Origin: Acidobacteriota bacterium
GTDB lineage: Bacteria > Acidobacteriota > Terriglobia > Terriglobales > Acidobacteriaceae
NCBI GenBank assembly: GCA_021846275.1
Contig: JAJZBZ010000004.1
Span: 62,001 to 126,000 of the forward strand
Length of the DNA: 64,000 bases
Direction of reading: 5' to 3'
Shown here: piece by piece, positions 1 to 64,000 of the stretch
Numbering within the stretch: the stretch's first letter is position 1
Layout: each line of letters opens with the position of its first letter
Made by a program: the position numbers and the translations under genes
Notes under the pieces: generated by a model
What the model saw: only the letters and a program-made list of their open reading frames with translations
Databases searched by the model: none
What the model was told of the DNA's origin: nothing

Positions 1-321
1 ACGATCATTGCGACGGCGCTGGTGGATACCGGATCGCGCATGGACGAGGTGATCTTCGAGGAGTTCAAGGGCACGGGCAATATGGAAGTGATTCTGGATC
101 GGAAGCTGGTGGACAAGCGCGTCTTTCCGGCGATCGATATTCAGCGCTCGGGCACGCGCAAGGAAGAGCTGCTGATTCCGAAGGAGGATTTGCAGCGGAT
201 ATGGGTGCTGCGCAAGGTGCTGAATCCGCTGTCGCCGGTGGAGGCGATGGAACTGCTGGTGAGTCGGCTGGAAAAAGTGCGCAACAATGCGGAGTTCCTG
301 CAGAATATGAATCACCTGTAA
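1..321 (+). CDS. rho: Transcription termination factor Rho, C-terminal end (5' truncated by window edge)
   Basis: Rho is the hexameric RNA-dependent ATPase/translocase that terminates transcription. Only the last 106 codons are present; the frame is open from base 1. The visible part contains the strongly conserved C-terminal blocks: [20 protein letters not shown], then [17 protein letters not shown] and SGTRKEELL, which belong to the end of the RecA-like domain near the secondary RNA-binding loops. The protein ends with a short helical tail and a TAA stop at 319-321. Identity is secure; nothing can be said about the N-terminal RNA-binding domain. Confidence 0.96.
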
Positions 322-340
322 GGACGCGGGTGGCAGCCTG

Positions 341-369
341 TTGGCGCGAGGCCGATGGGCTGCTACACT
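341..369 (+). promoter_or_regulatory. Promoter of tRNA-Ala
   Basis: TTGGCG at 341-346 and TACACT at 364-369 are separated by 17 nt, the optimal sigma70 spacing. The -10 ends 22 nt before the tRNA gene, so transcription would begin about 15 nt upstream of it. It lies in the 70-nt gap after rho and points at the tRNA. Confidence 0.65.
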
Positions 370-391
370 GGAAGTGTTCTTCCCTGATTGT

Positions 392-467
392 GGGGCTGTA
401 GCTCAGCTGGGAGAGCGCCTCGTTCGCAACGAGGAGGCCAGCGGTTCGATCCCGCTCAGCTCCACCA
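392..467 (+). tRNA. tRNA-Ala (anticodon CGC)
   Basis: A 76-nt cloverleaf with encoded CCA. Acceptor GGGGCTG (392-398) pairs with CAGCTCC (457-463, one G-U pair), followed by A and CCA. The D arm is GCTC...GAGC. The anticodon stem CCTCG/CGAGG (418-422/430-434) encloses loop TTCGCAA with anticodon CGC at 425-427, reading the alanine codon GCG. The T arm contains GGTTCGATCC. GCG is heavily used in this window. The AT-richer DNA directly downstream makes this tRNA a possible integration site, but I found no second copy of its 3' end. Confidence 0.96.
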
Positions 468-857
468 AAATAGCGATTGCATGATTGGCTGGATTTCGGC
501 CCCAGAGATTGGCTCTTCATGCGGAACACGCCTGCCATGCCGAACTAAAGACGCATTGAGAAAAGCGGCATCGGAACACATGATGGAGATCAAAAGAACC
601 CGGAGAGAATCAAATCCTTCTTCAAAGACCCAATCATCGCCCATGCCGGATGACGGTAGGGCCGGATCAATAGTGCGCCATCTGCCAATGAATATCCAAA
701 TGCAGATTCGCTTTACGTTCACACACGTGCAGGCCGAATGAGGCAATTCACTTGTCCAGGGCTGCGTTCTTCGGATATGATCGCCGTTATCGGAACGTGT
801 TGATGTTCGCTGACAAGTTACATCCGTAACGATCGGACTCCTATTCCTACGGGGGCT
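468..857 (+). other. AT-richer intergenic stretch downstream of tRNA-Ala, no gene seen
   Basis: About 390 nt clearly lower in GC than the neighbouring housekeeping DNA. Open frames on both strands here have no good ribosome-binding site, no recognisable domain and no family resemblance. No tRNA 3'-end duplication, integrase fragment or transposon end was seen. It probably belongs to the same acquired segment as the methyltransferase that follows. Confidence 0.5.
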
Positions 858-1604
858 ATGCCTATGTTTTCGCACTTGAAGAGGACCGCAAAGAGGGCGT
901 TGAGAGGCGCGGTACGGGTAGCTGTTGAATCCATGCACAGCCAAATGCGATTTCCAACGTATCCCGCTTCCGTACGCGATAATCTTAGAGATATTGAGGA
1001 TAATACGCGTTATGCGACCCTGGCCCTTGCACTTGCTCGTCTGGAATTAGACGGGATGGGCGGAGCCATCGCGGAACTCGGTGTATATAAGGGATTTACG
1101 GCAAAGTTCATTCATCAGCAGTTGCCTGATAGAACCTTGTATCTCTTCGACACATTCAAAGGGTTTCCACGAGAGGCTTTGGAGGGGGTTCACGATCAGC
1201 GATTTCAGGATACTTCGATTCAGGAGGTGAAACGTTGCATCGGCGATCTGAGAAACATCGAGTTCCGTGTCGGATACTTTCCTGATTCAGCGAAGGGACT
1301 AGAGGACGAGAAGTTCGCGCTGGTAATGCTCGATTTTGATCTCTACCGATCAGCAATGGACGCCTTAGATTTTTTCTATCCCCGCTTGAATCCTGGGGGG
1401 TACTTTTTTTTGCATGACTTTAACAACCCCGAATCAAATTTCGCGATATCACGCGCTGCAAATGAATTCCTTCGGGACAAGCCAGAGTTCTTATTGGAAA
1501 TTCCTGATGAGTGGGGAACTGCGGTCTTTCGAAAAACGAAAATTGGGTTTGATGAAAATGCTGGCTTGGAGCTAACCGGGAACTCAATGCGCGCAAGTAT
1601 CTGA
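858..1604 (+). CDS. TylF/MycF-like SAM-dependent O-methyltransferase
   Basis: A 248-residue class I methyltransferase of the macrocin O-methyltransferase (TylF) type, which methylates sugar hydroxyls of macrolides or, more generally, glycan and secondary-metabolite hydroxyls. The SAM-binding motif is AELGVYKGFTAKFI at about residues 72-85, followed by LYLFDTFKGFP. VMLDFDLY (about 156-163) and FLHDFNN (about 188-195) fit the acidic metal/substrate site of the family. ATG 858 follows a GGGGG stretch; ATG 864 is an alternative. GC content and codon use are lower than in the neighbours, there is no partner biosynthetic gene, and it sits just after a tRNA, so acquisition by transfer is likely. The real substrate is unknown; cell-surface sugar modification is an inference. 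Confidence 0.8.
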   Translation: MPMFSHLKRTAKRALRGAVRVAVESMHSQMRFPTYPASVRDNLRDIEDNTRYATLALALARLELDGMGGAIAELGVYKGFTAKFIHQQLPDRTLYLFDTFKGFPREALEGVHDQRFQDTSIQEVKRCIGDLRNIEFRVGYFPDSAKGLEDEKFALVMLDFDLYRSAMDALDFFYPRLNPGGYFFLHDFNNPESNFAISRAANEFLRDKPEFLLEIPDEWGTAVFRKTKIGFDENAGLELTGNSMRASI

Positions 1605-1723
1605 TAGAAGATAGAACGGTTATGCGGATTCTTTGCCCGCGCAACAATCGTGAGGTGCAGGTTATCGCAAGGGAACGCTGCGTGAAAATACAGTCTTCTG
1701 GGTATGGCTGCGGTGGGACTGCT

Positions 1724-2110
1724 TTACGCGAGTGGGACGAGGCGGGATTGGCGGATGCGCTTGTCGTGGGTGAGCAGGCGCAGGCCTTCGACGATGGCCG
1801 TGGCTCCGAGGATGCGGTCCTGCGGGTCGCTGGGGTAGGTGGCGGGAAATGCGACGGCGCGGGCGGCGATCTGGGGCGTGATGGGCAGAAGCTGGATGTA
1901 GGATGCGCACTTCTGCACGAACGACGCCGTGCTGAGATCGGTGGCGATGCGGCGGTTTTCGACCAGCCAGGCGATCTCCCAGAGGCTGATGGTGGAAAGA
2001 AAAAGCGGGCCTGTTTCTCGCGCGGTGACGATCTTTTTACGGCTGGCCGGGGTGAGCTTTTCCGGCGCGAGCAGCATCCAGACGAGGATGTGGGTGTCGA
2101 GCAGGATCAC
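1724..2110 (-). CDS. vapC: PIN-domain ribonuclease toxin, VapC family
   Basis: 128 residues, normal for VapC toxins, which are Mg-dependent RNases that cleave tRNA or rRNA when released from their antitoxin. The PIN acidic residues are visible: Asp5 in LLDTH, Glu45 in SLWEIAW, Asp95/Asp98 in DPQDR and Asp116 in LLTHDKR. The start is GTG at 2110, overlapping the antitoxin stop by four bases (GTGA), so the toxin is translationally coupled to and downstream of its antitoxin. A longer reading of the frame upstream gives only arginine-rich, non-homologous sequence. Target RNA cannot be inferred. Confidence 0.9.
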   Translation of the reverse strand: MILLDTHILVWMLLAPEKLTPASRKKIVTARETGPLFLSTISLWEIAWLVENRRIATDLSTASFVQKCASYIQLLPITPQIAARAVAFPATYPSDPQDRILGATAIVEGLRLLTHDKRIRQSRLVPLA

Positions 2111-2328
2111 TCGACGCCCCAGTCGCTGGCGGAAGCGGTGGTTTCGATGTCGCCGACGATGCGGGCCGAGCCGCGGAGCGCGCCGAAGAGGTCGTCGGTG
2201 GTGACGGGGACGAGCTTTGCCACGGGCTTTCCGTGTTTGGTGATGACGACGGGAGCGCCGCTCTGTGCGACGTGGTCCATGACGGCGAGGCACTGGGCTT
2301 TGAATTGGGCTGCGGGCATGGCGCGCAT
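2107..2328 (-). CDS. Phd/YefM-type antitoxin
   Basis: 73 residues with the Phd/YefM N-terminal DNA-binding fold: AAQFKAQCLAVMDHV, then the hallmark VVITKHGKPVAKLVP (about residues 27-41). The C-terminal tail would wrap around the VapC toxin. ATG 2328 has GGAG (complement of 2335-2338) 6 nt upstream. The stop codon overlaps the vapC GTG start. Antitoxins of this family repress their own operon, which fits the inverted repeats over the promoter just upstream. Confidence 0.9.
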   Translation of the reverse strand: MRAMPAAQFKAQCLAVMDHVAQSGAPVVITKHGKPVAKLVPVTTDDLFGALRGSARIVGDIETTASASDWGVE

Positions 2329-2350
2329 GGTGGTCTCCGGTGAACTTCCG

Positions 2351-2389
2351 AGTATGACCAGAATACTATGACTACTTTTTCCTGGTCAA
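2351..2389 (-). promoter_or_regulatory. Autoregulated promoter/operator of the Phd-VapC pair
   Basis: Read on the minus strand: -35 TTGACC (complement of 2384-2389), an 18-nt spacer and -10 TATTCT (complement of 2360-2365). Two inverted repeats overlap it: TGACCAG (2355-2361) with CTGGTCA (2382-2388), and AGTAT (2351-2355) with ATACT (2363-2367). Operators of Phd-type antitoxins are typically such short palindromes over the -10 or -35, so binding here would block RNA polymerase. The promoter elements are clear; the operator role is inferred. Confidence 0.65.
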
Positions 2390-2472
2390 CCGGATGCGCG
2401 CACGTTCGTGTTTGAGCGTGTGCTGGCGCGCTGGAATGCGTTTCAGAATGCGCGTCAGGGGGTGTGGCTGAG

Positions 2473-2503
2473 CAGGAGTTAAAGGGTGCGGCGGAGCCAG
2501 GAG

Positions 2504-2522
<19 letters not shown>
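2473..2522. repeat. Imperfect 25-bp tandem duplication over the uvrA 3' end
   Basis: Units 2473-2497 and 2498-2522 both begin CAGGAGTTAAAGG and end GGCGGAGC, differing only in the middle. The second unit contains the last codons and stop of uvrA (Leu-Arg-Gln-Val-Leu-stop). The first is a downstream copy that would read Leu-Arg-Arg-Thr-Leu-stop in a shifted frame. Confidence 0.8.
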
Positions 2523-5491
<2,969 letters not shown>

Positions 5492-5581
5492 GCGAGGTTC
5501 CTGTGGCTTCCGGGGTCGTTGGGCTGCGTCGAGATTGGGCTGGCCTCGCACAGACGTGAGATGACGGCGGCTGACCCATCG

Positions 5582-5587
5582 ATTATA
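5582..5587 (-). promoter_or_regulatory. Candidate uvrA -10 element
   Basis: The complement of 5582-5587 is a perfect TATAAT in otherwise GC-rich DNA, pointing toward uvrA, with a predicted start near 5575 and a leader of about 85 nt to TTG 5491. No good -35 box is seen 17-18 nt upstream. No LexA-like palindrome was recognised. Confidence 0.45.
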
Positions 5588-5788
5588 AATTCCAGGGCTG
5601 AGCGGAGCGGGCGCGCGTGACGGGGATGGCTGTGGATGGTTTTGGTGGGATCGACAGGGCGCGTGAGCGCCGACGGGCGGCGAAAGTGGGTGAGCGTTTG
5701 TCGTTGCGGGATCGTCTAATGAGTTACGGATTGCCGCGCGGTTTGCTGATAGGGGCTGCTGGCGTTAGGATTTCTACGAGGTTCGAAT

Positions 5789-6313
5789 ATGTTTCCGATG
5801 ATGAATACGAAGCGCACACGCTCCCGGCGCGGGGCCAATGGCTTCACGCTGATGGAGCTTCTGATTGTGATCAGCATCATGCTGATCCTGATGCTGATTG
5901 CGATTCCGAACTTCAACAAGATGAGGGCGACGGCGAACGAGACGTCGGCGATCAATTCGCTGCAGGCGATTTACAAGGCGGAGATTCAGTACCAGACGAC
6001 GTATCCGTCGAATGGGTTTGCGTGTTCGCTGGCGGCGCTGGGCGGGGATCCGAAGGCGGGCAATCCGTCGCCGACCTCGGCGCAACTGGTGCAGGGCGAT
6101 CTGTCGTCGGGTGTGAAGGCGGGCTATATTTTCAGCATTGTGAACTGCACGAAGGTGACGGTGAACAATACGGACCAGATCACGGGGTTTGACGTGACGG
6201 CGGTTCCGCAGGCGGTGGGCAAGACGGGCAATCGCGGATTCTGCATGGATCAGTACAGCGAGATCAAGAGCGATCCGTCGGGCGGGACGAATTGCACGCA
6301 GTCGATTCAGTGA
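5789..6313 (+). CDS. Type IV pilin / major pseudopilin
   Basis: 174 residues. A basic leader ends in Gly, then the class III cleavage site NG|FTLMELLIVISIMLIL with the essential Glu at mature position 5 and a long hydrophobic helix (about residues 19-40), followed by IPNFNKMRATANETSAI. The C-terminal globular part contains Cys residues consistent with a disulfide-bonded pilin loop. GAGG lies about 6 nt before ATG 5789; ATG 5801 is another possible start. It would be processed by a prepilin peptidase and assembled by the ATPase/platform system encoded at 42.7-49.8 kb, though no peptidase is in the window. The downstream lolA-like gene overlaps its stop. Confidence 0.88.
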   Translation: MFPMMNTKRTRSRRGANGFTLMELLIVISIMLILMLIAIPNFNKMRATANETSAINSLQAIYKAEIQYQTTYPSNGFACSLAALGGDPKAGNPSPTSAQLVQGDLSSGVKAGYIFSIVNCTKVTVNNTDQITGFDVTAVPQAVGKTGNRGFCMDQYSEIKSDPSGGTNCTQSIQ

Positions 6314-7038
6314 GCCGGTGGAAGTGCGCGTCGTTGTGGGCGCGCTTTCCGTGGTTGCTGTGTTATGCGTGGCTGCTGTGCTCGGGCGTTTCGCTGGCGG
6401 CGCAGGCTGCGACTGGCGCGGTTTCCGCGGTGAGCGCGGCAGAGCCGACGGCAGCGAGTGTGACCCAGCGCGTGGACGCGCACTATGACCATCTGCGGAG
6501 CCTGCGGGCGCGGTTTACGGAGCAGTACACGGGCATGGGGATGGAGCGCGACGAGGCAGGGACGCTGCTGCTGGAGCGCGCAAGTGTGACAGGCGCGGGA
6601 CGGATGCGGTGGGATTATTCCGAGCCGGCGGGCAAGTATTTTCTGATCGACGGGCGGTATGCGTATTTTTATGCGCCGGGCGACGAGCAGGTGGTGCGGA
6701 TGAAGGCGAGCGAGCTGGATGATCTGCGCTCGCCGCTCCGGTTTCTGCTGGGACACACGAAATTCAGCTCGGAGCTGACGGGGCTGCGGATGACGGCGGC
6801 TGGCGCGGATTTTGTGTTGACGGGCGTGCCGCGCGGCGCGGAAAAGCGCGTGGCCGAGGTGGCGCTGAGGGTGACGGCTGCCGGAGAGATTCGGTCGATG
6901 ACGATTCGCGAGCTGGATGGGTCGGTGACGCGATTCCGGCTGAGCGATGAGGTGGATGATCCGGCGATTGCGTCGGCGAGTTTTCGCTTTCACGCGCCGG
7001 AGGGAGTGGCGGTGACGGATGGGCTGCCGCCGGCCTGA
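6310..7038 (+). CDS. lolA: LolA-like periplasmic outer-membrane lipoprotein carrier
   Basis: 242 residues. LolA carries lipoproteins from the LolCDE exporter through the periplasm. A signal peptide with hydrophobic core LLCYAWLLCSGVSLAAQA is followed by the LolA signature region: RVDAHYDHLRSLRARFTEQY, GRMRWDYSEPAGKYFLIDG and YFYAPGDEQVVR, typical of the half-barrel strands. The GTG at 6310 overlaps the pilin TGA (GTGA), suggesting translational coupling; TTG 6292 is a longer alternative. No LolB is nearby. A LolC/E-like permease is at 58.5 kb. The unusual pairing with a pilin suggests coordinated expression of envelope-assembly functions, which is inference. Confidence 0.85.
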   Translation: MSRWKCASLWARFPWLLCYAWLLCSGVSLAAQAATGAVSAVSAAEPTAASVTQRVDAHYDHLRSLRARFTEQYTGMGMERDEAGTLLLERASVTGAGRMRWDYSEPAGKYFLIDGRYAYFYAPGDEQVVRMKASELDDLRSPLRFLLGHTKFSSELTGLRMTAAGADFVLTGVPRGAEKRVAEVALRVTAAGEIRSMTIRELDGSVTRFRLSDEVDDPAIASASFRFHAPEGVAVTDGLPPA

Positions 7039-7068
7039 GGCGAGTTGGCCGAGGTGCGGCTGCGCGGG

Positions 7069-8307
7069 CTACTCGTAGCGCAGAGCTTCGATGGGGTCGA
7101 GGTTGGCGGCGCGGATGGCCGGGATCATGCCGCTGATGAGGCCGGTGACGATGAGGATGCCGACGGCGACGACGACCGAGGTGAAAGAGATGCGCAGGTA
7201 GATGTCGGCGGCGCTGGCGTTGTCGGCGACGTAGCTGTAAAAGCGGATGCGTCCGACGAGGAGCGCGATGATTTCGGCGAGCAGGATGCCGACGATGCCG
7301 CCGGTGGAGCTGATGACGATGGCCTCGGCGAGGAACTGGGTGAGGATGTGTTTGCGCTGCGCGCCGAGGGCTTTTTCGACGCCGATCTCGCGGGTGCGCT
7401 GCTGGACGGAGACGAGCATGATGTTCATGAGGCCGATGCCGGCGATGCCGAGGGTGAGCGCGCCGACGAGGGCGAGCAGCACCTGAAGTGCGACGGAAAG
7501 TATGCGGAACTGGGCGAGCTGTTCCCGGATGTCGGCGACGAAGATGGCGTTGTGGTCGTCGGGGTTGAAGTGGTGAGCGGCGGCGAGTGAGTCGCGGAGG
7601 TTTTTCTGGACGACCTCGTGGTCGCCGCGGTAGTTCATCCAGATGCCGTCGAGGTAGTGGGTGCTTTTGATGTCGTCCATGGTGGTGAAGGGGATGTATA
7701 TCTGGCGGTTGTTGTCGCTGTCGCCCTCGGCCATTTTGGCCTCCATGATTCCGACGACGGTGAAGTCGATGCCGTTGAGCCGGATGGACTGGCCGATGGG
7801 GTACTGGCCCTGGAAGAATTTGGTGAGCGCCTCGGAGCCGAGGACGGCGACGTGGGCGCGCTGCTGGAGTTCCGCGCCGTTGAAGAATCGGCCCATCTGG
7901 GTGGGCAGGTGCATGATTTCGGCGATGTGCTCGTTGGTGCCGTTGACGGTCCAGGTGTAGGTGTGAAGGCCGTCCTGAACGGGGACATCCTTGCTGACCA
8001 TGGGCGAGATGTAGCGGAGGCCGGGAACGCTGGCGGCGACGGTGTCGAGGTCGTCGAGGGTGAACTGGACTTTGACGCCGGCCTTGTCTCCGCCGGCCTG
8101 TTGGCTGGTGCGACCGGGAAAGACGCCGATCATGGTGGTGCCCCACTCGGCGAAGATGGCCTCAATGGCGCGGCTGAAGCCTGCGCCGTAGGCGAGCAGA
8201 AGGACGACGGTGGCGATGCCCCAGGCCATGCCGAGGATGGTGATCATGGTGCGGCGGCGGTTGTAGACCATCGCCTCCCAGGCTTGTTGGAGAATGTCGT
8301 TGAGCAT
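7069..8307 (-). CDS. ABC transporter permease, MacB/FtsX type
   Basis: 412 residues with the MacB architecture: TM helix 1 near residues 20-42 (TMITILGMAWGIATVVLLL), a large MacB_PCD periplasmic domain and three C-terminal TM helices of the FtsX fold (from about residue 285, LLALVGALTLGIAGIGLMNIM), with the RTREIGVEKALGA cytoplasmic loop. It ends DPIEALRYE, the usual family terminus. ATG 8307 has GAGGA upstream. It lies 35 nt after a second permease of the same type, so the pair is probably one operon. No ATP-binding subunit or membrane-fusion protein is adjacent. Such permeases work in antibiotic/peptide export or lipoprotein handling; the substrate is unknown. Confidence 0.88.
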   Translation of the reverse strand: MLNDILQQAWEAMVYNRRRTMITILGMAWGIATVVLLLAYGAGFSRAIEAIFAEWGTTMIGVFPGRTSQQAGGDKAGVKVQFTLDDLDTVAASVPGLRYISPMVSKDVPVQDGLHTYTWTVNGTNEHIAEIMHLPTQMGRFFNGAELQQRAHVAVLGSEALTKFFQGQYPIGQSIRLNGIDFTVVGIMEAKMAEGDSDNNRQIYIPFTTMDDIKSTHYLDGIWMNYRGDHEVVQKNLRDSLAAAHHFNPDDHNAIFVADIREQLAQFRILSVALQVLLALVGALTLGIAGIGLMNIMLVSVQQRTREIGVEKALGAQRKHILTQFLAEAIVISSTGGIVGILLAEIIALLVGRIRFYSYVADNASAADIYLRISFTSVVVAVGILIVTGLISGMIPAIRAANLDPIEALRYE

Positions 8308-8342
8308 GGAGTGATCCTCGTGCTTGAGCGGGGAGATGGCGT

Positions 8343-9596
8343 CTATTCGCGGCGCAGGGCTTCGACGGGTTCGAGCGCGGCGGCCTGGCTGGCGGGGTAG
8401 ACGCCGGCGACGATGCCGCAGACGGCGAGCGAGCCGAGGGCCAGAAGCGCCGACCACCAGACGAGACGCGGGGGATCGAAGCCGGGCATCTTGTCGGTGA
8501 GCAGGAGTTGAAGCACGCCCATGAAGGCGGCGGAGATGGCGATGCCGATGACGCCGCTGACGGTGGTGAGCAGCAGCCCTTCGAGGAAAAACTGCGTCAG
8601 GATGCTGCGGCGCGTGGCTCCGAGAGCTTTGCGCAGGCCGATTTCGCGGGTTCGTTCGGTGACGGCGACGAGCATGATGTTGATGATGCCGACGGCTCCG
8701 AGGCCGAGCGTGACGACGCCGACACCGCCGAGGAAGACATCCATGGCGTCGAAGATTTTATCGACGAGGCGGCTGGTGTGGATGGTGTCCCACTCGTCGA
8801 AGGCGTCGGGATTGGATGGGTCAAAGCCGTGGTTGCGCGCGATGAGGCGATGGACGGCGGCGATGGCGGCGGCGCTGTCACCGTGGATGGCGGGCTGGTA
8901 CTGGATGGAGCCGAGCGCGTCGTGCGGGATGTTTTCGCCTTTCATGGCGAAGAGTTCCTGCATGGTGGAGAGCGGAATGAAGACGCGCTGGTTGTCGCTG
9001 TTGTTGTCGCCGTGGCCGGTGGTTCCGGCTTCGCCGATGACGGTGAATTCGGTGCCGTTGATGGTGATGGACTGGCCGAGGAAGGGACGGCCGGGAAAGA
9101 GCAGTTCCAGGGTCTTCTGGCCGAGGATGGCGACGCGGCGGCGCTGGAGCATGTCGCCCTCATCGAGGAATCGGCCGGCGAGGATGGGAACGAAGCGGAC
9201 GGTGGGAAAGTTTGGCTCGGCACCGATGACCTGAGACGAGGTGTTGGACCACTGGCTGACTTCGTAGAGGTCGGTGCGGGTGAGCAGGCCGGTGACGGCG
9301 CGCAGCTCGGGCAACTGGCGCATCTGGGTTTCATCGTCGGGAGTGAGCTTGTAGGGGCGCTGTGCGGTGTGCTGGTTGGGAACGGCGGGAATGAGTCCGC
9401 CCCACATCAGGATGACATCGTTGCCGACGTCGGCGAGATTTTTGCGCTGGCCGCTGCGGAAGCCTTCTCCGAGGCCGACGAGGACGAGCAGCGAGCCGAC
9501 ACCCCAGGCGATGCCGAACATGGTGAGGAAAGTGCGCAGCTTGTTGGCCAGCATGGCCTGCATGACCTGTCCGAAGATGTCGCTGAAGCTTTCCAT
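8343..9596 (-). CDS. ABC transporter permease, MacB/FtsX type
   Basis: 417 residues, first gene of a two-permease operon. TM1 is in the N-terminal segment TFLTMFGIAWGVGSLLVLVGLG; the periplasmic MacB_PCD domain follows; three C-terminal TM helices include the FtsX loop ERTREIGLRKALGA, and the protein ends LEPVEALRRE. It is diverged from its downstream partner but has the same layout, as expected for two halves of a heterodimeric transporter. The missing ATPase must be encoded elsewhere. The start ATG 9596 faces dapD across a 223-nt divergent gap in which I see no clear -35/-10 pair for this gene. Confidence 0.88.
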   Translation of the reverse strand: MESFSDIFGQVMQAMLANKLRTFLTMFGIAWGVGSLLVLVGLGEGFRSGQRKNLADVGNDVILMWGGLIPAVPNQHTAQRPYKLTPDDETQMRQLPELRAVTGLLTRTDLYEVSQWSNTSSQVIGAEPNFPTVRFVPILAGRFLDEGDMLQRRRVAILGQKTLELLFPGRPFLGQSITINGTEFTVIGEAGTTGHGDNNSDNQRVFIPLSTMQELFAMKGENIPHDALGSIQYQPAIHGDSAAAIAAVHRLIARNHGFDPSNPDAFDEWDTIHTSRLVDKIFDAMDVFLGGVGVVTLGLGAVGIINIMLVAVTERTREIGLRKALGATRRSILTQFFLEGLLLTTVSGVIGIAISAAFMGVLQLLLTDKMPGFDPPRLVWWSALLALGSLAVCGIVAGVYPASQAAALEPVEALRRE

Positions 9597-9807
9597 GGTT
9601 GCGGTTTGCTGCCTTTGACCGAGAGCGTTTTACCCTTGTGGCTTGCTTGCCAACGCTGCGCGAGAGGCTAGCTGGCGAGTGCCTTTACCGATTGGACGCG
9701 AGCGGCGGGGGATTGTCCGGCGCGGGCGACAGTTGTTCTTACGCAGCGGAGTGCGGGTTTGTTCCCGGATGGACAAGTCTGGGTCCGATGCACGGTACGG
9801 GATCGCC

Positions 9808-9813
9808 TACACT
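9808..9813 (+). promoter_or_regulatory. -10-like hexamer 6 nt before dapD (leaderless-type start)
   Basis: TACACT ends exactly 6 nt before ATG 9820; the six intervening bases are GGAGGC, so a Shine-Dalgarno-like GGAGG is embedded too. A start site 6-7 nt after this -10 would fall on the ATG. Alternatively GGAGG serves ATG 9826. Confidence 0.45.
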
Positions 9814-9819
9814 GGAGGC

Positions 9820-10674
9820 ATGTCGATGGATGCACTTTCTGCTCGGATTGAGGAGTTTTTTGCGCTTGGAGTGATCGAGGGATCGCGCCGGGATGAGGCG
9901 CTGGCGGCGTTTGAGGAGTTGCGCGCGGGGCTGGAGCGCGGCGAGATTCGCGCGGCGGAGCCGGATGCGGCTGCGGCGACGGGCTGGCGGGTGAATGCGT
10001 GGGTGAAGCGCGGGATATTGCTGGGGTTTCGGCTGGGCGCGCTGGTGGAGATGGCCGGTGATGGGCTGTCGTTTGTGGACAAGGGAACGTATCCGGCGCG
10101 GCGGTTTGCGGCGGGTGACGGGATTCGCGTGGTGCCGGGTGGGTCGAGCGTGAGGGCGGGCGCGTATCTGGCGCGAGGGGTGGTGTGCATGCCGCCGATG
10201 TATGTGAATGTGGGCGCGTATGTGGACGAGGGGACGATGGTGGATTCGCATGCGCTGGTTGGCTCGTGCGCGCAGATCGGGAAGCGTGTTCACTTGAGCG
10301 CGGCGGCGCAGATTGGCGGCGTGCTGGAGCCGGTGAATGCGAGTCCGGTGATTATTGAGGACGACGCGCTGGTGGGCGGCAATACGGGGGTGTATGAGGG
10401 GACGCAGGTGGGCGCGGGCGCGGTGCTGGCTCCGGGGACGATTCTGACGCGAGGGACGCCGGTGTATGACCTGGTGAAGGGCGAGATTTTGCGCGCGACT
10501 GCCGAGGAGCCGCTGCGGATTCCGCCGCGCGCGGTGGTGGTGCCGGGGTCGCGGGCGGTGAAACGCGGCGGCGCGGGCGAGGCGTGGGGATTGAGCCTGT
10601 ATGCGCCGGTGATTGTGAAGTATCGCGACGAGAAGACGGACCTGGCGACGGCGCTGGAAGAGTGGCTGCGCTGA
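9820..10674 (+). CDS. dapD: 2,3,4,5-tetrahydropyridine-2,6-dicarboxylate N-succinyltransferase
   Basis: Catalyses succinyl-CoA-dependent succinylation of tetrahydrodipicolinate in the diaminopimelate/lysine pathway, feeding peptidoglycan and protein synthesis in the cytoplasm. 284 residues. The N-terminal helical domain is followed by [13 protein letters not shown] and PARRF. The left-handed beta-helix of hexapeptide repeats spans about residues 105-230 ([55 protein letters not shown]), with the conserved GGVLEP and IIEDD motifs. ATG 9820 fits the leaderless signature; ATG 9826 has a better Shine-Dalgarno spacing. No other dap genes are adjacent. Confidence 0.95.
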
Positions 10675-10781
10675 GCGGGGCTGCGCGGAGCGGCTGCGGT
10701 GACAGGCTGAGCAGGACTGGCTGAGCATTGCAGGCTGCGAAGGGCGCGTGCGGTGCGGGTGGTAGCATCGAAGAGACCGCG

Positions 10782-12437
10782 ATGCAAAACGAAAAACTGA
10801 AGATTATTCCTCTGGGTGGCGTGGGCGAGTTCGGGATGAACTGCATGGCCCTGCGCTGGAAGGACGAGATTCTCGTCATTGATGCTGGTCTGATGTTTCC
10901 GGAGTCGGAACTGCTGGGCGTGGACGTGGTGGTGCCAGACCTGAGCTATCTGATCGAGAACAAGGCGCATGTGCGCGGGATTCTGCTGACGCATGGGCAT
11001 GAGGACCATATTGGCGGCCTGCCGTGGATGTTGCAGGAGATCAAGGTTCCGGTGTATGCGACGGAGTTCACGCTGGCCTATGTTGAGGGCAAGCTGGAAG
11101 AGCACCATCTGCTGGACGAGACGGAGCTGATCGAGATTGAGCCGAAGCGGAAGTTCACGATCGGGCCGTTTACGATTGAGCCGATTCGCGTGACGCATTC
11201 GCTGGTGGATTGCATTGCGCTGGCGATTGAGACGCCGGTGGGCGTGGTGATACATACGGGCGATTTCAAGATTGATCTTTCGCCGCCGGATGGGAAGCCG
11301 TTTGATCTGCATACGTTTGCCGAGTATGGGAAGCGCGGCGTGCTGGCGCTCTTGCAGGACTCGACGAATGTGGAGCGGTCCGGGTATACGCCGAGCGAGT
11401 GGGCGGTGAAGCCGCGGCTGGACGAAATTATTGCGCGGGCGGAGCGAAGGATTTTCTTCAGTTGCTTTTCGTCGTCGATCTATCGCATGCGGATTGCGAT
11501 GGAGCTGGCGCGGGAGCATGGGCGGCGGGTGGCGATTGTGGGCCGTTCGATGAACGAGAGCGCGGAGATTGCGCAGGACCTGGGGTATCTGGATATTCCG
11601 CCGGGGCTGATGGTGCAGCCGGGACAGATGCGTGATATTCCGCCGGATGAGCTGCTGGTGCTGATCAGCGGGACGCAGGGCGAGCCGATGAGCGCGCTGA
11701 GCCGGGCGGCTGTGGATAGCCACAAGCATGCGCGGATTGACGCGGGCGACACGGTGATTCTGAGTTCGCGGATTATTCCGGGCAACGAGAAGGCGATCTA
11801 TCGGGTGATCGACCATCTGGCGCGGCGCGAGACGCAGGTGGTCTCTGACGATGGGTCGGCGGGGCTGATTCACGTGAGCGGGCATGGGAGCCAGGAAGAG
11901 ATGCGGCTGCTGATTAACCTGGTGCGCCCGGAGTATTTCATTCCGGTGCATGGGGATTATCGCTACCTGAAGAAGCATGCGCGCGTGGCGCAGGAGACGG
12001 GCGCGATTGGCTCGGCGATTGTGATTGAAGATGGGGACGTGCTGGAGCTGGACGGGAAGCAGGCGCGGAAGAATGGCAAGGTGACTTCGGGGCGCGTGCT
12101 GATTGACTCCGGCTCGTCGATTGATGTGGTTGAGGACCTGGTGATTAAGGATCGGCGCACGCTGTCCGAGGACGGGATTGTGCTGGCGGTGGTGGCGATC
12201 AACCAGCGGACCGGCGCGGTGGAGCGACAGCCGGAGGTGATCATGCGCGGATTTGGCGGCGCGGATATTGCCGACGCTGCGCGCGAGGTGATGCTGAAGT
12301 GCCTGAGCGGGCTGAGCGCGGAGGAGAAATCGGATTACGGCGTGGTGAAAGAAAAGCTGCGCGTGGACCTGAAGCGGTTCATCCAGAAATCGACTGGGCG
12401 CAGGCCGATGATTCTGCCGGTGGTGATGGAGATATAA
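10782..12437 (+). CDS. rnj: Ribonuclease J
   Basis: RNase J is a zinc-dependent 5'-3' exo/endoribonuclease for mRNA turnover and rRNA maturation. 551 residues: metallo-beta-lactamase core with the HxHxDH motif LTHGHEDHIGG at about residues 69-79, a beta-CASP insertion with DSTNVERSGYTPSE, GRSMNE and LISGTQGEPMSALSRAA, the motif C region VSGHGSQEE and HGDYRY, then the C-terminal domain. ATG 10782 starts the conserved KLKIIPLGGVGEFGMN; only a weak AAGAGA site precedes it. A longer frame from 10728 has no homologous residues. The gene stands alone in a run of same-strand genes. Confidence 0.95.
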   Translation: MQNEKLKIIPLGGVGEFGMNCMALRWKDEILVIDAGLMFPESELLGVDVVVPDLSYLIENKAHVRGILLTHGHEDHIGGLPWMLQEIKVPVYATEFTLAYVEGKLEEHHLLDETELIEIEPKRKFTIGPFTIEPIRVTHSLVDCIALAIETPVGVVIHTGDFKIDLSPPDGKPFDLHTFAEYGKRGVLALLQDSTNVERSGYTPSEWAVKPRLDEIIARAERRIFFSCFSSSIYRMRIAMELAREHGRRVAIVGRSMNESAEIAQDLGYLDIPPGLMVQPGQMRDIPPDELLVLISGTQGEPMSALSRAAVDSHKHARIDAGDTVILSSRIIPGNEKAIYRVIDHLARRETQVVSDDGSAGLIHVSGHGSQEEMRLLINLVRPEYFIPVHGDYRYLKKHARVAQETGAIGSAIVIEDGDVLELDGKQARKNGKVTSGRVLIDSGSSIDVVEDLVIKDRRTLSEDGIVLAVVAINQRTGAVERQPEVIMRGFGGADIADAAREVMLKCLSGLSAEEKSDYGVVKEKLRVDLKRFIQKSTGRRPMILPVVMEI

Positions 12438-12466
12438 AAACATCCCCTCGCGCAGGCGCAGACGGT

Positions 12467-12472
12467 TACAAT
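12467..12472 (+). promoter_or_regulatory. -10 hexamer 6 nt before the NTF2-like gene (leaderless-type start)
   Basis: TACAAT ends 6 nt before ATG 12479, and the intervening CCGTTC has no Shine-Dalgarno character. No -35 box is recognisable. The gap after the RNase J stop is only 41 nt. Confidence 0.5.
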
Positions 12473-12478
12473 CCGTTC

Positions 12479-13009
12479 ATGCGCAAACACACGTTGTTCC
12501 CGACGATTCTTTTGGTTTGGTTTTTGGCCTGCTGCGCGGCTGCGGCGCAGGGGGTGCCTGCGACCTCGACAGCCTGTTCGCCGGTCACGTCGCTCAGTGA
12601 GCTTCCGCAGGCTTTCGATGCGGCGGTGTCCGGACCTGTGGACAAGGATCGAGCCTGCATGCGCGCCCTGTTTACGCCGGATGCTCGCCTGACGGTCATC
12701 ACGCCGAAACCGGACAGAACGGTGACGCTCAGTGTGCTCACGCTTGACGACTGGACAGCGCACGTCAAGGCTGCCGGGGTTCCCGCGTTTTATGAGAAGC
12801 AGGTCAAGGTGCGGACGGAGCGATTTGGCCACCTGGCTCATCTTTGGAGCACGTATTTCCTGCGCATGAATCAGCCGGATGCACCGGTGACGGTGCGCGG
12901 GATCAATTCGATTCAGGCGGCGAGGATTGACGGACAGTGGAAGATTGTCGGCATTGCCTGGCAGGCGGAGACGGCGAGTGAAAAGCTGCCTCCGGCCTAT
13001 GTACCATAG
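12479..13009 (+). CDS. Secreted NTF2-like (SnoaL/DUF4440-type) protein
   Basis: 176 residues. A signal peptide, KHTLFPTILLVWFLACCAAAAQG, is followed by an alpha+beta fold: LPQAFDAAVSGPVDKDRACMRALFTPDARLTV, then LTLDDWTAHVK, FGHLAHLWSTYFLR and VRGINSIQAARIDGQWKIVGIAWQAE. This order (helix with a Leu-Phe-x-Pro-Asp-Ala turn, then strands ending in DGQWKI) is characteristic of the NTF2-like/SnoaL superfamily. Members bind small ligands or have unknown roles; no catalytic assignment is possible. No ribosome-binding site is visible before ATG 12479, but a TACAAT lies 6 nt upstream. The next gene starts 6 nt after its stop, suggesting cotranscription. Confidence 0.72.
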   Translation: MRKHTLFPTILLVWFLACCAAAAQGVPATSTACSPVTSLSELPQAFDAAVSGPVDKDRACMRALFTPDARLTVITPKPDRTVTLSVLTLDDWTAHVKAAGVPAFYEKQVKVRTERFGHLAHLWSTYFLRMNQPDAPVTVRGINSIQAARIDGQWKIVGIAWQAETASEKLPPAYVP

Positions 13010-13015
13010 AGAGCA

Positions 13016-14035
13016 ATGAGCGAGCTGGTTTCTCTGGCGAAGATTGCGGAAGCGGCGGCGCGGATTGCCCCGGTGATTGTGGAGACGCCGCTGGTGCGGG
13101 CGGAGCTTGGGGCGTTTTCGCCGGAGCTTGCCGGGCGAGCGTGCTGGCTGAAGGCCGAGAGCCTGCAACCGATCGGAAGCTTCAAGCTGCGCGGGGCGGC
13201 GAACCGGATTTTGCAGCTTACGCCGGAGGAGATTGCGCGCGGCGTGATTACGTATTCGAGCGGAAATCACGCGCAGGGCGTGGCGTATGCGGCTCGCGCG
13301 GTGGGCGCGAAGGCGGTGATCGTGATGCCGCGGAATGCGCCGGCGATCAAGCGGGCGGCGACGCTGGCGCTGGGCGCGGAGGTGGTGGATGTGGGCGCGG
13401 CGTCGAGCGAGCGGCTGGCTAAGAATGATGAGCTGGTGCGGCGGTTCGGGTATGTGACGATTCCGCCGTATGACGACGCGGATGTGATTGCGGGGCAGGC
13501 GACGTGCGGGCTGGAGATTGCGCGGCAGTTGCCGGAGGTCGATCTGGTGTTGGCTCCGGTGAGCGGCGGAGGGTTGCTGAGCGGAGTGGCGGCAGCGGTG
13601 AGGCAGATGAGGCCGCGAGCGCGGGTGGTGGGCGTGGAGCCGGAGCTGGCGGGTGACGCGGCGGAGAGTTTTCGGCTCGGAGAGATTGTGACGTGGCCGG
13701 CGGAGCTGACGACGCGGACGATGGCCGACGGGCTGAGGACACAGAGCGTGGGCGTGAGGAATTTTGCGCATATACGCGAGTATGTGGACCGGATTGTGAC
13801 CGTGACGGAGGCGGAGATTCGCGCGGCGATGCGGGCGATTGTGGCCGCGACGCGGCTGGTGCCGGAGCCGAGCGGGGCGGTGACGACGGCGGCGCTGCTG
13901 TTTCATGCGCGAGAGCTGCCGCCGTTTGAGCGCGCGGTGGCCGTGCTGAGCGGCGGGAACGTGGCGCCGGAGATGCTGGCGGAAGTGCTGAATGAGCCGC
14001 TGGACGGGCGGCTGACGGAGAATGCGCAAGGCTGA
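13016..14035 (+). CDS. PLP-dependent threonine/serine dehydratase
   Basis: 339 residues, fold type II PLP enzyme of the threonine ammonia-lyase family, converting Thr to 2-oxobutyrate (or Ser to pyruvate) and ammonia. The Schiff-base lysine is Lys57 in SFKLRGA; SSGNHAQGVAYAA forms the substrate/asparagine loop; the phosphate-binding glycine loop is SGGGLLSG at about 182-189; the C-terminal LSGGNV supplies the pyridine-ring contact. It lacks the ACT regulatory domain of biosynthetic IlvA, so it resembles catabolic TdcB or serine racemase-type enzymes. ATG 13016 is 6 nt downstream of the previous stop. Exact substrate preference is not decidable from sequence. Confidence 0.88.
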   Translation: MSELVSLAKIAEAAARIAPVIVETPLVRAELGAFSPELAGRACWLKAESLQPIGSFKLRGAANRILQLTPEEIARGVITYSSGNHAQGVAYAARAVGAKAVIVMPRNAPAIKRAATLALGAEVVDVGAASSERLAKNDELVRRFGYVTIPPYDDADVIAGQATCGLEIARQLPEVDLVLAPVSGGGLLSGVAAAVRQMRPRARVVGVEPELAGDAAESFRLGEIVTWPAELTTRTMADGLRTQSVGVRNFAHIREYVDRIVTVTEAEIRAAMRAIVAATRLVPEPSGAVTTAALLFHARELPPFERAVAVLSGGNVAPEMLAEVLNEPLDGRLTENAQG

Positions 14036-14083
14036 CGCGGGGTGGGATCCTTTGCGTTGAGGTGGCCGCGTGGAGGGATGGCG

Positions 14084-15130
14084 ATGAGGCACGGTTTGCG
14101 GATGGCTCGTTTGTCTGCGGCGCTGATGGCTCTGGCAGTTTGCGCGACGGCTGGCGCGCAGAAGCCGACGGGGCACGTGCAGGAGGATGGTCCGCCGCTG
14201 CCGACGGCCGGTCCGCTGGCGACGGTGCTGGTGAGGACGCCGCTCTATGTATATGCGGATGCGCATGCGCAGATGGTGACGCGGATTCAGGCGGGGCGCG
14301 AGATGGTGGTGGCCGAGACGAACGGGCCGTGGATGCGGGTGTTTGCGAATACGGACGCGCCGACGGAGAATCGCAACGACGCGCCGCTGCTGGGGGATGA
14401 GAACAAGCCGGTGCCGGTGACGGGATGGCTGCTGGCAAAGAGCGTGCTGGTGGCGACGACGGCGGATGGCGACCAGGTGTTGATGGGCCAGGCGGCGACG
14501 ATGGAGTCGCTGGCCTCAGACGCGCGCGGGCCGCGGGATGCCGGTGAGGCGGCGCGGCTGTTGTATCAGAGGCTGCTGGAGTTTTATCCGGATTCGCCGC
14601 TGGCGCCGGAGGCGGCGTGGCGCGCGTCCGATATTCGCTGGCAGTTTGACAGGGCGGACGCGGGGCAACTGCCTTCGGCGAAGGAAAAAGAGGCATATCT
14701 GCGCGAGCAGATCGACGAGACGGAGATGAGGAAGATCATGAGCCGGTGGCCGGGTTCGAGGCAGGCGGATATGGCGGCGTGGGATTTGATGGACAACAAG
14801 GTCTGCGGGACGTGGCAGGGCGACCCGAAGTGTCCGTCGAAAGAGGCTGGGTTGTACGAGGATTATGCCTCGCAGCATCCGAAGAGTCCGCGCGTAACGG
14901 AGGCGCTCTATGACGCCGCGTATCGGATGGCGGTGGTGCATGACATGGAGGCTGCGGCAGGCGACGACCGGCGCGCGGCGGAGGCGACGCGCGAGGTGAA
15001 GGGGATTCGCGATTTTCTGGAGAAGAATTTTGTGCATTCGGATTATGCCGCGCGCGTGGCGGCGATCGAGTATGAGCTGGAGCACGGGATTGTCATTTAC
15101 GGTTCCGATTCCGGAACGGCAGCGCCGTGA
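14084..15130 (+). CDS. Secreted protein with SH3-like N-terminal region and helical repeats
   Basis: 348 residues. The N-terminus is a signal peptide (LSAALMALAVCATAGAQ). Residues about 40-130 look like a bacterial SH3-like domain: VLVRTPLYVYADAHAQMVT, GREMVVAETNGPWMRVFA and TGWLLAKSVL. The C-terminal half is helical with TPR-like features (AARLLYQRLLEFYPDSPLAPEAAWRASDIRW; SRWPGSRQADMAAWDLM; YASQHPKSPRVTEALYDAAYRMAV), like tetratricopeptide proteins that act in envelope assembly. GGAGG at 14072-14076 is well placed for ATG 14084; ATG 14078 is too close. Function unknown; cell-wall association is suggested by the SH3-like part and the downstream uppP. Confidence 0.7.
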   Translation: MRHGLRMARLSAALMALAVCATAGAQKPTGHVQEDGPPLPTAGPLATVLVRTPLYVYADAHAQMVTRIQAGREMVVAETNGPWMRVFANTDAPTENRNDAPLLGDENKPVPVTGWLLAKSVLVATTADGDQVLMGQAATMESLASDARGPRDAGEAARLLYQRLLEFYPDSPLAPEAAWRASDIRWQFDRADAGQLPSAKEKEAYLREQIDETEMRKIMSRWPGSRQADMAAWDLMDNKVCGTWQGDPKCPSKEAGLYEDYASQHPKSPRVTEALYDAAYRMAVVHDMEAAAGDDRRAAEATREVKGIRDFLEKNFVHSDYAARVAAIEYELEHGIVIYGSDSGTAAP

Positions 15131-15327
15131 GCGGCGGTTTTCACGATTCCGCCGCGCGCATTATGCTAAGTTCATCGTGTAGTCCCGGATCGCGCTCGTC
15201 GCAGCGCGGAATGACAGAGACGCGCCACAACTGAAAACGAAACCTGCGGCGCGGGTACGCGCTGATTTGCCGGATTGGCGTTGCCAGGGAAGGTTTCGCG
15301 GCGGGATTGGCCGCGTCTGGAGGAAAG

Positions 15328-16197
15328 TTGAACACATATCTTTTGTCCGTGCTGCTGGGGATTGTGGAGGGGTTGACGGAGTTTCTGCCGGTCAGCTCGA
15401 CGGCGCATCTGCGGATTACCGAGGCGCTGATGCATGTGGACCTGGGCAGCGCGTACTGGAAGATGTATTCGATTGTGATCCAGCTGGGCGCGATTCTGGC
15501 GCTGTGTCTGCTGTTTCTGGGGCGGATTGTGGAGTTTCTGAGGACGTTTCCGCAGGGTGAGAATCGGGACAGGAATATCTGGACGCATCCGGTGTCTCTG
15601 ACGATGTTTGCGTTTGTGTGCACGGCTGCGCCGTCGCTGCTGCTGACGAAGCTGATCAGCAAGCATCTGGAGAACCTGACGGTGATGGCGGTGTCCTTGT
15701 TTGTGGGCGGCGTGATTATGTGGGTGGTGGACGCCTGGAGCGAGCGCGTGGACTCGAGTGTGCATGAGGTGGAGCAGATGAGCCTGGGGCAGGCGATCTG
15801 GATCGGGCTGTGCCAGACGCTGTCGGCGGTGTTTCCGGGCGCTTCGCGTTCGATGACGACGATTGCGGCGGGTCAGATGGCGGGACTGAGCCGGTCGGCG
15901 GCGCTGGAGTTCAGTTTTCTGGTGTCGATTCCGACGATGATTGCGGCGACGGGCTATGACCTGGTGAAGACGCTGCATCCGGGGCATGAGGCGACGATTG
16001 CGCCGCTGGTGATGACGGGGCAGGACTGGGTGGTGCTGGCGATCGGGTTTGTGGTCGCGTTCATTGTGGCGCTGGGCGTGGTGGAGTGGTTTCTGATGTG
16101 GGTGAGGCGGCACGGATTTGTGGCCTTCGCGGTGTATCGGATTCTACTGGCGGTGGCGCTGTTTACGCTGGGGCGCGGGCTGCTGCACGGGAACTGA
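15328..16197 (+). CDS. uppP: Undecaprenyl-diphosphatase
   Basis: UppP/BacA dephosphorylates undecaprenyl pyrophosphate, recycling the lipid carrier for peptidoglycan; overproduction gives bacitracin resistance. 289 residues, integral inner-membrane protein with about 8 TM segments. Both family motifs are present: EGLTEFLPVSSTAHL at residues 14-28 and PGASRSMTT at about 170-178. Start TTG 15328 is chosen because GGAGG at 15319-15323 lies 4 nt upstream and the family N-terminus begins right there. The 197-nt gap before it shows no convincing promoter or terminator. Confidence 0.94.
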   Translation: MNTYLLSVLLGIVEGLTEFLPVSSTAHLRITEALMHVDLGSAYWKMYSIVIQLGAILALCLLFLGRIVEFLRTFPQGENRDRNIWTHPVSLTMFAFVCTAAPSLLLTKLISKHLENLTVMAVSLFVGGVIMWVVDAWSERVDSSVHEVEQMSLGQAIWIGLCQTLSAVFPGASRSMTTIAAGQMAGLSRSAALEFSFLVSIPTMIAATGYDLVKTLHPGHEATIAPLVMTGQDWVVLAIGFVVAFIVALGVVEWFLMWVRRHGFVAFAVYRILLAVALFTLGRGLLHGN

Positions 16198-16362
16198 GGC
16201 GGCGGCTGGTGGGCGCGCGCGGGGGTTGGCAGGCAGATTCCCTGTGGCAGTTTCCTGTGCTTCGGGTGGCGCTGGGTGGATTGTGGCGGCGTGATAATGA
16301 AGGAACTTCCGGCTGCGCGGCGGAGTGTTTTCCTGGGACGCGCAGTGGGCCGGTGGCACACG

Positions 16363-18951
16363 ATGAAGCCGATCCGAACAGTACTGACGCCGACGCGCTT
16401 TCGACCGCTGAATCTGCTGCTGGGCGCGGTGCTGCTGCTGCTGGCGGTGCTGCTGATGCTGGCGCTGGGGACGTGGCATGTGACGGATCCATCGTGGGAT
16501 ACGGCGGTGCCGCTGGTGGCGGGTCGCGCGGTGGTGAGGAACTGGATCGGGCCGTTTGGAGCGTGGACGAGCGACCTGCTGCTACAGGTTTTCGGGCTGG
16601 CTGCGTTTGCGCTGCCGCTGTGGATGGGCGGCGTGGGGCTGCGATGGATGCGCACGCGCGCCGGTGGCGCGGCGTGGCTGCGATGGTCGGGCGTGGTGGT
16701 GACGATGGTGGCGCTGCCGACGGCGCTGGGGCTGATGCCGAATCACGGGCGGTGGCTGCATATTCTGCCAGTCGAGGGCGTGATCGGGCGGCTGCTTGCC
16801 GATGCGCTGGAGGCGAGGATCGGCCTGCGCGGGGCGGCGATTGTGGCTGTGTCAGCGGCCTGCGCGGGGCTTTATTTCAGCTCGGAGTTTACCTTTGGCG
16901 CGGCGTGGGAGTGGATGCAGCAGCAGGGGCTGCGACTGGGCGTGGTGATGGACGGCTGGCGACGGAGACGCGAGCAGCGCGAAGAGCAGAAGGCTGCGCG
17001 GAGGCTTGCGTTTGACGAGGCGGAGGAAGTCGCTGAGCCTGCTGTGCCGACGTGGACGCAGCCGCGACGCGAGAGCTGGCTGCGGAGAATTTTTGCGCGG
17101 CGGAAGCGTGAGGATCTGCTGGACGAAGTGCCGGCGGTGAGACGGATTGGCGACCTGGCGGCGCGGCGTGCGGCGGAGTCCGAGCGGCGGAGCATCTGGG
17201 AGCGGAATGCGGCAGTAGCGGAAGAGCCGGTCGAGCCGGTGGATGTGGGTCCGCAAACGGATGCGGTGGTGCCGATTGCGCAGCGGGCGGATGGGCAGGC
17301 GGAGGAATCCGCGCAGAAGCCGGTTACAGAGCCGGTTCGGCGGGCTGAGCCGGTGGTGCCGATGGCGCCGGTGCGCGCGGCGCGAGCGACGACGGCCGCC
17401 GCAGACGAGCCTGCCGCGCCGATTCATGAGCGGGCGGATGTGGGCGTGCGCACGGCGGCCGTGGCGGCGCGGAATGCGAGCGGGTTCAGACTGCCGCCGA
17501 GCACGCTGCTGCATCAGGGCGAGATTCCGTTTGCGATTCGCGAGAACGAGCTGCGCGAGGAGGCGCGGAAGCTGGTGGAGAAGTGCGCGGAGTTTCGCGT
17601 GAACGGGCAGGTGGTGCAGATCAATCCCGGGCCGATGGTGACGACGTATGAGTTCAAGCCGGACGCGAGCGTGAAGTATAGCCGTGTGGCGAGTCTGGGC
17701 GATGATCTGTGTCTGGCGATGCGCGCAGAGAGCATACTGATCGAGCGCATGGCGGGCAAGAGCACGATCGGGATTCAGGTGCCGAATCATGAGCGCGAGA
17801 CGATTCATCTGCGCGATGTGATCGAGTCGGAGACGTTCACGAAGGCGAAGTCGCGGCTGACCCTGGCGATGGGCAAGGATATCAACGGGCGGATTGTGAC
17901 GGCGGACCTGGCGAGCATGCCGCATGTGCTGATTGCAGGCTCGACGGGGTCGGGAAAATCGGTGGCGATCAATGCGATGATCATGTCCTTGCTGTTTCGG
18001 ACGACGCCGGCGCAGGTGCGGCTGATTCTGGTGGACCCGAAGCGCGTGGAACTGGGGATGTATGAGGGGATTCCGCATCTGTTTACGCCGATTATCACGG
18101 AGGCGAAGCTGGCGGCGAATGCGCTGCGGAATGCGGTGAGGGAGATGGAGCGAAGGCTGAAGCTGCTGGCGAGCCGAAGCGTGCGCAACATTGACCAGTA
18201 CAACGCGAAGGTGGCGGAGCGGGGGATGTCGAGCCTGTTTACGGACGAGGGCGAGGAAGAGCAGCCGCTGCCGTTTATCGTGATCATCATTGACGAGCTG
18301 GCGGACCTGATGATGCTGGATCGGGCGAATGTGGAGGAGTCGATTACGCGGCTGGCGCAGATGGCGCGCGCCGTGGGGATACATCTGGTGCTGGCGACGC
18401 AGCGGCCTTCGGTGGACGTGATTACGGGATTGATCAAGGCGAATGTGCCGACGCGGATCAGCTTCCGGCTGGCGTCGAAGGTGGATTCGCGGACGATTAT
18501 TGACGACAATGGCGCGGAGTCGCTGCTGGGCCGCGGGGATATGCTGTTTCGTCCGCCGGGGACGAGCCGACTGATGCGGCTGCATGCGCCGTATGTGAGC
18601 GAGAACGAGACGGCGTCGGTGGTGGATTTCTGGAAGGCGCAGGGCGAGGCGGAGTATGCGGAGGGCTTCCTGGAAGCGCCGCGCGAGGAGCGCGCGCGCG
18701 AAGACGGCGAAGGCGAGAGCGACGAGGAGAACGATCCGCTGTTTGACGACGCGGTGCGGCTGGTCTTTGAGTTTGGCAAGGCTTCAACGTCGCTGTTGCA
18801 GCGGCGGCTGAGGATTGGGTATGGACGCGCGGCGCATCTGATCGACCTGATGGAAAGGGATGGTCTGGTGGGGCCGGCGGATGGATCGAGGCCGCGCGAG
18901 TTGCTGAAGTCGCCGGGATGGCTGCATGAGGTGCAGTCGGCGATGGATTAG
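16363..18951 (+). CDS. ftsK: DNA translocase FtsK/SpoIIIE
   Basis: 862 residues. FtsK pumps chromosome termini across the division septum. The N-terminal membrane part has about four TM helices (first LNLLLGAVLLLLAVLLMLALG), followed by a Glu/Arg/Pro-rich linker (about 190-370). The motor has Walker A GSTGSGKS at about 525-532, Walker B FIVIIIDELADLMM at about 637-650, and the family ATQRPSVDVITGLIK. The C-terminal gamma winged helix (SLLQRRLRIGYGRAAHLIDLMERDGLVG) recognises polar KOPS-type sites. ATG 16363 starts a conserved MKPIR...TPTRFRPLN-like N-terminus; ATG 16297 would add 22 residues. Linker length is modest compared with E. coli FtsK. Confidence 0.95.
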   Translation: MKPIRTVLTPTRFRPLNLLLGAVLLLLAVLLMLALGTWHVTDPSWDTAVPLVAGRAVVRNWIGPFGAWTSDLLLQVFGLAAFALPLWMGGVGLRWMRTRAGGAAWLRWSGVVVTMVALPTALGLMPNHGRWLHILPVEGVIGRLLADALEARIGLRGAAIVAVSAACAGLYFSSEFTFGAAWEWMQQQGLRLGVVMDGWRRRREQREEQKAARRLAFDEAEEVAEPAVPTWTQPRRESWLRRIFARRKREDLLDEVPAVRRIGDLAARRAAESERRSIWERNAAVAEEPVEPVDVGPQTDAVVPIAQRADGQAEESAQKPVTEPVRRAEPVVPMAPVRAARATTAAADEPAAPIHERADVGVRTAAVAARNASGFRLPPSTLLHQGEIPFAIRENELREEARKLVEKCAEFRVNGQVVQINPGPMVTTYEFKPDASVKYSRVASLGDDLCLAMRAESILIERMAGKSTIGIQVPNHERETIHLRDVIESETFTKAKSRLTLAMGKDINGRIVTADLASMPHVLIAGSTGSGKSVAINAMIMSLLFRTTPAQVRLILVDPKRVELGMYEGIPHLFTPIITEAKLAANALRNAVREMERRLKLLASRSVRNIDQYNAKVAERGMSSLFTDEGEEEQPLPFIVIIIDELADLMMLDRANVEESITRLAQMARAVGIHLVLATQRPSVDVITGLIKANVPTRISFRLASKVDSRTIIDDNGAESLLGRGDMLFRPPGTSRLMRLHAPYVSENETASVVDFWKAQGEAEYAEGFLEAPREERAREDGEGESDEENDPLFDDAVRLVFEFGKASTSLLQRRLRIGYGRAAHLIDLMERDGLVGPADGSRPRELLKSPGWLHEVQSAMD

Positions 18952-19039
18952 CTCGGGGCGGCCGGCGGTCTGTCGTCCGCGATCCGTTGAGTTTTGATCC
19001 GCTGAGCTGCGACTTGCCAAGCGGGGGAAATCGATTAGC

Positions 19040-20431
19040 ATGGAGGCGAAAGCTGCCGCGCGCGAGGCTGATCGCGGCAGTGCGTTGCCGATGCGCCGCT
19101 ACTCTTTCACTCTCGTTGTTTTTGCCACGCTGCTGCTGGCCGCCTCGGGCGCGCGGGCGCAGGTGATTATTCCGAATACGCCGACGGCTTCGACGCTGTT
19201 TGGCAATCCGTGGGGGATTCGCGCGGAGTGGCGGATTGGCGGCGAGGGGACGTGGGATTATCTGACGGTGGATCCGGTGGCGGAGCAACTTTTTATCGCA
19301 CATGGGCCGCAGGTGCAGATTGTCGATCTGCACTCGGGGGAGCGGCTGGCGACGGTGACGGGATTGGGCGAGGCGCGCGACGTGGTGCTGGACCCGGGCG
19401 GCGGGTATGCGTTTGTGAGCGATGCGCGGGCGGCGATGGTGCGCGTGCTGGACCGGCGGACGCTGGAGCTGGTGGCGAGCGTGCCGACGGGTCCGACGCC
19501 GCGCGCGCTGGTCTACGAGCCGACGACGCAGCTTGTGTTTGCGATCTGTGCGGCGCCGGTGGCGGCGACGACGGAGACTGGGGAGCGGAATAGCGCGTCG
19601 GTGCGCGGCAATCGCACGCGGCCGCCGGTTCACTCGACGGTGACGGTGATGGATGCGCGGAACTGGAAGCTGCTGGGAGATTTTCAGGTTTCGGGTCGGC
19701 TGGGTTTTGGCGAGGCGGATGGGAGCGGGAATGTTTTTATGACGGTGGAGGATCGTCGGACGGTGGTGCGGTTTGACGCGGCGACGGTGGCGCGGCAGCT
19801 GCGCAGGGACCACGCGAAGGCAGAGACGGATGAACTGGCGCAGGCCGAGGCCGAGGCGACGGCGAAGGAAGCGGCGAAGACAGGAACGACGAATGCTGCC
19901 GCGACGAATGCGGCTGCGCGGGATGATCTGTTTGGGGCGACGGCGTGGGATCCGCTGATGCGGCGATTCGGGCTGCCGGAGGAGTGTACGGAGCCGTCGG
20001 CGCTGGCGCTGGACACGACGCATCTGCGGCTGTTTGTGGGCTGTGAGAATGGGCATCTGGAGGTGATGGACAGCGTGAGCGGCGCGGCGGTGGCGTCGGT
20101 TGCGATTGGGCTGGATCCGGGCAGCATTGTGTATGACGCGGGGCGCGGGCTGATCTTCACGGCGAATGGCGGCGACGACGGGAGCATCAGCATTGTGCGG
20201 CAGGATATTAACGATGATTACGCGCTGGCGCAGCAGTTGATTACGCGACCACGCGCGCGGACGATGGCGGAGAATCCTTCGGCGGGGCGGTTGTATCTGG
20301 TGACGGATATTTATGGATTCGATATAGACAGCGCCAACATCAACGGGTCGAGCGGGATTGGCACGCTGAGGACGAAGCCGATGCCGGGCAGCTTTGAGGT
20401 GATTGTGGTTGGCCCGGTGGGCGCGCCGTGA
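19040..20431 (+). CDS. Secreted YncE-like beta-propeller protein
   Basis: 463 residues. The region beginning MRRYSFTLVVFATLLLAA (ATG 19091) is a signal peptide; ATG 19040 has GGGGGAAA about 10 nt upstream, and either start is possible. The mature part consists of repeated beta-propeller blades of the YncE/cytochrome cd1 type: WDYLTVDPVAEQLFIAHG, QIVDLHSGERLATVTG, YAFVSDARAAMVRVLDRRTLELVASVPTG, ALALDTTHLRLFVGCENGHLEVMD and GSIVYDAGRGLIFTANGGD. An Ala/Glu/Lys-rich helical insertion (about 255-310) interrupts one blade. Such proteins are periplasmic scaffolds or metal/DNA-binding; the role is unknown. Its stop overlaps the REC-HPt start by four bases. Confidence 0.78.
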   Translation: MEAKAAAREADRGSALPMRRYSFTLVVFATLLLAASGARAQVIIPNTPTASTLFGNPWGIRAEWRIGGEGTWDYLTVDPVAEQLFIAHGPQVQIVDLHSGERLATVTGLGEARDVVLDPGGGYAFVSDARAAMVRVLDRRTLELVASVPTGPTPRALVYEPTTQLVFAICAAPVAATTETGERNSASVRGNRTRPPVHSTVTVMDARNWKLLGDFQVSGRLGFGEADGSGNVFMTVEDRRTVVRFDAATVARQLRRDHAKAETDELAQAEAEATAKEAAKTGTTNAAATNAAARDDLFGATAWDPLMRRFGLPEECTEPSALALDTTHLRLFVGCENGHLEVMDSVSGAAVASVAIGLDPGSIVYDAGRGLIFTANGGDDGSISIVRQDINDDYALAQQLITRPRARTMAENPSAGRLYLVTDIYGFDIDSANINGSSGIGTLRTKPMPGSFEVIVVGPVGAP

Positions 20432-21207
20432 ACCGGATGCGAGAGGCGGATGGACGGCATCGGATGACGCTGCTGCTGATTGACGATGACGAGATCAGCC
20501 GCGAGGTGATGGCGGCGCTGCTGGCTGAGCTGGGCGTGGAGTTGATTGCGGCTGCAGATGGCGCGGCTGCGCTGGCGATGATTGGGGATGGGAGCGTGGC
20601 GCCGGATGGAATTCTTCCGGATGGAATTTTGCTGGATGCGCAGTTGCCGGGGCTGAGCGGGGTGGCGCTGGTCGCGGCTCTGCGTGGCGTATGCGCCGCG
20701 CCTGTGGTGGTCTTCAGCGCAAGCGGGATTTCGGCGGAGCTGGCCGAAGCCGCGGATGGGTTTCTGCAGAAGTCGGCGGAGCCGGAGGCGATTCTGGCGG
20801 CGTTTGAGGCTGCGGCGGGCGCTGCGCGTGAAGGCAGAACTAAGATTGCCGCTCCGGCGACGGGTGCGGTGATCGATGCTGCGGTGATGGGAAAGTTTCG
20901 CATGTCGGCGGCGGCGCTGCGGCGGATGTATGCCGCGCTCGATGAGGACTGCGCGCGGCGGATCGAGTTGCTGGCGGCGGCGATGCATGCAGGTGACCGG
21001 GCGGCGGTGCGCGCGGAGGCTCATGCGATCAAGGGCGGCGCGGCGATGCTGGGCGCGCGCGGATTGCGGGATGTGGCTGGAGCGCTGGAGTTGGAAGCCG
21101 ATCCAGCGGAGTGGCCGCGAGCGCTGGCGGCACTGCGCGAGGCGATGGGCGCACTGCGAGCTTTGCTGGAGGATGCGTCTTTCGATTTTGCCGCTCCGTC
21201 CGGTTAG
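20428..21207 (+). CDS. Response-regulator receiver fused to an HPt domain
   Basis: 259 residues in two parts. The receiver (about 13-130) has the acidic pocket IDDDE and phosphoacceptor Asp70 in ILLDAQLPGLSG, a Ser in VVFSASG and the Lys in FLQKSAEP. The C-terminal domain (about 165-250) is a histidine phosphotransfer domain with His199 in AHAIKGGAAMLGA. There is no DNA-binding or catalytic output, so it would act as a relay intermediate. GTG 20428 overlaps the upstream propeller TGA (GTGA); ATG 20464 is an alternative. The LuxR-type regulator 94 nt downstream is a natural candidate target. No hybrid kinase is adjacent; the PAS kinase at 28.4-30.3 kb has no receiver. Confidence 0.82.
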   Translation: MNRMREADGRHRMTLLLIDDDEISREVMAALLAELGVELIAAADGAAALAMIGDGSVAPDGILPDGILLDAQLPGLSGVALVAALRGVCAAPVVVFSASGISAELAEAADGFLQKSAEPEAILAAFEAAAGAAREGRTKIAAPATGAVIDAAVMGKFRMSAAALRRMYAALDEDCARRIELLAAAMHAGDRAAVRAEAHAIKGGAAMLGARGLRDVAGALELEADPAEWPRALAALREAMGALRALLEDASFDFAAPSG

Positions 21208-21301
21208 AATGGCGGGTAGCGACAAGGGAAATTTCTGGGGACTGGATTTTTTTAGTGCGCTGTCCTGCGTGAAATCTGAGCGAATCCGAACAGGGGGAGC
21301 C

Positions 21302-21955
21302 ATGGTCCGTATTGTTCTTGCTGACGATCATCCGGTGGTGCGGGTTGGGTTGCGCAACATGCTCGCTGCGGAAGAGGATTTTGAGGTGATTGGCGAGGCG
21401 GCGGATGGCGACGAGGCCATTACGCAGACGCTGGAGCTGGAGCCAGATATTCTGCTGCTGGATCTGATGATGCCGCGACTGCCGGGGATTGAGGCGATGC
21501 GGGCGATCATGAACGGCAGTCCGCGCGTGAAGATTATTCTGCTGACCTCGACGATTACTACGCAGCAGATCATCGAGGCGCTGCAGATCGGGGCGCGCGG
21601 GATTGTGTTGAAGGATGCGGTGGCGGACCATTTGCAGACATCAATTCGCACGGTGATGGCAGGCGATTACTGGATTGGCGGCCAGAGGGTGGTGAACCTG
21701 CTGAGCGCGCTGCACAGCCTGATGCAGCAGGTGGAAGCGCCGCAACGGAAGACGTTTGGGCTGACGCCGCGCGAGATGGAGGTGGTGGGCAGCATCGTGG
21801 AGGGTTGCAGCAATCGCGATATTGCGCGGCAGTACAGCCTGAGCGAGGAGACGGTGAAGCGGCACCTGTCGAATATCTTCGACAAGACGGGCGTTTCGAC
21901 GCGGCTGGAGCTGGCGCTGTTTGCCATTGCGCACCAGCTTGTGACGCCGCAGTAG
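21302..21955 (+). CDS. NarL/LuxR-family response regulator
   Basis: 217 residues. The receiver domain has acidic residues Asp8/Asp9 in LADDHPVVRVGL, phosphoacceptor Asp54 in LLLDLMMPRLPG, Thr in LLTS and Lys in IVLKDA. The C-terminal LuxR/GerE helix-turn-helix is at about 150-212: LTPREMEVVGSIVEGCSNRD, SEETVKRHLSNIFDK and GVSTRLELALFA. It binds DNA as a phosphorylation-dependent activator. GGGGGAGCC immediately before ATG 21302 provides the ribosome-binding site. The upstream REC-HPt gene may feed it phosphate; this is inferred from proximity. Confidence 0.92.
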   Translation: MVRIVLADDHPVVRVGLRNMLAAEEDFEVIGEAADGDEAITQTLELEPDILLLDLMMPRLPGIEAMRAIMNGSPRVKIILLTSTITTQQIIEALQIGARGIVLKDAVADHLQTSIRTVMAGDYWIGGQRVVNLLSALHSLMQQVEAPQRKTFGLTPREMEVVGSIVEGCSNRDIARQYSLSEETVKRHLSNIFDKTGVSTRLELALFAIAHQLVTPQ

Positions 21956-22020
21956 GCGATGGCACATTTGTGCGCGTGCTTTTGCGCTTCGTTTCAACGG
22001 CGCGGCGCATCCAAAGAGAC

Positions 22021-22929
22021 ATGAGCCAATCCGCATTGCCACGCATTTCGTTTCTGGGTATGGGCCTGATGGGTCGGGCGATGGCGCGCCGTCTGCTGGA
22101 GGCCCGGTTTCCGGTGACGGTGTGGAATCGCACGCTGGCCGCCGCTACGCCACTGGCAGCCGAGGGAGCGACGGTGGTGGCTGAGGCTGCCGAGGCGGTG
22201 CGCGGGTGCGACGTGCTGTGTACGATGTTGTTTGATGACGCGGCGTATGAGCAGACGGTGATGGGTGGAGCGCTGGATGCGCTTGGCGCGGGCGCGCTGC
22301 ATGTGGCCTGCGGGACGATCAGCGTGAGGCTCTCGGAAAGGCTGACCGTGGAGCATGCGCGGCGCGGGCAGCAGTATGTGGCCGCGCCGGTCTTTGGTCG
22401 ACCGAATGTGGCGGCTGAGGGCAGGCTGTGGATTGTGGCGGCGGGTGAGGCGGCGGCTGTGGAGCGCGCGCGGCCTGTGCTCGCTGCAATGAGCCGCGGG
22501 CTTTCGATTGCGGGCAGCGAGCCAGCGCAGGCGCATGCGGTGAAGCTGGCCGGGAACTTCATGATCAACCTGATGATCGAGGCGATGAGCGAGGCTGTCG
22601 TCTTTGCCGAGGCGCGGGGGATTGATGCGGCGACGATGCTGGAGACGGTGAATGCGGCGCTGTTTCAGTCGCCGTTTTATGCGGCGTATGCAAGGCTGCT
22701 GCTCAATAGGCCGGATCCGCCGGGAGCGACGCTGGGACTGGGGCTGAAGGACGTGACGCTGTTTCTGGATGCGGCGGAGAGCGCGGGTGTGCGTCCGGAG
22801 GTGGCGCGGGTGGTGGCGGAGCGTCTGCGCGCGGCGGCAGAGGCTGGACTTGGTTCCGCGGACTGGGCTGCTGGAATGCTGACGGCGGCGCGTGAGGCGG
22901 CGAAAACAGGATGGGAGCGAAAGGCATGA
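22021..22929 (+). CDS. NAD(P)-dependent beta-hydroxyacid dehydrogenase (3-hydroxyisobutyrate dehydrogenase family)
   Basis: 302 residues. The Rossmann motif FLGMGLMGRAMARRLLEA is at about 10-27, followed by VTVWNRT, which by comparison favours NADP(H). The substrate-binding region GTISVRLSERL is in the place of the family DxST loop, and the catalytic lysine is in HAVKLAGNFM (about Lys175). The C-terminal all-helical domain is intact (AESAGVRPEVARVVAERLRAA). The family reduces or oxidises 3-hydroxyisobutyrate, tartronate semialdehyde, succinic semialdehyde and related compounds. The SDR gene downstream overlaps by four bases (ATGA), so the two are coupled and may act on the same kind of 3-hydroxy acid. 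Confidence 0.85.
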   Translation: MSQSALPRISFLGMGLMGRAMARRLLEARFPVTVWNRTLAAATPLAAEGATVVAEAAEAVRGCDVLCTMLFDDAAYEQTVMGGALDALGAGALHVACGTISVRLSERLTVEHARRGQQYVAAPVFGRPNVAAEGRLWIVAAGEAAAVERARPVLAAMSRGLSIAGSEPAQAHAVKLAGNFMINLMIEAMSEAVVFAEARGIDAATMLETVNAALFQSPFYAAYARLLLNRPDPPGATLGLGLKDVTLFLDAAESAGVRPEVARVVAERLRAAAEAGLGSADWAAGMLTAAREAAKTGWERKA

Positions 22930-23726
22930 AGCTGACGGGGAAGATTATTTTGATTACGGGCGCGAGCGCGGGGATTGGCGAGGCGACGGCGCTCGGGTTT
23001 GCGGCGGAGGGCGCGCGGCTGCTGCTGGCTGCTCGACGCGAAGACAGGCTGGCGGCTGTGGCCGAGGCTTGTCGCGCTCAAGGCGCGGAGGCGGTGCATA
23101 CGCTGGCGCTGGATGTGCGGAGTCACGCGGCGGTGACGGCGGCTGTTGCTGCGCTGCCCGCGGAGTGGCAGGGGATTGACGTGCTGGTGAACAATGCCGG
23201 GCTGAGCCGTGGGTTGGAGAAGCTCTACACGGGGAGTGTGTCGGATTGGGAAGAGATGATTGACACGAACGTGAAGGGGCTGCTGTATGTGACGCGGGCG
23301 GTGGTGCCGGGGATGGTGGAGCGCGGGCGCGGGCATGTGGTGAATCTTGGCTCGACGGCAGGCGAGCTGACGTATCCGAATGGGGCGGTGTATTGCGCGA
23401 CGAAGGCTGCGGAAAAGGCGTTGAATGACGGGCTTCGGCAGGATCTGCTGGGGACGCCGGTGCGGGTGACGAGCGTGAATCCGGGGATGGTGGAGACGGA
23501 GTTCAGCCGGGTGCGCTTCCACGGCGACGAGCAGCGCGCGGCGAAGGTGTATGAGGGATTGCAGCCACTGACGGGGGCCGATGTGGCGGATGCGATTGTG
23601 TGGGCGGTGACGCGGCCGGCGCATGTGAATGTGGCGCATGTGCTGCTGACGCCGGTGGCGCAGGCGAATTCGCTGCTGTTTCATCGCGAAACGGGGAGCG
23701 GGCAGACGGGCGGCGGCGGTCGATGA
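22926..23726 (+). CDS. Short-chain dehydrogenase (YdfG-like 3-hydroxy acid dehydrogenase)
   Basis: 266 residues of the classical SDR type. Cofactor motif TGASAGIGEA at about 12-21 with AARRED after beta-2, which predicts NADP(H); DVRSHAAV; NNAG at about 90; catalytic Ser in NLGSTAGELTYPNG and YCATKAAEKAL with Tyr/Lys at about 156/160. The sequence closely follows YdfG, which oxidises serine, 3-hydroxyisobutyrate and related 3-hydroxy acids and reduces malonic semialdehyde. ATG 22926 overlaps the preceding TGA. The C-terminal Gly-rich tail is not conserved. Confidence 0.87.
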   Translation: MKLTGKIILITGASAGIGEATALGFAAEGARLLLAARREDRLAAVAEACRAQGAEAVHTLALDVRSHAAVTAAVAALPAEWQGIDVLVNNAGLSRGLEKLYTGSVSDWEEMIDTNVKGLLYVTRAVVPGMVERGRGHVVNLGSTAGELTYPNGAVYCATKAAEKALNDGLRQDLLGTPVRVTSVNPGMVETEFSRVRFHGDEQRAAKVYEGLQPLTGADVADAIVWAVTRPAHVNVAHVLLTPVAQANSLLFHRETGSGQTGGGGR

Positions 23727-23805
23727 ACTGAGTTGAACGGAGTCCACGCGCGGCTGGGTGAGAGCGTTTGCAGCGGTTTGCTTCGGCGAATTGCCCGGAC
23801 GACTT

Positions 23806-24060
23806 TCAGCCGAGCGCGGTGATCTGGGCTTCGATGTGTTCGAGGGCGGCGGCGAGGGCTGCGCGGCGATGGGCGTTTGAGGTGCGCTGCGAGAGGATGT
23901 GCTCGCGTTGCAGTTCGAGGGCCTGTTTCTGGCGCGCCGTGGCGGCCTTTTCCGCAGCAGCGAACTTCTTTTTCTCTTCGCTGATTTCAGGTTGCATCGC
24001 CTGCGAGGGGACTGCGCTCATCTGTTCCTCCACGGATTTGCTTTCCCAGCCTCGTGCCAT
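23806..24060 (-). CDS. Small conserved helical protein of unknown function
   Basis: 84 residues, rich in Ala, Glu, Lys and Gln. It begins ARGWESKSVEEQ and has a predicted long amphipathic helix (EEKKKFAAAEKAATARQKQALELQREHIL) followed by QRTSNAHRRAALAAALEHIEAQ, a likely coiled coil or helical hairpin. It has no signal peptide or TM segment. I recall similar small proteins in acidobacterial genomes but know no function. TACAAT lies 6 nt upstream of the ATG with no Shine-Dalgarno, suggesting leaderless expression. Confidence 0.7.
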   Translation of the reverse strand: MARGWESKSVEEQMSAVPSQAMQPEISEEKKKFAAAEKAATARQKQALELQREHILSQRTSNAHRRAALAAALEHIEAQITALG

Positions 24061-24066
24061 AGACCG

Positions 24067-24072
24067 ATTGTA
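24067..24072 (-). promoter_or_regulatory. -10 hexamer 6 nt before the small helical protein gene (leaderless-type start)
   Basis: The complement of 24067-24072 is TACAAT, with CGGTCT between it and ATG 24060. No Shine-Dalgarno and no clear -35. Confidence 0.5.
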
Positions 24073-24201
24073 TCCTGCGCGTTTGCCGCCGACTTCGGGA
24101 GCGGGCCGCGGTGGCGGCTTTGTTTGAGCAAAATTGCTTTTGCGGAGTGAGGATTTCGGGCTGCGGTCCTGAGATAATCAGGCAAGGCGCGCCCGGCACG
24201 G

Positions 24202-25161
24202 ATGCGCACCGGGGTTCGTGTGATTGTTGAGATCGAAGCGCTGACGAAGATTTACGAGGGGAAACAGCGGGTGACGGCTGTGGACGGGATTGACCTGGAG
24301 GTTCAGCCGGGAGAAATCTTTGGCCTGCTGGGTCCGAACGGGGCGGGAAAAACCACGACCATCAGCATTGCCACGACGCGGACGCTGCCGACGAGCGGAC
24401 GGGTGAGGATTGCGGGCGTGGATGTGGTGGCGCATCCGGCGGAGGCGCGACGGTTTATCGGAGTGGTGCCGCAGTACAACACGCTGGATCGCTCGCTGAC
24501 GATTTACGAGAATCTGTATTACCACTGCCGGTACTTCGGCTTCAGCCACGGGCAGGCGCGGCAGCGCAGCGAGGAACTGCTGGGACAGTTTCTGCTGCTG
24601 GAGCGCAGGAAGGCGTATCCGGCGCAGCTTTCGGGCGGACTGGCGCAGCGGGTGCAGATTGCGCGCGCGATTGCGCACAGGCCGAAGGTGCTGTTTCTGG
24701 ATGAGCCGAGCGCGGGGCTGGATCCGCAGAGCAGGCTGGCGATGTGGAAGGCCGTGGAGGAGTTGCGCAAGGAAGGGATCACGGTGGTGCTGACGACGCA
24801 TTACATGGAAGAGGCGGATGCGCTGAGTGATCGCGTGGCGATTGTGGATCATGGGCGGATGCTGGCGATTGGCTCACCGCAGAAGCTGAAGGAGACGTTT
24901 GGCGCGCAGACGATGATACATCTGGCGCTGCGGCAGATGGAGGGAGCCGAAGCGCTGGCGACCGGGCTGCGCGGGCAGGCGGGCGTGCAGAGTGTGGAGG
25001 TGGTCGGCGACGGGCTGCGCGTCTTCACGATGGGCGGTGAGGGTGTGCTGGCGGAGCTGGTGCATGCGGCTTCGCCGCTGGGGCTGCGGGATATTGCGAT
25101 TGCCGAGCCGAGCCTGGAGACGGTGTTCATCCAGTTGACGGGGAGGGATCTGCGTGAGTAG
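24202..25161 (+). CDS. ABC-2 type transporter, ATP-binding protein
   Basis: 319 residues. Walker A GPNGAGKTT at about 44-52, Q-loop in VVPQYNTLDRSLT, signature LSGGLAQRVQIARA at about 147, Walker B VLFLDEPSAGLDP at about 163-175 and H-loop LTTHYMEEADALSD. The C-terminal extension (about 240-319) is that of DrrA/NodI-type exporters. The permease overlaps its 3' end by 8 nt, giving a two-gene exporter for drugs, lipids or polysaccharides. ATG 24202 has no clear Shine-Dalgarno; GTG 24220 is an alternative start. A GATAAT about 25 nt upstream could be its -10. Substrate unknown. Confidence 0.92.
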   Translation: MRTGVRVIVEIEALTKIYEGKQRVTAVDGIDLEVQPGEIFGLLGPNGAGKTTTISIATTRTLPTSGRVRIAGVDVVAHPAEARRFIGVVPQYNTLDRSLTIYENLYYHCRYFGFSHGQARQRSEELLGQFLLLERRKAYPAQLSGGLAQRVQIARAIAHRPKVLFLDEPSAGLDPQSRLAMWKAVEELRKEGITVVLTTHYMEEADALSDRVAIVDHGRMLAIGSPQKLKETFGAQTMIHLALRQMEGAEALATGLRGQAGVQSVEVVGDGLRVFTMGGEGVLAELVHAASPLGLRDIAIAEPSLETVFIQLTGRDLRE

Positions 25162-25975
25162 TGCGGAGAATGGCATGGATCGTGGACTGCTGGTGAAGAC
25201 CTTCTGCGGGCTGCTGCTGCGCGACCTGCGCGTGCTGAGCCGGGAGCTGGGTCCGTTTCTGCTGCGCGTGGGGATGCAGCCGCTGCTGTTTTTGTTTGTT
25301 TTCACGTTTGTGATGCCGCGGATGGCTGGCGGCGGCGCGATGGCCGGGGTGGGGCCGGGTTTTGGCGAGGTTTTGCTGCCGGGACTGATGGCGGTGGCGA
25401 TCATGTTCAGCGGGATCGCGGCGGTGGCACTGTCGCTTTCGACGGAGTTCGGGATTACGCGCGAGATTGACGACCGCGTGATGTGTCCGGCTCCGGTGGC
25501 GCTGGTGGCGGTGGAGAAGATCATCTTCAGCGCGCTGCAGAGCATGCTGGCGGCGCTGATGGTGATTCCGATGGCGATGTATATTCCGGCGACGCCGGTG
25601 TATCCGGATCTGCATCGGTGGTGGCTGCTGGCGATTGTGATGATTCTGTCCAGCCTGCTGGCGGGCGCGCTGGGGCTGGTGATCGGGTCGAGCGTGAGTC
25701 CGAAGCATATCGGGCTGGTATTTTCAATTATTGTTGTGCCCATCACCTTTTTGGGATGCGTCTACTATCCCTGGGCTTATCTCGATAAAATTCGCTGGCT
25801 GCAGGTTGCTGTTCTCTTCAATCCAATCGTATATATCAGTGAGGGGTTGCGATCAGCGGTGACGCCGCAGGTGCATTCGATGCCGATCTGGGTGGTGTTG
25901 CCGGCGCTGGTTGTCTTTCTCTGGTTTCTGGGCCGTCTGGGCCTGCGAGGGTTTTTGCGCCGCGTGATCTCGTGA
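25154..25975 (+). CDS. ABC-2 type transporter permease
   Basis: 273 residues with six predicted TM helices (for example QPLLFLFVFTFVMP, LLPGLMAVAIMFSGIAAVAL, VFSIIVVPITFLGCVYYP) and the ABC2_membrane motif FGITREIDDRVMCPAPV, followed by VALVAVEKIIFSALQS and NPIVYISEGLRSA near the C-terminus. It is the DrrB/NodJ-type partner of the upstream ATPase. GTG 25154 overlaps the ATPase stop (TAG 25159-25161), so translation is coupled. The stretch at 25710-25860 is visibly less GC-biased than the rest but stays in frame. Confidence 0.92.
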   Translation: MSSAENGMDRGLLVKTFCGLLLRDLRVLSRELGPFLLRVGMQPLLFLFVFTFVMPRMAGGGAMAGVGPGFGEVLLPGLMAVAIMFSGIAAVALSLSTEFGITREIDDRVMCPAPVALVAVEKIIFSALQSMLAALMVIPMAMYIPATPVYPDLHRWWLLAIVMILSSLLAGALGLVIGSSVSPKHIGLVFSIIVVPITFLGCVYYPWAYLDKIRWLQVAVLFNPIVYISEGLRSAVTPQVHSMPIWVVLPALVVFLWFLGRLGLRGFLRRVIS

Positions 25976-26052
25976 ATCCGGGCCCGGATTTCGGGCTGAG
26001 TTTCCGGGTTGGGTTTGTGCTGCCTGGGATCGGGCGCGCGCGGAGCGATGCT

Positions 26053-28383
26053 ATGCGACTGGCTGCATTCAATCCGTATCTGCTGGCGCTGGTGCCGGCG
26101 ACGCTGCTGGTGGCTGGCTGCGGCGGCAGCTTCACGCTGGCTTCGGCAGGCGCGGGGCCGCTGGTGCTGCGCAGCCAGACGGTGGGCGGAGTTGCCGGCG
26201 GCGCTGTGAGTGGTGCTTCGAGCGGAGTTGCGGCGGAGTCCGGCGCGGTGGCGAGTGAGTCGCGTCCGGTGACGGTGCAGACATCGGCTGCGCTGCAATG
26301 GTCGGCGACGACGGCGGATGGATTGCCGACGGCGGTGAGGTGGTCGGTGACGGGCGGCGATCCTGTCTCTGGTGCCGGTTCGATAACGCCGGAGGGAGTG
26401 TACAGCGCGCCGGGCTGGCTGACGCAGGATGTGGCCGTGGTGACGGTGCATGCGCGGCTGGCGGGCAGTGATGCGGCTGCGAGTGAGTCGGACGCGGCGA
26501 CGGCGACGATCGAGGTGACACCGGGATTTTTGCGCCCGGTGTCGCCGGAGAATCTGGCGCTTGCTCCGGGCGCGACGGCGACGTTTTCGGCTTCGATTGC
26601 CGAGGTGGGCGGCGGGGCTTCGCTGCGATTTTCCCTGCCCGCCGGTGAGAGCGGAACTGTGTCGGCTCCGGTGTGCGTGCGCAGCGCGCTGACGAGCGCG
26701 GAGCCGGCGTACACGGTCTGTTCGGTGACGTATACGGCTCCGACGGCTCCGGTGATGGTGGCGCAGGCGGTGACAGTGGAGGCCGAGGTCGCGCTGAGGG
26801 ACGAGACGGCGATGGCCGCGACGCCGGCGGTGAGCACGGCGGCGGTGCTGCTGGACCCGGCGGGGATTACGAGCAATCCGGCGATGCACCAGCAGGCGGA
26901 AGCGCTGCCGGTGGAGATGGGCAGTTCGGCGGGCAGCAATGCGGATTATGATGCGGCGCACGGCGAGCTGACGGATTGCTGTGGCGGTACGCTGGGCGCG
27001 CTGGTGGAGGACGCGGCGGGGAACCAGTACGTGCTGGGCAACAACCATATTTTTGCTCGCAGCGATCAGGCGATTGCAGGCGAGACGATCATACAGCCGG
27101 GGCTGATTGACAATGGGTGTACGCCGTTTGGCGAGGGACCGGGCGCGACGCCGGTGGCATCTTTGGCGGCGTATCCGATGCTGGAGTCAAAGGCGACGCA
27201 GACGGATGCGGCGCTGGGGCGGGTTTCGCCGGGGATGGTGGATGCGACGGGCGCGATTCTGGAGCTTGGAGCGCGAGGGGCCGACGATACGCTCGCGGCG
27301 GCACCGCCGGGTGTTTCATCGACGGGTGGGCGTGGCGAGGTGGCGCGGGTGGGCATGACGGTGGCCAAGAGCGGGCGCACGACGGGGCTGACTTGCGGCG
27401 CGATCAGCGCGGTGGATACGGAGATTCTGGTGGATTATTACCGCGACTGCGCGGAGACCGAGCATGCGTTTCGCAAGCGCTTTACGGGGCAGATCGTGGC
27501 TTCGGGCGCGGGTTTTGCGGATGCGGGTGACTCGGGTTCGCTGGTGGTGGACGGGGCGACGGCGGAGCCGGTGGGGTTGTTTTTCGCTGGCGGCGTGGAC
27601 ACGAGCGGAGTGGAGCAGGCGATTGCCAATCCGGTGGCTGACGTGCTGGGCGACCTGACGAGGACGCTGGGCGCGGGCGCGCTGCGATTTGTGGGAGCGG
27701 CGGACCATCCTGTGGCGTGCCTGCGCTATCCGACGCCGACGGTGGCGACGCCGGAACTGTCGGCGGCGGCGCGCGAGCAGGCGGCGCGCGGGCTGGAACT
27801 GGCGCGGCAGTGGGCGGCTGGACTGCGTTCGGGCGCGGCTGTGGAACCGATGGTGGTTGCCAGCCGCGACCAGGTGGCAGGGGATGGATCGGCGCTTCCG
27901 GCGATTCTGCTGGCCGGGGCGCAGTCAGGAGTGCAGGCTGAGGTGGGGAATGGCTTGCAGAATAGCTCGCTGCCGCGCTCCTTTGGCGGAGTGCCGACGC
28001 AGGTCGGGGCAGGCTTGACGGCGGGGCCGGACGCGGCGGGGCTGGCGCGCGCCGAGCGCGTGCGCGACGCTCACGCGGCGGCGCTGTTTGCGCTCAGCCC
28101 GGCGATCTTTGGGCTTGGCGTGGGAGCGAGTGCGGACAATCCGGCAGACGCGGCGCTGATTCTGTTTGTGGATCGCAACGAGGCGACGCCGACGCTGCCT
28201 GTTTCGGTGGGCGGGGAACGGTTGCGGGTGGTGCGCATGGATCGACCGCATGTGACGCGCGGTCGCGGTCGCCCGGCGATGAGCGGGTGTCGTCCTCCAG
28301 GGACGACGCGATCAAGGGCTGCAAAGGAGGATTTGCCCGGGGGCGCGCCGCTGTTGCCGGTGCGACGGTTGTCGTTGCCCTGA
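26053..28383 (+). CDS. Lipoprotein with Ig-like region and Nal1-like serine protease domain
   Basis: 776 residues. Lipobox LLVAGC puts the acylated Cys at residue 23. An Ig-like region (about 75-190) has the GSITPEGVYSAPG motif of acidobacterial secreted proteins. The following domain resembles Nal1/trypsin-like peptidases: GGTLGALVEDAAGNQYVLGNNHIFAR (His about 331), IIQPGLIDNGC, then QTDAALGRV (candidate Asp about 383), MTVAKSGRTTGLT and GDSGSLVVDG (Ser about 493). All three triad candidates appear in the right order. The C-terminal part (about 560-776) is Ala/Gly-rich and unrecognised. GGAG 7 nt before ATG 26053 and the lipobox decide the start; GTG 25972 overlaps the permease stop. Confidence 0.72.
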   Translation: MRLAAFNPYLLALVPATLLVAGCGGSFTLASAGAGPLVLRSQTVGGVAGGAVSGASSGVAAESGAVASESRPVTVQTSAALQWSATTADGLPTAVRWSVTGGDPVSGAGSITPEGVYSAPGWLTQDVAVVTVHARLAGSDAAASESDAATATIEVTPGFLRPVSPENLALAPGATATFSASIAEVGGGASLRFSLPAGESGTVSAPVCVRSALTSAEPAYTVCSVTYTAPTAPVMVAQAVTVEAEVALRDETAMAATPAVSTAAVLLDPAGITSNPAMHQQAEALPVEMGSSAGSNADYDAAHGELTDCCGGTLGALVEDAAGNQYVLGNNHIFARSDQAIAGETIIQPGLIDNGCTPFGEGPGATPVASLAAYPMLESKATQTDAALGRVSPGMVDATGAILELGARGADDTLAAAPPGVSSTGGRGEVARVGMTVAKSGRTTGLTCGAISAVDTEILVDYYRDCAETEHAFRKRFTGQIVASGAGFADAGDSGSLVVDGATAEPVGLFFAGGVDTSGVEQAIANPVADVLGDLTRTLGAGALRFVGAADHPVACLRYPTPTVATPELSAAAREQAARGLELARQWAAGLRSGAAVEPMVVASRDQVAGDGSALPAILLAGAQSGVQAEVGNGLQNSSLPRSFGGVPTQVGAGLTAGPDAAGLARAERVRDAHAAALFALSPAIFGLGVGASADNPADAALILFVDRNEATPTLPVSVGGERLRVVRMDRPHVTRGRGRPAMSGCRPPGTTRSRAAKEDLPGGAPLLPVRRLSLP

Positions 28384-28419
28384 ACTGCGCGGCAGTCGCG
28401 GCTGCGCATCGGTTGCTGC

Positions 28420-30339
28420 TCAGTCGGCGGTGGATTGCGCCGCAGTGGCGCAGGACGGGTCAGGATTCAGATCACGATTGGGATCGAGGTCGGGCACGAA
28501 GAGCGAGAAGACGGTGCCGGATTGTTCGACAGGCCGATCCGAGCCGTCAGAGTGAGCGTCGGCCTGGCGGCTGCGCACTCGGATGGTGCCGGTGTGTTTG
28601 GCGATGATCTCGGAGCTGACCCAGAGGCCGAGTCCGGTTCCGGTGACTTCCTTGGTGGTGAAGAAGGCTTCAAAGATATGTTTTCGCGCTTCGGGTGCGA
28701 TGCCGCAGCCGGTGTCAGCGACGGTGAAGCGGACGCCCTGTCGCGCGGGGTCGCGGGTGTCTGTGACGCGGCGGGCGCGAACGATGAGCCGTCCGCCGTC
28801 GGGCATGGAGTCGATGGCGTTGCCGACGAGGTTGGCGAAGACCTGACGGATTTCGCCGGCGAAGCAGTAGAGATCGATCTCGGAGTTGTAGCGTTTTTCG
28901 ACGCGGATGCCACGGTGCTGGAGTCGCACATGGTGAAGGCTGAGCACGGAGTCGAGCAGATCGCTGAGGCGGGCGCGCGCGGCCTGGGTGGATTGGCGGT
29001 AGAAGCGGAGCGTCTGCTGGGTGATTTCGGCGACGCGCCGCACTTCGTGCTCGGCCATGCGAACCCAGCCGAGGGTCGGTTCTTCAAGGCCGGCGTGGTT
29101 GCTCATGAGGTAGAGCAGGTTGGTGATGGCTTCCAGCGGATTGTTGATCTCGTGAGCGATGGAGGCGGCGAGACGGCCGGTGGCGGCGAGTTTTTCGGTC
29201 TTGCGCAGAGCCTCTTCGCTGCGTTTGCGATCGGTGGCGTCAAGGACGATGACGCCGACCCAGCGGACCTGATGCTGGAGGGTGCGGATGGGATAGGCGT
29301 TGGCGATCCAGGTCCAGTTCCAGGCCGCGCCTTCGCCGCTCAGCTCGATGTCGCGCATGGGACGGTCGGAAGCGAAGACCTGAGTGATGGCAGCCTCCAG
29401 CAGGCGGGCGGGTTCGGCGGGCAGGACATCGTCGAGCGTGCGCCCGAGCAGTCGGCTCATGGAGCGCGAGGTCATCTCGGCGAAGATTCGGTTGACGCGC
29501 ACGAAGCGCGTCTGGCGGTCAAAGAAGGCGAAGCCGATGGGCGCGTTGGCCAGCATGGAGTCCAGCAGGGAAAGCGTGTCGCTCAACCCGGCGCGCTGTT
29601 CTTCGATGGAGGCGACCATGCGGTTGAAGGCTTCAATGAGGTCGCCGATCTCGTTGTGGACAAGCATGGGAAGCGGGAAACGCGCCGGGGTCTCCGGCTC
29701 ACGCATGAGCGCCTGAGTGCCCTCATGAAGGACGCCGAGCGGGCGCGTGATGGACTGCGCCATGACGAGCACGAGCACGATGGAGGCGGCGATCCAGATG
29801 ATGCCGAAGACGACGGCGGAGTGCAGCATGAGTTCGAGCTGCTGGTTGTCCCAGACGCGGTCGCTGTGGACCCAGGCGTAGCCCCAGAGACGACCGGCGT
29901 GATGGATTGCGGTGACGCTTTCCCACTCGTTTGGCCCGGTGGAAAAGACGACGGGAGTGTCGCCGATGACGCGGCGCATTTCGGTGAGTTCGCTGGCGGT
30001 CATCTCCTGGGTGACGGGCTTGTCAGAGGTGTTGTTGGCGGCGAAGAGGATGCGTCCGTCGGTGTCGGTGACGATGGATTCGGCGACGCTTGGGGATTTG
30101 GCGAGGATGTCAACGGAAAGGCCGACGAGATCGGGTCGCCGGTCGTCGAGGGCCTCATCGGCCTCAAAGGCGGCGATGTTTGCCTGGTGAGCCAGGCGCT
30201 GCTCGACGCGGTTGACGATCTCCTTGTGTTGCTGACGGACCATGACCCAGGCGAAGAGGCCGAGGCTGAGCAACTCCAGCGCGACGACGCCGGAGAGCAG
30301 TTGCAGGGAGATCGATCTGGGCCACCAGCGCAGCTTCAT
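28420..30339 (-). CDS. PAS-domain sensor histidine kinase
   Basis: 639 residues. TM1 at about 10-32, a periplasmic sensor region of about 145 residues, TM2 at about 178-200, HAMP linker (SITRPLGVLHEGTQAL), PAS domain (about 258-370, starting LDSMLANAPIGFAFFDRQTRFVRVN), HisKA with phosphoacceptor His about 396 in SIAHEINNPLEAI, and a complete HATPase_c (NLVGNAIDSM, ADTGCGIAPE, FFTTKEVTGTGLGL). Perfect AGGAGG upstream of ATG 30339. It has no receiver domain, and no response regulator is adjacent, so it is an orphan by location. It follows YpdA by 15 nt and may be cotranscribed with it; a link to redox sensing is speculative. Confidence 0.93.
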   Translation of the reverse strand: MKLRWWPRSISLQLLSGVVALELLSLGLFAWVMVRQQHKEIVNRVEQRLAHQANIAAFEADEALDDRRPDLVGLSVDILAKSPSVAESIVTDTDGRILFAANNTSDKPVTQEMTASELTEMRRVIGDTPVVFSTGPNEWESVTAIHHAGRLWGYAWVHSDRVWDNQQLELMLHSAVVFGIIWIAASIVLVLVMAQSITRPLGVLHEGTQALMREPETPARFPLPMLVHNEIGDLIEAFNRMVASIEEQRAGLSDTLSLLDSMLANAPIGFAFFDRQTRFVRVNRIFAEMTSRSMSRLLGRTLDDVLPAEPARLLEAAITQVFASDRPMRDIELSGEGAAWNWTWIANAYPIRTLQHQVRWVGVIVLDATDRKRSEEALRKTEKLAATGRLAASIAHEINNPLEAITNLLYLMSNHAGLEEPTLGWVRMAEHEVRRVAEITQQTLRFYRQSTQAARARLSDLLDSVLSLHHVRLQHRGIRVEKRYNSEIDLYCFAGEIRQVFANLVGNAIDSMPDGGRLIVRARRVTDTRDPARQGVRFTVADTGCGIAPEARKHIFEAFFTTKEVTGTGLGLWVSSEIIAKHTGTIRVRSRQADAHSDGSDRPVEQSGTVFSLFVPDLDPNRDLNPDPSCATAAQSTAD

Positions 30340-30354
30340 GGTTGTCCTCCTGCT

Positions 30355-31476
30355 TCAATCGCCTGAGCGCGCAAGCGGGGTCTGCTGCGCGAGATGCTGA
30401 GCGATGACTCCGCCGTGGAAGCGGCCGTTTTCGATGAAGATTTCGTTGGTGCGCGCGCCTGCGACGATGACGCCGGCAAGATAAATGCCGGGCACGTTGC
30501 TCTCAAGGGTTTCCGGGTTGCAGACGGGCAGGCGGTCTGCGCCTTTTTGTTCGACGCCGAGGCTGGCCAGGAACTCGAAATCAGGATGGTAGCCGGTGAG
30601 CGCGAAGACGAAATCGTTCTTCAGGCGCAGTTCGCCGCTGGGCGTTTCGAGGCGGACTTCGTCAAGGCCGATGTGCGTGACGCGGGAGTGGAAGTGAGCG
30701 GCGATCTCGCCGTTTTTGATGCGGTTTTCGATGTCGGGCTTGATCCAGTATTTGACGTGGCGGTGCATCTCCGGCCCGCGATGGACGAGCGTGACGCGCG
30801 CGCCGTGACGCCAGAGTTCGAGCGCGGCGATGGCGGCGGAGTTTTTGCCGCCGATGACGAGAACATCCTGACCGGAGCAGGGGTGGGGATCGTCGTAGTA
30901 GTGGTGGACCTTGGGCAGTTCTTCGCCGGGAATGCCCATGGTGTTGGGGAGATCGTAGTAGCCGGTGGCGACGATGAGCTTGCGCGCGCGGAGCAGGCTC
31001 GGGCGTTCGAAACGGTCGCGGAGATAGATGCGGAAGTCGCCGTCGGAGCCGGTGACGCGCTCGACGCGCAGATACTGGCGGAGATCGAGGCGGTAGTGAG
31101 CGGCGACTTTGCGGTAGTATTCGAGGGCTTCGTCGCGCGTGGGCTTCGCGTTGGGGCTGGGAAAGGGAATGCCGCCGATTTCGAGCAGTTCGGAGGTGGT
31201 GAAGAAGGTCATGTGGGCGGGATAGTGAAAGAGGGAGTTGCAGAGGCAGCCTTTGTCGACGAGGGCGACGCGCAGGCCCGCGCGCTGGGCTTCCAGGCCC
31301 GCGCGCTGCGCTTCGATCGCGCAGGCGAGGCCCGTGGGTCCGGCACCGATGACGAGCACGTCCAGCGGTGTTGCGTCGGCCTGCGCGGCACTGGCGTTGC
31401 CCGCGGTGTGATTCTCGGCGCTGTCGCTGATCGGATTTTTCTCTGATGAGACGATCTTCTGCTCGGCGGTGGCCAC
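30355..31476 (-). CDS. ypdA: YpdA-family FAD-dependent pyridine nucleotide-disulfide oxidoreductase (putative bacillithiol disulfide reductase)
   Basis: 373 residues. YpdA proteins are thioredoxin-reductase-like flavoenzymes that reduce bacillithiol disulfide with NADPH. FAD motif LVIGAGPTGLACAIEA at about 41-56, DKGCLCNSLFHYPAHMTFFTT (the YpdA-specific Cys region), NADPH motif VLVIGGKNSAAIAALELW, and C-terminal GIYLAGVIVAGARTNEIFIENGR. GTG 31476 has GAGGAG 5 nt upstream. Striking: residues 55-61 (EAQRAGL) are repeated at 62-68 by a 21-bp duplication, lengthening the first Rossmann helix by two turns between the dinucleotide motif and strand 2. The N-terminal 35 residues are a low-complexity extension. 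Confidence 0.9.
   Translation of the reverse strand: MATAEQKIVSSEKNPISDSAENHTAGNASAAQADATPLDVLVIGAGPTGLACAIEAQRAGLEAQRAGLRVALVDKGCLCNSLFHYPAHMTFFTTSELLEIGGIPFPSPNAKPTRDEALEYYRKVAAHYRLDLRQYLRVERVTGSDGDFRIYLRDRFERPSLLRARKLIVATGYYDLPNTMGIPGEELPKVHHYYDDPHPCSGQDVLVIGGKNSAAIAALELWRHGARVTLVHRGPEMHRHVKYWIKPDIENRIKNGEIAAHFHSRVTHIGLDEVRLETPSGELRLKNDFVFALTGYHPDFEFLASLGVEQKGADRLPVCNPETLESNVPGIYLAGVIVAGARTNEIFIENGRFHGGVIAQHLAQQTPLARSGD
31273..31314. repeat. 21-bp tandem duplication inside ypdA
   Basis: Units 31273-31293 and 31294-31314 share 20 of 21 bases (CAGGCCCGCGCGCTG, then G or C, then GCTTC). On the coding strand each unit encodes Glu-Ala-Gln-Arg-Ala-Gly-Leu. The frame is preserved. Confidence 0.95.
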
Positions 31477-31555
31477 GCTTGCTCCTCTGTTTTTCAGATT
31501 AGGCGAAAACTTCAAATTCGTCTTGCTTGATTGCTTCCGTTTCAGCTTCTGTGGC

Positions 31556-34108
31556 TTAGCTTCTTTGCGCGGCTGGGACGAGCGGGAGCGTGGTGGTGGG
31601 CAGGCCATTGGCGGTGATGGCGAGGACGCTGCCGGGTGCCGCTCCGGCGATGGTGATCCAGGCGCGACCGTTGGCCAGCTCGACCTCGCGCGATCCGCCG
31701 ACTGTGCCCTGGTTATCGAGCAGCAGGCCGGGACCGGCGAGGGAAAAGCGAACGCGGTTGCGCGCATCGAGGCAGAGCGTGCCGCGCGCGTCGTGGAGCG
31801 TGGCCTCGACGGTGACAAGCGGTTGAGGCGCGCGCCGCGCGGTCGCCAGTTGCGGGACCGGATAAAGGTTCGGTTGCAGAGCGGATTGCGTGGGCTGCGG
31901 CTCGGCGATGCGCAGGCGCAGTTCGGCGGGTGCGGCCCATGCGGTGGCCTGGTATTGGAACTGAACCGTGTCGCGCAGAGTCTTTCCGTCCGGCAGGTGA
32001 GCGACGGCAACCAGTTCATTTTTTCCGTCGGCGAAGGCGGTCATCCAGCGCAGGCCGGAGCAGGGGAAATCGCCTGGGCTGCGGCTGCGGCTGCCGAGCG
32101 ACTGGCCGTTGAGAAACAGCTCGACGGAGGCGCAGTTGGAGTAGACGCGGACGAGGCGCTGCTGGCTGGCGCGGCCCCAGCGCACCGGCCAGGTGTGGCC
32201 GTAGATGCGCACCATGGGGTGCTCGCTCCAGTAGGACTGGAAGACGTAGTAACTTTCCTTGGGCGTGAGGTCGCGCTCGACGACACCTTTCTGGTTGACG
32301 CGCGGGATGGGGTTTTCGACGCGCAGGGGGGTGGTGAAGTCCTTGAATATCCACTGCGCGGCACCGGCCAGCCAGGGGAGTTGCTCCTGGACCATGAGGT
32401 GCCAGTCGAAGAGATCGCAGGCGTAGGTTTCTGACCAGTCGCCGTCGCGGGAGACGCGCGCCGGGCCGCCGTGGGACTGGTAGGCGAGGCCGCGCTCGGC
32501 GGTGTCTCCGAGGGCGACGCCGGCGAGATGCGCGTAGGGGTCTTCGGCGTGGCGGCGGGCGTGGCTGTCGGCTCCCCACTCGATGTGGAGCAGGCGCGGG
32601 ACGGTCGGACGCGCGGCTTCGAGCGAGGCCTGGTACTCCTGATAGCGGCCGCCGTACCAGCCGGCCCAGATGGAGGGCGAATAGACGTCGGGGATGTCGC
32701 GGGCGAAGTCCGAGCGGCGGAACGAGGTGAGGCGGTTGGGGTCGAGCGAGTGAGCGAGCGCGTTCAGATCGCTCATGTAGGCGCGGATGGCGGCGTGATC
32801 GACAGAGGGGTATTCGCCGGGCCAGTCGTCCTCGTTGCCGAGTCCCCAGAAAAATATGGACGCGTGGTTGAAGTGCTGATCGATCATGGTGGAGAGCTTC
32901 TGACGGCCGTTGCTCTGGAAGGTGGCATCGCCGACGCCGGCGCGGCACCAGGGCAGCTCTTCCCAGACGATGATGCCGAGTTCGTCGCAGAGGTCGAGGA
33001 CGAGCGCGGGCTGCTGATAGTGAGCGAGGCGGATGAAGTTCGCGCCCATCTGGTGGAGCATTTGCAGCTCGGCGCGCATCTGGTCGGCTGTCATGGCGGC
33101 GGCGCAGTCGGCGTGGTCCTGATGGCGGTGGGTGCCGCGCAGAAGCAGCCGCTCGCCGTTGAGGAAAAAGGCTCCGTGCGGCTCAAAGCGGAAGCTGCGA
33201 ATGCCGAAGCGCTCCGAGCGCAGACTTTCGCCGGAGTCTGTGCGCACAGTGACGGTGCAGCGATAGAGATGGGGCGAGCGCGGGGACCAGAGCCGCGGGT
33301 GAGGGATGGGGATGGTGGCGATCTCCTGCATGCCCTGCCAAACGGGCAGGATGCCCTGAAACGAGCCGACGACCTGATCGTCGGCATCGGTGACGGAGAC
33401 CGAGCAGTAGACGGAGCCGCCGAGCTGGCTGGGGTTGCGCAGACTGAGGCTTACGCTGAGCGTGGCGTCTTCGATGCGCACGGGGAGGTGCATGGTTTCG
33501 ATGGAGACGGCGGGAACGTAGATCAGATGAACGTCGCGATAAAGGCCGCCGTAGAGCGTGAAATCGCTGAGGTCGGACGGCATGCGTTCGAGGTCGGGCG
33601 AGTTGTCGCAGAGGACGCTGAGGCGAGCGGGTTTTTCCGCGTCGGGCGATGGCAGTGCGTCGGTGATGTCCACGGTGAACTCGTCGTATCCGCCGATGTG
33701 GTGGGCGACGAGGGTGTCGTCGATGAAGACATCGGCGCTTTGTCCGGCGGCTTCAAAGTGGAGCAGCGTGCGTCCGCCGGGAGAGGGGTTGCGGATCGGG
33801 AGGGTGCGTCGATACCAGCCTTTGCCGCGATAGGCGGGCTGGTCCGGGTCGCAGGCGTCGTGGGCGTTGAAGCAGTGAGGCAGGGTGACGGGCTGCCAGG
33901 GGGCGAGCGGCTGATCGCTCCAGACCTGCCACGGCGCGGCGAGCGGCATGCGCAGAAACTGCCAGTCGGTGCGGAGCGTCTGTACGTCGGACGACGAGCC
34001 GCCGGAAGCTGCGGAGGACTGAGCCAGCAGCGGCGACGAGCCGGGAGCGCTGGCGATGGCGGCCAGTGTGCAGGCTCCGTTGCGAAGAAACTGTCGTCGT
34101 GTTTGCAT
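31556..34108 (-). CDS. Secreted glycoside hydrolase family 2 protein (beta-galactosidase/glucuronidase-like)
   Basis: 850 residues. The N-terminus RRQFLRNGACTLAAIA is a twin-arginine-type export signal. GH2 layout: jelly-roll sugar-binding domain (GWYRRTLPI, FEAAGQSADVFIDDTLVAHHIGGYDEFTVDIT, NSPDLERMPSDLSDFTLYGGLYR), Ig-like domain, then TIM barrel (FGIRSFRFEPHGAFFLNGERLLLRG, GANFIRLAHY). The acid/base Glu is about 426 in GLGNE and the nucleophile Glu about 510 in HIEWG. C-terminal beta domains follow. It hydrolyses terminal beta-linked hexosides; the exact sugar is not predictable. ATG 34108 has only a weak ribosome-binding site. It sits in a minus-strand cluster with a DUF885 protein upstream and ypdA downstream. 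Confidence 0.9.
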   Translation of the reverse strand: MQTRRQFLRNGACTLAAIASAPGSSPLLAQSSAASGGSSSDVQTLRTDWQFLRMPLAAPWQVWSDQPLAPWQPVTLPHCFNAHDACDPDQPAYRGKGWYRRTLPIRNPSPGGRTLLHFEAAGQSADVFIDDTLVAHHIGGYDEFTVDITDALPSPDAEKPARLSVLCDNSPDLERMPSDLSDFTLYGGLYRDVHLIYVPAVSIETMHLPVRIEDATLSVSLSLRNPSQLGGSVYCSVSVTDADDQVVGSFQGILPVWQGMQEIATIPIPHPRLWSPRSPHLYRCTVTVRTDSGESLRSERFGIRSFRFEPHGAFFLNGERLLLRGTHRHQDHADCAAAMTADQMRAELQMLHQMGANFIRLAHYQQPALVLDLCDELGIIVWEELPWCRAGVGDATFQSNGRQKLSTMIDQHFNHASIFFWGLGNEDDWPGEYPSVDHAAIRAYMSDLNALAHSLDPNRLTSFRRSDFARDIPDVYSPSIWAGWYGGRYQEYQASLEAARPTVPRLLHIEWGADSHARRHAEDPYAHLAGVALGDTAERGLAYQSHGGPARVSRDGDWSETYACDLFDWHLMVQEQLPWLAGAAQWIFKDFTTPLRVENPIPRVNQKGVVERDLTPKESYYVFQSYWSEHPMVRIYGHTWPVRWGRASQQRLVRVYSNCASVELFLNGQSLGSRSRSPGDFPCSGLRWMTAFADGKNELVAVAHLPDGKTLRDTVQFQYQATAWAAPAELRLRIAEPQPTQSALQPNLYPVPQLATARRAPQPLVTVEATLHDARGTLCLDARNRVRFSLAGPGLLLDNQGTVGGSREVELANGRAWITIAGAAPGSVLAITANGLPTTTLPLVPAAQRS

Positions 34109-34134
34109 GGTGCCCCGCGAGAGTGGGTGAGCAG

Positions 34135-35979
34135 CTACTTCGCGCCGGGTGGCAGTTGGCCACCTTGCGCGACGATCCAGGCATCGATGCGCGATTCCAG
34201 AACGTCGAGCGGAAGCGCGCCGGAGTCGATGACTTCGTCGTGGAAAGAGCGGAGGTCGAAGCGCGTGCCGAGGGATTGTTTTGCGCGCTCGCGCAGGGCG
34301 AGGATTTTCAACTGGCCGACTTTGTAAGCGAGTGCCTGACCGGGCCAGCCGATGTAGCGATCCACTTCGGACTGGACGTTGGTTTCGTCCAGCGAGGAGT
34401 GCGCGTGAAAGTAGTCCACCATCTGCTGGCGCGTCCAGTGCATGGAGTGAACGCCGGTATCGACGACGAGGCGGATGGCGCGCCACTCGTCATTGTCGAT
34501 GCGACCGTAATCGGAGTAGGGGTCCTGGTAGAAGCCGACCTCCTTGCCTAGCCGCTCGGCGTAGAGCGCCCAGCCTTCGACGAAGGCGGTGTAGCTGACG
34601 TATTTGCGGAACTCGGGAACGCCCTGCATCTCCTCGCCGATGGATATCTGCATGTGGTGGCCGGGGACGCCTTCGTGGTAGGCGATGGCCTCAACATCGG
34701 TGAGCGTGCGCTGGGTGGCGTTGTAGGTGTTGACGGTGATCTTGCCTGGGCGGCTGCCGTCGGCGGTGCCCTCTTCGTAGTATGCGGCGGCGGCGTTTTT
34801 CGCGCGGTAGGCGGGGATTGTGACGACTTCGAGCTTCGCCTTGGGCAGGTGATGGAAGAGCGTGGGCAGCTTGGCCTCCATGCCCTGTTCATAGCCGTTG
34901 TAGGCGGCGAGCAGCGCATCGGCAGAGGCGGGATGGAGCTTCGGATTGGCGGCGACGGCTGCGCGCAGGCTCTTCAGATCGGGATAGCCGAGCTTCTTCG
35001 CGATGGCCAGCATCTCGGTTTCGTCGCGCTGGACTTCGTCGAGGCCGATCTGGTGAATCTGCGCCGGAGTCATGTCGGTGGTGGTTTCGCGGTGGATGCA
35101 GAACTGGTAATAACGCTGGCCATCAGGCAGCGACCAGACGCCGGGATCGGTGCGGCCGGCGGGGACGTAGCTTGCTTCCATGAAGTGCTCGAAGCGCAGG
35201 TAGGCGGGCAGAACCTCTTTTGCAATCGCGGCCAGCATCTCGGTGCGGATGCGCTGCTGCTCGGCGGCGGAGATGGTGGCGGGGAAGTGCTGGAGCGGCA
35301 TGGCGAGCGGTGAATCCTCGGGCTTCTGGTGGGCGAGTTCCTTTACCTGGACGAGCGCCTGTTCGAGCAGAAATTTTGGCGGCATGCGTTTCGCTTCCAT
35401 GCCGATCTCCATGTTTTCGGTGACCTGATCGAAGGCGTGGGGAATGGCTTGGAGCCGCGTGATCCAGTCGTCGTAATCCTTCACCGAGTTGAAGGTCAAC
35501 TGGCGCACCAGTTCCGGGTAGGTGGAGTAGATGCCGCCCATCTGGTTGATGGGCATCTGCCACTCCTTGAATTCGGAGGCTTCCTGATCCTCGGTCAGCT
35601 CGCGGAGCTGGAGGTCGTAGCTGATGCGTTCCTGATCGGAGAATCCCGCTGGGCTGATGGCGCCGAGGCGCAGGAGATACTGCTGCTCGCGGGCGAGTTC
35701 GTCGTTGTAGGCGCGGACGGAGTAGTCGCTGATCTTGTCGTTGTAGCGAGTGTCGCCGATGGAGGATGCGAATTCGGGATTCTGCTGAAGATTGTTCTGC
35801 CAGATTTCTTCGAGCAGATCGTTCATCTCCTTGACGCGCGCGGTCACTGGCTGGGCGGCTTCGGCCTTCGCCTGTTCGGCTGGCGTGGCGAGGGGGAGTT
35901 TTTTCTGAGAAGCAGGGAGCGGCGGCGCGCAGGCCATGCCCAGGAAGATGGAGACAACGACGAACCATTTTTTGAACAC
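34135..35979 (-). CDS. DUF885 family, putative secreted zinc peptidase
   Basis: 614 residues. The N-terminus FKKWFVVVSIFLGMACA is a signal sequence. The DUF885 fold is all-helical and metallopeptidase-like: HEGVPGHH at about 435 gives the HExxxxHH zinc site, and the third ligand is likely the Glu in FVEGWALYAE (about 478). Further conserved blocks are RIDNDEWRAIRLVVDTGVHS, QMVDYF and YIGWPGQALAYKVG. The start GTG 35979 is chosen because AGGGGG lies 5 nt upstream; ATG 36015 adds 12 residues. Family members are membrane/periplasmic carboxypeptidase-like proteins, mostly uncharacterised. It is the first gene of a four-gene minus-strand cluster (DUF885, GH2, ypdA, kinase), 26 nt before GH2. Confidence 0.88.
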   Translation of the reverse strand: MFKKWFVVVSIFLGMACAPPLPASQKKLPLATPAEQAKAEAAQPVTARVKEMNDLLEEIWQNNLQQNPEFASSIGDTRYNDKISDYSVRAYNDELAREQQYLLRLGAISPAGFSDQERISYDLQLRELTEDQEASEFKEWQMPINQMGGIYSTYPELVRQLTFNSVKDYDDWITRLQAIPHAFDQVTENMEIGMEAKRMPPKFLLEQALVQVKELAHQKPEDSPLAMPLQHFPATISAAEQQRIRTEMLAAIAKEVLPAYLRFEHFMEASYVPAGRTDPGVWSLPDGQRYYQFCIHRETTTDMTPAQIHQIGLDEVQRDETEMLAIAKKLGYPDLKSLRAAVAANPKLHPASADALLAAYNGYEQGMEAKLPTLFHHLPKAKLEVVTIPAYRAKNAAAAYYEEGTADGSRPGKITVNTYNATQRTLTDVEAIAYHEGVPGHHMQISIGEEMQGVPEFRKYVSYTAFVEGWALYAERLGKEVGFYQDPYSDYGRIDNDEWRAIRLVVDTGVHSMHWTRQQMVDYFHAHSSLDETNVQSEVDRYIGWPGQALAYKVGQLKILALRERAKQSLGTRFDLRSFHDEVIDSGALPLDVLESRIDAWIVAQGGQLPPGAK

Positions 35980-36096
35980 TCGAACCCCCTCGGCGGCGAG
36001 CCGGAACTGGGACAAGTGTATGCCATTGGCGACGGCGCGGGGAACGGCGATTTGCGGCGAGGGTGGGAGGCAATGCTGCTGCTAAACTGGAGTCGC

Positions 36097-36819
36097 ATGC
36101 CTGTTTCTCTCGATTACTGGCTTCACGCGCTGCGGCTGATTGCGATTGCCTATCTGCTTGGCTCGATTCCGACGGGTTATCTGCTGGTGCGCATCTTTCG
36201 CAGGCAGGATATACGGACGCTGGGCAGCGGCAACATTGGCGCGACGAACGTGTTGCGTTCGGGCGCGAAGGCGCTGGGCGCGGTGACGTTTGTGCTGGAC
36301 GTGGCGAAGGGCGCACTGGCGGTGTGGCTGTGCATGCGCATGGCCGAGATTGGGTTTCCGATTGCGCCGATGCATGCGGCAGCGCTGGCGGCCTTCTGCG
36401 CCGTGCTGGGGCATATGTTTCCCATCTGGCTGGACCTGCGCGGCGGCAAGGGCGTGGCCACGGCGTTTGGCGTTTTTGTGATGCTTGCGCCGAAAGCGGC
36501 GCTGATGTCGCTGGGCGTGTTCGTTCTGGTGTTTGCGATCTCCCGCTTCGTTTCGCTGGCGTCGATTCTGGGCTGCATCGTTTTTCCGATTGCGGCGTGG
36601 CTGATGACGCCGACGCTGGCTGGTGCGCGACGACCGATGTGGGTGGCGCACATGCCGGTGGTGGTGGGAGTGGAGATACTGATTCCGCTGTTTGTGATCC
36701 TGAAGCACAGGCAGAATATCGGTCGGCTGATGGCGGGGACGGAGTATCGCTTTGGCGCGCGCAAGGCTGCGGCGGAAAACGGGCCGGACGCTGGGCCGAA
36801 TGCGGATGCGCAGCCATGA
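36097..36819 (+). CDS. plsY: Glycerol-3-phosphate acyltransferase
   Basis: PlsY transfers the acyl group from acyl-phosphate to glycerol-3-phosphate, the first step of membrane phospholipid synthesis. 240 residues, multiple TM helices. Conserved cytosolic motifs: LGSIPTGYLLVR, SGNIGATNVLR and GHMFPIWLDLRGGKGVATAFG (phosphate-binding Lys/Gly loop), then HRQNIGRLMAGTEYRFG at the C-terminus. TAAACT at 36083-36088 and GGAG at 36089-36092 precede ATG 36097; ATG 36073 would add 8 residues. The gene is coupled to gpsA, which makes its substrate glycerol-3-phosphate. Confidence 0.95.
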   Translation: MPVSLDYWLHALRLIAIAYLLGSIPTGYLLVRIFRRQDIRTLGSGNIGATNVLRSGAKALGAVTFVLDVAKGALAVWLCMRMAEIGFPIAPMHAAALAAFCAVLGHMFPIWLDLRGGKGVATAFGVFVMLAPKAALMSLGVFVLVFAISRFVSLASILGCIVFPIAAWLMTPTLAGARRPMWVAHMPVVVGVEILIPLFVILKHRQNIGRLMAGTEYRFGARKAAAENGPDAGPNADAQP

Positions 36820-36864
36820 GCGGTAGTTCAGCCGTGAGCCGAATTACAGCCATGAGCCGGATTT
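36811..36864. repeat. 18-bp tandem triplication at the plsY-gpsA junction
   Basis: Units 36811-36828, 36829-36846 and 36847-36864 all follow the pattern CAGCC(A/G)TGAGC followed by seven variable bases. Each contains an in-frame start codon (ATG 36816, GTG 36834, ATG 36852) in the gpsA frame, and the first also holds the plsY stop (TGA 36817-36819). Confidence 0.9.
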
Positions 36865-37874
36865 CGGTGCTTGGCGCTGGCGCGTGGGGGACGGCTCTGG
36901 CCATCTCCTTGGCGCGCCTGGCGCAGAACCGGGTGACGCTATGGTGCCATCGCGGCGAGCACGCAGAAGAGATCAATCGGCTGCGCGAAAATCGCCGATA
37001 CCTTCCCGGCTTTGCGCTGCCGGAGGCGCTCGTGGTCACCTCGGATGCGGCTGCGGCGCTGGAGGATGCGCAGTGGATTGTCTGCGCCATTCCGAGCCAA
37101 TATCTGCGGCAGATTTTTGCCGCGCTGGCACCATGGATTACCGCGCGGCAGGCGGTGATTTCGGCGACGAAGGGGCTGGAGATTGGCACGCATCTGCGGA
37201 TGACGACGCTGTTGGCGGAGTGTTTTGCCGATGAGCGGAGCAGGCCGGCGATTGGCGCGCTGAGCGGACCGTCGTTTGCGGCAGAGGTGGCGCAGGGGCA
37301 GCCGACGGCGGTGACGGTGGCGTTTCCCGAATTGGCCGATGCGGTGCGCGCGCAGCGGGCGCTGACGTCGGAGACGCTGCGCATTTATAGCTCCGACGAT
37401 GTGACGGGCGTGGAGCTGGGCGGCGCGCTGAAGAACGTGATTGCGATTGCGGCCGGAGTGGTGACGGGGCTGGGGTTGGGATCGAACAGCACGGCGGCGC
37501 TGATTGTGCGTGGCAGCGCGGAGATGACGCGGCTGGCGGTGGCGGCGGGCGCGCGACGGGAGACGCTGGCCGGGTTGAGCGGGACGGGCGACCTGATTCT
37601 GACCTGCACGGGAGCGCTTTCGCGAAATCGCGCGGTGGGCGTGGCGCTGGCCGAGGGCAGGCCGCTCGGAGAGATTCTGGACGCGATGGAGGGCAAGGTG
37701 GCCGAAGGCGTGCGCACTGCGGAGGCTGCGCTGGGGCTGGCGGCGAGCCTGGGCATCGAGATGCCGATTACGCGGCAGATGCGGGCGATTCTGCGCGGGG
37801 AGCGGGACGCGCGGACAGCGATGCGGGAGCTGATGCAGCGGCCGGCGCGCACAGAGGCGGATTCGCTGGGGTGA
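36852..37874 (+). CDS. gpsA: NAD(P)-dependent glycerol-3-phosphate dehydrogenase
   Basis: Reduces dihydroxyacetone phosphate to sn-glycerol-3-phosphate for phospholipid synthesis; pairs functionally with plsY. 340 residues from ATG 36852, the normal size for GpsA, beginning MSRISVLGAGAWGTALA with the Rossmann motif. Other motifs: IPSQYLRQIF, SATKGLEIGT, IGALSGPSFAAEVAQGQPTAV, the catalytic Lys in LGGALKNVIAIAAG (about 194), STAALIVRGSAEM and GTGDLILTCTG. Two further in-frame starts lie upstream in a tandem repeat: ATG 36816, overlapping the plsY stop, and GTG 36834. They would add 12 or 6 residues. None of the three has a good Shine-Dalgarno, so translational coupling is likely. Confidence 0.95.
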   Translation: MSRISVLGAGAWGTALAISLARLAQNRVTLWCHRGEHAEEINRLRENRRYLPGFALPEALVVTSDAAAALEDAQWIVCAIPSQYLRQIFAALAPWITARQAVISATKGLEIGTHLRMTTLLAECFADERSRPAIGALSGPSFAAEVAQGQPTAVTVAFPELADAVRAQRALTSETLRIYSSDDVTGVELGGALKNVIAIAAGVVTGLGLGSNSTAALIVRGSAEMTRLAVAAGARRETLAGLSGTGDLILTCTGALSRNRAVGVALAEGRPLGEILDAMEGKVAEGVRTAEAALGLAASLGIEMPITRQMRAILRGERDARTAMRELMQRPARTEADSLG

Positions 37875-38153
37875 GTGTTAAGCCATTGGCATTGCTCGCC
37901 AGACAAGTTGCGCATGATTTCCGTTTTACGGGGAGACGCGCAGTGCATGGATGCGGAGAAGATGGAGATTGGCAGGAAATACTCCTCGCGGCGCTGGCGG
38001 GAACGCAATCAAAAATGACGGAAAGATAACCATTCTCTCGATCACTTTCAAGTTGAGCGGGCGTCTACACTGGATGCGGTTATGCGTGTGCGTCGGCAAC
38101 TTCCATGAGGGAAGCGGCCATCGACATGAGAAAGCTGAATTCGGAGATTTCTG
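37875..38153 (+). other. Intergenic region with candidate promoter for the carboxypeptidase-regulatory-like gene
   Basis: 279 nt, less GC-rich than its neighbours. TACACT at 38068-38073 could be a -10 with a leader of about 75 nt to TTG 38154; no consensus -35 is seen. An 8-codon open frame starts at ATG 38084, 10 nt after that hexamer; I do not count it as a gene. No terminator for gpsA is recognisable. Confidence 0.3.
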
Positions 38154-39362
38154 TTGTTTTGTATTTTGGATACTTCTGCTCACTCTGCCAGGTTGTCCCA
38201 TCCCGCAAAGGTAAGGAATTTCCGGAGTCGACGAGCAAGGCTGACCGGATTTTTTTGCCTGATGGCTGTCTCATCCACATTGATGGCGCAGGCGGTGCAA
38301 AAAGCCTCCTCGATAAGCAATGATCTGCCAGAAGCGCCGGTGGCGCAGGTGGATGCGCAGAATGCTGGTGGGGATTCCGGCGCTGCGCTGAAGGCGACAG
38401 CCGGAACAGTGTCGAGAAACGGGTCGAGCAGCGGATCGAGCAGCGGATCAATCAACGGGACTGTGGAAGACTCAAACGAAGACGTGATTGAGGGTGCGAG
38501 GATTGTGCTGACCGCATCCGATGGGAAAACGTATGCGCAGACATCCGGAGGGGAAGGACAGTTTTCCTTTTCAGGATTGTCAGCGGGAACGTATTCGATT
38601 GTGGTGACCGGGAAGGGATGGGGAACCTATTCGCTGTCGAATGTCCAGATCGCTGACGGGGAAAGTCGCATTCTTTCCCATGTGATTCTGCCCGCCACGA
38701 GCGGAGTGACAAGCGTGCGCGTGGATGGAAGCGCGAAGGAGTTATCGATTGAGCAGGAACACGTTGCGGTGCAGCAGCGGGTGTTTGCTGTGTTTCCGAA
38801 CTTTTACAGCAGCTTCGACTGGAACGCGCCTCCGATGCAGAGTCGGCAGAAATTTGCGCTGGCCTTCCGCTCCATGATCGATCCGATGACCTTTGTGGGG
38901 GCGGGTGTTATCGCGGGAGCAGAGCAGGCGCGGGACACGTTTCCGGGATATGGGCAGGGACTTGCCGGTTATGGTCGCCGATACGGAGCGGCATACGCGA
39001 ACAGCTTCACGGGAAGGATGCTGGGCGGCGCGGTGTTTCCCGCGCTGTTTCATCAGGATCCACGCTACTTTTACATGGGGTCGGGATCTGTGTTCCGACG
39101 CGCTCTCTATGCCATTTCCACGGCACTGATCACCAAGGGCGACAATGGCAGATGGCAGCCGAACTATTCTCATGTGCTGGGTAACTTCACAGCCGGTGCG
39201 ATCTCCAACCTGTACTATCCGGCTTCCAGCCGGGGTCTTTCGCTGACGCTCATCAATGGAGCGCTGGAGACGGCGGGAGATGCGGGCACGGATTTTGTGA
39301 GGGAGTTTTTCCTGCGCGGCATTACCTCGCATGTGCCCGGATCCAGCAACGGCAAGCCGTAG
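38154..39362 (+). CDS. Secreted protein with carboxypeptidase-regulatory-like domain
   Basis: About 402 residues. The N-terminus has a hydrophobic stretch, RLTGFFCLMAVSSTLMAQA, acting as signal peptide (preceded by an unusually long 35-residue n-region if TTG 38154 is right). TTG 38154 has GGAG 7 nt upstream. Residues about 95-175 form a CarboxypepD_reg-like beta-sandwich: SINGTVEDSNEDVIEGARIVLTA, GEGQFSFSGLSAGTYSIVVTGKGW. The rest (about 215-390) is a conserved acidobacterial region with MTFVGAGVIAGAEQARDTFPGYGQG, FHQDPRYFYMGSGS, NYSHVLGNFTAGAISNLYYP and GTDFVREFFLRG; I recognise it as recurrent in the phylum but know no function. Outer-membrane association is inferred. Confidence 0.7.
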   Translation: MFCILDTSAHSARLSHPAKVRNFRSRRARLTGFFCLMAVSSTLMAQAVQKASSISNDLPEAPVAQVDAQNAGGDSGAALKATAGTVSRNGSSSGSSSGSINGTVEDSNEDVIEGARIVLTASDGKTYAQTSGGEGQFSFSGLSAGTYSIVVTGKGWGTYSLSNVQIADGESRILSHVILPATSGVTSVRVDGSAKELSIEQEHVAVQQRVFAVFPNFYSSFDWNAPPMQSRQKFALAFRSMIDPMTFVGAGVIAGAEQARDTFPGYGQGLAGYGRRYGAAYANSFTGRMLGGAVFPALFHQDPRYFYMGSGSVFRRALYAISTALITKGDNGRWQPNYSHVLGNFTAGAISNLYYPASSRGLSLTLINGALETAGDAGTDFVREFFLRGITSHVPGSSNGKP

Positions 39363-39373
39363 TGTTGCTGGGC

Positions 39374-39379
39374 TAAAAT
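39374..39379 (+). promoter_or_regulatory. -10 hexamer 6 nt before the zinc-ribbon gene (leaderless-type start)
   Basis: TAAAAT is followed by ATGGGC and then ATG 39386. This places the likely transcription start on that ATG and argues against the in-frame ATG 39380. Confidence 0.45.
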
Positions 39380-39385
39380 ATGGGC

Positions 39386-39601
39386 ATGCCGTACCCGATT
39401 CGCACCTGCGTTGTCTGCTCGGAGGAGTTTGAGTTGCGGCCCGGCAAGCCGGGCTTTGCCAATCGCTGCCCGGCGTGCAGCGAGGCCGATGGCGAGGATT
39501 CGGCGGGGGACGCGATGCTGGATGTCACGGGGAACAAGAGCGAAGTGAATGCGGCGCGTCGGCGGGCGATGTATGACCTGCTGTATCGCAAGGAAAGCTG
39601 A
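39386..39601 (+). CDS. Small zinc-ribbon protein
   Basis: 71 residues. Two CxxC pairs, CVVC at about 7-10 and CPAC at about 28-31 (within RTCVVCSEEFELRPGKPGF and ANRCPACSEAD), form a zinc ribbon. The C-terminus is a basic helix, NAARRRAMYDLLYRKE. It has no signal or TM segment. It lies between the carboxypeptidase-regulatory-like gene and ftsY, 69 nt before ftsY. Function unknown; nucleic-acid or protein binding is plausible for a zinc ribbon with a basic helix. ATG 39380 would add two residues. Confidence 0.75.
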   Translation: MPYPIRTCVVCSEEFELRPGKPGFANRCPACSEADGEDSAGDAMLDVTGNKSEVNAARRRAMYDLLYRKES

Positions 39602-39670
39602 GCGCGCGCAGGGTGCTGCACGGATCGCGAGGCCGAGCGGGCAACGCGGAGCAGAACGGACAAAGGACAG

Positions 39671-40720
39671 ATGATTTCTCGCCTGTTTGGCGGCAGAAAA
39701 TCCGAGCCGGACGAAAGCGCGCAGACTGCCGAGGCCACGAGCGGCTTGTTTGCGCGCATGAAGCAGGCCGTGACGCGGACGCGCGAGTCGCTGGCGGCGA
39801 AGCTGGACGACTTGCTGGCGATGACGCGCTCGGTGGACGAGGGTGCGCTGGAGAAGCTGGAAGCGGCGCTGCTGACGAGCGATCTGGGGCTGGTGACGAC
39901 GACGGCGATCCTGAAGGAAGTGCGCGAGCATGCGCGTCGGCAGGGGATTGCAAGCGGCGCAGAGCTGCGGCAGATCTTGCGCGAGGAGTTGCTGGGGCTG
40001 CTGGCTGCGCCGCAGTTGGCTGGGCAGGATTTGACTGCGCCCGATCTGTCTGCGCGGGCGGTTGCTGAGGCGGTGGCGGAGCATCCGCCGAAGGTGCTGT
40101 TTCTGGTGGGCGTGAATGGCACAGGCAAGACGACGACGAGCGGCAAGCTGGCGGCGCACTATCGCGCCGAGGGGAGGTCGGTTTTGCTGTGCGCGGCGGA
40201 CACGTTTCGCGCGGCGGCGATTGAACAACTGGAAGTGTGGGCGGCGCGTTCGGGCGTGGAACTGATTCGCACGCGGCAGGGAGGGGATCCCTCGGCGGTG
40301 CTGTATGACTCGATCAGCGCGGCCAAGGCGCGCGGCCTGGACCTGCTGATTGTGGATACGGCGGGCAGGCTGCACACGAAGAGCGGACTGATGGACGAAC
40401 TGGGCAAGATGAGGCGCACGGCGGCGCGGCTGGTCGAGGGCGCTCCGCATGAGGTGCTGCTGGTGATGGACGCGACGACGGGGCAGAATGGGCTGCAACA
40501 GGCGCGGCTGTTTGCCGAGGTAGCGGGCGTGACGGGCATTGTGCTGACGAAGCTGGATGGCACGGCCAAGGGCGGGATTGTGGTGGCGATTGCGCGGGAG
40601 ATGAATCTGCCGGTGCGCTTTGTGGGCGTGGGCGAAAAGCTGGAAGACCTGCTGCCGTTTGATGCGGCGAGCTTTGTGGATTCGCTGCTGGGCGAAGCTG
40701 CGGCCGGGCACGCGGCCTGA
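39671..40720 (+). CDS. ftsY: Signal recognition particle receptor
   Basis: FtsY is the SRP-GTPase receptor that docks ribosome-nascent chain-SRP complexes on the inner membrane. 349 residues, the compact form without a long acidic A domain. The N domain helices (about 25-110) are followed by the G domain: G1 GVNGTGKTTTSGKLA at about 146-160, ADTFRAAAIEQLEVW (insertion box), RQGGDPSAVLYD, DTAGRLHTKSGLMDEL, and TKLDGTAKGG at the C-terminal part, then GEKLEDLLPFDA. Downstream ribD begins one base after the stop. Confidence 0.96.
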   Translation: MISRLFGGRKSEPDESAQTAEATSGLFARMKQAVTRTRESLAAKLDDLLAMTRSVDEGALEKLEAALLTSDLGLVTTTAILKEVREHARRQGIASGAELRQILREELLGLLAAPQLAGQDLTAPDLSARAVAEAVAEHPPKVLFLVGVNGTGKTTTSGKLAAHYRAEGRSVLLCAADTFRAAAIEQLEVWAARSGVELIRTRQGGDPSAVLYDSISAAKARGLDLLIVDTAGRLHTKSGLMDELGKMRRTAARLVEGAPHEVLLVMDATTGQNGLQQARLFAEVAGVTGIVLTKLDGTAKGGIVVAIAREMNLPVRFVGVGEKLEDLLPFDAASFVDSLLGEAAAGHAA

Positions 40721-40735
40721 GATGCCGCCTGAGAT
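40712..40735. repeat. 12-bp tandem duplication at the ftsY-ribD junction
   Basis: Units 40712-40723 and 40724-40735 read GC(G/C)GCCTGAGAT. The first contains the ftsY stop; each unit ends with the first two bases of an in-frame ribD start codon (ATG 40722 and ATG 40734). Confidence 0.8.
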
Positions 40736-41942
40736 GAAGCACGCGAGCAAACAGAACGAAGGGATGGCCGCCGAAGGTGGTTGTGGCGAGAGTGATTTCC
40801 GGTGGATGGCGCGCGCGCTGGAACTGGCGCGGCGCGGAGTGGGTCTGGCTGCGCCGAATCCGGTCGTGGGCTGCGTGATTGTGGCGCGAGATGGCACGCG
40901 GGATGGCGCGTGCGTGGGCGAGGGTTGGCACGAGTACGACAGGCGCGATCATGCGGAGATCGTGGCGCTGCGCGAGGCGGGCGAGTGTGCGCGCGGGGCA
41001 GTGGCGTATGTGACGCTGGAGCCGTGCAGCCACACGGGGCGCACGGGGCCGTGCGCGGTGGCGCTGTGCAAGGCAGGCGTGGGGCGCGTGGTGGTGGCGA
41101 CTGTGGACGCGAATCCGCTGGTGGCGGGCAGGGGAATGGCGCTGCTGCGCGAGGCGGGGATTGCGGTGGACTGTGCCGTGGGCGAGCGCGAGGCGCGGCA
41201 GTTGAACGAGGGCTTTGCGCGATGGATCGGGACGCGGCGACCGTTTGTGACGCAGAAGGTGGCAATGACGCGGGATGGTCGGATTGCGCCGCGGCTGGAT
41301 GCCGGATTGCCGCAGCCGTTTTGGATTACTTCGGAGGCTTCGCGCGACGAAGTGCAGCGAATGCGCCATGCGAGTGACGCGGTACTGACCGGAATTGGGA
41401 CGGTGCTGGCCGATGATCCACTGCTGACGGATCGCAGCGGGCTGAGGCGCAGGCGCAGGCTGCTGCGCGTGGTGCTGGATTCGCAGCTTCGGCTGCCGCC
41501 GGATTCGCGTCTGGTTCAGTCGGCGAATGAGGATGTGCTGGTCTGCACGGTGAGCGGCGACAGGGAGCGCATGGCCGTGCTGCGCGCGCGGGGCGTCGAG
41601 GTCGAGCGGTTTGAGCCAGACCATGCTGGCAGGGTGTCGATCGAGGCGGTGCTGGCACATCTGGGCGAGCGCGAGATGTTGAGCGTGATGACGGAGTGTG
41701 GCTCGGAGCTGAACGGGGCGCTGCTGGCGGGCGGGTTTGTGGATCGCTGCACCTGCTTTGTGGCGCAGTCGATGCTGGGCGTGGATGCCGTGCCGGCGTG
41801 GGGCGGAGTGGCGAGCGAGGAAACGGGCGCGCGGGTGCTGCGGAATGCGGAGTGGAGCGCGAGCGGCATGGATAGGCGCGGCACGGTGCTGGTGCGCGAT
41901 CCGTGGGCGCGCGTGACTGAGCCAGACGGGACGGTAGACTGA
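40722..41942 (+). CDS. ribD: Bifunctional diaminohydroxyphosphoribosylaminopyrimidine deaminase / 5-amino-6-(5-phosphoribosylamino)uracil reductase
   Basis: Second and third steps of riboflavin synthesis. 406 residues from ATG 40722. The deaminase domain has zinc ligands His77 in DHAEIVALRE and the two Cys of LEPCSHTGRTGPC at about 102-111, plus AAPNPVVGCVIV. The reductase domain (about 170-395) has RPFVTQKVAMTRDGRIA, RHASDAVLTGIGTVLADDPLLT, LRVVLDSQLRLPPDS and MTECGSELNGALLAGGFVDR. ATG 40722, 40734 and 40764 are all in frame and precede the conserved DFRWMARALELA; the exact start is open. ribE follows 4 nt after its stop; ribBA and ribH are not in the window. Confidence 0.94.
   Translation: MPPEMKHASKQNEGMAAEGGCGESDFRWMARALELARRGVGLAAPNPVVGCVIVARDGTRDGACVGEGWHEYDRRDHAEIVALREAGECARGAVAYVTLEPCSHTGRTGPCAVALCKAGVGRVVVATVDANPLVAGRGMALLREAGIAVDCAVGEREARQLNEGFARWIGTRRPFVTQKVAMTRDGRIAPRLDAGLPQPFWITSEASRDEVQRMRHASDAVLTGIGTVLADDPLLTDRSGLRRRRRLLRVVLDSQLRLPPDSRLVQSANEDVLVCTVSGDRERMAVLRARGVEVERFEPDHAGRVSIEAVLAHLGEREMLSVMTECGSELNGALLAGGFVDRCTCFVAQSMLGVDAVPAWGGVASEETGARVLRNAEWSASGMDRRGTVLVRDPWARVTEPDGTVD
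41935..41940 (+). promoter_or_regulatory. -10 hexamer 6 nt before ribE, inside the end of ribD (leaderless-type start)
   Basis: TAGACT overlaps the last ribD codons (stop TGA 41940-41942) and is followed by GAGAGC and ATG 41947. A weak GTGACT 16 nt upstream could serve as -35. It would allow ribE expression independent of ribD. Confidence 0.4.
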
Positions 41943-41946
41943 GAGC

Positions 41947-42618
41947 ATGTTCACGGGAATTGTGGAGCAGACGGGAACGGTGGTGAGCCTGAGGCCGCAG
42001 GGAAATGTGCAACGGCTGACGGTGGCCTGCGCGGGGATTGCGGGACGGCTGCGCGAGGGCGATTCGCTGGCGGTTTCCGGCGTCTGCCTGACAGCGCTTG
42101 ATGTGAATGCGGAGTGCTTTCACGCGGACCTGGCGGCGGAGACGCTGGAGCGGACGACGCTGCGCGGACTGGCGCCGGGCGCGGTGGTGAATCTGGAGCT
42201 GCCGACGGCCGCGGGCGCGCCGCTGGGCGGACATATTGTGCAGGGGCATGTGGACGCGACCGGCGAGCTGGTGGCGCTGAATCCGGTGTCGGCGGACGCA
42301 GATCCGGCGACGACGGACTGGCGACTGGTGGTGCGCGTGCCGGAGCGGCTGCGCGAGTACATGGTGCCGAAGGGATCGGTGGCGATTGAGGGTATCAGCC
42401 TGACGATTGCCGATATTCAGGGCGGCGGTGAGCGGATTGAAATCGCCATCCTGCCGCTGACGTGGTCGAGGACGAATCTGCGCACGCTGCTGCCGGGTGA
42501 AGCCGTGAATCTGGAGGCGGATATTCTGCTGAAGGCGGCGGCGGTGAGGCGGCAGGCAGGCGAGCAGGCAAGCGGATTTGGCCTGAGCGAAGCGTGGCTT
42601 GTGGCGAACGGCTATTGA
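41947..42618 (+). CDS. ribE: Riboflavin synthase, alpha subunit
   Basis: Dismutates two 6,7-dimethyl-8-ribityllumazines to riboflavin. 223 residues, two homologous lumazine-binding beta barrels: MFTGIVEQTGTVVSL at the N-terminus, DSLAVSGVCLTAL, FHADLAAETLERTTL, then LGGHIVQGHVDATGEL and KGSVAIEGISLTI, WSRTNLRTLLPGEAVNLEADIL. The N-terminal MFTGIV and the invariant GVCLT are both intact. Directly after ribD; no FMN riboswitch precedes either gene in this window. Confidence 0.96.
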   Translation: MFTGIVEQTGTVVSLRPQGNVQRLTVACAGIAGRLREGDSLAVSGVCLTALDVNAECFHADLAAETLERTTLRGLAPGAVVNLELPTAAGAPLGGHIVQGHVDATGELVALNPVSADADPATTDWRLVVRVPERLREYMVPKGSVAIEGISLTIADIQGGGERIEIAILPLTWSRTNLRTLLPGEAVNLEADILLKAAAVRRQAGEQASGFGLSEAWLVANGY

Positions 42619-42745
42619 GCGATGGACTGGAATGGCGGGGCCGGTCGGGAACGATGGCTGGCGTTGAGCGTTTCCGCCCGCGGGCGCGTCCTGTGCGTAT
42701 AGGAGAGATGCTGGGAAGCTGATACCCTTGCGGTAGACGGAATCT

Positions 42746-43945
42746 ATGGCGGAGTTTGTGATCAAGCTGGCGGATGAACGCGGTCGCGTTCAGGAGCAGA
42801 CGCATGTCGCGGCGTCTGCCGAGGAGCTGCGCCAGCGCTTTGTGCATGCCGGTTATCACGTCTTTCATGTGCAACCGAAAGGTGGGTTGGGCGGACGAAA
42901 GAAGAAGACGAAGCTTGAGCCTTTTCTCATTTTCAACCAGCAGTTTCTGACACTGATTCGCGCCGGGTTGCCGATTCACGGGTCGCTGGAGATGCTGGCC
43001 AAGAACCAGCGCAATCCGCATTTTGCCGGACAACTGCTGAATGTGACGGATCGCGTGAAGACGGGCGAGGCACTGTCGTCGGCTTTTGAGGCGCAGGGCG
43101 GGTTTCCGGTGATGTATACGACGACGCTGCTGGCCGGAGAACGCTCGGGCAATTTGCAGGAGGTGCTGGATCGCTTCGTCAGCTTTCAGCGGATTTCACT
43201 GACGTTTCGCAAGAAGCTGACGGCCTCGCTGATCTATCCTTCTGTGCTGGTCTGCATCGTGGTTGCGCTGTTCATTTTTCTGATCACGTATGTGGTGCCG
43301 AGTTTTGCCACGCTCTATGACCAGATGGGGTCGCATTTGCCGGCGCTGACGGTGGACCTGCTGGCCTTTGGCAAGGGAGCGCAGCACCAGGGGCCGTGGG
43401 TTGCGCTGGGACTGGTGGTGGTGGGATTTGCTGCGCGGCGGTATGCACGGACGGATCGAGGACGCGATCTGGTGGATGCGGTGCGGATCTATCTGCCGAT
43501 CTTTGGGAAAATCTGGATCAAGTATCAGGTGGCGCTTTTTGGGAGGACGCTATCGACGCTGCTGACGGGCGGTCTGCCGCTGGTGCCGTCACTGGAGACG
43601 GCGGCGCGTTCGATCTCGTCGAATCGCATTGCGAAGGCGGTTTTCTCGGCGGTCGCGACGGTGCGCGAAGGCAAGAGCCTGGCGGATTCGCTGCAGGCGA
43701 CGGGGGTTTTCCCCGGCGTGGCGATTGAGATGATAACTGTGGGCGAGCAGACGGGCGCGCTGCCGCAGATGCTGAATTCGGTTTCGGAGTTTTTTGAAGA
43801 GGACGTGGAAACGAATCTGACTGCGGCGATGGCGCTGATTGAGCCGGTAATCCTTCTCGTGATGGGCGTTTTTGTCGTGATTATTCTTATCGCGCTGTAT
43901 CTGCCGATCTTCTCGCTGGGGCAGATTCAGCAGTTCTCTCACTAA
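42746..43945 (+). CDS. Type II secretion/type IV pilus inner-membrane platform protein (GspF/PilC)
   Basis: 399 residues. Two homologous T2SSF domains: first FLIFNQQFLTLIRAGLPIHGSLEMLAKNQ and LLAGERSGNLQEVLDRFVSFQ, second FGRTLSTLLTGGLPLVPSLETAA and EMITVGEQTGALPQMLNSVSEFFEEDV. TM helices lie at about 165-190, 212-232 and 365-390. It is the membrane platform on which the ATPase acts. It opens a seven-gene run (42.7-49.8 kb) with gaps of 1-26 nt or overlaps. ATG 42746 has only a weak GGA upstream; TAGACG 6 nt before it resembles, but does not match, the leaderless hexamer of other genes. Confidence 0.92.
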   Translation: MAEFVIKLADERGRVQEQTHVAASAEELRQRFVHAGYHVFHVQPKGGLGGRKKKTKLEPFLIFNQQFLTLIRAGLPIHGSLEMLAKNQRNPHFAGQLLNVTDRVKTGEALSSAFEAQGGFPVMYTTTLLAGERSGNLQEVLDRFVSFQRISLTFRKKLTASLIYPSVLVCIVVALFIFLITYVVPSFATLYDQMGSHLPALTVDLLAFGKGAQHQGPWVALGLVVVGFAARRYARTDRGRDLVDAVRIYLPIFGKIWIKYQVALFGRTLSTLLTGGLPLVPSLETAARSISSNRIAKAVFSAVATVREGKSLADSLQATGVFPGVAIEMITVGEQTGALPQMLNSVSEFFEEDVETNLTAAMALIEPVILLVMGVFVVIILIALYLPIFSLGQIQQFSH

Positions 43946-43971
43946 TCGGGAATCAGGAACGCAGGACGACC

Positions 43972-45648
43972 ATGGCAGAGGCAGTCACCGAATCCGAATC
44001 GCGCAACGGCAGCCAGGCGACGAAGCCGATGCAGCCTGCGCAGGGACTGGACGCGCCGGATGAGCGCGCGTGGGCCGAGAAGCTTGCGCGGCGCTATCGC
44101 GCTGAGTTTGCCGACCTGAAGCATTTCAAGATTCAGCACGACCTGTTGCGCACGGTGCCGGTCGATCTGATGTTTCGCTATAACTTTGTGCCGCTGGAGC
44201 AGCGGGAAGGGACGTTGATTATCGCGGTCAGCGATCCTTCGCGGCTGATGGTGCTGGACGAGATCGCCGGGCTGCTCGGCTGCCGGATTGAGCCGCGCGT
44301 GGCGACGCTTTCGCAGATCAACGACCTGCTGAAGAAGACCGAGCAGTCGCAGCGCGTGCTGGACGAGGCGAGTGAGGGACTGACCTTTGACGTGATCTCC
44401 AGCGAAGAGAATGCCGACGAGAGCATTTCCATCGAAAAGCTGGCATCGGATGAAGACCTGAGTCCGATTATCCGCCTGGTGGACACGACGATCTTCACGG
44501 CGCTGGAGCGGCGCGCCTCGGATGTGCATATCGAGACGTATGACGATTCGCTGCTCGTGAAGTATCGCATTGACGGCGTGCTGCAACCGGCGATGGCGCC
44601 GATTGCGCGCGAGCACCACTCGACGATCCTGTCGCGCATCAAGATCATGAGCGAGCTGGATATTGCCGAGCGGCGCGTGCCGCAGGACGGGCGATTCCGC
44701 GTGCGCTACAAGGGCAGGCTGATCGATTTTCGCGTCTCCATCATGCCGACGGTGCATGGGGAAAACGCCGTGCTGCGCGTGCTGGACAAGGAGTCGATGA
44801 GCGAGAAGTTTCGCAACCTGACGCTGGAGGTGGTGGGCTTTGCGGAGGAGGATTTGCGGCGTTTTCGGCGCTATATTCGCGAGCCGTACGGGATGGTGCT
44901 GGTGACCGGGCCGACCGGATCGGGCAAGACGACGACGCTCTATGCCGCGCTGAACGAGATCAAGAGCGACGAGGAAAAGATCATCACGATTGAGGATCCG
45001 GTGGAGTACCAGATTCGCGGGATCACGCAGATTCCGGTGAACGAGAAAAAGGGACTGACCTTTGCGCGCGGCCTGCGGTCGATTCTGCGCCACGATCCGG
45101 ACAAGATTCTGGTGGGAGAGATTCGTGACGCGGAGACGGCGCAGATTGCGATCAACTCCGCGCTGACGGGGCATCTGGTCTTCACCACGGTGCATGCCAA
45201 CAACGTGGTGGACGTGCTGGGGCGGTTTCTGAACATGGGCGTCGAGGCGTACAACTTTGTTTCGGCGCTGAATTGCATTCTGGCGCAGCGGCTGGTGCGC
45301 ACGATCTGCTCGCATTGCATGACGACGGTGAGCTACAGCGACGAAGAGCTGGTGCAGAGCGGACTGAATCCGGAGGAGTGGCGCGGCTTTGAATTTCATG
45401 AGGGCGCAGGCTGCATCGAGTGCGGCGGGACGGGGTATCGGGGACGAACGGCGATTCATGAACTGCTGGACCTGACGGATACGATTCGCGAGCTGATTCT
45501 GGACAAGAAGCCGACGTCGGAGGTGCGCAGGCAGGCACAGCGCGAGGGTATGTCGTTCCTGCGCGAGTCGGCTCTGGACCGCGTGCGGCGCGGCTTCACG
45601 ACGCTGAAAGAGATCAACAAGGTTACGTTTATCGAGGCGTCGCGCTAG
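43972..45648 (+). CDS. Type II secretion/type IV pilus assembly ATPase (GspE/PilB)
   Basis: 558 residues. N-terminal GspE N1E/MshEN domain (about 35-140), then the hexameric motor: Walker A GPTGSGKTTTLY at about 311-322, Asp box ITIEDPVEYQI, Walker B LVGEIRDAETAQIAINSALTGH at about 378-399, His box VFTTVHANN. The C-terminal tetracysteine zinc motif is CSHC at about 446-449 with CIECGGTGYRGR at about 481. All catalytic elements are intact. It drives pilus or pseudopilus extension with the GspF protein encoded just upstream. Its stop overlaps the next GTG start by one base. Confidence 0.95.
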   Translation: MAEAVTESESRNGSQATKPMQPAQGLDAPDERAWAEKLARRYRAEFADLKHFKIQHDLLRTVPVDLMFRYNFVPLEQREGTLIIAVSDPSRLMVLDEIAGLLGCRIEPRVATLSQINDLLKKTEQSQRVLDEASEGLTFDVISSEENADESISIEKLASDEDLSPIIRLVDTTIFTALERRASDVHIETYDDSLLVKYRIDGVLQPAMAPIAREHHSTILSRIKIMSELDIAERRVPQDGRFRVRYKGRLIDFRVSIMPTVHGENAVLRVLDKESMSEKFRNLTLEVVGFAEEDLRRFRRYIREPYGMVLVTGPTGSGKTTTLYAALNEIKSDEEKIITIEDPVEYQIRGITQIPVNEKKGLTFARGLRSILRHDPDKILVGEIRDAETAQIAINSALTGHLVFTTVHANNVVDVLGRFLNMGVEAYNFVSALNCILAQRLVRTICSHCMTTVSYSDEELVQSGLNPEEWRGFEFHEGAGCIECGGTGYRGRTAIHELLDLTDTIRELILDKKPTSEVRRQAQREGMSFLRESALDRVRRGFTTLKEINKVTFIEASR

Positions 45649-46598
45649 TGAGTCCGCTTTCCATTCCATTTTCTGTGTCGGCGTTGCGTTCGGCTTCGGC
45701 GGGCCTGCGTCCGCCGGTCTCGGTCGCGCTGGGCGCGGAGGGAGTAGCCGCGGGAAGCGTTGCCGCTGTGGCCGCTCCGGTGCAACTGGCCACGGCGTCG
45801 ATTTCAGACGGCGCGCTGCTGGCGGGAATTGGCGAGAGCAATCTGCGGCAGTCGGCGGAGATCACCACTGCGCTGCGCGGGGCGCTGGCGCGGATCGAGA
45901 TGCACGGGCGCGCGGCGACGCTGATTGTGCCGGATGCAAGTGTGCGCGTCTTTCTGTTGGATTTTGATACCTTTCCTGCACGGCGTGACGAGGCGCTGCC
46001 GATTCTCCGTTTTCGATTGCGCAAGTCGGTTTCGTTTGACGTGGAGCATGCGGCGGTGAGCTATCAGGTGCTGAGCGAAGGCTCGGCGCGGACGGAAACG
46101 CCGTGGAAGATTCTCGCGGTGCTGATGCCGGCGTCGGTGCGTGACGAATACGAGGGCCTGATGCGTTCGGTGGGACTGGAGCCGGGAGTTGTGTTGCCGA
46201 CGGGCCTGGCGGCGCTGTGTCCCCTGCAGAGCCAGCGCGCGGAACTGATTGTCTCTCACGGCAGGGGCAGTCTGACGATTGCCATCGTCTCGGGTTCGGA
46301 TTACCTGCTCTATCGCACGAGTGATCTGCCGGCGGATGAGGCTGGACATCGGGCGGAGGTGCAGCGCGCGGTGGCCGTGGCCTGCGCGTTTTATGAGGAC
46401 ACGCTGCGCGCGATGCCGGGCGGGATTCTGTATGCCGGTTCGCTTTCGCTCAAGGAGTTTTCCGCGATGCTGGAGGAAAGTTCGCTTGCGGTGGAGCCAC
46501 TGATTGGTCTGGACGCGATTCCGAGCGCGGCGGGAGTGGCTGACGATCTGCGCGGGCTGGCAAGCGCAGTGGTGGGCGCGCTGGCGGGGGCAGGCTGA
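45648..46598 (+). CDS. PilM/GspL-like cytoplasmic actin-fold protein
   Basis: 316 residues, no signal or TM segment. Features fit the PilM/GspL cytoplasmic ASKHA fold: GRAATLIVPDASVRVFLLDFDTFPA, ILRFRLRKSVSFDVEHAAVSYQVL, ILAVLMPASVRDEYEGLMRSVGLEP and LIVSHGRGSLTIAIVSGSDYLLYRT. Clear ATP-binding phosphate loops are degenerate. PilM links the motor to the PilN/PilO inner-membrane complex; the next two genes fit PilN and PilO, which supports this assignment by order (F, E, M, N, O). GTG 45648 overlaps the ATPase stop by one base. The N-terminal 60 residues are Ala/Ser-rich. Confidence 0.75.
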   Translation: MSPLSIPFSVSALRSASAGLRPPVSVALGAEGVAAGSVAAVAAPVQLATASISDGALLAGIGESNLRQSAEITTALRGALARIEMHGRAATLIVPDASVRVFLLDFDTFPARRDEALPILRFRLRKSVSFDVEHAAVSYQVLSEGSARTETPWKILAVLMPASVRDEYEGLMRSVGLEPGVVLPTGLAALCPLQSQRAELIVSHGRGSLTIAIVSGSDYLLYRTSDLPADEAGHRAEVQRAVAVACAFYEDTLRAMPGGILYAGSLSLKEFSAMLEESSLAVEPLIGLDAIPSAAGVADDLRGLASAVVGALAGAG

Positions 46599-46601
46599 AC
46601 G

Positions 46602-47420
46602 ATGCAGATTCGGCTCAATCTTGCTTCACGGCCATACACGGACCATCGTCCGCTGATTCGGCAGCTGCGCGCGGGCATGGTGGGGCTGGCAGTGCTGCTG
46701 GCGCTGCTGGCATTGGGGATGCTGCACTTTCACCAGGCGGCGCTGCGCATGGAAGCGCGGCGAGAGCGGTTGAACGCGGTGCTGGAGCGGTTGCAGCAAC
46801 AGGAGCAGGCGGATCGTGCGAGCATGCAGCTTCCGGCAAATGCGCGCGTGCTGACGCAGGCCGAGTATCTGAATGGCCTGTTCGACGAGAAGTCGTTTTC
46901 GTGGACGGAGACGATGGAGGACCTGGAGACGACGCTGCCGGCGGGCGTGGAGGTAACGGCGATTGAGCCGGTGCGCGACAAGGAGGGTCGGCTGACGCTG
47001 CGGCTGCGCGTGACCGGGCAGCGCGGGCCGGTGGTGGACCTGTTGCGGGCGATGGAGCAGTCGCCACGGTTTGTGCATCCGCGGATTGTGGGCGAGAACG
47101 CGGCCAGCGGAAACGGGCCGAATGGATTGCAGCCGGTGAACGCGCCGCTGCTGGTGAACTTTGACCTGCTGGCGGAGTATAGCCAGGCGACGCTGGCCGA
47201 GCGCAAGGCGGAGATTGAGGCGCGAAAGCGCGAGCAGGAGCCTGGAGCATCGGCAGGGCCGGTCGCGACAGGGATGGCCGCGACTGGGAAGCCAGCGACG
47301 AAACAGGCTGCGACGAAGGCCGGCGCGCGGACGAGGCCGGGAAAAGCGCTGCCGCAGCGGCCAACAGCACGGCCAGCAGCGACGTCCGGAGCGCGCGCAG
47401 GATCGGGGGCGCAGCGATGA
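46602..47420 (+). CDS. PilN-like inner-membrane alignment protein
   Basis: 272 residues. A short cytoplasmic N-terminus MQIRLNLASRPYTDHRPL carries the INLL-like PilM-binding segment (here IRLNLASRPY), then a TM helix at about 25-45 and a coiled coil (AALRMEARRERLNAVLERLQQQEQ). A ferredoxin-like periplasmic domain follows (about 90-190): SWTETMEDLETTLPAGVEVTAIEPV, LTLRLRVTGQRGPVVDLLRAME. The last 60 residues are a basic Ala/Lys/Arg/Pro/Thr-rich tail not typical of PilN. The PilO-like gene overlaps by four bases (ATGA). Confidence 0.75.
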   Translation: MQIRLNLASRPYTDHRPLIRQLRAGMVGLAVLLALLALGMLHFHQAALRMEARRERLNAVLERLQQQEQADRASMQLPANARVLTQAEYLNGLFDEKSFSWTETMEDLETTLPAGVEVTAIEPVRDKEGRLTLRLRVTGQRGPVVDLLRAMEQSPRFVHPRIVGENAASGNGPNGLQPVNAPLLVNFDLLAEYSQATLAERKAEIEARKREQEPGASAGPVATGMAATGKPATKQAATKAGARTRPGKALPQRPTARPAATSGARAGSGAQR

Positions 47421-48082
47421 GTTTGCGGATGGACAAGCAACGGTTGACGGAGCTGCGCAAGCTGCTCTTTTCCGCGCTCGGGCTGCATGTCGCGCTCTTC
47501 AGCGCGATGGCAATTGCAACCATCGGGCTGAGCATTCGCGTGGGGCTGGACTGGCGCACGACCAGCGCCAGCAGCGAGGATGAACTGGCTTCGACGGAGA
47601 CGCGGATGCGCGCGCTGGAGATGCAACTGAAGCCGCTGGCCGGGCTGGACAAGCGCGTGGAGGCCTCACGAAAGCAGATCGACCAGTTTTATGTGGACCG
47701 GATTCCGCCGAATTATTCTTCGATCGCCGCGGAGCTGGGCACGCTGGCGTCACAATCGCAGGTAAGGCTGACGCGGGTGGAGTATTCGCAGTCGCCGGGA
47801 TCGGTGGACCTGACGGAGATTCGCATGGACGCGGGGCTGAACGGGGATTATCCGTCGATCATGCGGTTTATCAACGGCATTGAGCGGAGCAGGACATTTT
47901 TTATCATTCGCGCGATGGCGCTTACCGGGCAGCAGGGCGGGCAGGTGGCGCTGCGGTTGCAGATGTCCACATGGCTGCGCCCGGCGGACGCTGCGGCGAG
48001 CGGGCTGCCGATGGCCAAGGACAAGGCAAAGGCAGAAGAGCAGGATTCGGCTGGCGGGCAAACGTCATCGGAGGGCAACTGA
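47417..48082 (+). CDS. PilO/GspM-like inner-membrane protein
   Basis: 221 residues. One TM helix at about 20-42 (LGLHVALFSAMAIATIGLSI), a coiled coil (DELASTETRMRALEMQLKPLAGLDKRVEASRKQID), then a periplasmic ferredoxin-like domain: YSSIAAELGTLASQSQVRLTRVEYS and EIRMDAGLNGDYPSIMRFINGIERSRTFFIIRAMAL. This topology and the position after PilN-like support a PilO/GspM role in aligning the assembly complex. ATG 47417 overlaps the upstream stop. Confidence 0.75.
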   Translation: MSLRMDKQRLTELRKLLFSALGLHVALFSAMAIATIGLSIRVGLDWRTTSASSEDELASTETRMRALEMQLKPLAGLDKRVEASRKQIDQFYVDRIPPNYSSIAAELGTLASQSQVRLTRVEYSQSPGSVDLTEIRMDAGLNGDYPSIMRFINGIERSRTFFIIRAMALTGQQGGQVALRLQMSTWLRPADAAASGLPMAKDKAKAEEQDSAGGQTSSEGN

Positions 48083-48083
48083 G

Positions 48084-48725
48084 ATGGCGGCAATCAAGCT
48101 GGGCACGGAGAACAGGCGGAATGTGATTATCGCGGCGGCGCTGCTGGCGGTGGTGGCTTATCTGGGGCTGAGCCAGTTGTTGAGCAGTCCGCCGCATCCG
48201 GCTGCGCCCGCACCCGCACCCGCTGCTCCGCGCGGAACATCGCGGCGCGCGCGGCGGACGGCGACGGCCAGCGGTGAGGGTTCTGGCGAGAGTTCGGGCG
48301 AGGCGCACAAGCTGCCGTCGATGGGACTGGACCCGACGCTGCATCTGGAGCGGCTGGCGGCGAGCGAGTCGATCGAGTACGAAGGCACGGGGCGGAATAT
48401 TTTTTCGATGGATTCGACGCCGGTGCGCATGGAGCAGGCGCTGGCCTCGGCGAGGCCGATCAGCAAGCAGGCCCAGGCCGCACCGGTGTATACGCCGCCG
48501 CCAGCGCCGCGCCCGCCCAGCATCGACTTGCATTACTTTGGCTACTCGGTGGCGCAGAATGGGTCGCGGCGCGCGTTCCTGCTGAAGGGTGAGGATATTT
48601 TTGACGCGGGAGTGGGCGAGATTGTGGATCATCGATTCAAGGTCGATTCGATTTCGCCGACCGGAGTGCAGGTGACGGACATGGGCTACAACAACACCCA
48701 GACGCTGCCGCTGGAGTCCAACTGA
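48084..48725 (+). CDS. PilP/GspC-like protein of the secretion/pilus operon
   Basis: 213 residues. One N-terminal TM helix (NVIIAAALLAVVAYLGLSQLL, about 12-32), a Pro/Ala-rich linker, and a small C-terminal beta domain: IDLHYFGYSVAQNGSRRAFL, EDIFDAGVGEIVDHRFKVDSI, GVQVTDMGYNNTQTL. That pattern (a xGY strand, a flexible turn with RRAFL, then GE-Iv--rFkV-sIs) resembles the HR domain of PilP/GspC, which contacts the secretin N0 domain. GGAGG lies 9 nt before ATG 48084. Assignment is from topology, motif pattern and gene order; sequence similarity is weak. Confidence 0.6.
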   Translation: MAAIKLGTENRRNVIIAAALLAVVAYLGLSQLLSSPPHPAAPAPAPAAPRGTSRRARRTATASGEGSGESSGEAHKLPSMGLDPTLHLERLAASESIEYEGTGRNIFSMDSTPVRMEQALASARPISKQAQAAPVYTPPPAPRPPSIDLHYFGYSVAQNGSRRAFLLKGEDIFDAGVGEIVDHRFKVDSISPTGVQVTDMGYNNTQTLPLESN

Positions 48726-48726
48726 T

Positions 48727-49767
48727 ATGGAGCGGCGCATTCAATCCGGCGGGAACGCGGCAAACTCGAATGGGGCTGGCGAGCAGAAGGCGAGCGATCT
48801 GCTGGCCAGGCGCGCGCCGCGCGAGCAGGGCTACATTCTGCTGGCGGTGCTGTTTATGGCGTTTCTGCTGGCGATTTCGCTGTCGATTGCCGCGCCGAAG
48901 ATGGCCGCCTCGATTGAGCAGGATCACGAGCGCGAGCTGATCCAGAGGGGATTGCAGTACCAGCGCGCGGTGCAGCTTTATTACCGGAAGTTTGGCGCGT
49001 TTCCGCCGACGGTCGATGCGCTGGTGAAGACGAACACGATTCGTTTTTTGCGCAAGCGATACAAGGATCCGATCACGGGCAAGGATGACTGGGTTCCGAT
49101 TCATTATGGCGAGGCAAAGACGCCGATTCTGGGTTTCTTTGGGCAGCCGCTTGCCGGAGCCACGCCGGGCGGAGCGACGCCGGGGGGAGTGGGTCCGAGC
49201 GGTGGGAATGCGAATATCGGCACACCGGCGGCGGGCGCGGGCAACTCCTCCTCGTCGGGATTTTCGCTGGGTGGCGGGAGTTTTGGCTCTGGGATGGGCG
49301 GGGCAACGGCGGGCGGCGCAGCGGGCAGCTCGACGAGTCCCACGGGCGGCAGCTCGTTTGGCAGCAATACACCGTCGGACTTTGGATCGAGCGGCAGCTC
49401 GCAGACCTTTGGCGGCGCGGGGATCATCGGATTCAAGATTCCCAGCAACAAGCTGGCGCTGCTGGAGTTCAAGAAGCAGAAGCACTTCAATGAGTGGGAG
49501 TTCTACTACGATCCGAGCGAGGAGCAGTTTCTCTCCGGCAATGCGGCGCTGGGACAGCCGATTCCCGTGAGTGGCAGCAACGACGCGACGACCTTCAGCG
49601 GGAGCACGTTTGGCTCGGCACCGGGCGCGAACGGGTCGAGTGGATTCGGCGGGTCTTCGAGCGGCTTCGGATCGAGTTCCGGTGGCTTCGGCTCCAGCTC
49701 TTCGGGTGGCTTTGGATCAAGTTCGCCGGGAGGGTCCAGTTCGCCGACGCCTGCTCAGCCGCAGTAG
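48727..49767 (+). CDS. Acidobacterial-type pseudopilin with Gly/Ser-rich tail
   Basis: 346 residues. A prepilin-like segment REQG|YILLAVLFMAFLLAISLSIAA (about 32-55) is followed by IEQDHERELIQRGLQYQRAVQLYYRKFGAFPPTVDAL and TIRFLRKRYKDP, a motif pair I recognise from a widespread acidobacterial type II secretion pseudopilin family. Mature position 5 is not Glu (it is Ala), unlike the pilin at 5.8 kb. The middle (about 140-240) and the C-terminal end (about 290-346) are Gly/Ser/Phe-rich low complexity, with repeats such as GFGSSS. Between them lies GFKIPSNKLALLEFKKQKHFNEWEFYYDP, also seen in this family. Last gene of the operon; no secretin follows. Confidence 0.8.
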   Translation: MERRIQSGGNAANSNGAGEQKASDLLARRAPREQGYILLAVLFMAFLLAISLSIAAPKMAASIEQDHERELIQRGLQYQRAVQLYYRKFGAFPPTVDALVKTNTIRFLRKRYKDPITGKDDWVPIHYGEAKTPILGFFGQPLAGATPGGATPGGVGPSGGNANIGTPAAGAGNSSSSGFSLGGGSFGSGMGGATAGGAAGSSTSPTGGSSFGSNTPSDFGSSGSSQTFGGAGIIGFKIPSNKLALLEFKKQKHFNEWEFYYDPSEEQFLSGNAALGQPIPVSGSNDATTFSGSTFGSAPGANGSSGFGGSSSGFGSSSGGFGSSSSGGFGSSSPGGSSSPTPAQPQ

Positions 49768-49824
49768 GACGAAACTGCTGGATTTCCGAGCCGGTTTTCC
49801 GTGACGGCAGATGCAAAACAGAGA

Positions 49825-49844
49825 CGCCGCCCGAGTGGGCGGCG
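49825..49844. terminator. Candidate terminator hairpin after the secretion operon
   Basis: An 8-bp perfect stem, CGCCGCCC (49825-49832) with GGGCGGCG (49837-49844), and a GAGT loop, located 58 nt after the pseudopilin stop. No U-run follows, so it may be a Rho-dependent pause or an mRNA 3'-end stabiliser instead of an intrinsic terminator. Confidence 0.4.
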
Positions 49845-49914
49845 CTGCTTCTGGAGATCGCAAAATTCTGAATGGAAATGCGACGGAAGCCGACGGCTGA
49901 CGCGCTGCAGATTC

Positions 49915-50026
49915 GAGCAGAATCACAGTTACTGTGCCCAGTGGAGTCAATCTGGATGCTGCCGTTCCTCGAAGAACGGCAGCCCAGGCGACTTTGAGTC
50001 CGTGTACGCCGACTGTGATTCTGCTT
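49915..50026. repeat. Nested inverted-repeat element of about 110 bp
   Basis: The outer arms are a perfect 14-bp inverted repeat, AGCAGAATCACAGT (49916-49929) and ACTGTGATTCTGCT (50012-50025). Inside, GGAGTCAA (49943-49950) pairs 7 of 8 with TTGAGTCC (49994-50001), CTGG (49952-49955) pairs with CCAG (49984-49987), and a 10-bp stem GCTGCCGTTC/GAACGGCAGC (49958-49967/49974-49983) closes a 6-nt loop. The right arm ends at the HesB-family stop codon. CACAGT-T-ACTGTG (49924-49936) is a competing local palindrome. It could be a bidirectional terminator, a MITE/REP-like element or a structured RNA. Confidence 0.75.
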
Positions 50027-50394
50027 TAGACGCTGAATGAGGAGCCGCAGCCGCAGGTGCTCTTGACGTTCGGGTTTTCGAACTTGAAGCCGGCGGCCTC
50101 GAGCGTCTCGACGTAATCGACGACGCAGCTATTCAGGTACATGAGCGAGGTGGAGTCGATGAAGACCTTCAGACCGTCGTAGGTGAAGACCTTGTCCATC
50201 ATTCCGGCCTGATTCTCAAAAGCCATCGAGTACTGGAAGCCGGAGCAGCCGCCACCGACGACGCCAACGCGCAGCCCTGCGGGAATCGGATCCTGCGTGG
50301 CCATGATCTCGCGCACTTTGGCGATAGCCGAGGGGGTCAGGTTGAGCGGCAGGGATTTTGTCTCCGGCGTGGGGGATTCGATTGCGGTGGCCAT
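50026..50394 (-). CDS. HesB/IscA-family iron-sulfur cluster insertion protein (ErpA-like)
   Basis: 122 residues. A-type carrier that delivers Fe-S clusters to apoproteins. The three ligand cysteines are present: Cys50 in GGGCSGFQY and Cys114/Cys116 in STCGCGSSF at the C-terminus. LTPSAIAKVREIM and DSTSLMYLNSCVVDYVE are also family-typical. AAGGAGAAA precedes ATG 50394. It has its own promoter; no isc or suf genes are adjacent. ErpA versus IscA/SufA cannot be separated by sequence inspection alone. Confidence 0.93.
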   Translation of the reverse strand: MATAIESPTPETKSLPLNLTPSAIAKVREIMATQDPIPAGLRVGVVGGGCSGFQYSMAFENQAGMMDKVFTYDGLKVFIDSTSLMYLNSCVVDYVETLEAAGFKFENPNVKSTCGCGSSFSV

Positions 50395-50433
50395 GATGTT
50401 TTCTCCTTCGGACGGACGGAATTGCCCTCTTTC

Positions 50434-50463
50434 AATGTATCGCCGATTTCAGCGCGAAATCAA
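50434..50463 (-). promoter_or_regulatory. Promoter of the HesB-family gene
   Basis: Minus strand: -35 TTGATT (complement of 50458-50463), 18-nt spacer, -10 TACATT (complement of 50434-50439). The start site would lie near 50427, about 33 nt upstream of ATG 50394. No IscR-like palindrome was identified. Confidence 0.6.
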
Positions 50464-50807
50464 GAGCGTTTTGGTCCGAGTTCACTGTATGGGATGTCGG
50501 AACGGGCGGCGAGGTTGCAGTTTTCCTGCCGGGCATCCCGGCAAGGGAAGTCGGAATCCATTCCGGCAACATCTGTGACCCTGGGCACAGCGAAAGCGGA
50601 TGCCAACGCGCAAGAATCGCGCTATAGTGGTTAGCCGGGCGGCCCCGGCTGCCTGCGCCGCGCTGGAATTTTCAGGCTCCAGTTTCGACCTCCAGGCAAC
50701 TCCGCTTTGCTGCTTGATCGGTTGCTGCACTTCGTTGCCGCACCGGTGAGCGCATCCGGGACCGACCGGCCCCATTTGGGGATTTTCTCGGGAATGTGGA
50801 GGTGAGT
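50464..50807 (+). other. Intergenic region and possible long leader of the small membrane protein gene
   Basis: About 340 nt without a gene. TATAGT at 50623-50628 is a good -10 match on the plus strand, though only ATGCCA stands at the -35 position. A transcript from there would have a leader of about 170 nt containing CCCC-ATTT-GGGG (50770-50781) followed by ATTTTCT, a short terminator-like hairpin just before the ribosome-binding site. No known riboswitch fold was recognised. Confidence 0.35.
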
Positions 50808-51086
50808 ATGCACGCAGCACCGATTGCACTCTGGATTGCGTGGGCGGTCGTGGCCGTCATCACGCTGGCGCTGTATGGCTATCGCGCGTCGCTGACGCGG
50901 GACGAGGAAGGTCAGATTTTCCTGGATGAGGCCTTCGATCACGAAAAGGCGGTGCAGTCCGCGATTGTTTCGCGCGTGAACCGCATCGAGCCGCTGGTGA
51001 AGACCAGCGTGGCGCTGACGGCCCTGCTGACGGCGGCGGTGATCGTCTACTACGCCTGGGACGCGGCAAAGGCTCTTTTCGGCTGA
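50808..51086 (+). CDS. Small two-helix membrane protein of unknown function
   Basis: 92 residues. TM1 at about 5-25 (APIALWIAWAVVAVITLALYGY) and TM2 at about 65-85 (SVALTALLTAAVIVYYAW) flank a charged loop, RASLTRDEEGQIFLDEAFDHEKAVQSAIVSRVNRIEPLV. ATG 50808 has GGAGG 5 nt upstream (50798-50802), which rules out GTG 50796. The GTG/TGA-rich upstream has no coding overlap. I do not recognise the family; the layout is like small respiratory-chain or envelope accessory proteins. It stands alone between the HesB-family gene and the convergent VWFA gene. Confidence 0.75.
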   Translation: MHAAPIALWIAWAVVAVITLALYGYRASLTRDEEGQIFLDEAFDHEKAVQSAIVSRVNRIEPLVKTSVALTALLTAAVIVYYAWDAAKALFG

Positions 51087-51194
51087 GGCGCGGGCAGGAC
51101 GAGGCAAACCGCGCGGCGAGCAGCAGGCCCGCGCGCGGCTTCGGATGGTTGAAATGAAAGTCGCTTGTGCCGCAGGGCGCCGAGTGATTGTGGA

Positions 51195-52595
51195 TCACTG
51201 CACCTGCTGTTGCGCGCGGTAGCCGTTGCGATAGATGAGGTCGTACTTGAGTGAGTGGTGTTTTTCGTCCTGGAATTGCAGTGGGCGGCCTTCGTCATCG
51301 ACAAGCGCGACCTGAATCTTGCGGTAAGTGCCGTCCTGATTGCTGTTGGTGGGGTGGTAGACAAGCTCGTATTTCGCGCGGATCGCTTCATTGATCACGC
51401 TTATGTCGTCGGGCAGTTCGCCCTCGAAGCGCGGCGCGAAGAACATGCCGCCGGTCATGCGGGCGAAGGTCTGCATCTGGTTGTCGGCCTGGAGATAGCT
51501 GACATTGGACATGGCGAAGCGTGGGTTGCCCTCGGTGACAGCGCGGAGAAATCCGCCGGTGGAGACGGAGAAGATGGTTACGTTGGGGGTTTCGCGAATC
51601 TTCTGGAGGGTCTTGTCGAGCGTGATGCGCGAGAAGGTATCGCGTCCGGAGCCGATGAGCAGAATGTACTTCTGGCCTTCGATGCGGGTCAGCCTGTCCA
51701 GCGCCTGATAGAGCGCGTCGAAGAGATTGCGCTCGCTGAAGCCAGGGATGGTGAGATCCTGTATGCCCTGGAGAAGCTGATTCTTGTCCTGGGTGAAGTC
51801 GGTGACGAGCTGTGTGCGCAGGTCATAGGTCATGAGCGCGACGTAATCCTGCGGGCGCAACTGCTGGGCAAAGGCCCAGGCGGCGTTGCGCATGTCGTAG
51901 ACGAACTGGTAATTCGTCGAGGCGAACTCGGCCAGGATGAGCACGGTGACCGGAGCTTCGATGCGCTTGAAGCGGAGGATTTTCTGGGGCTGGCCATCCT
52001 CGTAGACGACGAAGTTGTTTGACTGGAGATTGGGCACGAACTGATGGGTCTTTTGCAGCAGGACGCCGACATCGACGGTGACCTCGGGAACGTTGATCTG
52101 AAGCGTGAGGTTGCCGAGGCCGGGCGGGTTTTTGAAGGCGGGTGCTGGTGGTGCTGGCTCGTCGTCGCTCTTGCGCTTCAGGCGCGGAACGACGATGTCG
52201 CTGGCGTCGTCGTTGGGGCCGGAGTCATCGACCGAAGCAGGAGCGGTGGTGCCTGGCGCGGATCTGACTGCGGAGCCGTTCGACTGCGCCGATGCAGCCG
52301 CGTCAACCGGTCGCAGCGTTGGCGGCTGGGCGTCGCCGCCGCTGGTCTTCGCGTCGGGCGCAGTTTCATCCAGTGCCGCTGGCTGGTCCTGAGCAGCCGG
52401 AGCCGGGTGTGGCTTGCGCAGCAGGACTGGCTCGTTGCTGCTGGTGGCTGGCGTGGTCGGTTGCGCGGAGGACTGGCCGCCGGTATTGCCCTGATTCTGT
52501 GCGCTGGCGCTCTGGCTGGCGACCGGATGCGCACACGCAAGGGCAGTTGCCACGAGAGCCAGAAGTGGAAATGCGCGTTTCGTTCGCTGCAACAC
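51195..52595 (-). CDS. Secreted VWFA-related domain protein
   Basis: 466 residues. An N-terminal signal peptide (RAFPLLALVATALACAHPVASQ) is followed by an Ala/Ser/Gln/Pro-rich linker (about 30-150). The VWFA-related domain of acidobacterial secreted proteins starts with LTLQINVPEVTVDVGVLLQK, then FVVYEDGQPQKILRFKR and VTVLILAEFASTNYQFVYDMRNAAWAF. The MIDAS DxSxS is not conserved (LAEFAS). The C-terminal part contains FDALYQALDRL, YILLIGSGRDTFSRITLD, GGMFFAPRFEG and KYELVYHPTN. GTG 52595 has GGAG 7 nt upstream; TTG 52610 lacks one. A TACAAT on the minus strand (complement of 52658-52663) is a likely -10. Role unknown, probably protein interaction at the cell surface. Confidence 0.85.
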   Translation of the reverse strand: MLQRTKRAFPLLALVATALACAHPVASQSASAQNQGNTGGQSSAQPTTPATSSNEPVLLRKPHPAPAAQDQPAALDETAPDAKTSGGDAQPPTLRPVDAAASAQSNGSAVRSAPGTTAPASVDDSGPNDDASDIVVPRLKRKSDDEPAPPAPAFKNPPGLGNLTLQINVPEVTVDVGVLLQKTHQFVPNLQSNNFVVYEDGQPQKILRFKRIEAPVTVLILAEFASTNYQFVYDMRNAAWAFAQQLRPQDYVALMTYDLRTQLVTDFTQDKNQLLQGIQDLTIPGFSERNLFDALYQALDRLTRIEGQKYILLIGSGRDTFSRITLDKTLQKIRETPNVTIFSVSTGGFLRAVTEGNPRFAMSNVSYLQADNQMQTFARMTGGMFFAPRFEGELPDDISVINEAIRAKYELVYHPTNSNQDGTYRKIQVALVDDEGRPLQFQDEKHHSLKYDLIYRNGYRAQQQVQ

Positions 52596-52758
52596 GTCAG
52601 TTCTCCGCAACGAGGATGAGGACGCTGGACTGCGTTGGACCGCGAGGTTATTTTTCGATTGTATGCCGATTCAAGAACCGGGGTTCGTGCCGCCAACGAT
52701 GGGAATGAATCCGTGGCCGAGGCGCAGGCTGCCCGCCCCAAAAGGTGGCTCTGGCGTC

Positions 52759-52764
52759 TACATT
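52759..52764 (+). promoter_or_regulatory. -10 hexamer 7 nt before GTG 52772
   Basis: TACATT is followed by AGAAGAC and GTG 52772. It supports GTG 52772 as the start of the S55-like gene with a very short or no leader. Confidence 0.4.
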
Positions 52765-52771
52765 AGAAGAC

Positions 52772-54802
52772 GTGGCCATTGTTGTGAAGTCCCAATTGCG
52801 CAGAGTTTTCGTAATCCGCAAAAGTTTTTTCAGCGTACTCGGCTGGCTGGCGCTGTGCGCCGTGCTTTCGAGCGGCTGGTTGTTGCCGCCAGCCAATGCG
52901 ACCGCAACGGGCGCGGCTGTTCCGTCCGCTGCGCCGGATGCTTCCGTCCCGCCGCCTTCGACGGGCGGGGTGTTTCCGCTGGCCGAGGTGCATCACGGGC
53001 TGATGGCGACGGCGTGGACGGTCTTTGAGGGCGATAAGCCGGAGCCGATGGAGGTGCAGATTCTGGGGGTTCTGCGCAATGCGCGCGGGCCGGGACGAGA
53101 CCTGATTCTGGCGCGGCTGAAGGGAGCGAAGCCGGAGTATACGGGCGTGGTGGCGGGCATGAGCGGAAGTCCGGTGTACGTGGGCAATCGGCTGATGGGC
53201 GCGCTGTCCTATCGCATTGGCCAGTTCAGCAAGGAGCCGATTGCGGGGATTACGCCGATTGAGCAGATGCTGGAGGTGCGCGACCTGAAAGGCGACCAGA
53301 CAGCGGCTGCGGCTGGCGAAACCGGGAGCGATGCAGCGACGGATGGCAGCATGGCGACAGCCACGGGAGCTGGTGGATCGACGGAGGTTTCAGCGGGCGA
53401 CGCGCGGGCCAGCGCTGGCACGCAGGCCGGTGCGAGCGCGCAGACGCTTGCCGGACAAATGGCCGATGCGCAGCAACCGCTGATGCAGGCCATGGACACG
53501 CCGCTGCTGATGAGCGGATTCTCCGATGCGGCTGTTCAACTGTGGCGCGAGCGGATGGCCGGGACGGGGCTGGGGTCGGGACTGGAGACGATTGCCGCCG
53601 GTGGTCCGCTGGGCGAGAACGCGAGCAAGGCGATGGATCATGCGCCGATCCTGCCCGGCGCGGCGGTGAGCCTGCAGATGGTTCGCGGCGACCTGGAGAT
53701 TGCGGCCACCTGCACGGTGACGTATGTGGACGCCCGGCATCTGCTGGCGTGCGGCCATCCGGTGCTGCAGGCGGGCGATGTTTCGCTGCCGATGACGCGG
53801 GCCGAGGTGGTGGCGACGCTGCCTTCGCCGCTGAATGCCTTCAAGATCATCAACACGGGCGCGACGATTGGCGCGTTCACGGAGGATCGTGACGCGGCGA
53901 TTGGCGGGCTGCTGGGAGCGCAGGCGGCGATGATTCCACTGCGGGTGACGGTGGCGACGGGTGAGCATGCGGTGACGCATCAGGTGGAGATTCTGAATCT
54001 GCCGTCGATGACCTCGTCGGCGCTGCTGGTCTCGGTGTATCAACTGTTGCTGGAAACGAATCGAAGCACGACGGAGACAAGCTATCACGTAACGGGCACG
54101 ATTCACCTGCGCAATGCGCCGCCGGTGCCGGTGGATGCGTGGGGCGCGCCGGGATCAAACATGGCTCCGCAACTGGCGGCGGCCATCGGGGTGGGCACGC
54201 TTTTTGACACGCTTTATGCCAGCTCGGAGCGCAACGCGGCGAGGGAGCGAATTGAGAGCCTGGACCTGCATGTGGACGCGCTCGATGGCAATCGGAAGAC
54301 GACGCTCGATGCGGTGCGAGTGCTGTCGTCGGGCATCGTGCATGCCGGAGACACGGTGGCGCTGGAGGCGATGGTGCATCGCTGGCAGCAGCCGGAGCAG
54401 CGGCTGCGGCTGACGGCGCGGCTGCCGGAGAATCTGCCGCCGGGTACGCTGCGGCTGCTGGTCTGCGACGGGGCGACGCTGGACCGGACGCTCGATGCGA
54501 CGGCTTCGCGCAACGATCCGGGAGGGTTTGCGGCAACGCTGAACCGGCTGCGGGTGCGTCACGCGCAGGACCGGCTTTTCCTGAGCCTGCTCTTGCCGGA
54601 GGCCGAAGCTGCGCTGGGCGGCCAGGTGTTGGATTCGGTTCCGCTTTCGATGGCGAATGCGATGGAGCCGCTGCATCAGGCCTCGGCCGCGGGGCTGAAC
54701 GGGGAATCGCTGGAGATTGCCGGCAGCGATCCGGTGGACGGGGTGCTGAGCGGGTATCGGACGGTGGATCTGCACATCGAAAGCGGAGGCGGGTTACACT
54801 GA
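52772..54802 (+). CDS. Secreted SpoIVB-type (peptidase S55-like) protein, halves in permuted order
   Basis: 676 residues. A signal sequence with core VLGWLALCAVLSSGWLLPP is followed by ATAWTVFEGDKPEPMEVQILG. The Ser-half of the S55 fold comes first: GVVAGMSGSPVYVGNRLMGALSYR (candidate Ser about 133). A Gly/Ala/Ser-rich linker (about 175-230) separates it from the His-half: VRGDLEIAATCTVTYVDARHLLACGHPVLQAGDVSLPMTRAEV (candidate His about 329). In B. subtilis SpoIVB the His precedes the Ser, so the order is reversed here. The C-terminal 300 residues are beta-rich and unassigned. The start is uncertain between GTG 52745, 52772 and 52787; 52772 is favoured by TACATT 7 nt upstream. Confidence 0.78.
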   Translation: MAIVVKSQLRRVFVIRKSFFSVLGWLALCAVLSSGWLLPPANATATGAAVPSAAPDASVPPPSTGGVFPLAEVHHGLMATAWTVFEGDKPEPMEVQILGVLRNARGPGRDLILARLKGAKPEYTGVVAGMSGSPVYVGNRLMGALSYRIGQFSKEPIAGITPIEQMLEVRDLKGDQTAAAAGETGSDAATDGSMATATGAGGSTEVSAGDARASAGTQAGASAQTLAGQMADAQQPLMQAMDTPLLMSGFSDAAVQLWRERMAGTGLGSGLETIAAGGPLGENASKAMDHAPILPGAAVSLQMVRGDLEIAATCTVTYVDARHLLACGHPVLQAGDVSLPMTRAEVVATLPSPLNAFKIINTGATIGAFTEDRDAAIGGLLGAQAAMIPLRVTVATGEHAVTHQVEILNLPSMTSSALLVSVYQLLLETNRSTTETSYHVTGTIHLRNAPPVPVDAWGAPGSNMAPQLAAAIGVGTLFDTLYASSERNAARERIESLDLHVDALDGNRKTTLDAVRVLSSGIVHAGDTVALEAMVHRWQQPEQRLRLTARLPENLPPGTLRLLVCDGATLDRTLDATASRNDPGGFAATLNRLRVRHAQDRLFLSLLLPEAEAALGGQVLDSVPLSMANAMEPLHQASAAGLNGESLEIAGSDPVDGVLSGYRTVDLHIESGGGLH

Positions 54803-54879
54803 GGGAAGTCAACTTGACGACTGACTTGATCTGCCGGGCTGCTCCAGCGCGCGCGACAGGCGGTCAGCAAGCGAGTCGT

Positions 54880-54904
54880 ACCTGCTTTTTGCAGGTCTTT
54901 TTTT
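54880..54904 (+). terminator. Rho-independent terminator after the S55-like gene
   Basis: Stem ACCTGC (54880-54885) with GCAGGT (54891-54896), loop TTTTT, tail TCTTTTTTT. It is the only canonical intrinsic terminator seen in the window, located 78 nt after the gene stop and 34 nt before the alcohol dehydrogenase. Upstream, ACGACT (54817-54822) can pair with AGTCGT (54874-54879) right next to the terminator stem, so an attenuator role for the downstream gene is possible. Confidence 0.8.
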
Positions 54905-54937
54905 GAGGCCAAACAGGGGTTTTCCGGGGAAGACGAG

Positions 54938-55945
54938 ATGAAACAGATTCAGGGACTTGCCGCGCATGCAGCAGGAGCGGAGCTTCTGCCTTTTCGCTAC
55001 AATCCGGGCGAACTGAAACCGCAGGAAGTGGAGATTCAGATTACGCATTGCGGCATCTGCCACAGCGATCTGCATCTGATTGCGAACGACTGGGGGATCA
55101 GCCAGTTTCCGTTCATTCCCGGCCATGAGATTGTGGGCAAGGTGACGGCGGTTGGCGCCGAGGTGAAGTTGCACACGGTGGGGCAGCGCGTGGGCGTGGG
55201 CTGGCAGTCGAACTCCTGCGGCCTGTGCGAGTGGTGCTCGCAGGGGATGGAGAATCTGTGTGCGGCGGCGGAGGCGACGTGCGTCCATCGCCACGGCGGC
55301 TATGCGGACGCGGTTCGCGTGAACGCGCGATTTGCGGTGCCGGTTCCGGATGCGCTGTCGAGCGAAGGCGCGGCTCCGCTGCTGTGCGGCGGCATCACCG
55401 TGTATTCGCCGCTGCGCGCGCATGGGATCAATCCCTCGTCGCGCGTGGGCGTGGTGGGCATTGGCGGCCTGGGTCACATGGCGTTGCAGTTTGCGCGGGT
55501 CTTTGGCGCGGAGGTTACGGCGTTTTCCACCTCAGCGGCCAAGGAAGAAGAAGCCCGCGCGCTGGGTGCGCATCACTTCGTGAATACGCGCGAGACCAAG
55601 GCGATGCGCGAGGTGGCGGGAAAGCTGGATTTCATCCTGACCACGATCAACGCCGACCAGGACTGGATGAGCTATGTGAACGCGCTGCGCCCGACGGGTA
55701 CGCTGTGCTTTGTGGGCGTGCCGCCGTCGCCGGTCACGGTGCATGCCTTTCCGCTGATCTCCGGCGTGCGCACGATCACGGGCAGTCCCATCGGCAGCCC
55801 GCACCGGCTGCGCGAGATGCTGGATGTGGCCGCGCGTCACGGCGTGAAGGCGCAGACGGAGACCTTCGCGATGCAGAAGGCGAACGAGGCGATTGAAAAG
55901 GTGAAGAAGAATCGCGTGCGCTATCGGGCCGTGCTGGCGAACTGA
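54938..55945 (+). CDS. Zinc-dependent NAD(P) alcohol dehydrogenase
   Basis: 335 residues of the medium-chain dehydrogenase family (cinnamyl/YahK-type). Catalytic zinc ligands: Cys in THCGICHSDLH (about Cys38), His/Glu in PFIPGHEIVG, and Cys about 148 in PLLCGGITVYSPL. The structural zinc lobe is SNSCGLCEWCSQGMENLC. The Rossmann motif is VGIGGLGHMALQFA at about 170-183, and FSTSAAKEEEA after it favours NADP(H). It would interconvert aldehydes and primary alcohols. GGGGAAGACGAG precedes ATG 54938. It is separated from its upstream neighbour by a terminator and is probably transcribed alone. Confidence 0.93.
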   Translation: MKQIQGLAAHAAGAELLPFRYNPGELKPQEVEIQITHCGICHSDLHLIANDWGISQFPFIPGHEIVGKVTAVGAEVKLHTVGQRVGVGWQSNSCGLCEWCSQGMENLCAAAEATCVHRHGGYADAVRVNARFAVPVPDALSSEGAAPLLCGGITVYSPLRAHGINPSSRVGVVGIGGLGHMALQFARVFGAEVTAFSTSAAKEEEARALGAHHFVNTRETKAMREVAGKLDFILTTINADQDWMSYVNALRPTGTLCFVGVPPSPVTVHAFPLISGVRTITGSPIGSPHRLREMLDVAARHGVKAQTETFAMQKANEAIEKVKKNRVRYRAVLAN

Positions 55946-56067
55946 AGGCCTGGCTGTGACGGGGCTGGCCGCTGCCTGCGAAAGAACCGCGTCGAAGCGG
56001 GACGGACGCACTCGGGCAGGATCGCAATGGCACAGGGGAAACGCGCTCTAGTACACTCAGCCTCAGC

Positions 56068-58491
56068 ATGAATTCTTCCTGGTGTGCGCGTCGCGCGGTT
56101 GCGCGGTCTCTTCGTTGCCTGGCTCAATCCGGTTCGTTCTGGATGCTGTTTGGCTTGCTTGGGTTTGCGTCGGCTGCTTCGCTGGCGCAGGGAACGCAGC
56201 TCTGGACGCAGTCGGGCGCGGCGGATCTGGAAAAAGGCACACCGCTTGGAGTCTCCGTGGCCTCGGACGGCATTCTGCGTCGCGGCCCGCTCGTGACGCG
56301 ATTGCATACGACGGATGCGACCTTTGCCTGGGCTGTGGCGACGGACGCGCGCGGTGAGATTTTTCTCGGAACGGGATCGCCGGCGTCCGTGCTGCGGCTG
56401 AGCGCCGATGGCAAGGCGGCGACGACGCTGTTCACGACGAAGGCACTGGCGGTGCAGGCGCTGGCACTGGGTCCGGATGGCGCGCTGTATGTGGCGACGA
56501 TGCCGGATGGGCGCGTGTATCGCTTGGACCCCGCGACCAGCACGGTGGTGGACGCAGCGAGCGCGAAGCCGATCTTTGACATGGCTGCGCAGGATTTGGG
56601 CAGGCAGGATTCGGGCAGGCAGGATTCGGCGAAGAGCGATGGCTCGGCTGGCGGCGGAGCGGCGAGCAGTGGGTCGGGGAGTAGCGGGTCTGCAACGCGG
56701 GCACATTACATCTGGGCGATGACCTTTGACAAGGCCGGGCGGCTCTACGTGGCGACCGGCGGGCCGGGCGTCGTCTATCGGCTCAATCCGAAAGATCCGG
56801 CGAAGACCACGGAGCGATTTTTTACGACCGACGAGCAGCATATCCGCTCGCTGGCCTGGGACGCGGCGGGGAATCTGATTGCGGGCAGCGACGGGTCGGG
56901 ACTGGTGTATCGGATCAGTCCGGACGGCAAGGGGTATGTGCTGTTTGCCGCGCCGCATCGCGAGATTACAGCGCTGGCCGTGGATGCGGGCGGGACGATC
57001 TGGGCCGCGGATGCGGGAGAGAAATCGCATGCGCCGCTGCCTGCGCTGCCGGTTTCAAGCGGCGGGCAGACGATCACCATCACCTTCAGCCAGCCGGGGA
57101 GTGTGCAGGCGGCCAACGCCAGCACGACGCTTCCGGATGGAACGGAGATTTACGCGCTGACGCCGAATGCCGCGCCGCGCAAGGTCTGGGCGGGTCACGA
57201 TGAGATTGTCTACAGTCTGGCGGCGACAGGTGACGGCCTGCTCGCGGTTACGGGCAATCAGGGCCGCATTCTGCTTATCCAGCCGGACGGCGGAGAGCGG
57301 GATCTGGCGCATGTGGACGCGCAGCAGGCGCTGGCGCTGGCAAAATCCGGCGATGGATGGCTGATTGCGACGGCGAATCCGGGCGAGGTGTATCGGCTGG
57401 CCGATGGCGGCGGTGCCTCCGAGCACGCCTACGCGAGCGATGTCTTCGATGCTGGCGCGCTGGCTCGCTGGGGCCGTGTCGAGGTCGATCCTGACTCGAC
57501 CGGCTACCACTTGTTCACGCGCTCCGGCAATGTGGAGCAGCCCGTCAGGCGGCAGGGCGACTGGGGATGGAGCGAGTGGAAGCCGCTGAATGGCGACGCG
57601 ATTGCCTCGCCGCCGGGACGGTATTTGCAGTGGAAGGCTGTGCTGGACGCTGGCGGCAGGCTTTCCGGTGTGGGCGTCAATTTCCTGCCCGTGAACAGCG
57701 CGCCGGTGGTCGATGCAATTGTGGTTGCGCCGGGCACGCGCTACACGCCGCAGCCGCAGTCGGCTGGCTCGCAGACGGTGAATATCAGCTTCCGGTCGAG
57801 CGACGGCTCTGCGAATGGCTCAGGAGATGGTTCAGGGGATGGTTCGTCGTCGAACGGACCGTTGCAGGCGCAGAAGGACAAGTCTGCGATCACGGTGCGC
57901 TGGGCCGCGCATGATGACAACGGCGACACGCTGAGCTATGCGGTGTATCTGCGCGGCGACGGCGAGCATGTCTGGCGGCTGCTGAAGCGCAACCTGCGCG
58001 AGAAGGCCTGGAGCTTCGATGCGGACACGATTCCGGATGGGGGTTATCGCGTGCGCGTGGTGGCAAGCGACCGGCCGTCACAGACGCCAGCAAACGCGCT
58101 GACGGGCGAGCTGGTGAGCGATCGCTTTGTGCTGGATACGACGCCGCCGGTGGTTTCCGCGCTCACGGCTGGCGCGGTGACGCCGGATTGCGGCGCGGTA
58201 CATGCGGAGCACTGCATCGCGGCGGCGTGGCAGGCCGAGGATGCGACCTCGCCGATTGACCATGCGCAGTATTCGATTGACGCCGGGCCGTGGCAGTATG
58301 TGGAGCCGGTGGGCGCGCTTTCGGACGCGCGCACGGAGCACTACAGCGTGACGGTGCCGCTGCCGAAGGGCGACGATCCGGCGGCGGAACATCTGATTGC
58401 GGTGCGCGTCTATGACCGCTACGACAACGTGAGCGTAGCGAAGACGGTCGTGCCCGCAGCGCGTGCCGCAGGCGAGGAGGCGAAGCGTTGA
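56068..58491 (+). CDS. Secreted beta-propeller protein with C-terminal Ig-like domains
   Basis: 807 residues. A signal peptide (SFWMLFGLLGFASAASLAQG) is preceded by a 25-residue basic n-region. About residues 60-450 form propeller blades with GEIFLGTGSPASVLRLSADG, GALYVATMPDGRVYRLDP, GRLYVATGGPGVVYRLNP, GNLIAGSDGSGLVYRISPDG and GWLIATANPGEVYRL. Two Ser/Gly/Asp-rich linkers are present, one with a short tandem repeat (QDSGR) and one with GSGDGSGDG. The C-terminal part (about 600-800) has Ig/fibronectin-like features: ITVRWAAHDDNGDTLSYAVYLRG, YRVRVVASDRPSQTP, VLDTTPPVVSAL and IAVRVYDRYDNVSVAKTVV. TACACT lies 10 nt before the ATG. The LolC/E-like permease overlaps its stop. Confidence 0.8.
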   Translation: MNSSWCARRAVARSLRCLAQSGSFWMLFGLLGFASAASLAQGTQLWTQSGAADLEKGTPLGVSVASDGILRRGPLVTRLHTTDATFAWAVATDARGEIFLGTGSPASVLRLSADGKAATTLFTTKALAVQALALGPDGALYVATMPDGRVYRLDPATSTVVDAASAKPIFDMAAQDLGRQDSGRQDSAKSDGSAGGGAASSGSGSSGSATRAHYIWAMTFDKAGRLYVATGGPGVVYRLNPKDPAKTTERFFTTDEQHIRSLAWDAAGNLIAGSDGSGLVYRISPDGKGYVLFAAPHREITALAVDAGGTIWAADAGEKSHAPLPALPVSSGGQTITITFSQPGSVQAANASTTLPDGTEIYALTPNAAPRKVWAGHDEIVYSLAATGDGLLAVTGNQGRILLIQPDGGERDLAHVDAQQALALAKSGDGWLIATANPGEVYRLADGGGASEHAYASDVFDAGALARWGRVEVDPDSTGYHLFTRSGNVEQPVRRQGDWGWSEWKPLNGDAIASPPGRYLQWKAVLDAGGRLSGVGVNFLPVNSAPVVDAIVVAPGTRYTPQPQSAGSQTVNISFRSSDGSANGSGDGSGDGSSSNGPLQAQKDKSAITVRWAAHDDNGDTLSYAVYLRGDGEHVWRLLKRNLREKAWSFDADTIPDGGYRVRVVASDRPSQTPANALTGELVSDRFVLDTTPPVVSALTAGAVTPDCGAVHAEHCIAAAWQAEDATSPIDHAQYSIDAGPWQYVEPVGALSDARTEHYSVTVPLPKGDDPAAEHLIAVRVYDRYDNVSVAKTVVPAARAAGEEAKR

Positions 58492-59753
58492 AGCTGGGCT
58501 TCGAGCTGTTCTTTGCCGCGCGGTATCTGCGCGCGCGCAGAAGGCAGGCCGTGATCGGACTGGTGACGGCGATCTCGATTCTGGGCATTGCCGCCGGAGT
58601 GGCCGCGCTGATCGTTGCGCTGGCCATCACCAACGGGATGCGGCGCGATGTGCAGGATCGGCTGCTGGGCAGTTCGGCACAGATTGACCTGCTGCGCGCG
58701 GACGCCAAGGGCATACGCGACTGGCAGCCGCTGGTGGAGCGGCTGGGACGGCTGCCGCATGTGGTGGCCGATGCGCCGGGACTCTACGAACAGGTGCTGG
58801 TGGCGCGTGGTCCGCGCGATGGAGGCGCGCTGCTGAAGGGCATTCTGCCAGACGCCGAGGATCGCATCAGCCATCTGGAAAAGACGGCGACGCCGGTAGG
58901 CGCGTTTGCGCGGCTTTCTCCGGAATCAGCGACGCCGGACGCGGCAGCAGACGCAGCACCGCTGCCGCCGATCATTCTCGGCAGCGATCTGGCGGAGACG
59001 ATTGGCGCGTCGGTGGGCGATTCGGTGATGGTGATCAGTCCGCAGGGCGAGTTGACGCCGCTCGGCATTGTGCCGAAGTATGTGCGGTTTCAACTGGTGG
59101 GGATTGCGCACTCGGGCTTTTATCAGTACGACTCCGGCATGGGCTACATACGGCTGAGCGACGCGCAGCGGCTCTTTGACGAGCCGGACCTGATTACGGT
59201 GATCGACTTTCGCGTGGACGATATTTACGCGGCGGACCGGATTGCGCGCAGCGTGGAGCAGGCCGCCGGAGCGGGCTTTCAGGCGACGAGCTGGATGGAG
59301 GAGAATCATGAACTGTTTCGAGCGCTGGCGCTGCAACGCGTGGTCACGTTCCTGATTCTGGGCCTGATCGTGCTGGTGGCCGCGCTGAATATCCTGATCG
59401 CGCTGACCATGATGGTGATGGAGAAGACGCGCGACATCGCGATCCTGATGAGCTTTGGCGTGGAACCGGCGCAGGTTCGCCGCATTTTTCTGTTGCAGGG
59501 GCTGCTCATCAGCCTGATCGGCACGGGACTCGGCCTGGTGCTGGGTTATCTGGGCGCGTGGGCGGGCGGGCATTACCACTTCATCCATCTCTCGGCCTCG
59601 CTGTACAACCTGGACACGCTGCCGTTTGCGCCGCGCGCGAGCGATGGTGTGCTGGTCGCGGCGGTATCGGTTGGTGTGGCGCTGGTGGCGACGCTCTATC
59701 CGTCGTCGGCTGCTGCGCGGATCCTGCCGGCGGAGGCGCTGCGCTACGAGTGA
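58488..59753 (+). CDS. LolC/LolE-type lipoprotein-releasing permease
   Basis: 421 residues. N-terminal FELFFAARYLRARRRQAVIGLVTAISILGIAAGVAALIVAL is the typical LolC/E start with TM1 at about 22-45. A periplasmic domain follows, then three TM helices (about 282-306, 328-350, 378-398) and FtsX-type EKTRDIAILMSFG, ending ILPAEALRYE. In the Lol pathway LolCDE extracts lipoproteins from the inner membrane and hands them to LolA. No LolD ATPase is adjacent. TTG 58488 overlaps the propeller stop (TTGA), so the two are coupled. LolF-type single permeases also fit. Confidence 0.88.
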   Translation: MKLGFELFFAARYLRARRRQAVIGLVTAISILGIAAGVAALIVALAITNGMRRDVQDRLLGSSAQIDLLRADAKGIRDWQPLVERLGRLPHVVADAPGLYEQVLVARGPRDGGALLKGILPDAEDRISHLEKTATPVGAFARLSPESATPDAAADAAPLPPIILGSDLAETIGASVGDSVMVISPQGELTPLGIVPKYVRFQLVGIAHSGFYQYDSGMGYIRLSDAQRLFDEPDLITVIDFRVDDIYAADRIARSVEQAAGAGFQATSWMEENHELFRALALQRVVTFLILGLIVLVAALNILIALTMMVMEKTRDIAILMSFGVEPAQVRRIFLLQGLLISLIGTGLGLVLGYLGAWAGGHYHFIHLSASLYNLDTLPFAPRASDGVLVAAVSVGVALVATLYPSSAAARILPAEALRYE

Positions 59754-59854
59754 TTGCCGCGCCGGGCAGGGATTTTTTCCTCTGCGCGGGCAATGCCGTG
59801 GTACGATTCTGGCCTGCTGGAAATGGTGCGGAATTTCGTCGCGTGAGGCTGCGG

Positions 59855-60727
59855 ATGGTCGAAGTCTGGGGAATGATAATTGCCGGATTTGCGGCGCTGG
59901 CAGCCGGGTTGCTGCTGCGGCGTGAGCGGCTGAGTTCCGGCGCATTCACGGATCGCATGATGGTGCTGGGGCCGGTCTTTGAGGCGGTTGCGATGGCGAT
60001 GTTTGCCGCCGAGCACTTCACGGCGGCGGCTTCGCTGCTGGGGGTTGTGCCGGGCTGGATGCCGGCTCCGCTCTTCTGGGTGTACTTCGCAGGCGTGGCG
60101 CTGGCGGCGGCTGCGGTGAGCTTCGTTGCCGGGCGATGTGTGCGATGGTCGGGTGTGTCGCTGGCGCTGTTCTTTCTGCTGGTGGTCGCGCTCGACGATG
60201 TGCCTTCGATTGCCGCGCAGGCGCATGAACGGCTCTTCTGGTCGCTGTTTGTGAGGGAAATCTCCTTTGCCGGTGGAGCGATGGTGCTGGCGGCGAGCGA
60301 CTGGCCGCCGACAAGCGCGGCGCGCGCGTGGCTGGCCCGCATCGGGCGTTCGATTGTGGCACTGGTGCTGGCGTTTTATGCGATGGAGCATTTCTTCTAT
60401 CCGCATTTTGCGCCGGGCGTTCCGCTGGAGAAGATGACGCCGACATGGGTTCCGGCTCCGGTGTTGCTGGCCGATGGGGTGGGAGCTGTGCTGCTGGCTG
60501 CGGCTGTCGGGCTTTTTGTGCCTCGGCTGAGGCGTCCAGCGGCTGCCGGAGCGGGGCTGGTGCTGCTCGTGCTGACGGTGTTTTTCTATGGGCCGATCTT
60601 CCTGATGGAGATGCACACGCCGCTTGCCGTGGAGGGCATCAATTACGTCGGCGACACGCTGCTGTTTGCTGCGACGGTGCTGCTGGCGGGGCTGGCGACG
60701 AACGCAGGCGGGAGGTCACATCTATAG
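59855..60727 (+). CDS. Polytopic membrane protein (DoxX-like), function unknown
   Basis: 290 residues, about eight hydrophobic helices, for example VWGMIIAGFAALAAGLLL, LFWVYFAGVALAAAAVSFVAG, GVSLALFFLLVVALDDV, SIVALVLAFYAMEHFFYP and AGLVLLVLTVFFYGPIF. Repeated helix-EH-F motifs (AMFAAEHFTAA, AMEHFFYPHFAPGVPLEK) resemble DoxX/TQO-like proteins. ATG 59855 has GAGG 6-7 nt upstream; ATG 59873 is an alternative. The gene is 101 nt downstream of the permease and ends at the edge of an AT-rich segment. Assignment to DoxX-like is tentative. Confidence 0.7.
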   Translation: MVEVWGMIIAGFAALAAGLLLRRERLSSGAFTDRMMVLGPVFEAVAMAMFAAEHFTAAASLLGVVPGWMPAPLFWVYFAGVALAAAAVSFVAGRCVRWSGVSLALFFLLVVALDDVPSIAAQAHERLFWSLFVREISFAGGAMVLAASDWPPTSAARAWLARIGRSIVALVLAFYAMEHFFYPHFAPGVPLEKMTPTWVPAPVLLADGVGAVLLAAAVGLFVPRLRRPAAAGAGLVLLVLTVFFYGPIFLMEMHTPLAVEGINYVGDTLLFAATVLLAGLATNAGGRSHL

Positions 60728-60744
60728 AATCGCTTGCGGCCAAT

Positions 60745-61743
60745 TTAGTGTTCTCTGCTCTTTGATTTTCTGCGTATACGCCCTATGCTGAGTTCTTTGG
60801 GCAGTTGCTCATGTGCGATAAGAATATTGCTATCCGAGACAAGTTGCCCGCTCGCCAAGACCCCGTATGAAGGAATCCATCGTGATTGCTTGAATTCATA
60901 AACGAGAGTTTTGAGCACGAGGTTACGCTGTTCAAAATTATCGATTAATTTCGCGGCTTGTGCAGTTGCAGCAGGTAAGGCCGCATGGGCAGCATAATGT
61001 TGTTCAACGTCATTGCCTCGAAACAGGAACGAAACGGTACATTCGTTGTGATGTGCCTGTATATCCAAGATTGGATCGCGCAAATCTTTCAATTTCTTCC
61101 AGAGCATTTCGAGCCACTGATGAACACCTTCATAAATATCTTTTCCAGCCTGCTCGCCGATGGACATTACGAGCGGATTCCAGAGCAATGCTGCGTACGG
61201 CAAAGCGATATGTATCAACTCCTTGAGTGAATTAGCATCGTTGAGTGACAACGACATGCGTTCAATGGAAAGAGGTGCGTCCGTCGAAAGCTCGTCAATC
61301 CACGGGTGAGGAACATCTCTTGGGTCTGCTGCCAATTGAATCCGCGCATCACGGGGTAGCCCAAGAATGGCTGGTAATTTGGCTTCCGGGAACGGGTTTA
61401 TGTCGAGGGAGGCAAAGTTCAACACACTATTAGGTTCGTAAAATGCCATGATTGCGGCGACGAACAAGGTTCCATCTGGGCTGGTAAATGAGTTGGCGTT
61501 TATTAATCGCCCGACGGGACATCCAGGATCATGTTGATGCAGCAGAGGAAGTCCAGATTCCTGAATTTCATTGATGATCTCGGATGGATCGCTGCCGCCG
61601 ATTGGTTCACCGTCCTCCAAATAACCGTCTGTCCAAATAACGCCAGAGCCAAGTCGGCCGAGGTTTCTAGTTTTGGTTGCGACGGACAAAGTTTGTTCAA
61701 CCCACGATTTGGCATCCGGGGTTTCATCAATCAATCTCGACAT
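60745..61743 (-). CDS. Unrecognised protein in an AT-rich island
   Basis: 332 residues, no signal peptide or obvious TM helix. GGAG lies about 8 nt before ATG 61743. The N-terminal half (about 30-140) reads SGVIWTDGYLEDGEPIGG, LLHQHDPGCPVGRLINA and TLFVAAIMAFYEP; HDPGCPVGR followed by hydrophobic strands is vaguely like hydrolase or protease folds. The C-terminal half (about 180-320) is a separate domain: AALLWNPLVMSIGEQAGKDI, WLEMLWKKLKDLRDPIL, LIDNFEQRNLVLKTLVYEF, WIPSYGVLASGQLVSDSNIL. I do not recognise the family. GC content is far below the surroundings, no partner gene is obvious, and it ends 17 nt from the convergent DoxX-like gene. Likely acquired by transfer; a defence or stress role is conjecture. 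Confidence 0.75.
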   Translation of the reverse strand: MSRLIDETPDAKSWVEQTLSVATKTRNLGRLGSGVIWTDGYLEDGEPIGGSDPSEIINEIQESGLPLLHQHDPGCPVGRLINANSFTSPDGTLFVAAIMAFYEPNSVLNFASLDINPFPEAKLPAILGLPRDARIQLAADPRDVPHPWIDELSTDAPLSIERMSLSLNDANSLKELIHIALPYAALLWNPLVMSIGEQAGKDIYEGVHQWLEMLWKKLKDLRDPILDIQAHHNECTVSFLFRGNDVEQHYAAHAALPAATAQAAKLIDNFEQRNLVLKTLVYEFKQSRWIPSYGVLASGQLVSDSNILIAHEQLPKELSIGRIRRKSKSREH

Positions 61744-61944
61744 TCCATATCTCCTTTGTCAACGCCAGTCGATTATTAACCAAAGCAAATCCGGGCACAA
61801 GCTTGTGTGTTGTATCTCTTCTCGCTGGAACGATACAAGATGCATTGGCGCAGGACTTAATTGCTTTAGAATGAGAGTCCGTATTTTCAAGAAGAAGTGT
61901 CAACGAAGGGTGCCACGATAGTCGACTGTGGCTGCGACGCAGGC
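61744..61944. other. AT-rich intergenic remainder of the second low-GC island
   Basis: About 200 nt of AT-rich sequence upstream of the orphan gene and downstream of the zinc-ribbon gene. No open frame with a credible start, no terminator and no inverted repeat ends of a transposon were seen. Confidence 0.4.
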
Positions 61945-62184
61945 TTACCAGGGGGTGATGATGCCGCCGACGGCGTGGCGTGGGGGCAGGAGGATGCCGC
62001 GATGGTCGATGGTCTCTGGCTGGGCGGGGTGGCTGCTGGAATCGTTCTGTGCTTTCTGTGTGGGCGGCGCGGTTGGTGCAGCGGGGTCGGCGACGAGTGA
62101 GCCGCCGCAGGCCGGGCAGGCGGGTGCTGCTTTGCTGGCTTCCGGGCTGAGACGCGCGTGGCACTGCTGGCAGGTCTTCGTCAT
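61945..62184 (-). CDS. Small zinc-ribbon protein
   Basis: 79 residues. CQQC at 5-8 and CPAC at 23-26 (within KTCQQCHARLSPEASKAAP and ACPACGG) form a zinc ribbon, followed by a Pro/Ala/Thr/Gln-rich tail ending HAVGGIITPW. It has no signal or TM segment. TATCCT lies 6 nt before ATG 62184 with GAGGCT between, the same arrangement as the divergent HAD gene. Reading frames extend far upstream without homology, so ATG 62184 is favoured. Function unknown; zinc ribbons of this size often bind nucleic acids or act as accessory proteins. Confidence 0.65.
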   Translation of the reverse strand: MTKTCQQCHARLSPEASKAAPACPACGGSLVADPAAPTAPPTQKAQNDSSSHPAQPETIDHRGILLPPRHAVGGIITPW

Positions 62185-62190
62185 AGCCTC

Positions 62191-62260
62191 AGGATAGCGC
62201 CATCCGAGCCAGCGATGCCAAGCTGGCAGACCGGGGGCCGACAGACTGGGCCGGTAGACT
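62191..62260. promoter_or_regulatory. Divergent promoter region with two leaderless-type -10 hexamers
   Basis: The 82-nt gap between the zinc-ribbon gene (minus) and the HAD gene (plus) has TATCCT (complement of 62191-62196) 6 nt before ATG 62184 and TAGACT (62255-62260) 6 nt before ATG 62267. An AGACTGGG direct repeat lies at 62242-62249 and 62256-62263. Confidence 0.45.
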
Positions 62261-62266
62261 GGGAGC

Positions 62267-63196
62267 ATGGCGGAATTTTCTGGGAATGGCGGGACGCGCG
62301 TGGCGCAGGAGCCGCTGACGCGGCCAGTGCGTCTGGTCGCGATTGATATGGACGGCACGCTGCTGCCGGATTTCAGCACGGTGGTGAGCCGACGCAATCG
62401 CGAGGCGTTGCGCGCGGCGCAGCAGGCCGGGATTCAGATTGTGATTGCGACGGGGCGCAGGCAGGCGTTTACGGCGCCGCTGCTGGAGGGCGTTGGCCTT
62501 GATCCGGAGACGCTGCTGGTGACTTCGAATGGAGCGGTGACGCGGACGTTTCGCGGAGACAGGATGGATTTTCGCCATTTGCCGGCAGAACTGGCGCGCG
62601 GGCTGGCGACGCTGCTGCGCGGCGCGGGGATGACGGTGTTTACGCTGGACCGGGCGGAGCCGCCGGACCTTGTGGTTGAAGACATGGCGATTGCGCGCGG
62701 ACGACTGGCGAAGTGGGTGGAGGCGAATCGCGGGTCGATTCGCGCGGTGGAGCCAATTGAGTCGGCGCTGGGCGACGAGGTGGAGCTGATTCAGGGCATG
62801 GCGGCGGGCACGCTGCGGGAGATGGCCGAGGCGGCGCGGCGGATTGCGGAGTCACCGCTGGCCGAGCGCGTGGAGGTGATTCGCACAGCGTATCCGGGGC
62901 ACGATCTGTCGATTCTGGACCTGCTGCCGCCGGGGGTGAGCAAGCGTTCGGCGCTGGAGCGGATTGCGGCGCGGCTGGGGATTGCGCGCGAGGAGGCGAT
63001 GGCGATTGGCGACAACTGGAATGATGAGTCGATGCTGGATTGGGCGGGCGTGGGCGTGCTGATGGGCAATGCGGAGGGCGAACTGAGGGAGTTGGCTGCG
63101 GAGCGCGGCTGGCGCGTGGCGCCGCGCAATACGGACGACGGCGTGGCCGTGATGCTGGAGTTGGCTGTGGCGAGTGTGGCGGCGGCGGCGCGCTGA
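62267..63196 (+). CDS. HAD-superfamily Cof-type sugar/nucleotide phosphatase
   Basis: 309 residues, type IIB HAD (Cof/YbiV-like) that hydrolyses sugar phosphates, pyridoxal phosphate or similar. The nucleophile motif DMDGT has Asp27 and the acid Asp29; motif II Thr is in VIATGRR; motif III Lys about 226 in VSKRSALERIAARLGI; motif IV GDNWNDESML at about 247-256. The C2B cap lies between motifs II and III. ATG 62267 is preceded by GGGAGC and TAGACT. Substrate cannot be told from sequence. Confidence 0.92.
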   Translation: MAEFSGNGGTRVAQEPLTRPVRLVAIDMDGTLLPDFSTVVSRRNREALRAAQQAGIQIVIATGRRQAFTAPLLEGVGLDPETLLVTSNGAVTRTFRGDRMDFRHLPAELARGLATLLRGAGMTVFTLDRAEPPDLVVEDMAIARGRLAKWVEANRGSIRAVEPIESALGDEVELIQGMAAGTLREMAEAARRIAESPLAERVEVIRTAYPGHDLSILDLLPPGVSKRSALERIAARLGIAREEAMAIGDNWNDESMLDWAGVGVLMGNAEGELRELAAERGWRVAPRNTDDGVAVMLELAVASVAAAAR

Positions 63197-63225
63197 CTCT
63201 GGTAGAGTTTCACAAGGAATTTGCT

Positions 63226-63996
63226 GTGGAGCGATCTTCCCTTCAATTCGGAAATTGGAGATTGGTGGCGCTGTGTGCCTGCGCGCTCGTGGCGGGTTCT
63301 GCGGCGCGTGCGGCGGAGCGTGTGGAGCTGGCGAACGGGTTTTCGATGCGCTGCGACCATCACGCGCTGGTCGATGGGACGATCCGGCTTTATGCTGACG
63401 CGGGCAGCGAGAATTTTATTGAGATCGCGCCCGCTTCGGTGGTTCGTTTTGAGCGGTTGCCGGAGCAGCCGAGGGCAAGTGCTGAGGCGTTGCCGCAGAA
63501 CGGAGCGCGGCAGGCGATGCCGCAGGCCGGGTCGCGGCAATCGGCGCTCGACCGGCGGCAGTTGCAGCCGATGCTGGCTGCGGCTGGGCGCGAGCATGAT
63601 TTGGACATAGACCTGCTGGCAAGCATTGTGGAGGCCGAGAGCGCGAATCATCCGGGCGCTGTGAGCCGTGCCGGAGCCGAAGGGCTGATGCAGTTGATGC
63701 CGGGGACGGCGCAGTCGCTGGGCGTTGCGAACGCGTTTGCGCCGGAGGAGAATGTGCACGGCGGCGCGGCGTATCTGGACTGGCTGCTGGAGCGCTACCA
63801 TGAGAATCTGGCGCTGGCGCTGGCGCTGGCGGCATACAACGCCGGCCCGGCGGCGGTGGATCGCTGGCACGGCATGCCGCCGTATCGCGAGACGCGGCTG
63901 TATGTGGCGCGCGTGATTCATCTCTTCAACCAGCGTGTGAGAGAGCGCCGCGAGCGACTGGCGGACAGCCGCGCGGCGCTGGGCAGCGGACAGTAA
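63226..63996 (+). CDS. Secreted lytic transglycosylase (SLT domain)
   Basis: 256 residues. A signal peptide (LVALCACALVAGSAARA) is followed by a short N-terminal region, and the SLT goose-lysozyme-like domain at about 120-240: LLASIVEAESANHPGAVSRAGAEGLMQLMPGTAQSLGV with the catalytic Glu in EAES, then EENVHGGAAYLDWLLERY and ALALAAYNAGPAAVDRW. It cleaves peptidoglycan with 1,6-anhydro-muropeptide formation in the periplasm. GTG 63226 has AAGGA 7-8 nt upstream; the start 29 nt after the HAD stop suggests cotranscription. The gene ends at TAA 63994-63996, so it is complete. Confidence 0.92.
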   Translation: MERSSLQFGNWRLVALCACALVAGSAARAAERVELANGFSMRCDHHALVDGTIRLYADAGSENFIEIAPASVVRFERLPEQPRASAEALPQNGARQAMPQAGSRQSALDRRQLQPMLAAAGREHDLDIDLLASIVEAESANHPGAVSRAGAEGLMQLMPGTAQSLGVANAFAPEENVHGGAAYLDWLLERYHENLALALALAAYNAGPAAVDRWHGMPPYRETRLYVARVIHLFNQRVRERRERLADSRAALGSGQ

Positions 63997-64000
63997 ATCA

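Follow-up and report, generated by a model that had tools for sequence, protein, structure and literature searches.

Downstream of a HesB-family gene in an Acidobacteriota genome lies a long inverted repeat, one arm of which runs into the stop codon of that gene, and the question raised by this locus is what such a repeat is and why it ends exactly there. The original prediction, made on the window (the whole stretch of 64,000 nucleotides that was analysed), offered a bidirectional terminator, a palindromic mobile element or a structured RNA. We conclude with considerable confidence that the repeat is a non-autonomous, TA-targeting hairpin transposon of the MITE class, in which the junction between the target TA and the terminal purine of the element (TA|R) rebuilds stop codons.

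The hairpin at the HesB-family stop codon

The outer inverted repeat, formed by AGCAGAATCACAGT (49916-49929) and ACTGTGATTCTGCT (50012-50025) on the plus strand, was perfect over its 14 bp, and the inner stem, formed by GCTGCCGTTC (49958-49967) and GAACGGCAGC (49974-49983) on the same strand, was perfect over 10 bp with a partly paired middle, as originally described. The proposed folding into one long hairpin was borne out as well: the RNA fold of positions 49905-50036 reached -65.1 kcal/mol compared to a mean of -38.6 (sd 3.7) for shuffled sequences (z -7.1), and none of 200 shuffles was as good. The ends of the element (49915-50026, 112 bp, no strand assigned) were set where the similarity between copies stops in an alignment, A1, of 14 copies from the same genome and two from G013, a sister species of the same genus. 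The element has the formula R-AGCA...TGCT-Y with a TA outside each end. At the window locus, the right target TA occupies 50027-50028, within the HesB-family stop codon, and the left target dinucleotide (49913-49914) now reads TC where TA is expected, which points to decay; in A1, which has 16 rows, a count by eye gave TA at the left target columns of 5 rows and at the right ones of 10. Two subterminal motifs were read from the sequences, TACTGTG at 49930-49936 (plus strand), varied forms of which recur on one arm of sibling elements, and TACACC, in the form TACGCC in the window copy, at 50005-50010 (plus strand) on the opposite arm. The local palindrome CACAGT-T-ACTGTG, reported for the left arm, is present in the window; it is not common to the sibling elements.

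The gene to the right (50026-50394, minus strand) is of the HesB/IscA type and matches Fe-S_biosyn (PF01521); the gene to the left was called a pseudopilin in the original prediction only. The right arm had been described as ending at the HesB-family stop, and it does touch this codon, more precisely by contributing one base to it: the stop codon covers 50026-50028 (TAA on the minus strand) and consists of the target TA plus the element's first minus-strand base, position 50026 being the last base of the element. The statement that the repeat has no coding explanation overlooked that its end is part of the stop codon of a neighbouring gene. The only open reading frames that extend into the element or over it are short mechanical ones (77 and 79 aa), and there is no transposase gene in it. 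The bidirectional terminator was not upheld at this locus, where neither arm runs into a T tract. A terminator-like hairpin with a T-rich tail lies apart from the element, at 49824-49845 on the minus strand, past it as viewed from the HesB-family gene. This hairpin is weak evidence alone, since one was found against 0.7 expected in shuffled sequences; by eye, several relatives also carry a hairpin in the corresponding HesB spacer.

Copies in the genome and the genus

When positions 49900-50040 were compared at the DNA level with the whole genome (3.34 Mb, 13 contigs, 98.6% complete), 21 matches were obtained, namely 14 near-full copies (the window copy and L011-L023), one fragment (L024) and six reverse-strand echoes, which are the same palindromes read again. 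The 14 copies show 72-100% identity to the query and are spread over five contigs, and a covariance model run on the same genome returned the copies of the DNA search together with some weak or shortened ones. One shortened copy (L027, G000:C8:368093-368127) has only 35 bp, little more than the two ends with a few bases at the tip. In G013, two matches were found by the DNA search and two weaker ones by the covariance model, while the DNA search found the element sequence neither in the other 13 genomes of the genus nor in 26 further relatives. The exact inner-stem pattern, searched in a collection of about 85,000 genomes that may not contain the genome under study, occurred in a single stretch, in the metagenome-assembled genome Acidobacteriaceae bacterium isolate clean1927, at the place of a G013 copy. 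A plasmid collection held no match to the element or to an element of G175, a copy-rich genome described below. A chance palindrome had been reserved for the case of no copies elsewhere; copies are abundant, and this reading, already refuted by them and by the failure of all 200 shuffles to fold as well, has practically no probability left.

The site was then compared with its counterparts in 14 other genomes of the genus. The HesB-family gene was found in 12 of them, and all 12 have their stop at the same place and no element. On the plus strand this stop reads TTA in 11 relatives and CTA in one, and the site is YTAR in eight of the 12, TTAC in three and CTAT in one. The homology of these empty sites covers one flank only, a two-sided match being absent there, and the other candidate for an empty site (L128, compared with L024) gave only a partial match. 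In the simplest history of the window copy, the terminator was there first and the element arrived between it and the stop codon. Among the original proposals, the palindromic mobile element is strongly supported by the dispersal of the copies, their constant ends, the TA on either side and the relatives that lack the element.

Sibling elements in the bacterial family

An end-sequence search allowing up to two mismatches revealed many ends of the form TARAGCAGTTTCACAG in the genome G012. The fetched loci contain a sister family of elements, nearly all with 112 bp between the TAs; by eye, GANTC sites are present in the arms of the family of the window copy and absent from the G012 arms. Further sibling elements were found in G005, G010 and G014. 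Of 150 genomes sampled from the bacterial family, 40 matched the exact pattern TARAGCA N98-108 TGCTYTA, a figure that is not a prevalence, because the reversed control pattern matched more genomes (84, counted from the matches listed, with 1-5 each). A pairing filter was passed by 13 of 29 loci, taken as one locus per matching genome. The evidence for sibling elements rests on the excess in single genomes, not on the number of genomes. At least four matches were found in twelve genomes, with control matches in brackets: G175 128 (3), G156 89 (2), G118 38 (1), G164 25 (0), G132 17 (0), G144 13 (0), G128 9 (0), G095 6 (0), G076 5 (0), G087 5 (0), G165 4 (1) and G070, where 4 against 3 is no clear excess. 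The exact pattern is strict and recovers just one of the 14 copies of the genome under study.

The element sequences vary between genomes, and some genomes hold two kinds. Read from the sequences, the siblings share TA-RAGCA ends and a central stem closed by a short loop, and they have a motif like TACTGTG inside one end and one like GGTGTA inside the opposite end. Two different-looking kinds, of the TAGAGCATTTTCCCTGT and TAGAGCAATTCTCCTAA types, coexist in each of G175 and G156 among the matches listed, and by eye, again among the matches listed, these two genomes appear to have two kinds in common.

Some arrangements of neighbouring or alternative elements were also observed. In G175, two elements stand head to tail at about 1387-1616 of L203 and at about 1496-1727 of L201, the second element beginning in the TA region that ends the first. 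In two genera, one and the same gene has elements of unlike sequence at its stop (L119 of G012 and L215 of G118), with a flank identical at 75.7% over 395 bases; a weaker flank match (64.6% over 486) accompanies another same-gene stop with different elements, L012/L003 of the genome under study and L216 of G118. Such pairs may reflect more than one insertion at the same site, or old copies whose sequence was replaced by that of newer ones. Unlike elements also lie near the start of one gene in two genera, at 39 bp (L141, G076) and at 19 bp (L022, the genome under study).

Stop codons at the element junctions

The target site was analysed in a set of 102 distinct elements from 18 genomes, each chosen for an intact TA on either side; their loci were those listed first and not a random draw. 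The elements range in length from 109 to 115 bp, with 112 bp in 60 of them. A pyrimidine precedes the left TA in 86 of the 102 elements and a purine follows the right TA in 81, and this YTAR preference holds at ends away from stop codons (66 of 76 and 66 of 78; p 3e-11 and 3e-10).

In 48 of the 102 elements, the stop codon of a called gene lies exactly at the junction, in two of them on both sides; excluding the two richest genomes, G175 and G156, the count is 25 of 53. Gene calling relied on a home-made codon-usage score, by which some of the genes are weak (L013 and L019). Offset 0 accounts for 50 of the 125 element ends that face the 3' end of a gene; each other offset from -60 to 60 is seen three times at most. 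If genes were cut at random, two thirds of the stops would be expected within the junction or past it, but negative offsets of any size were found only twice, which speaks against genes truncated by chance. Of the 204 element ends, 171 have G and 33 have A as terminal base, a purine being required by the search. Because the element starts with a purine on both strands, TA|R always reads TAA or TAG.

Of the 14 copies of the genome under study, a set chosen without the TA requirement, seven lie at a stop codon. Pfam matched the genes at five of their nine stop-codon ends (L012 on both sides, the left side of L019, L020 and the HesB-family gene), while the genes at three ends gave no match (L018, the right side of L019 and L021), in a scan that left out L013. 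The two aligned G013 copies both end at a stop codon as well, one of which (L026) is TGA, outside the TA|R rule.

How far this coincidence reflects the available sites was estimated from the non-coding YTAR sites of the same loci, outside the elements, of which 53 out of 375 are stop codons (Fisher p 1.4e-11 against 48 of 102). In the window itself, stop codons account for 7 of the 31 non-coding YTAR sites. The element may be mobile and its stop excess nevertheless a matter of survivorship, with insertion at random YTAR sites and subsequent loss of the copies in genes and promoters, a reading to which we give about an even chance. The scarcity of YTAR outside coding sequence, where the window sites already include so many stops, is consistent with it, as is the gene context of the 93 elements with two called neighbours (31 convergent, 55 tandem and 7 divergent): divergent intergenic regions are depleted, and survivorship is possible because elements between divergent gene pairs are so rare. 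However, the share at stops exceeds that of the available sites. The 47% is probably too high, because an intact TA, required for the set, is favoured by selection at stop codons, and this ascertainment explains part of the excess. The seven of 14 copies chosen without the requirement differ from the rate of 53 in 375 (p 0.0015) and from the window rate (p 0.02). The stop-codon excess may stem from survivorship or partly from targeting.

Conservation of the hairpin

The check for covariance that had been proposed gave a positive answer. An alignment, A2, of 19 representatives from 17 genomes was examined at 28 proposed pairs; 88.9% of the cells were paired compared to 71.0% after shuffling, both sides had changed in 20 of the 28 pairs, a number reached in 3 of 500 shuffles, and the covariation score was 0.500 compared to 0.183 for shuffled and 0.077-0.160 for slid versions. 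These controls flatter the result, because the structure was derived from the same, partly related sequences and the selection of elements required paired outer ends. The covarying pairs comprise 12 of 18 in the outer helix and 8 of 10 in the inner helix (helix 2, equivalent to the inner stem of the window copy). A single enzyme that reads two identical ends could account for the covariation of the outer helix; that of the inner helix is hard to explain in this way. All nine elements tested folded better than their shuffled versions (z -5.1 to -9.1), and the consensus of the family of the window copy forms a stable hairpin on both strands. The stems of the element are kept by compensatory changes while the sequence diverges.

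Of the originally proposed structured RNA, the structure stands, and the sequence is compatible with a hairpin acting as RNA or as folded DNA. Maintenance of the full-length hairpin by compensatory mutation suggests that it matters for mobility, in the form of folded DNA, or for an RNA. A rival explanation would make the repeat a regulatory RNA of gene 3' ends, recruited as a bidirectional terminator or as a stabilising end of the mRNA, with its position at stops due to selection and not to the chemistry of insertion. The hairpin on both strands, the covarying stems and the small number of elements between divergent genes (7 of 93, against 31 convergent and 55 tandem) would all fit such a role, which we nevertheless regard as improbable: no T tract adjoins the stem, the separate terminator-like hairpin remains in place in the window, and seven of the 14 copies of the genome are away from stop codons, one of them (L017) by eye just upstream of a start codon. 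Rfam likewise gave no match over the cut-off in positions 49700-50500 of the window, where one promoter model matched below threshold, and none over the cut-off in ten sibling loci.

Search for a partner transposase

The likeliest mover of the element is a cut-and-paste transposase supplied in trans. Transposases were searched by chosen families and at the loci covered. For IS630-type enzymes (PF13358), 12 of the 23 fetched loci were inspected, and none of the 12 had family-like ends. They include the seven loci of the genome under study with all eight of its matches; an IS630-type partner may be absent from this genome or lost from it. Family-like ends were equally missing from 14 of 14 loci with DUF4096 (PF13340), a domain that gave no match in G175 and G156, which hold most copies, or in G132. 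Inverted pairs flanking candidate transposase loci were rejected, as they have two to three mismatches and look like chance.

Longer relatives of the element were also looked for. Twelve unpaired ends near copies were inspected over the 150 bases after each, and most are further, partial or tandem copies; L173 and L199 are among the few without a clear assignment. An unpaired left end with an unpaired right end after it was met at one locus alone, L027, where the two belong to the 35-bp copy. A Bradyrhizobium plasmid (NZ_CP083722.1) carries, at about 127322-127426 (L245/L249), an element of 101 bp, or 105 bp with the TAs, whose ends TA-GAGCATTTTC...GAAAATGCTC-TA are like those of some elements studied here; it is a TAGAGC-ended alphaproteobacterial repeat, likened to CIR repeats by description. 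A scan of 200 of the 201 kb of this plasmid for longer TARAGC-ended elements returned this one 105-bp element and no transposon.

Size, high copy number, species-specific sequence on a common skeleton and occasional tandem dimers recall REPIN-type repeats, which are moved by RAYT, a tyrosine transposase resembling those of IS200/IS605. This origin is very improbable here, as Y1_Tnp (PF01797, RAYT), searched in the genome under study and 14 control genomes, had no match in the former although five of the controls matched, and as TA on both sides and the YTAR target speak for a target duplication, which REP/RAYT systems are not known to produce.

Discussion

The hairpin transposon reading put forward at the outset can be arranged into a mechanism. 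A putative transposase of the DDE type, acting in trans, would recognise the inverted ends of the element and insert it at the TA within YTAR, probably duplicating the TA. TA and the outer Y or R do flank both element ends, the TA being set by the selection of the elements and the empty site being homologous on one flank. Where the target TA belongs to a TAA or TAG stop codon, the stop would be restored as TA|R on the gene side, whichever the orientation of the element, and where two convergent genes overlapped in one YTAR before insertion, both stops would be restored. The protein would remain intact after insertion into its stop codon, so the element would accumulate at gene ends, and a stop codon at the junction would in turn preserve the end of the element.

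Several known repeats share parts of this scheme. The ERIC/IRU/RU-1 repeats of enterobacteria (127 bp; PMC2229807, PMC2759123) are, like the element described here, short imperfect stem-loop palindromes that are non-autonomous and have TA termini, and they duplicate TA; they differ in that their terminal inverted repeat is reported to have 7 bp, while 16-17 outer positions are paired in the present element, and a systematic placement at stop codons is absent from the description in the passages cited. A fusion reported for RU removes the normal stop of the gene, whereas the present element keeps it. RUP of Streptococcus pneumoniae (107 bp) and the Correia/NEMIS repeats are described as small MITEs with terminal inverted repeats, target duplication and TA termini (PMC2229807). 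Compared by description only, RUP differs in having a proposed partner with matching ends, IS630-Spn1, where none was found at the loci covered here. The CIR repeats, of about 110 bp and with TA termini, are portrayed in the same source as two arms joined by a linker, unlike the hairpin studied here (PMC2229807).

Stop codons supplied by repeats are also on record. The pneumococcal BOX element encodes the stop codon of 36 coding sequences without clear truncation (PMC3049150), but it is modular (A-B-C), and rebuilding of stops by TA|R in either orientation does not figure in the cited part of that description; in Coxiella, QMITE2 is found at the 3' end of enhC (PMC5896051). Similar target rules are reported for IS711/IS6501 of Brucella, which appears to duplicate the TA of YTAR (PMC2266754), the same rule as here but in an autonomous insertion sequence, and for the 100-nt MITEPsy1 of Pseudomonas syringae, which inserts after CTAG or YTAA (PMC3189936) and, unlike the present element, duplicates 4 nt.

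MITEs with a TA target (ERIC, RUP, Correia) and repeats that encode stops (BOX, QMITE2) are known. New, as far as the literature was searched, are a class of hairpins with a conserved skeleton in the Acidobacteriaceae and a TA|R junction by which the stop is restored whichever way the element lies; the titles and abstract openings retrieved from the open-access literature describe no such repeats in Acidobacteria. More tentatively, the elements might form a distinct class of mobile hairpins in the Acidobacteriaceae, perhaps also in alphaproteobacteria, whose mover reads the folded hairpin and whose purine-ended TA|R junction is a specialisation for stop codons on both strands.

The hairpin transposon accounts for a class of repeats with many members in some genomes of a bacterial family that has received little study. 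The genomes with most exact-pattern matches (128 and 89) offer a direct route to the missing transposase. Annotation of these genomes calls for caution, since intergenic hairpins of this class resemble terminators or regulatory RNAs. For a mobile element in a compact genome, the rule would be simple, to land in a stop codon and rebuild it, and an insertion that completes the stop in this way would let the element spread with little harm.
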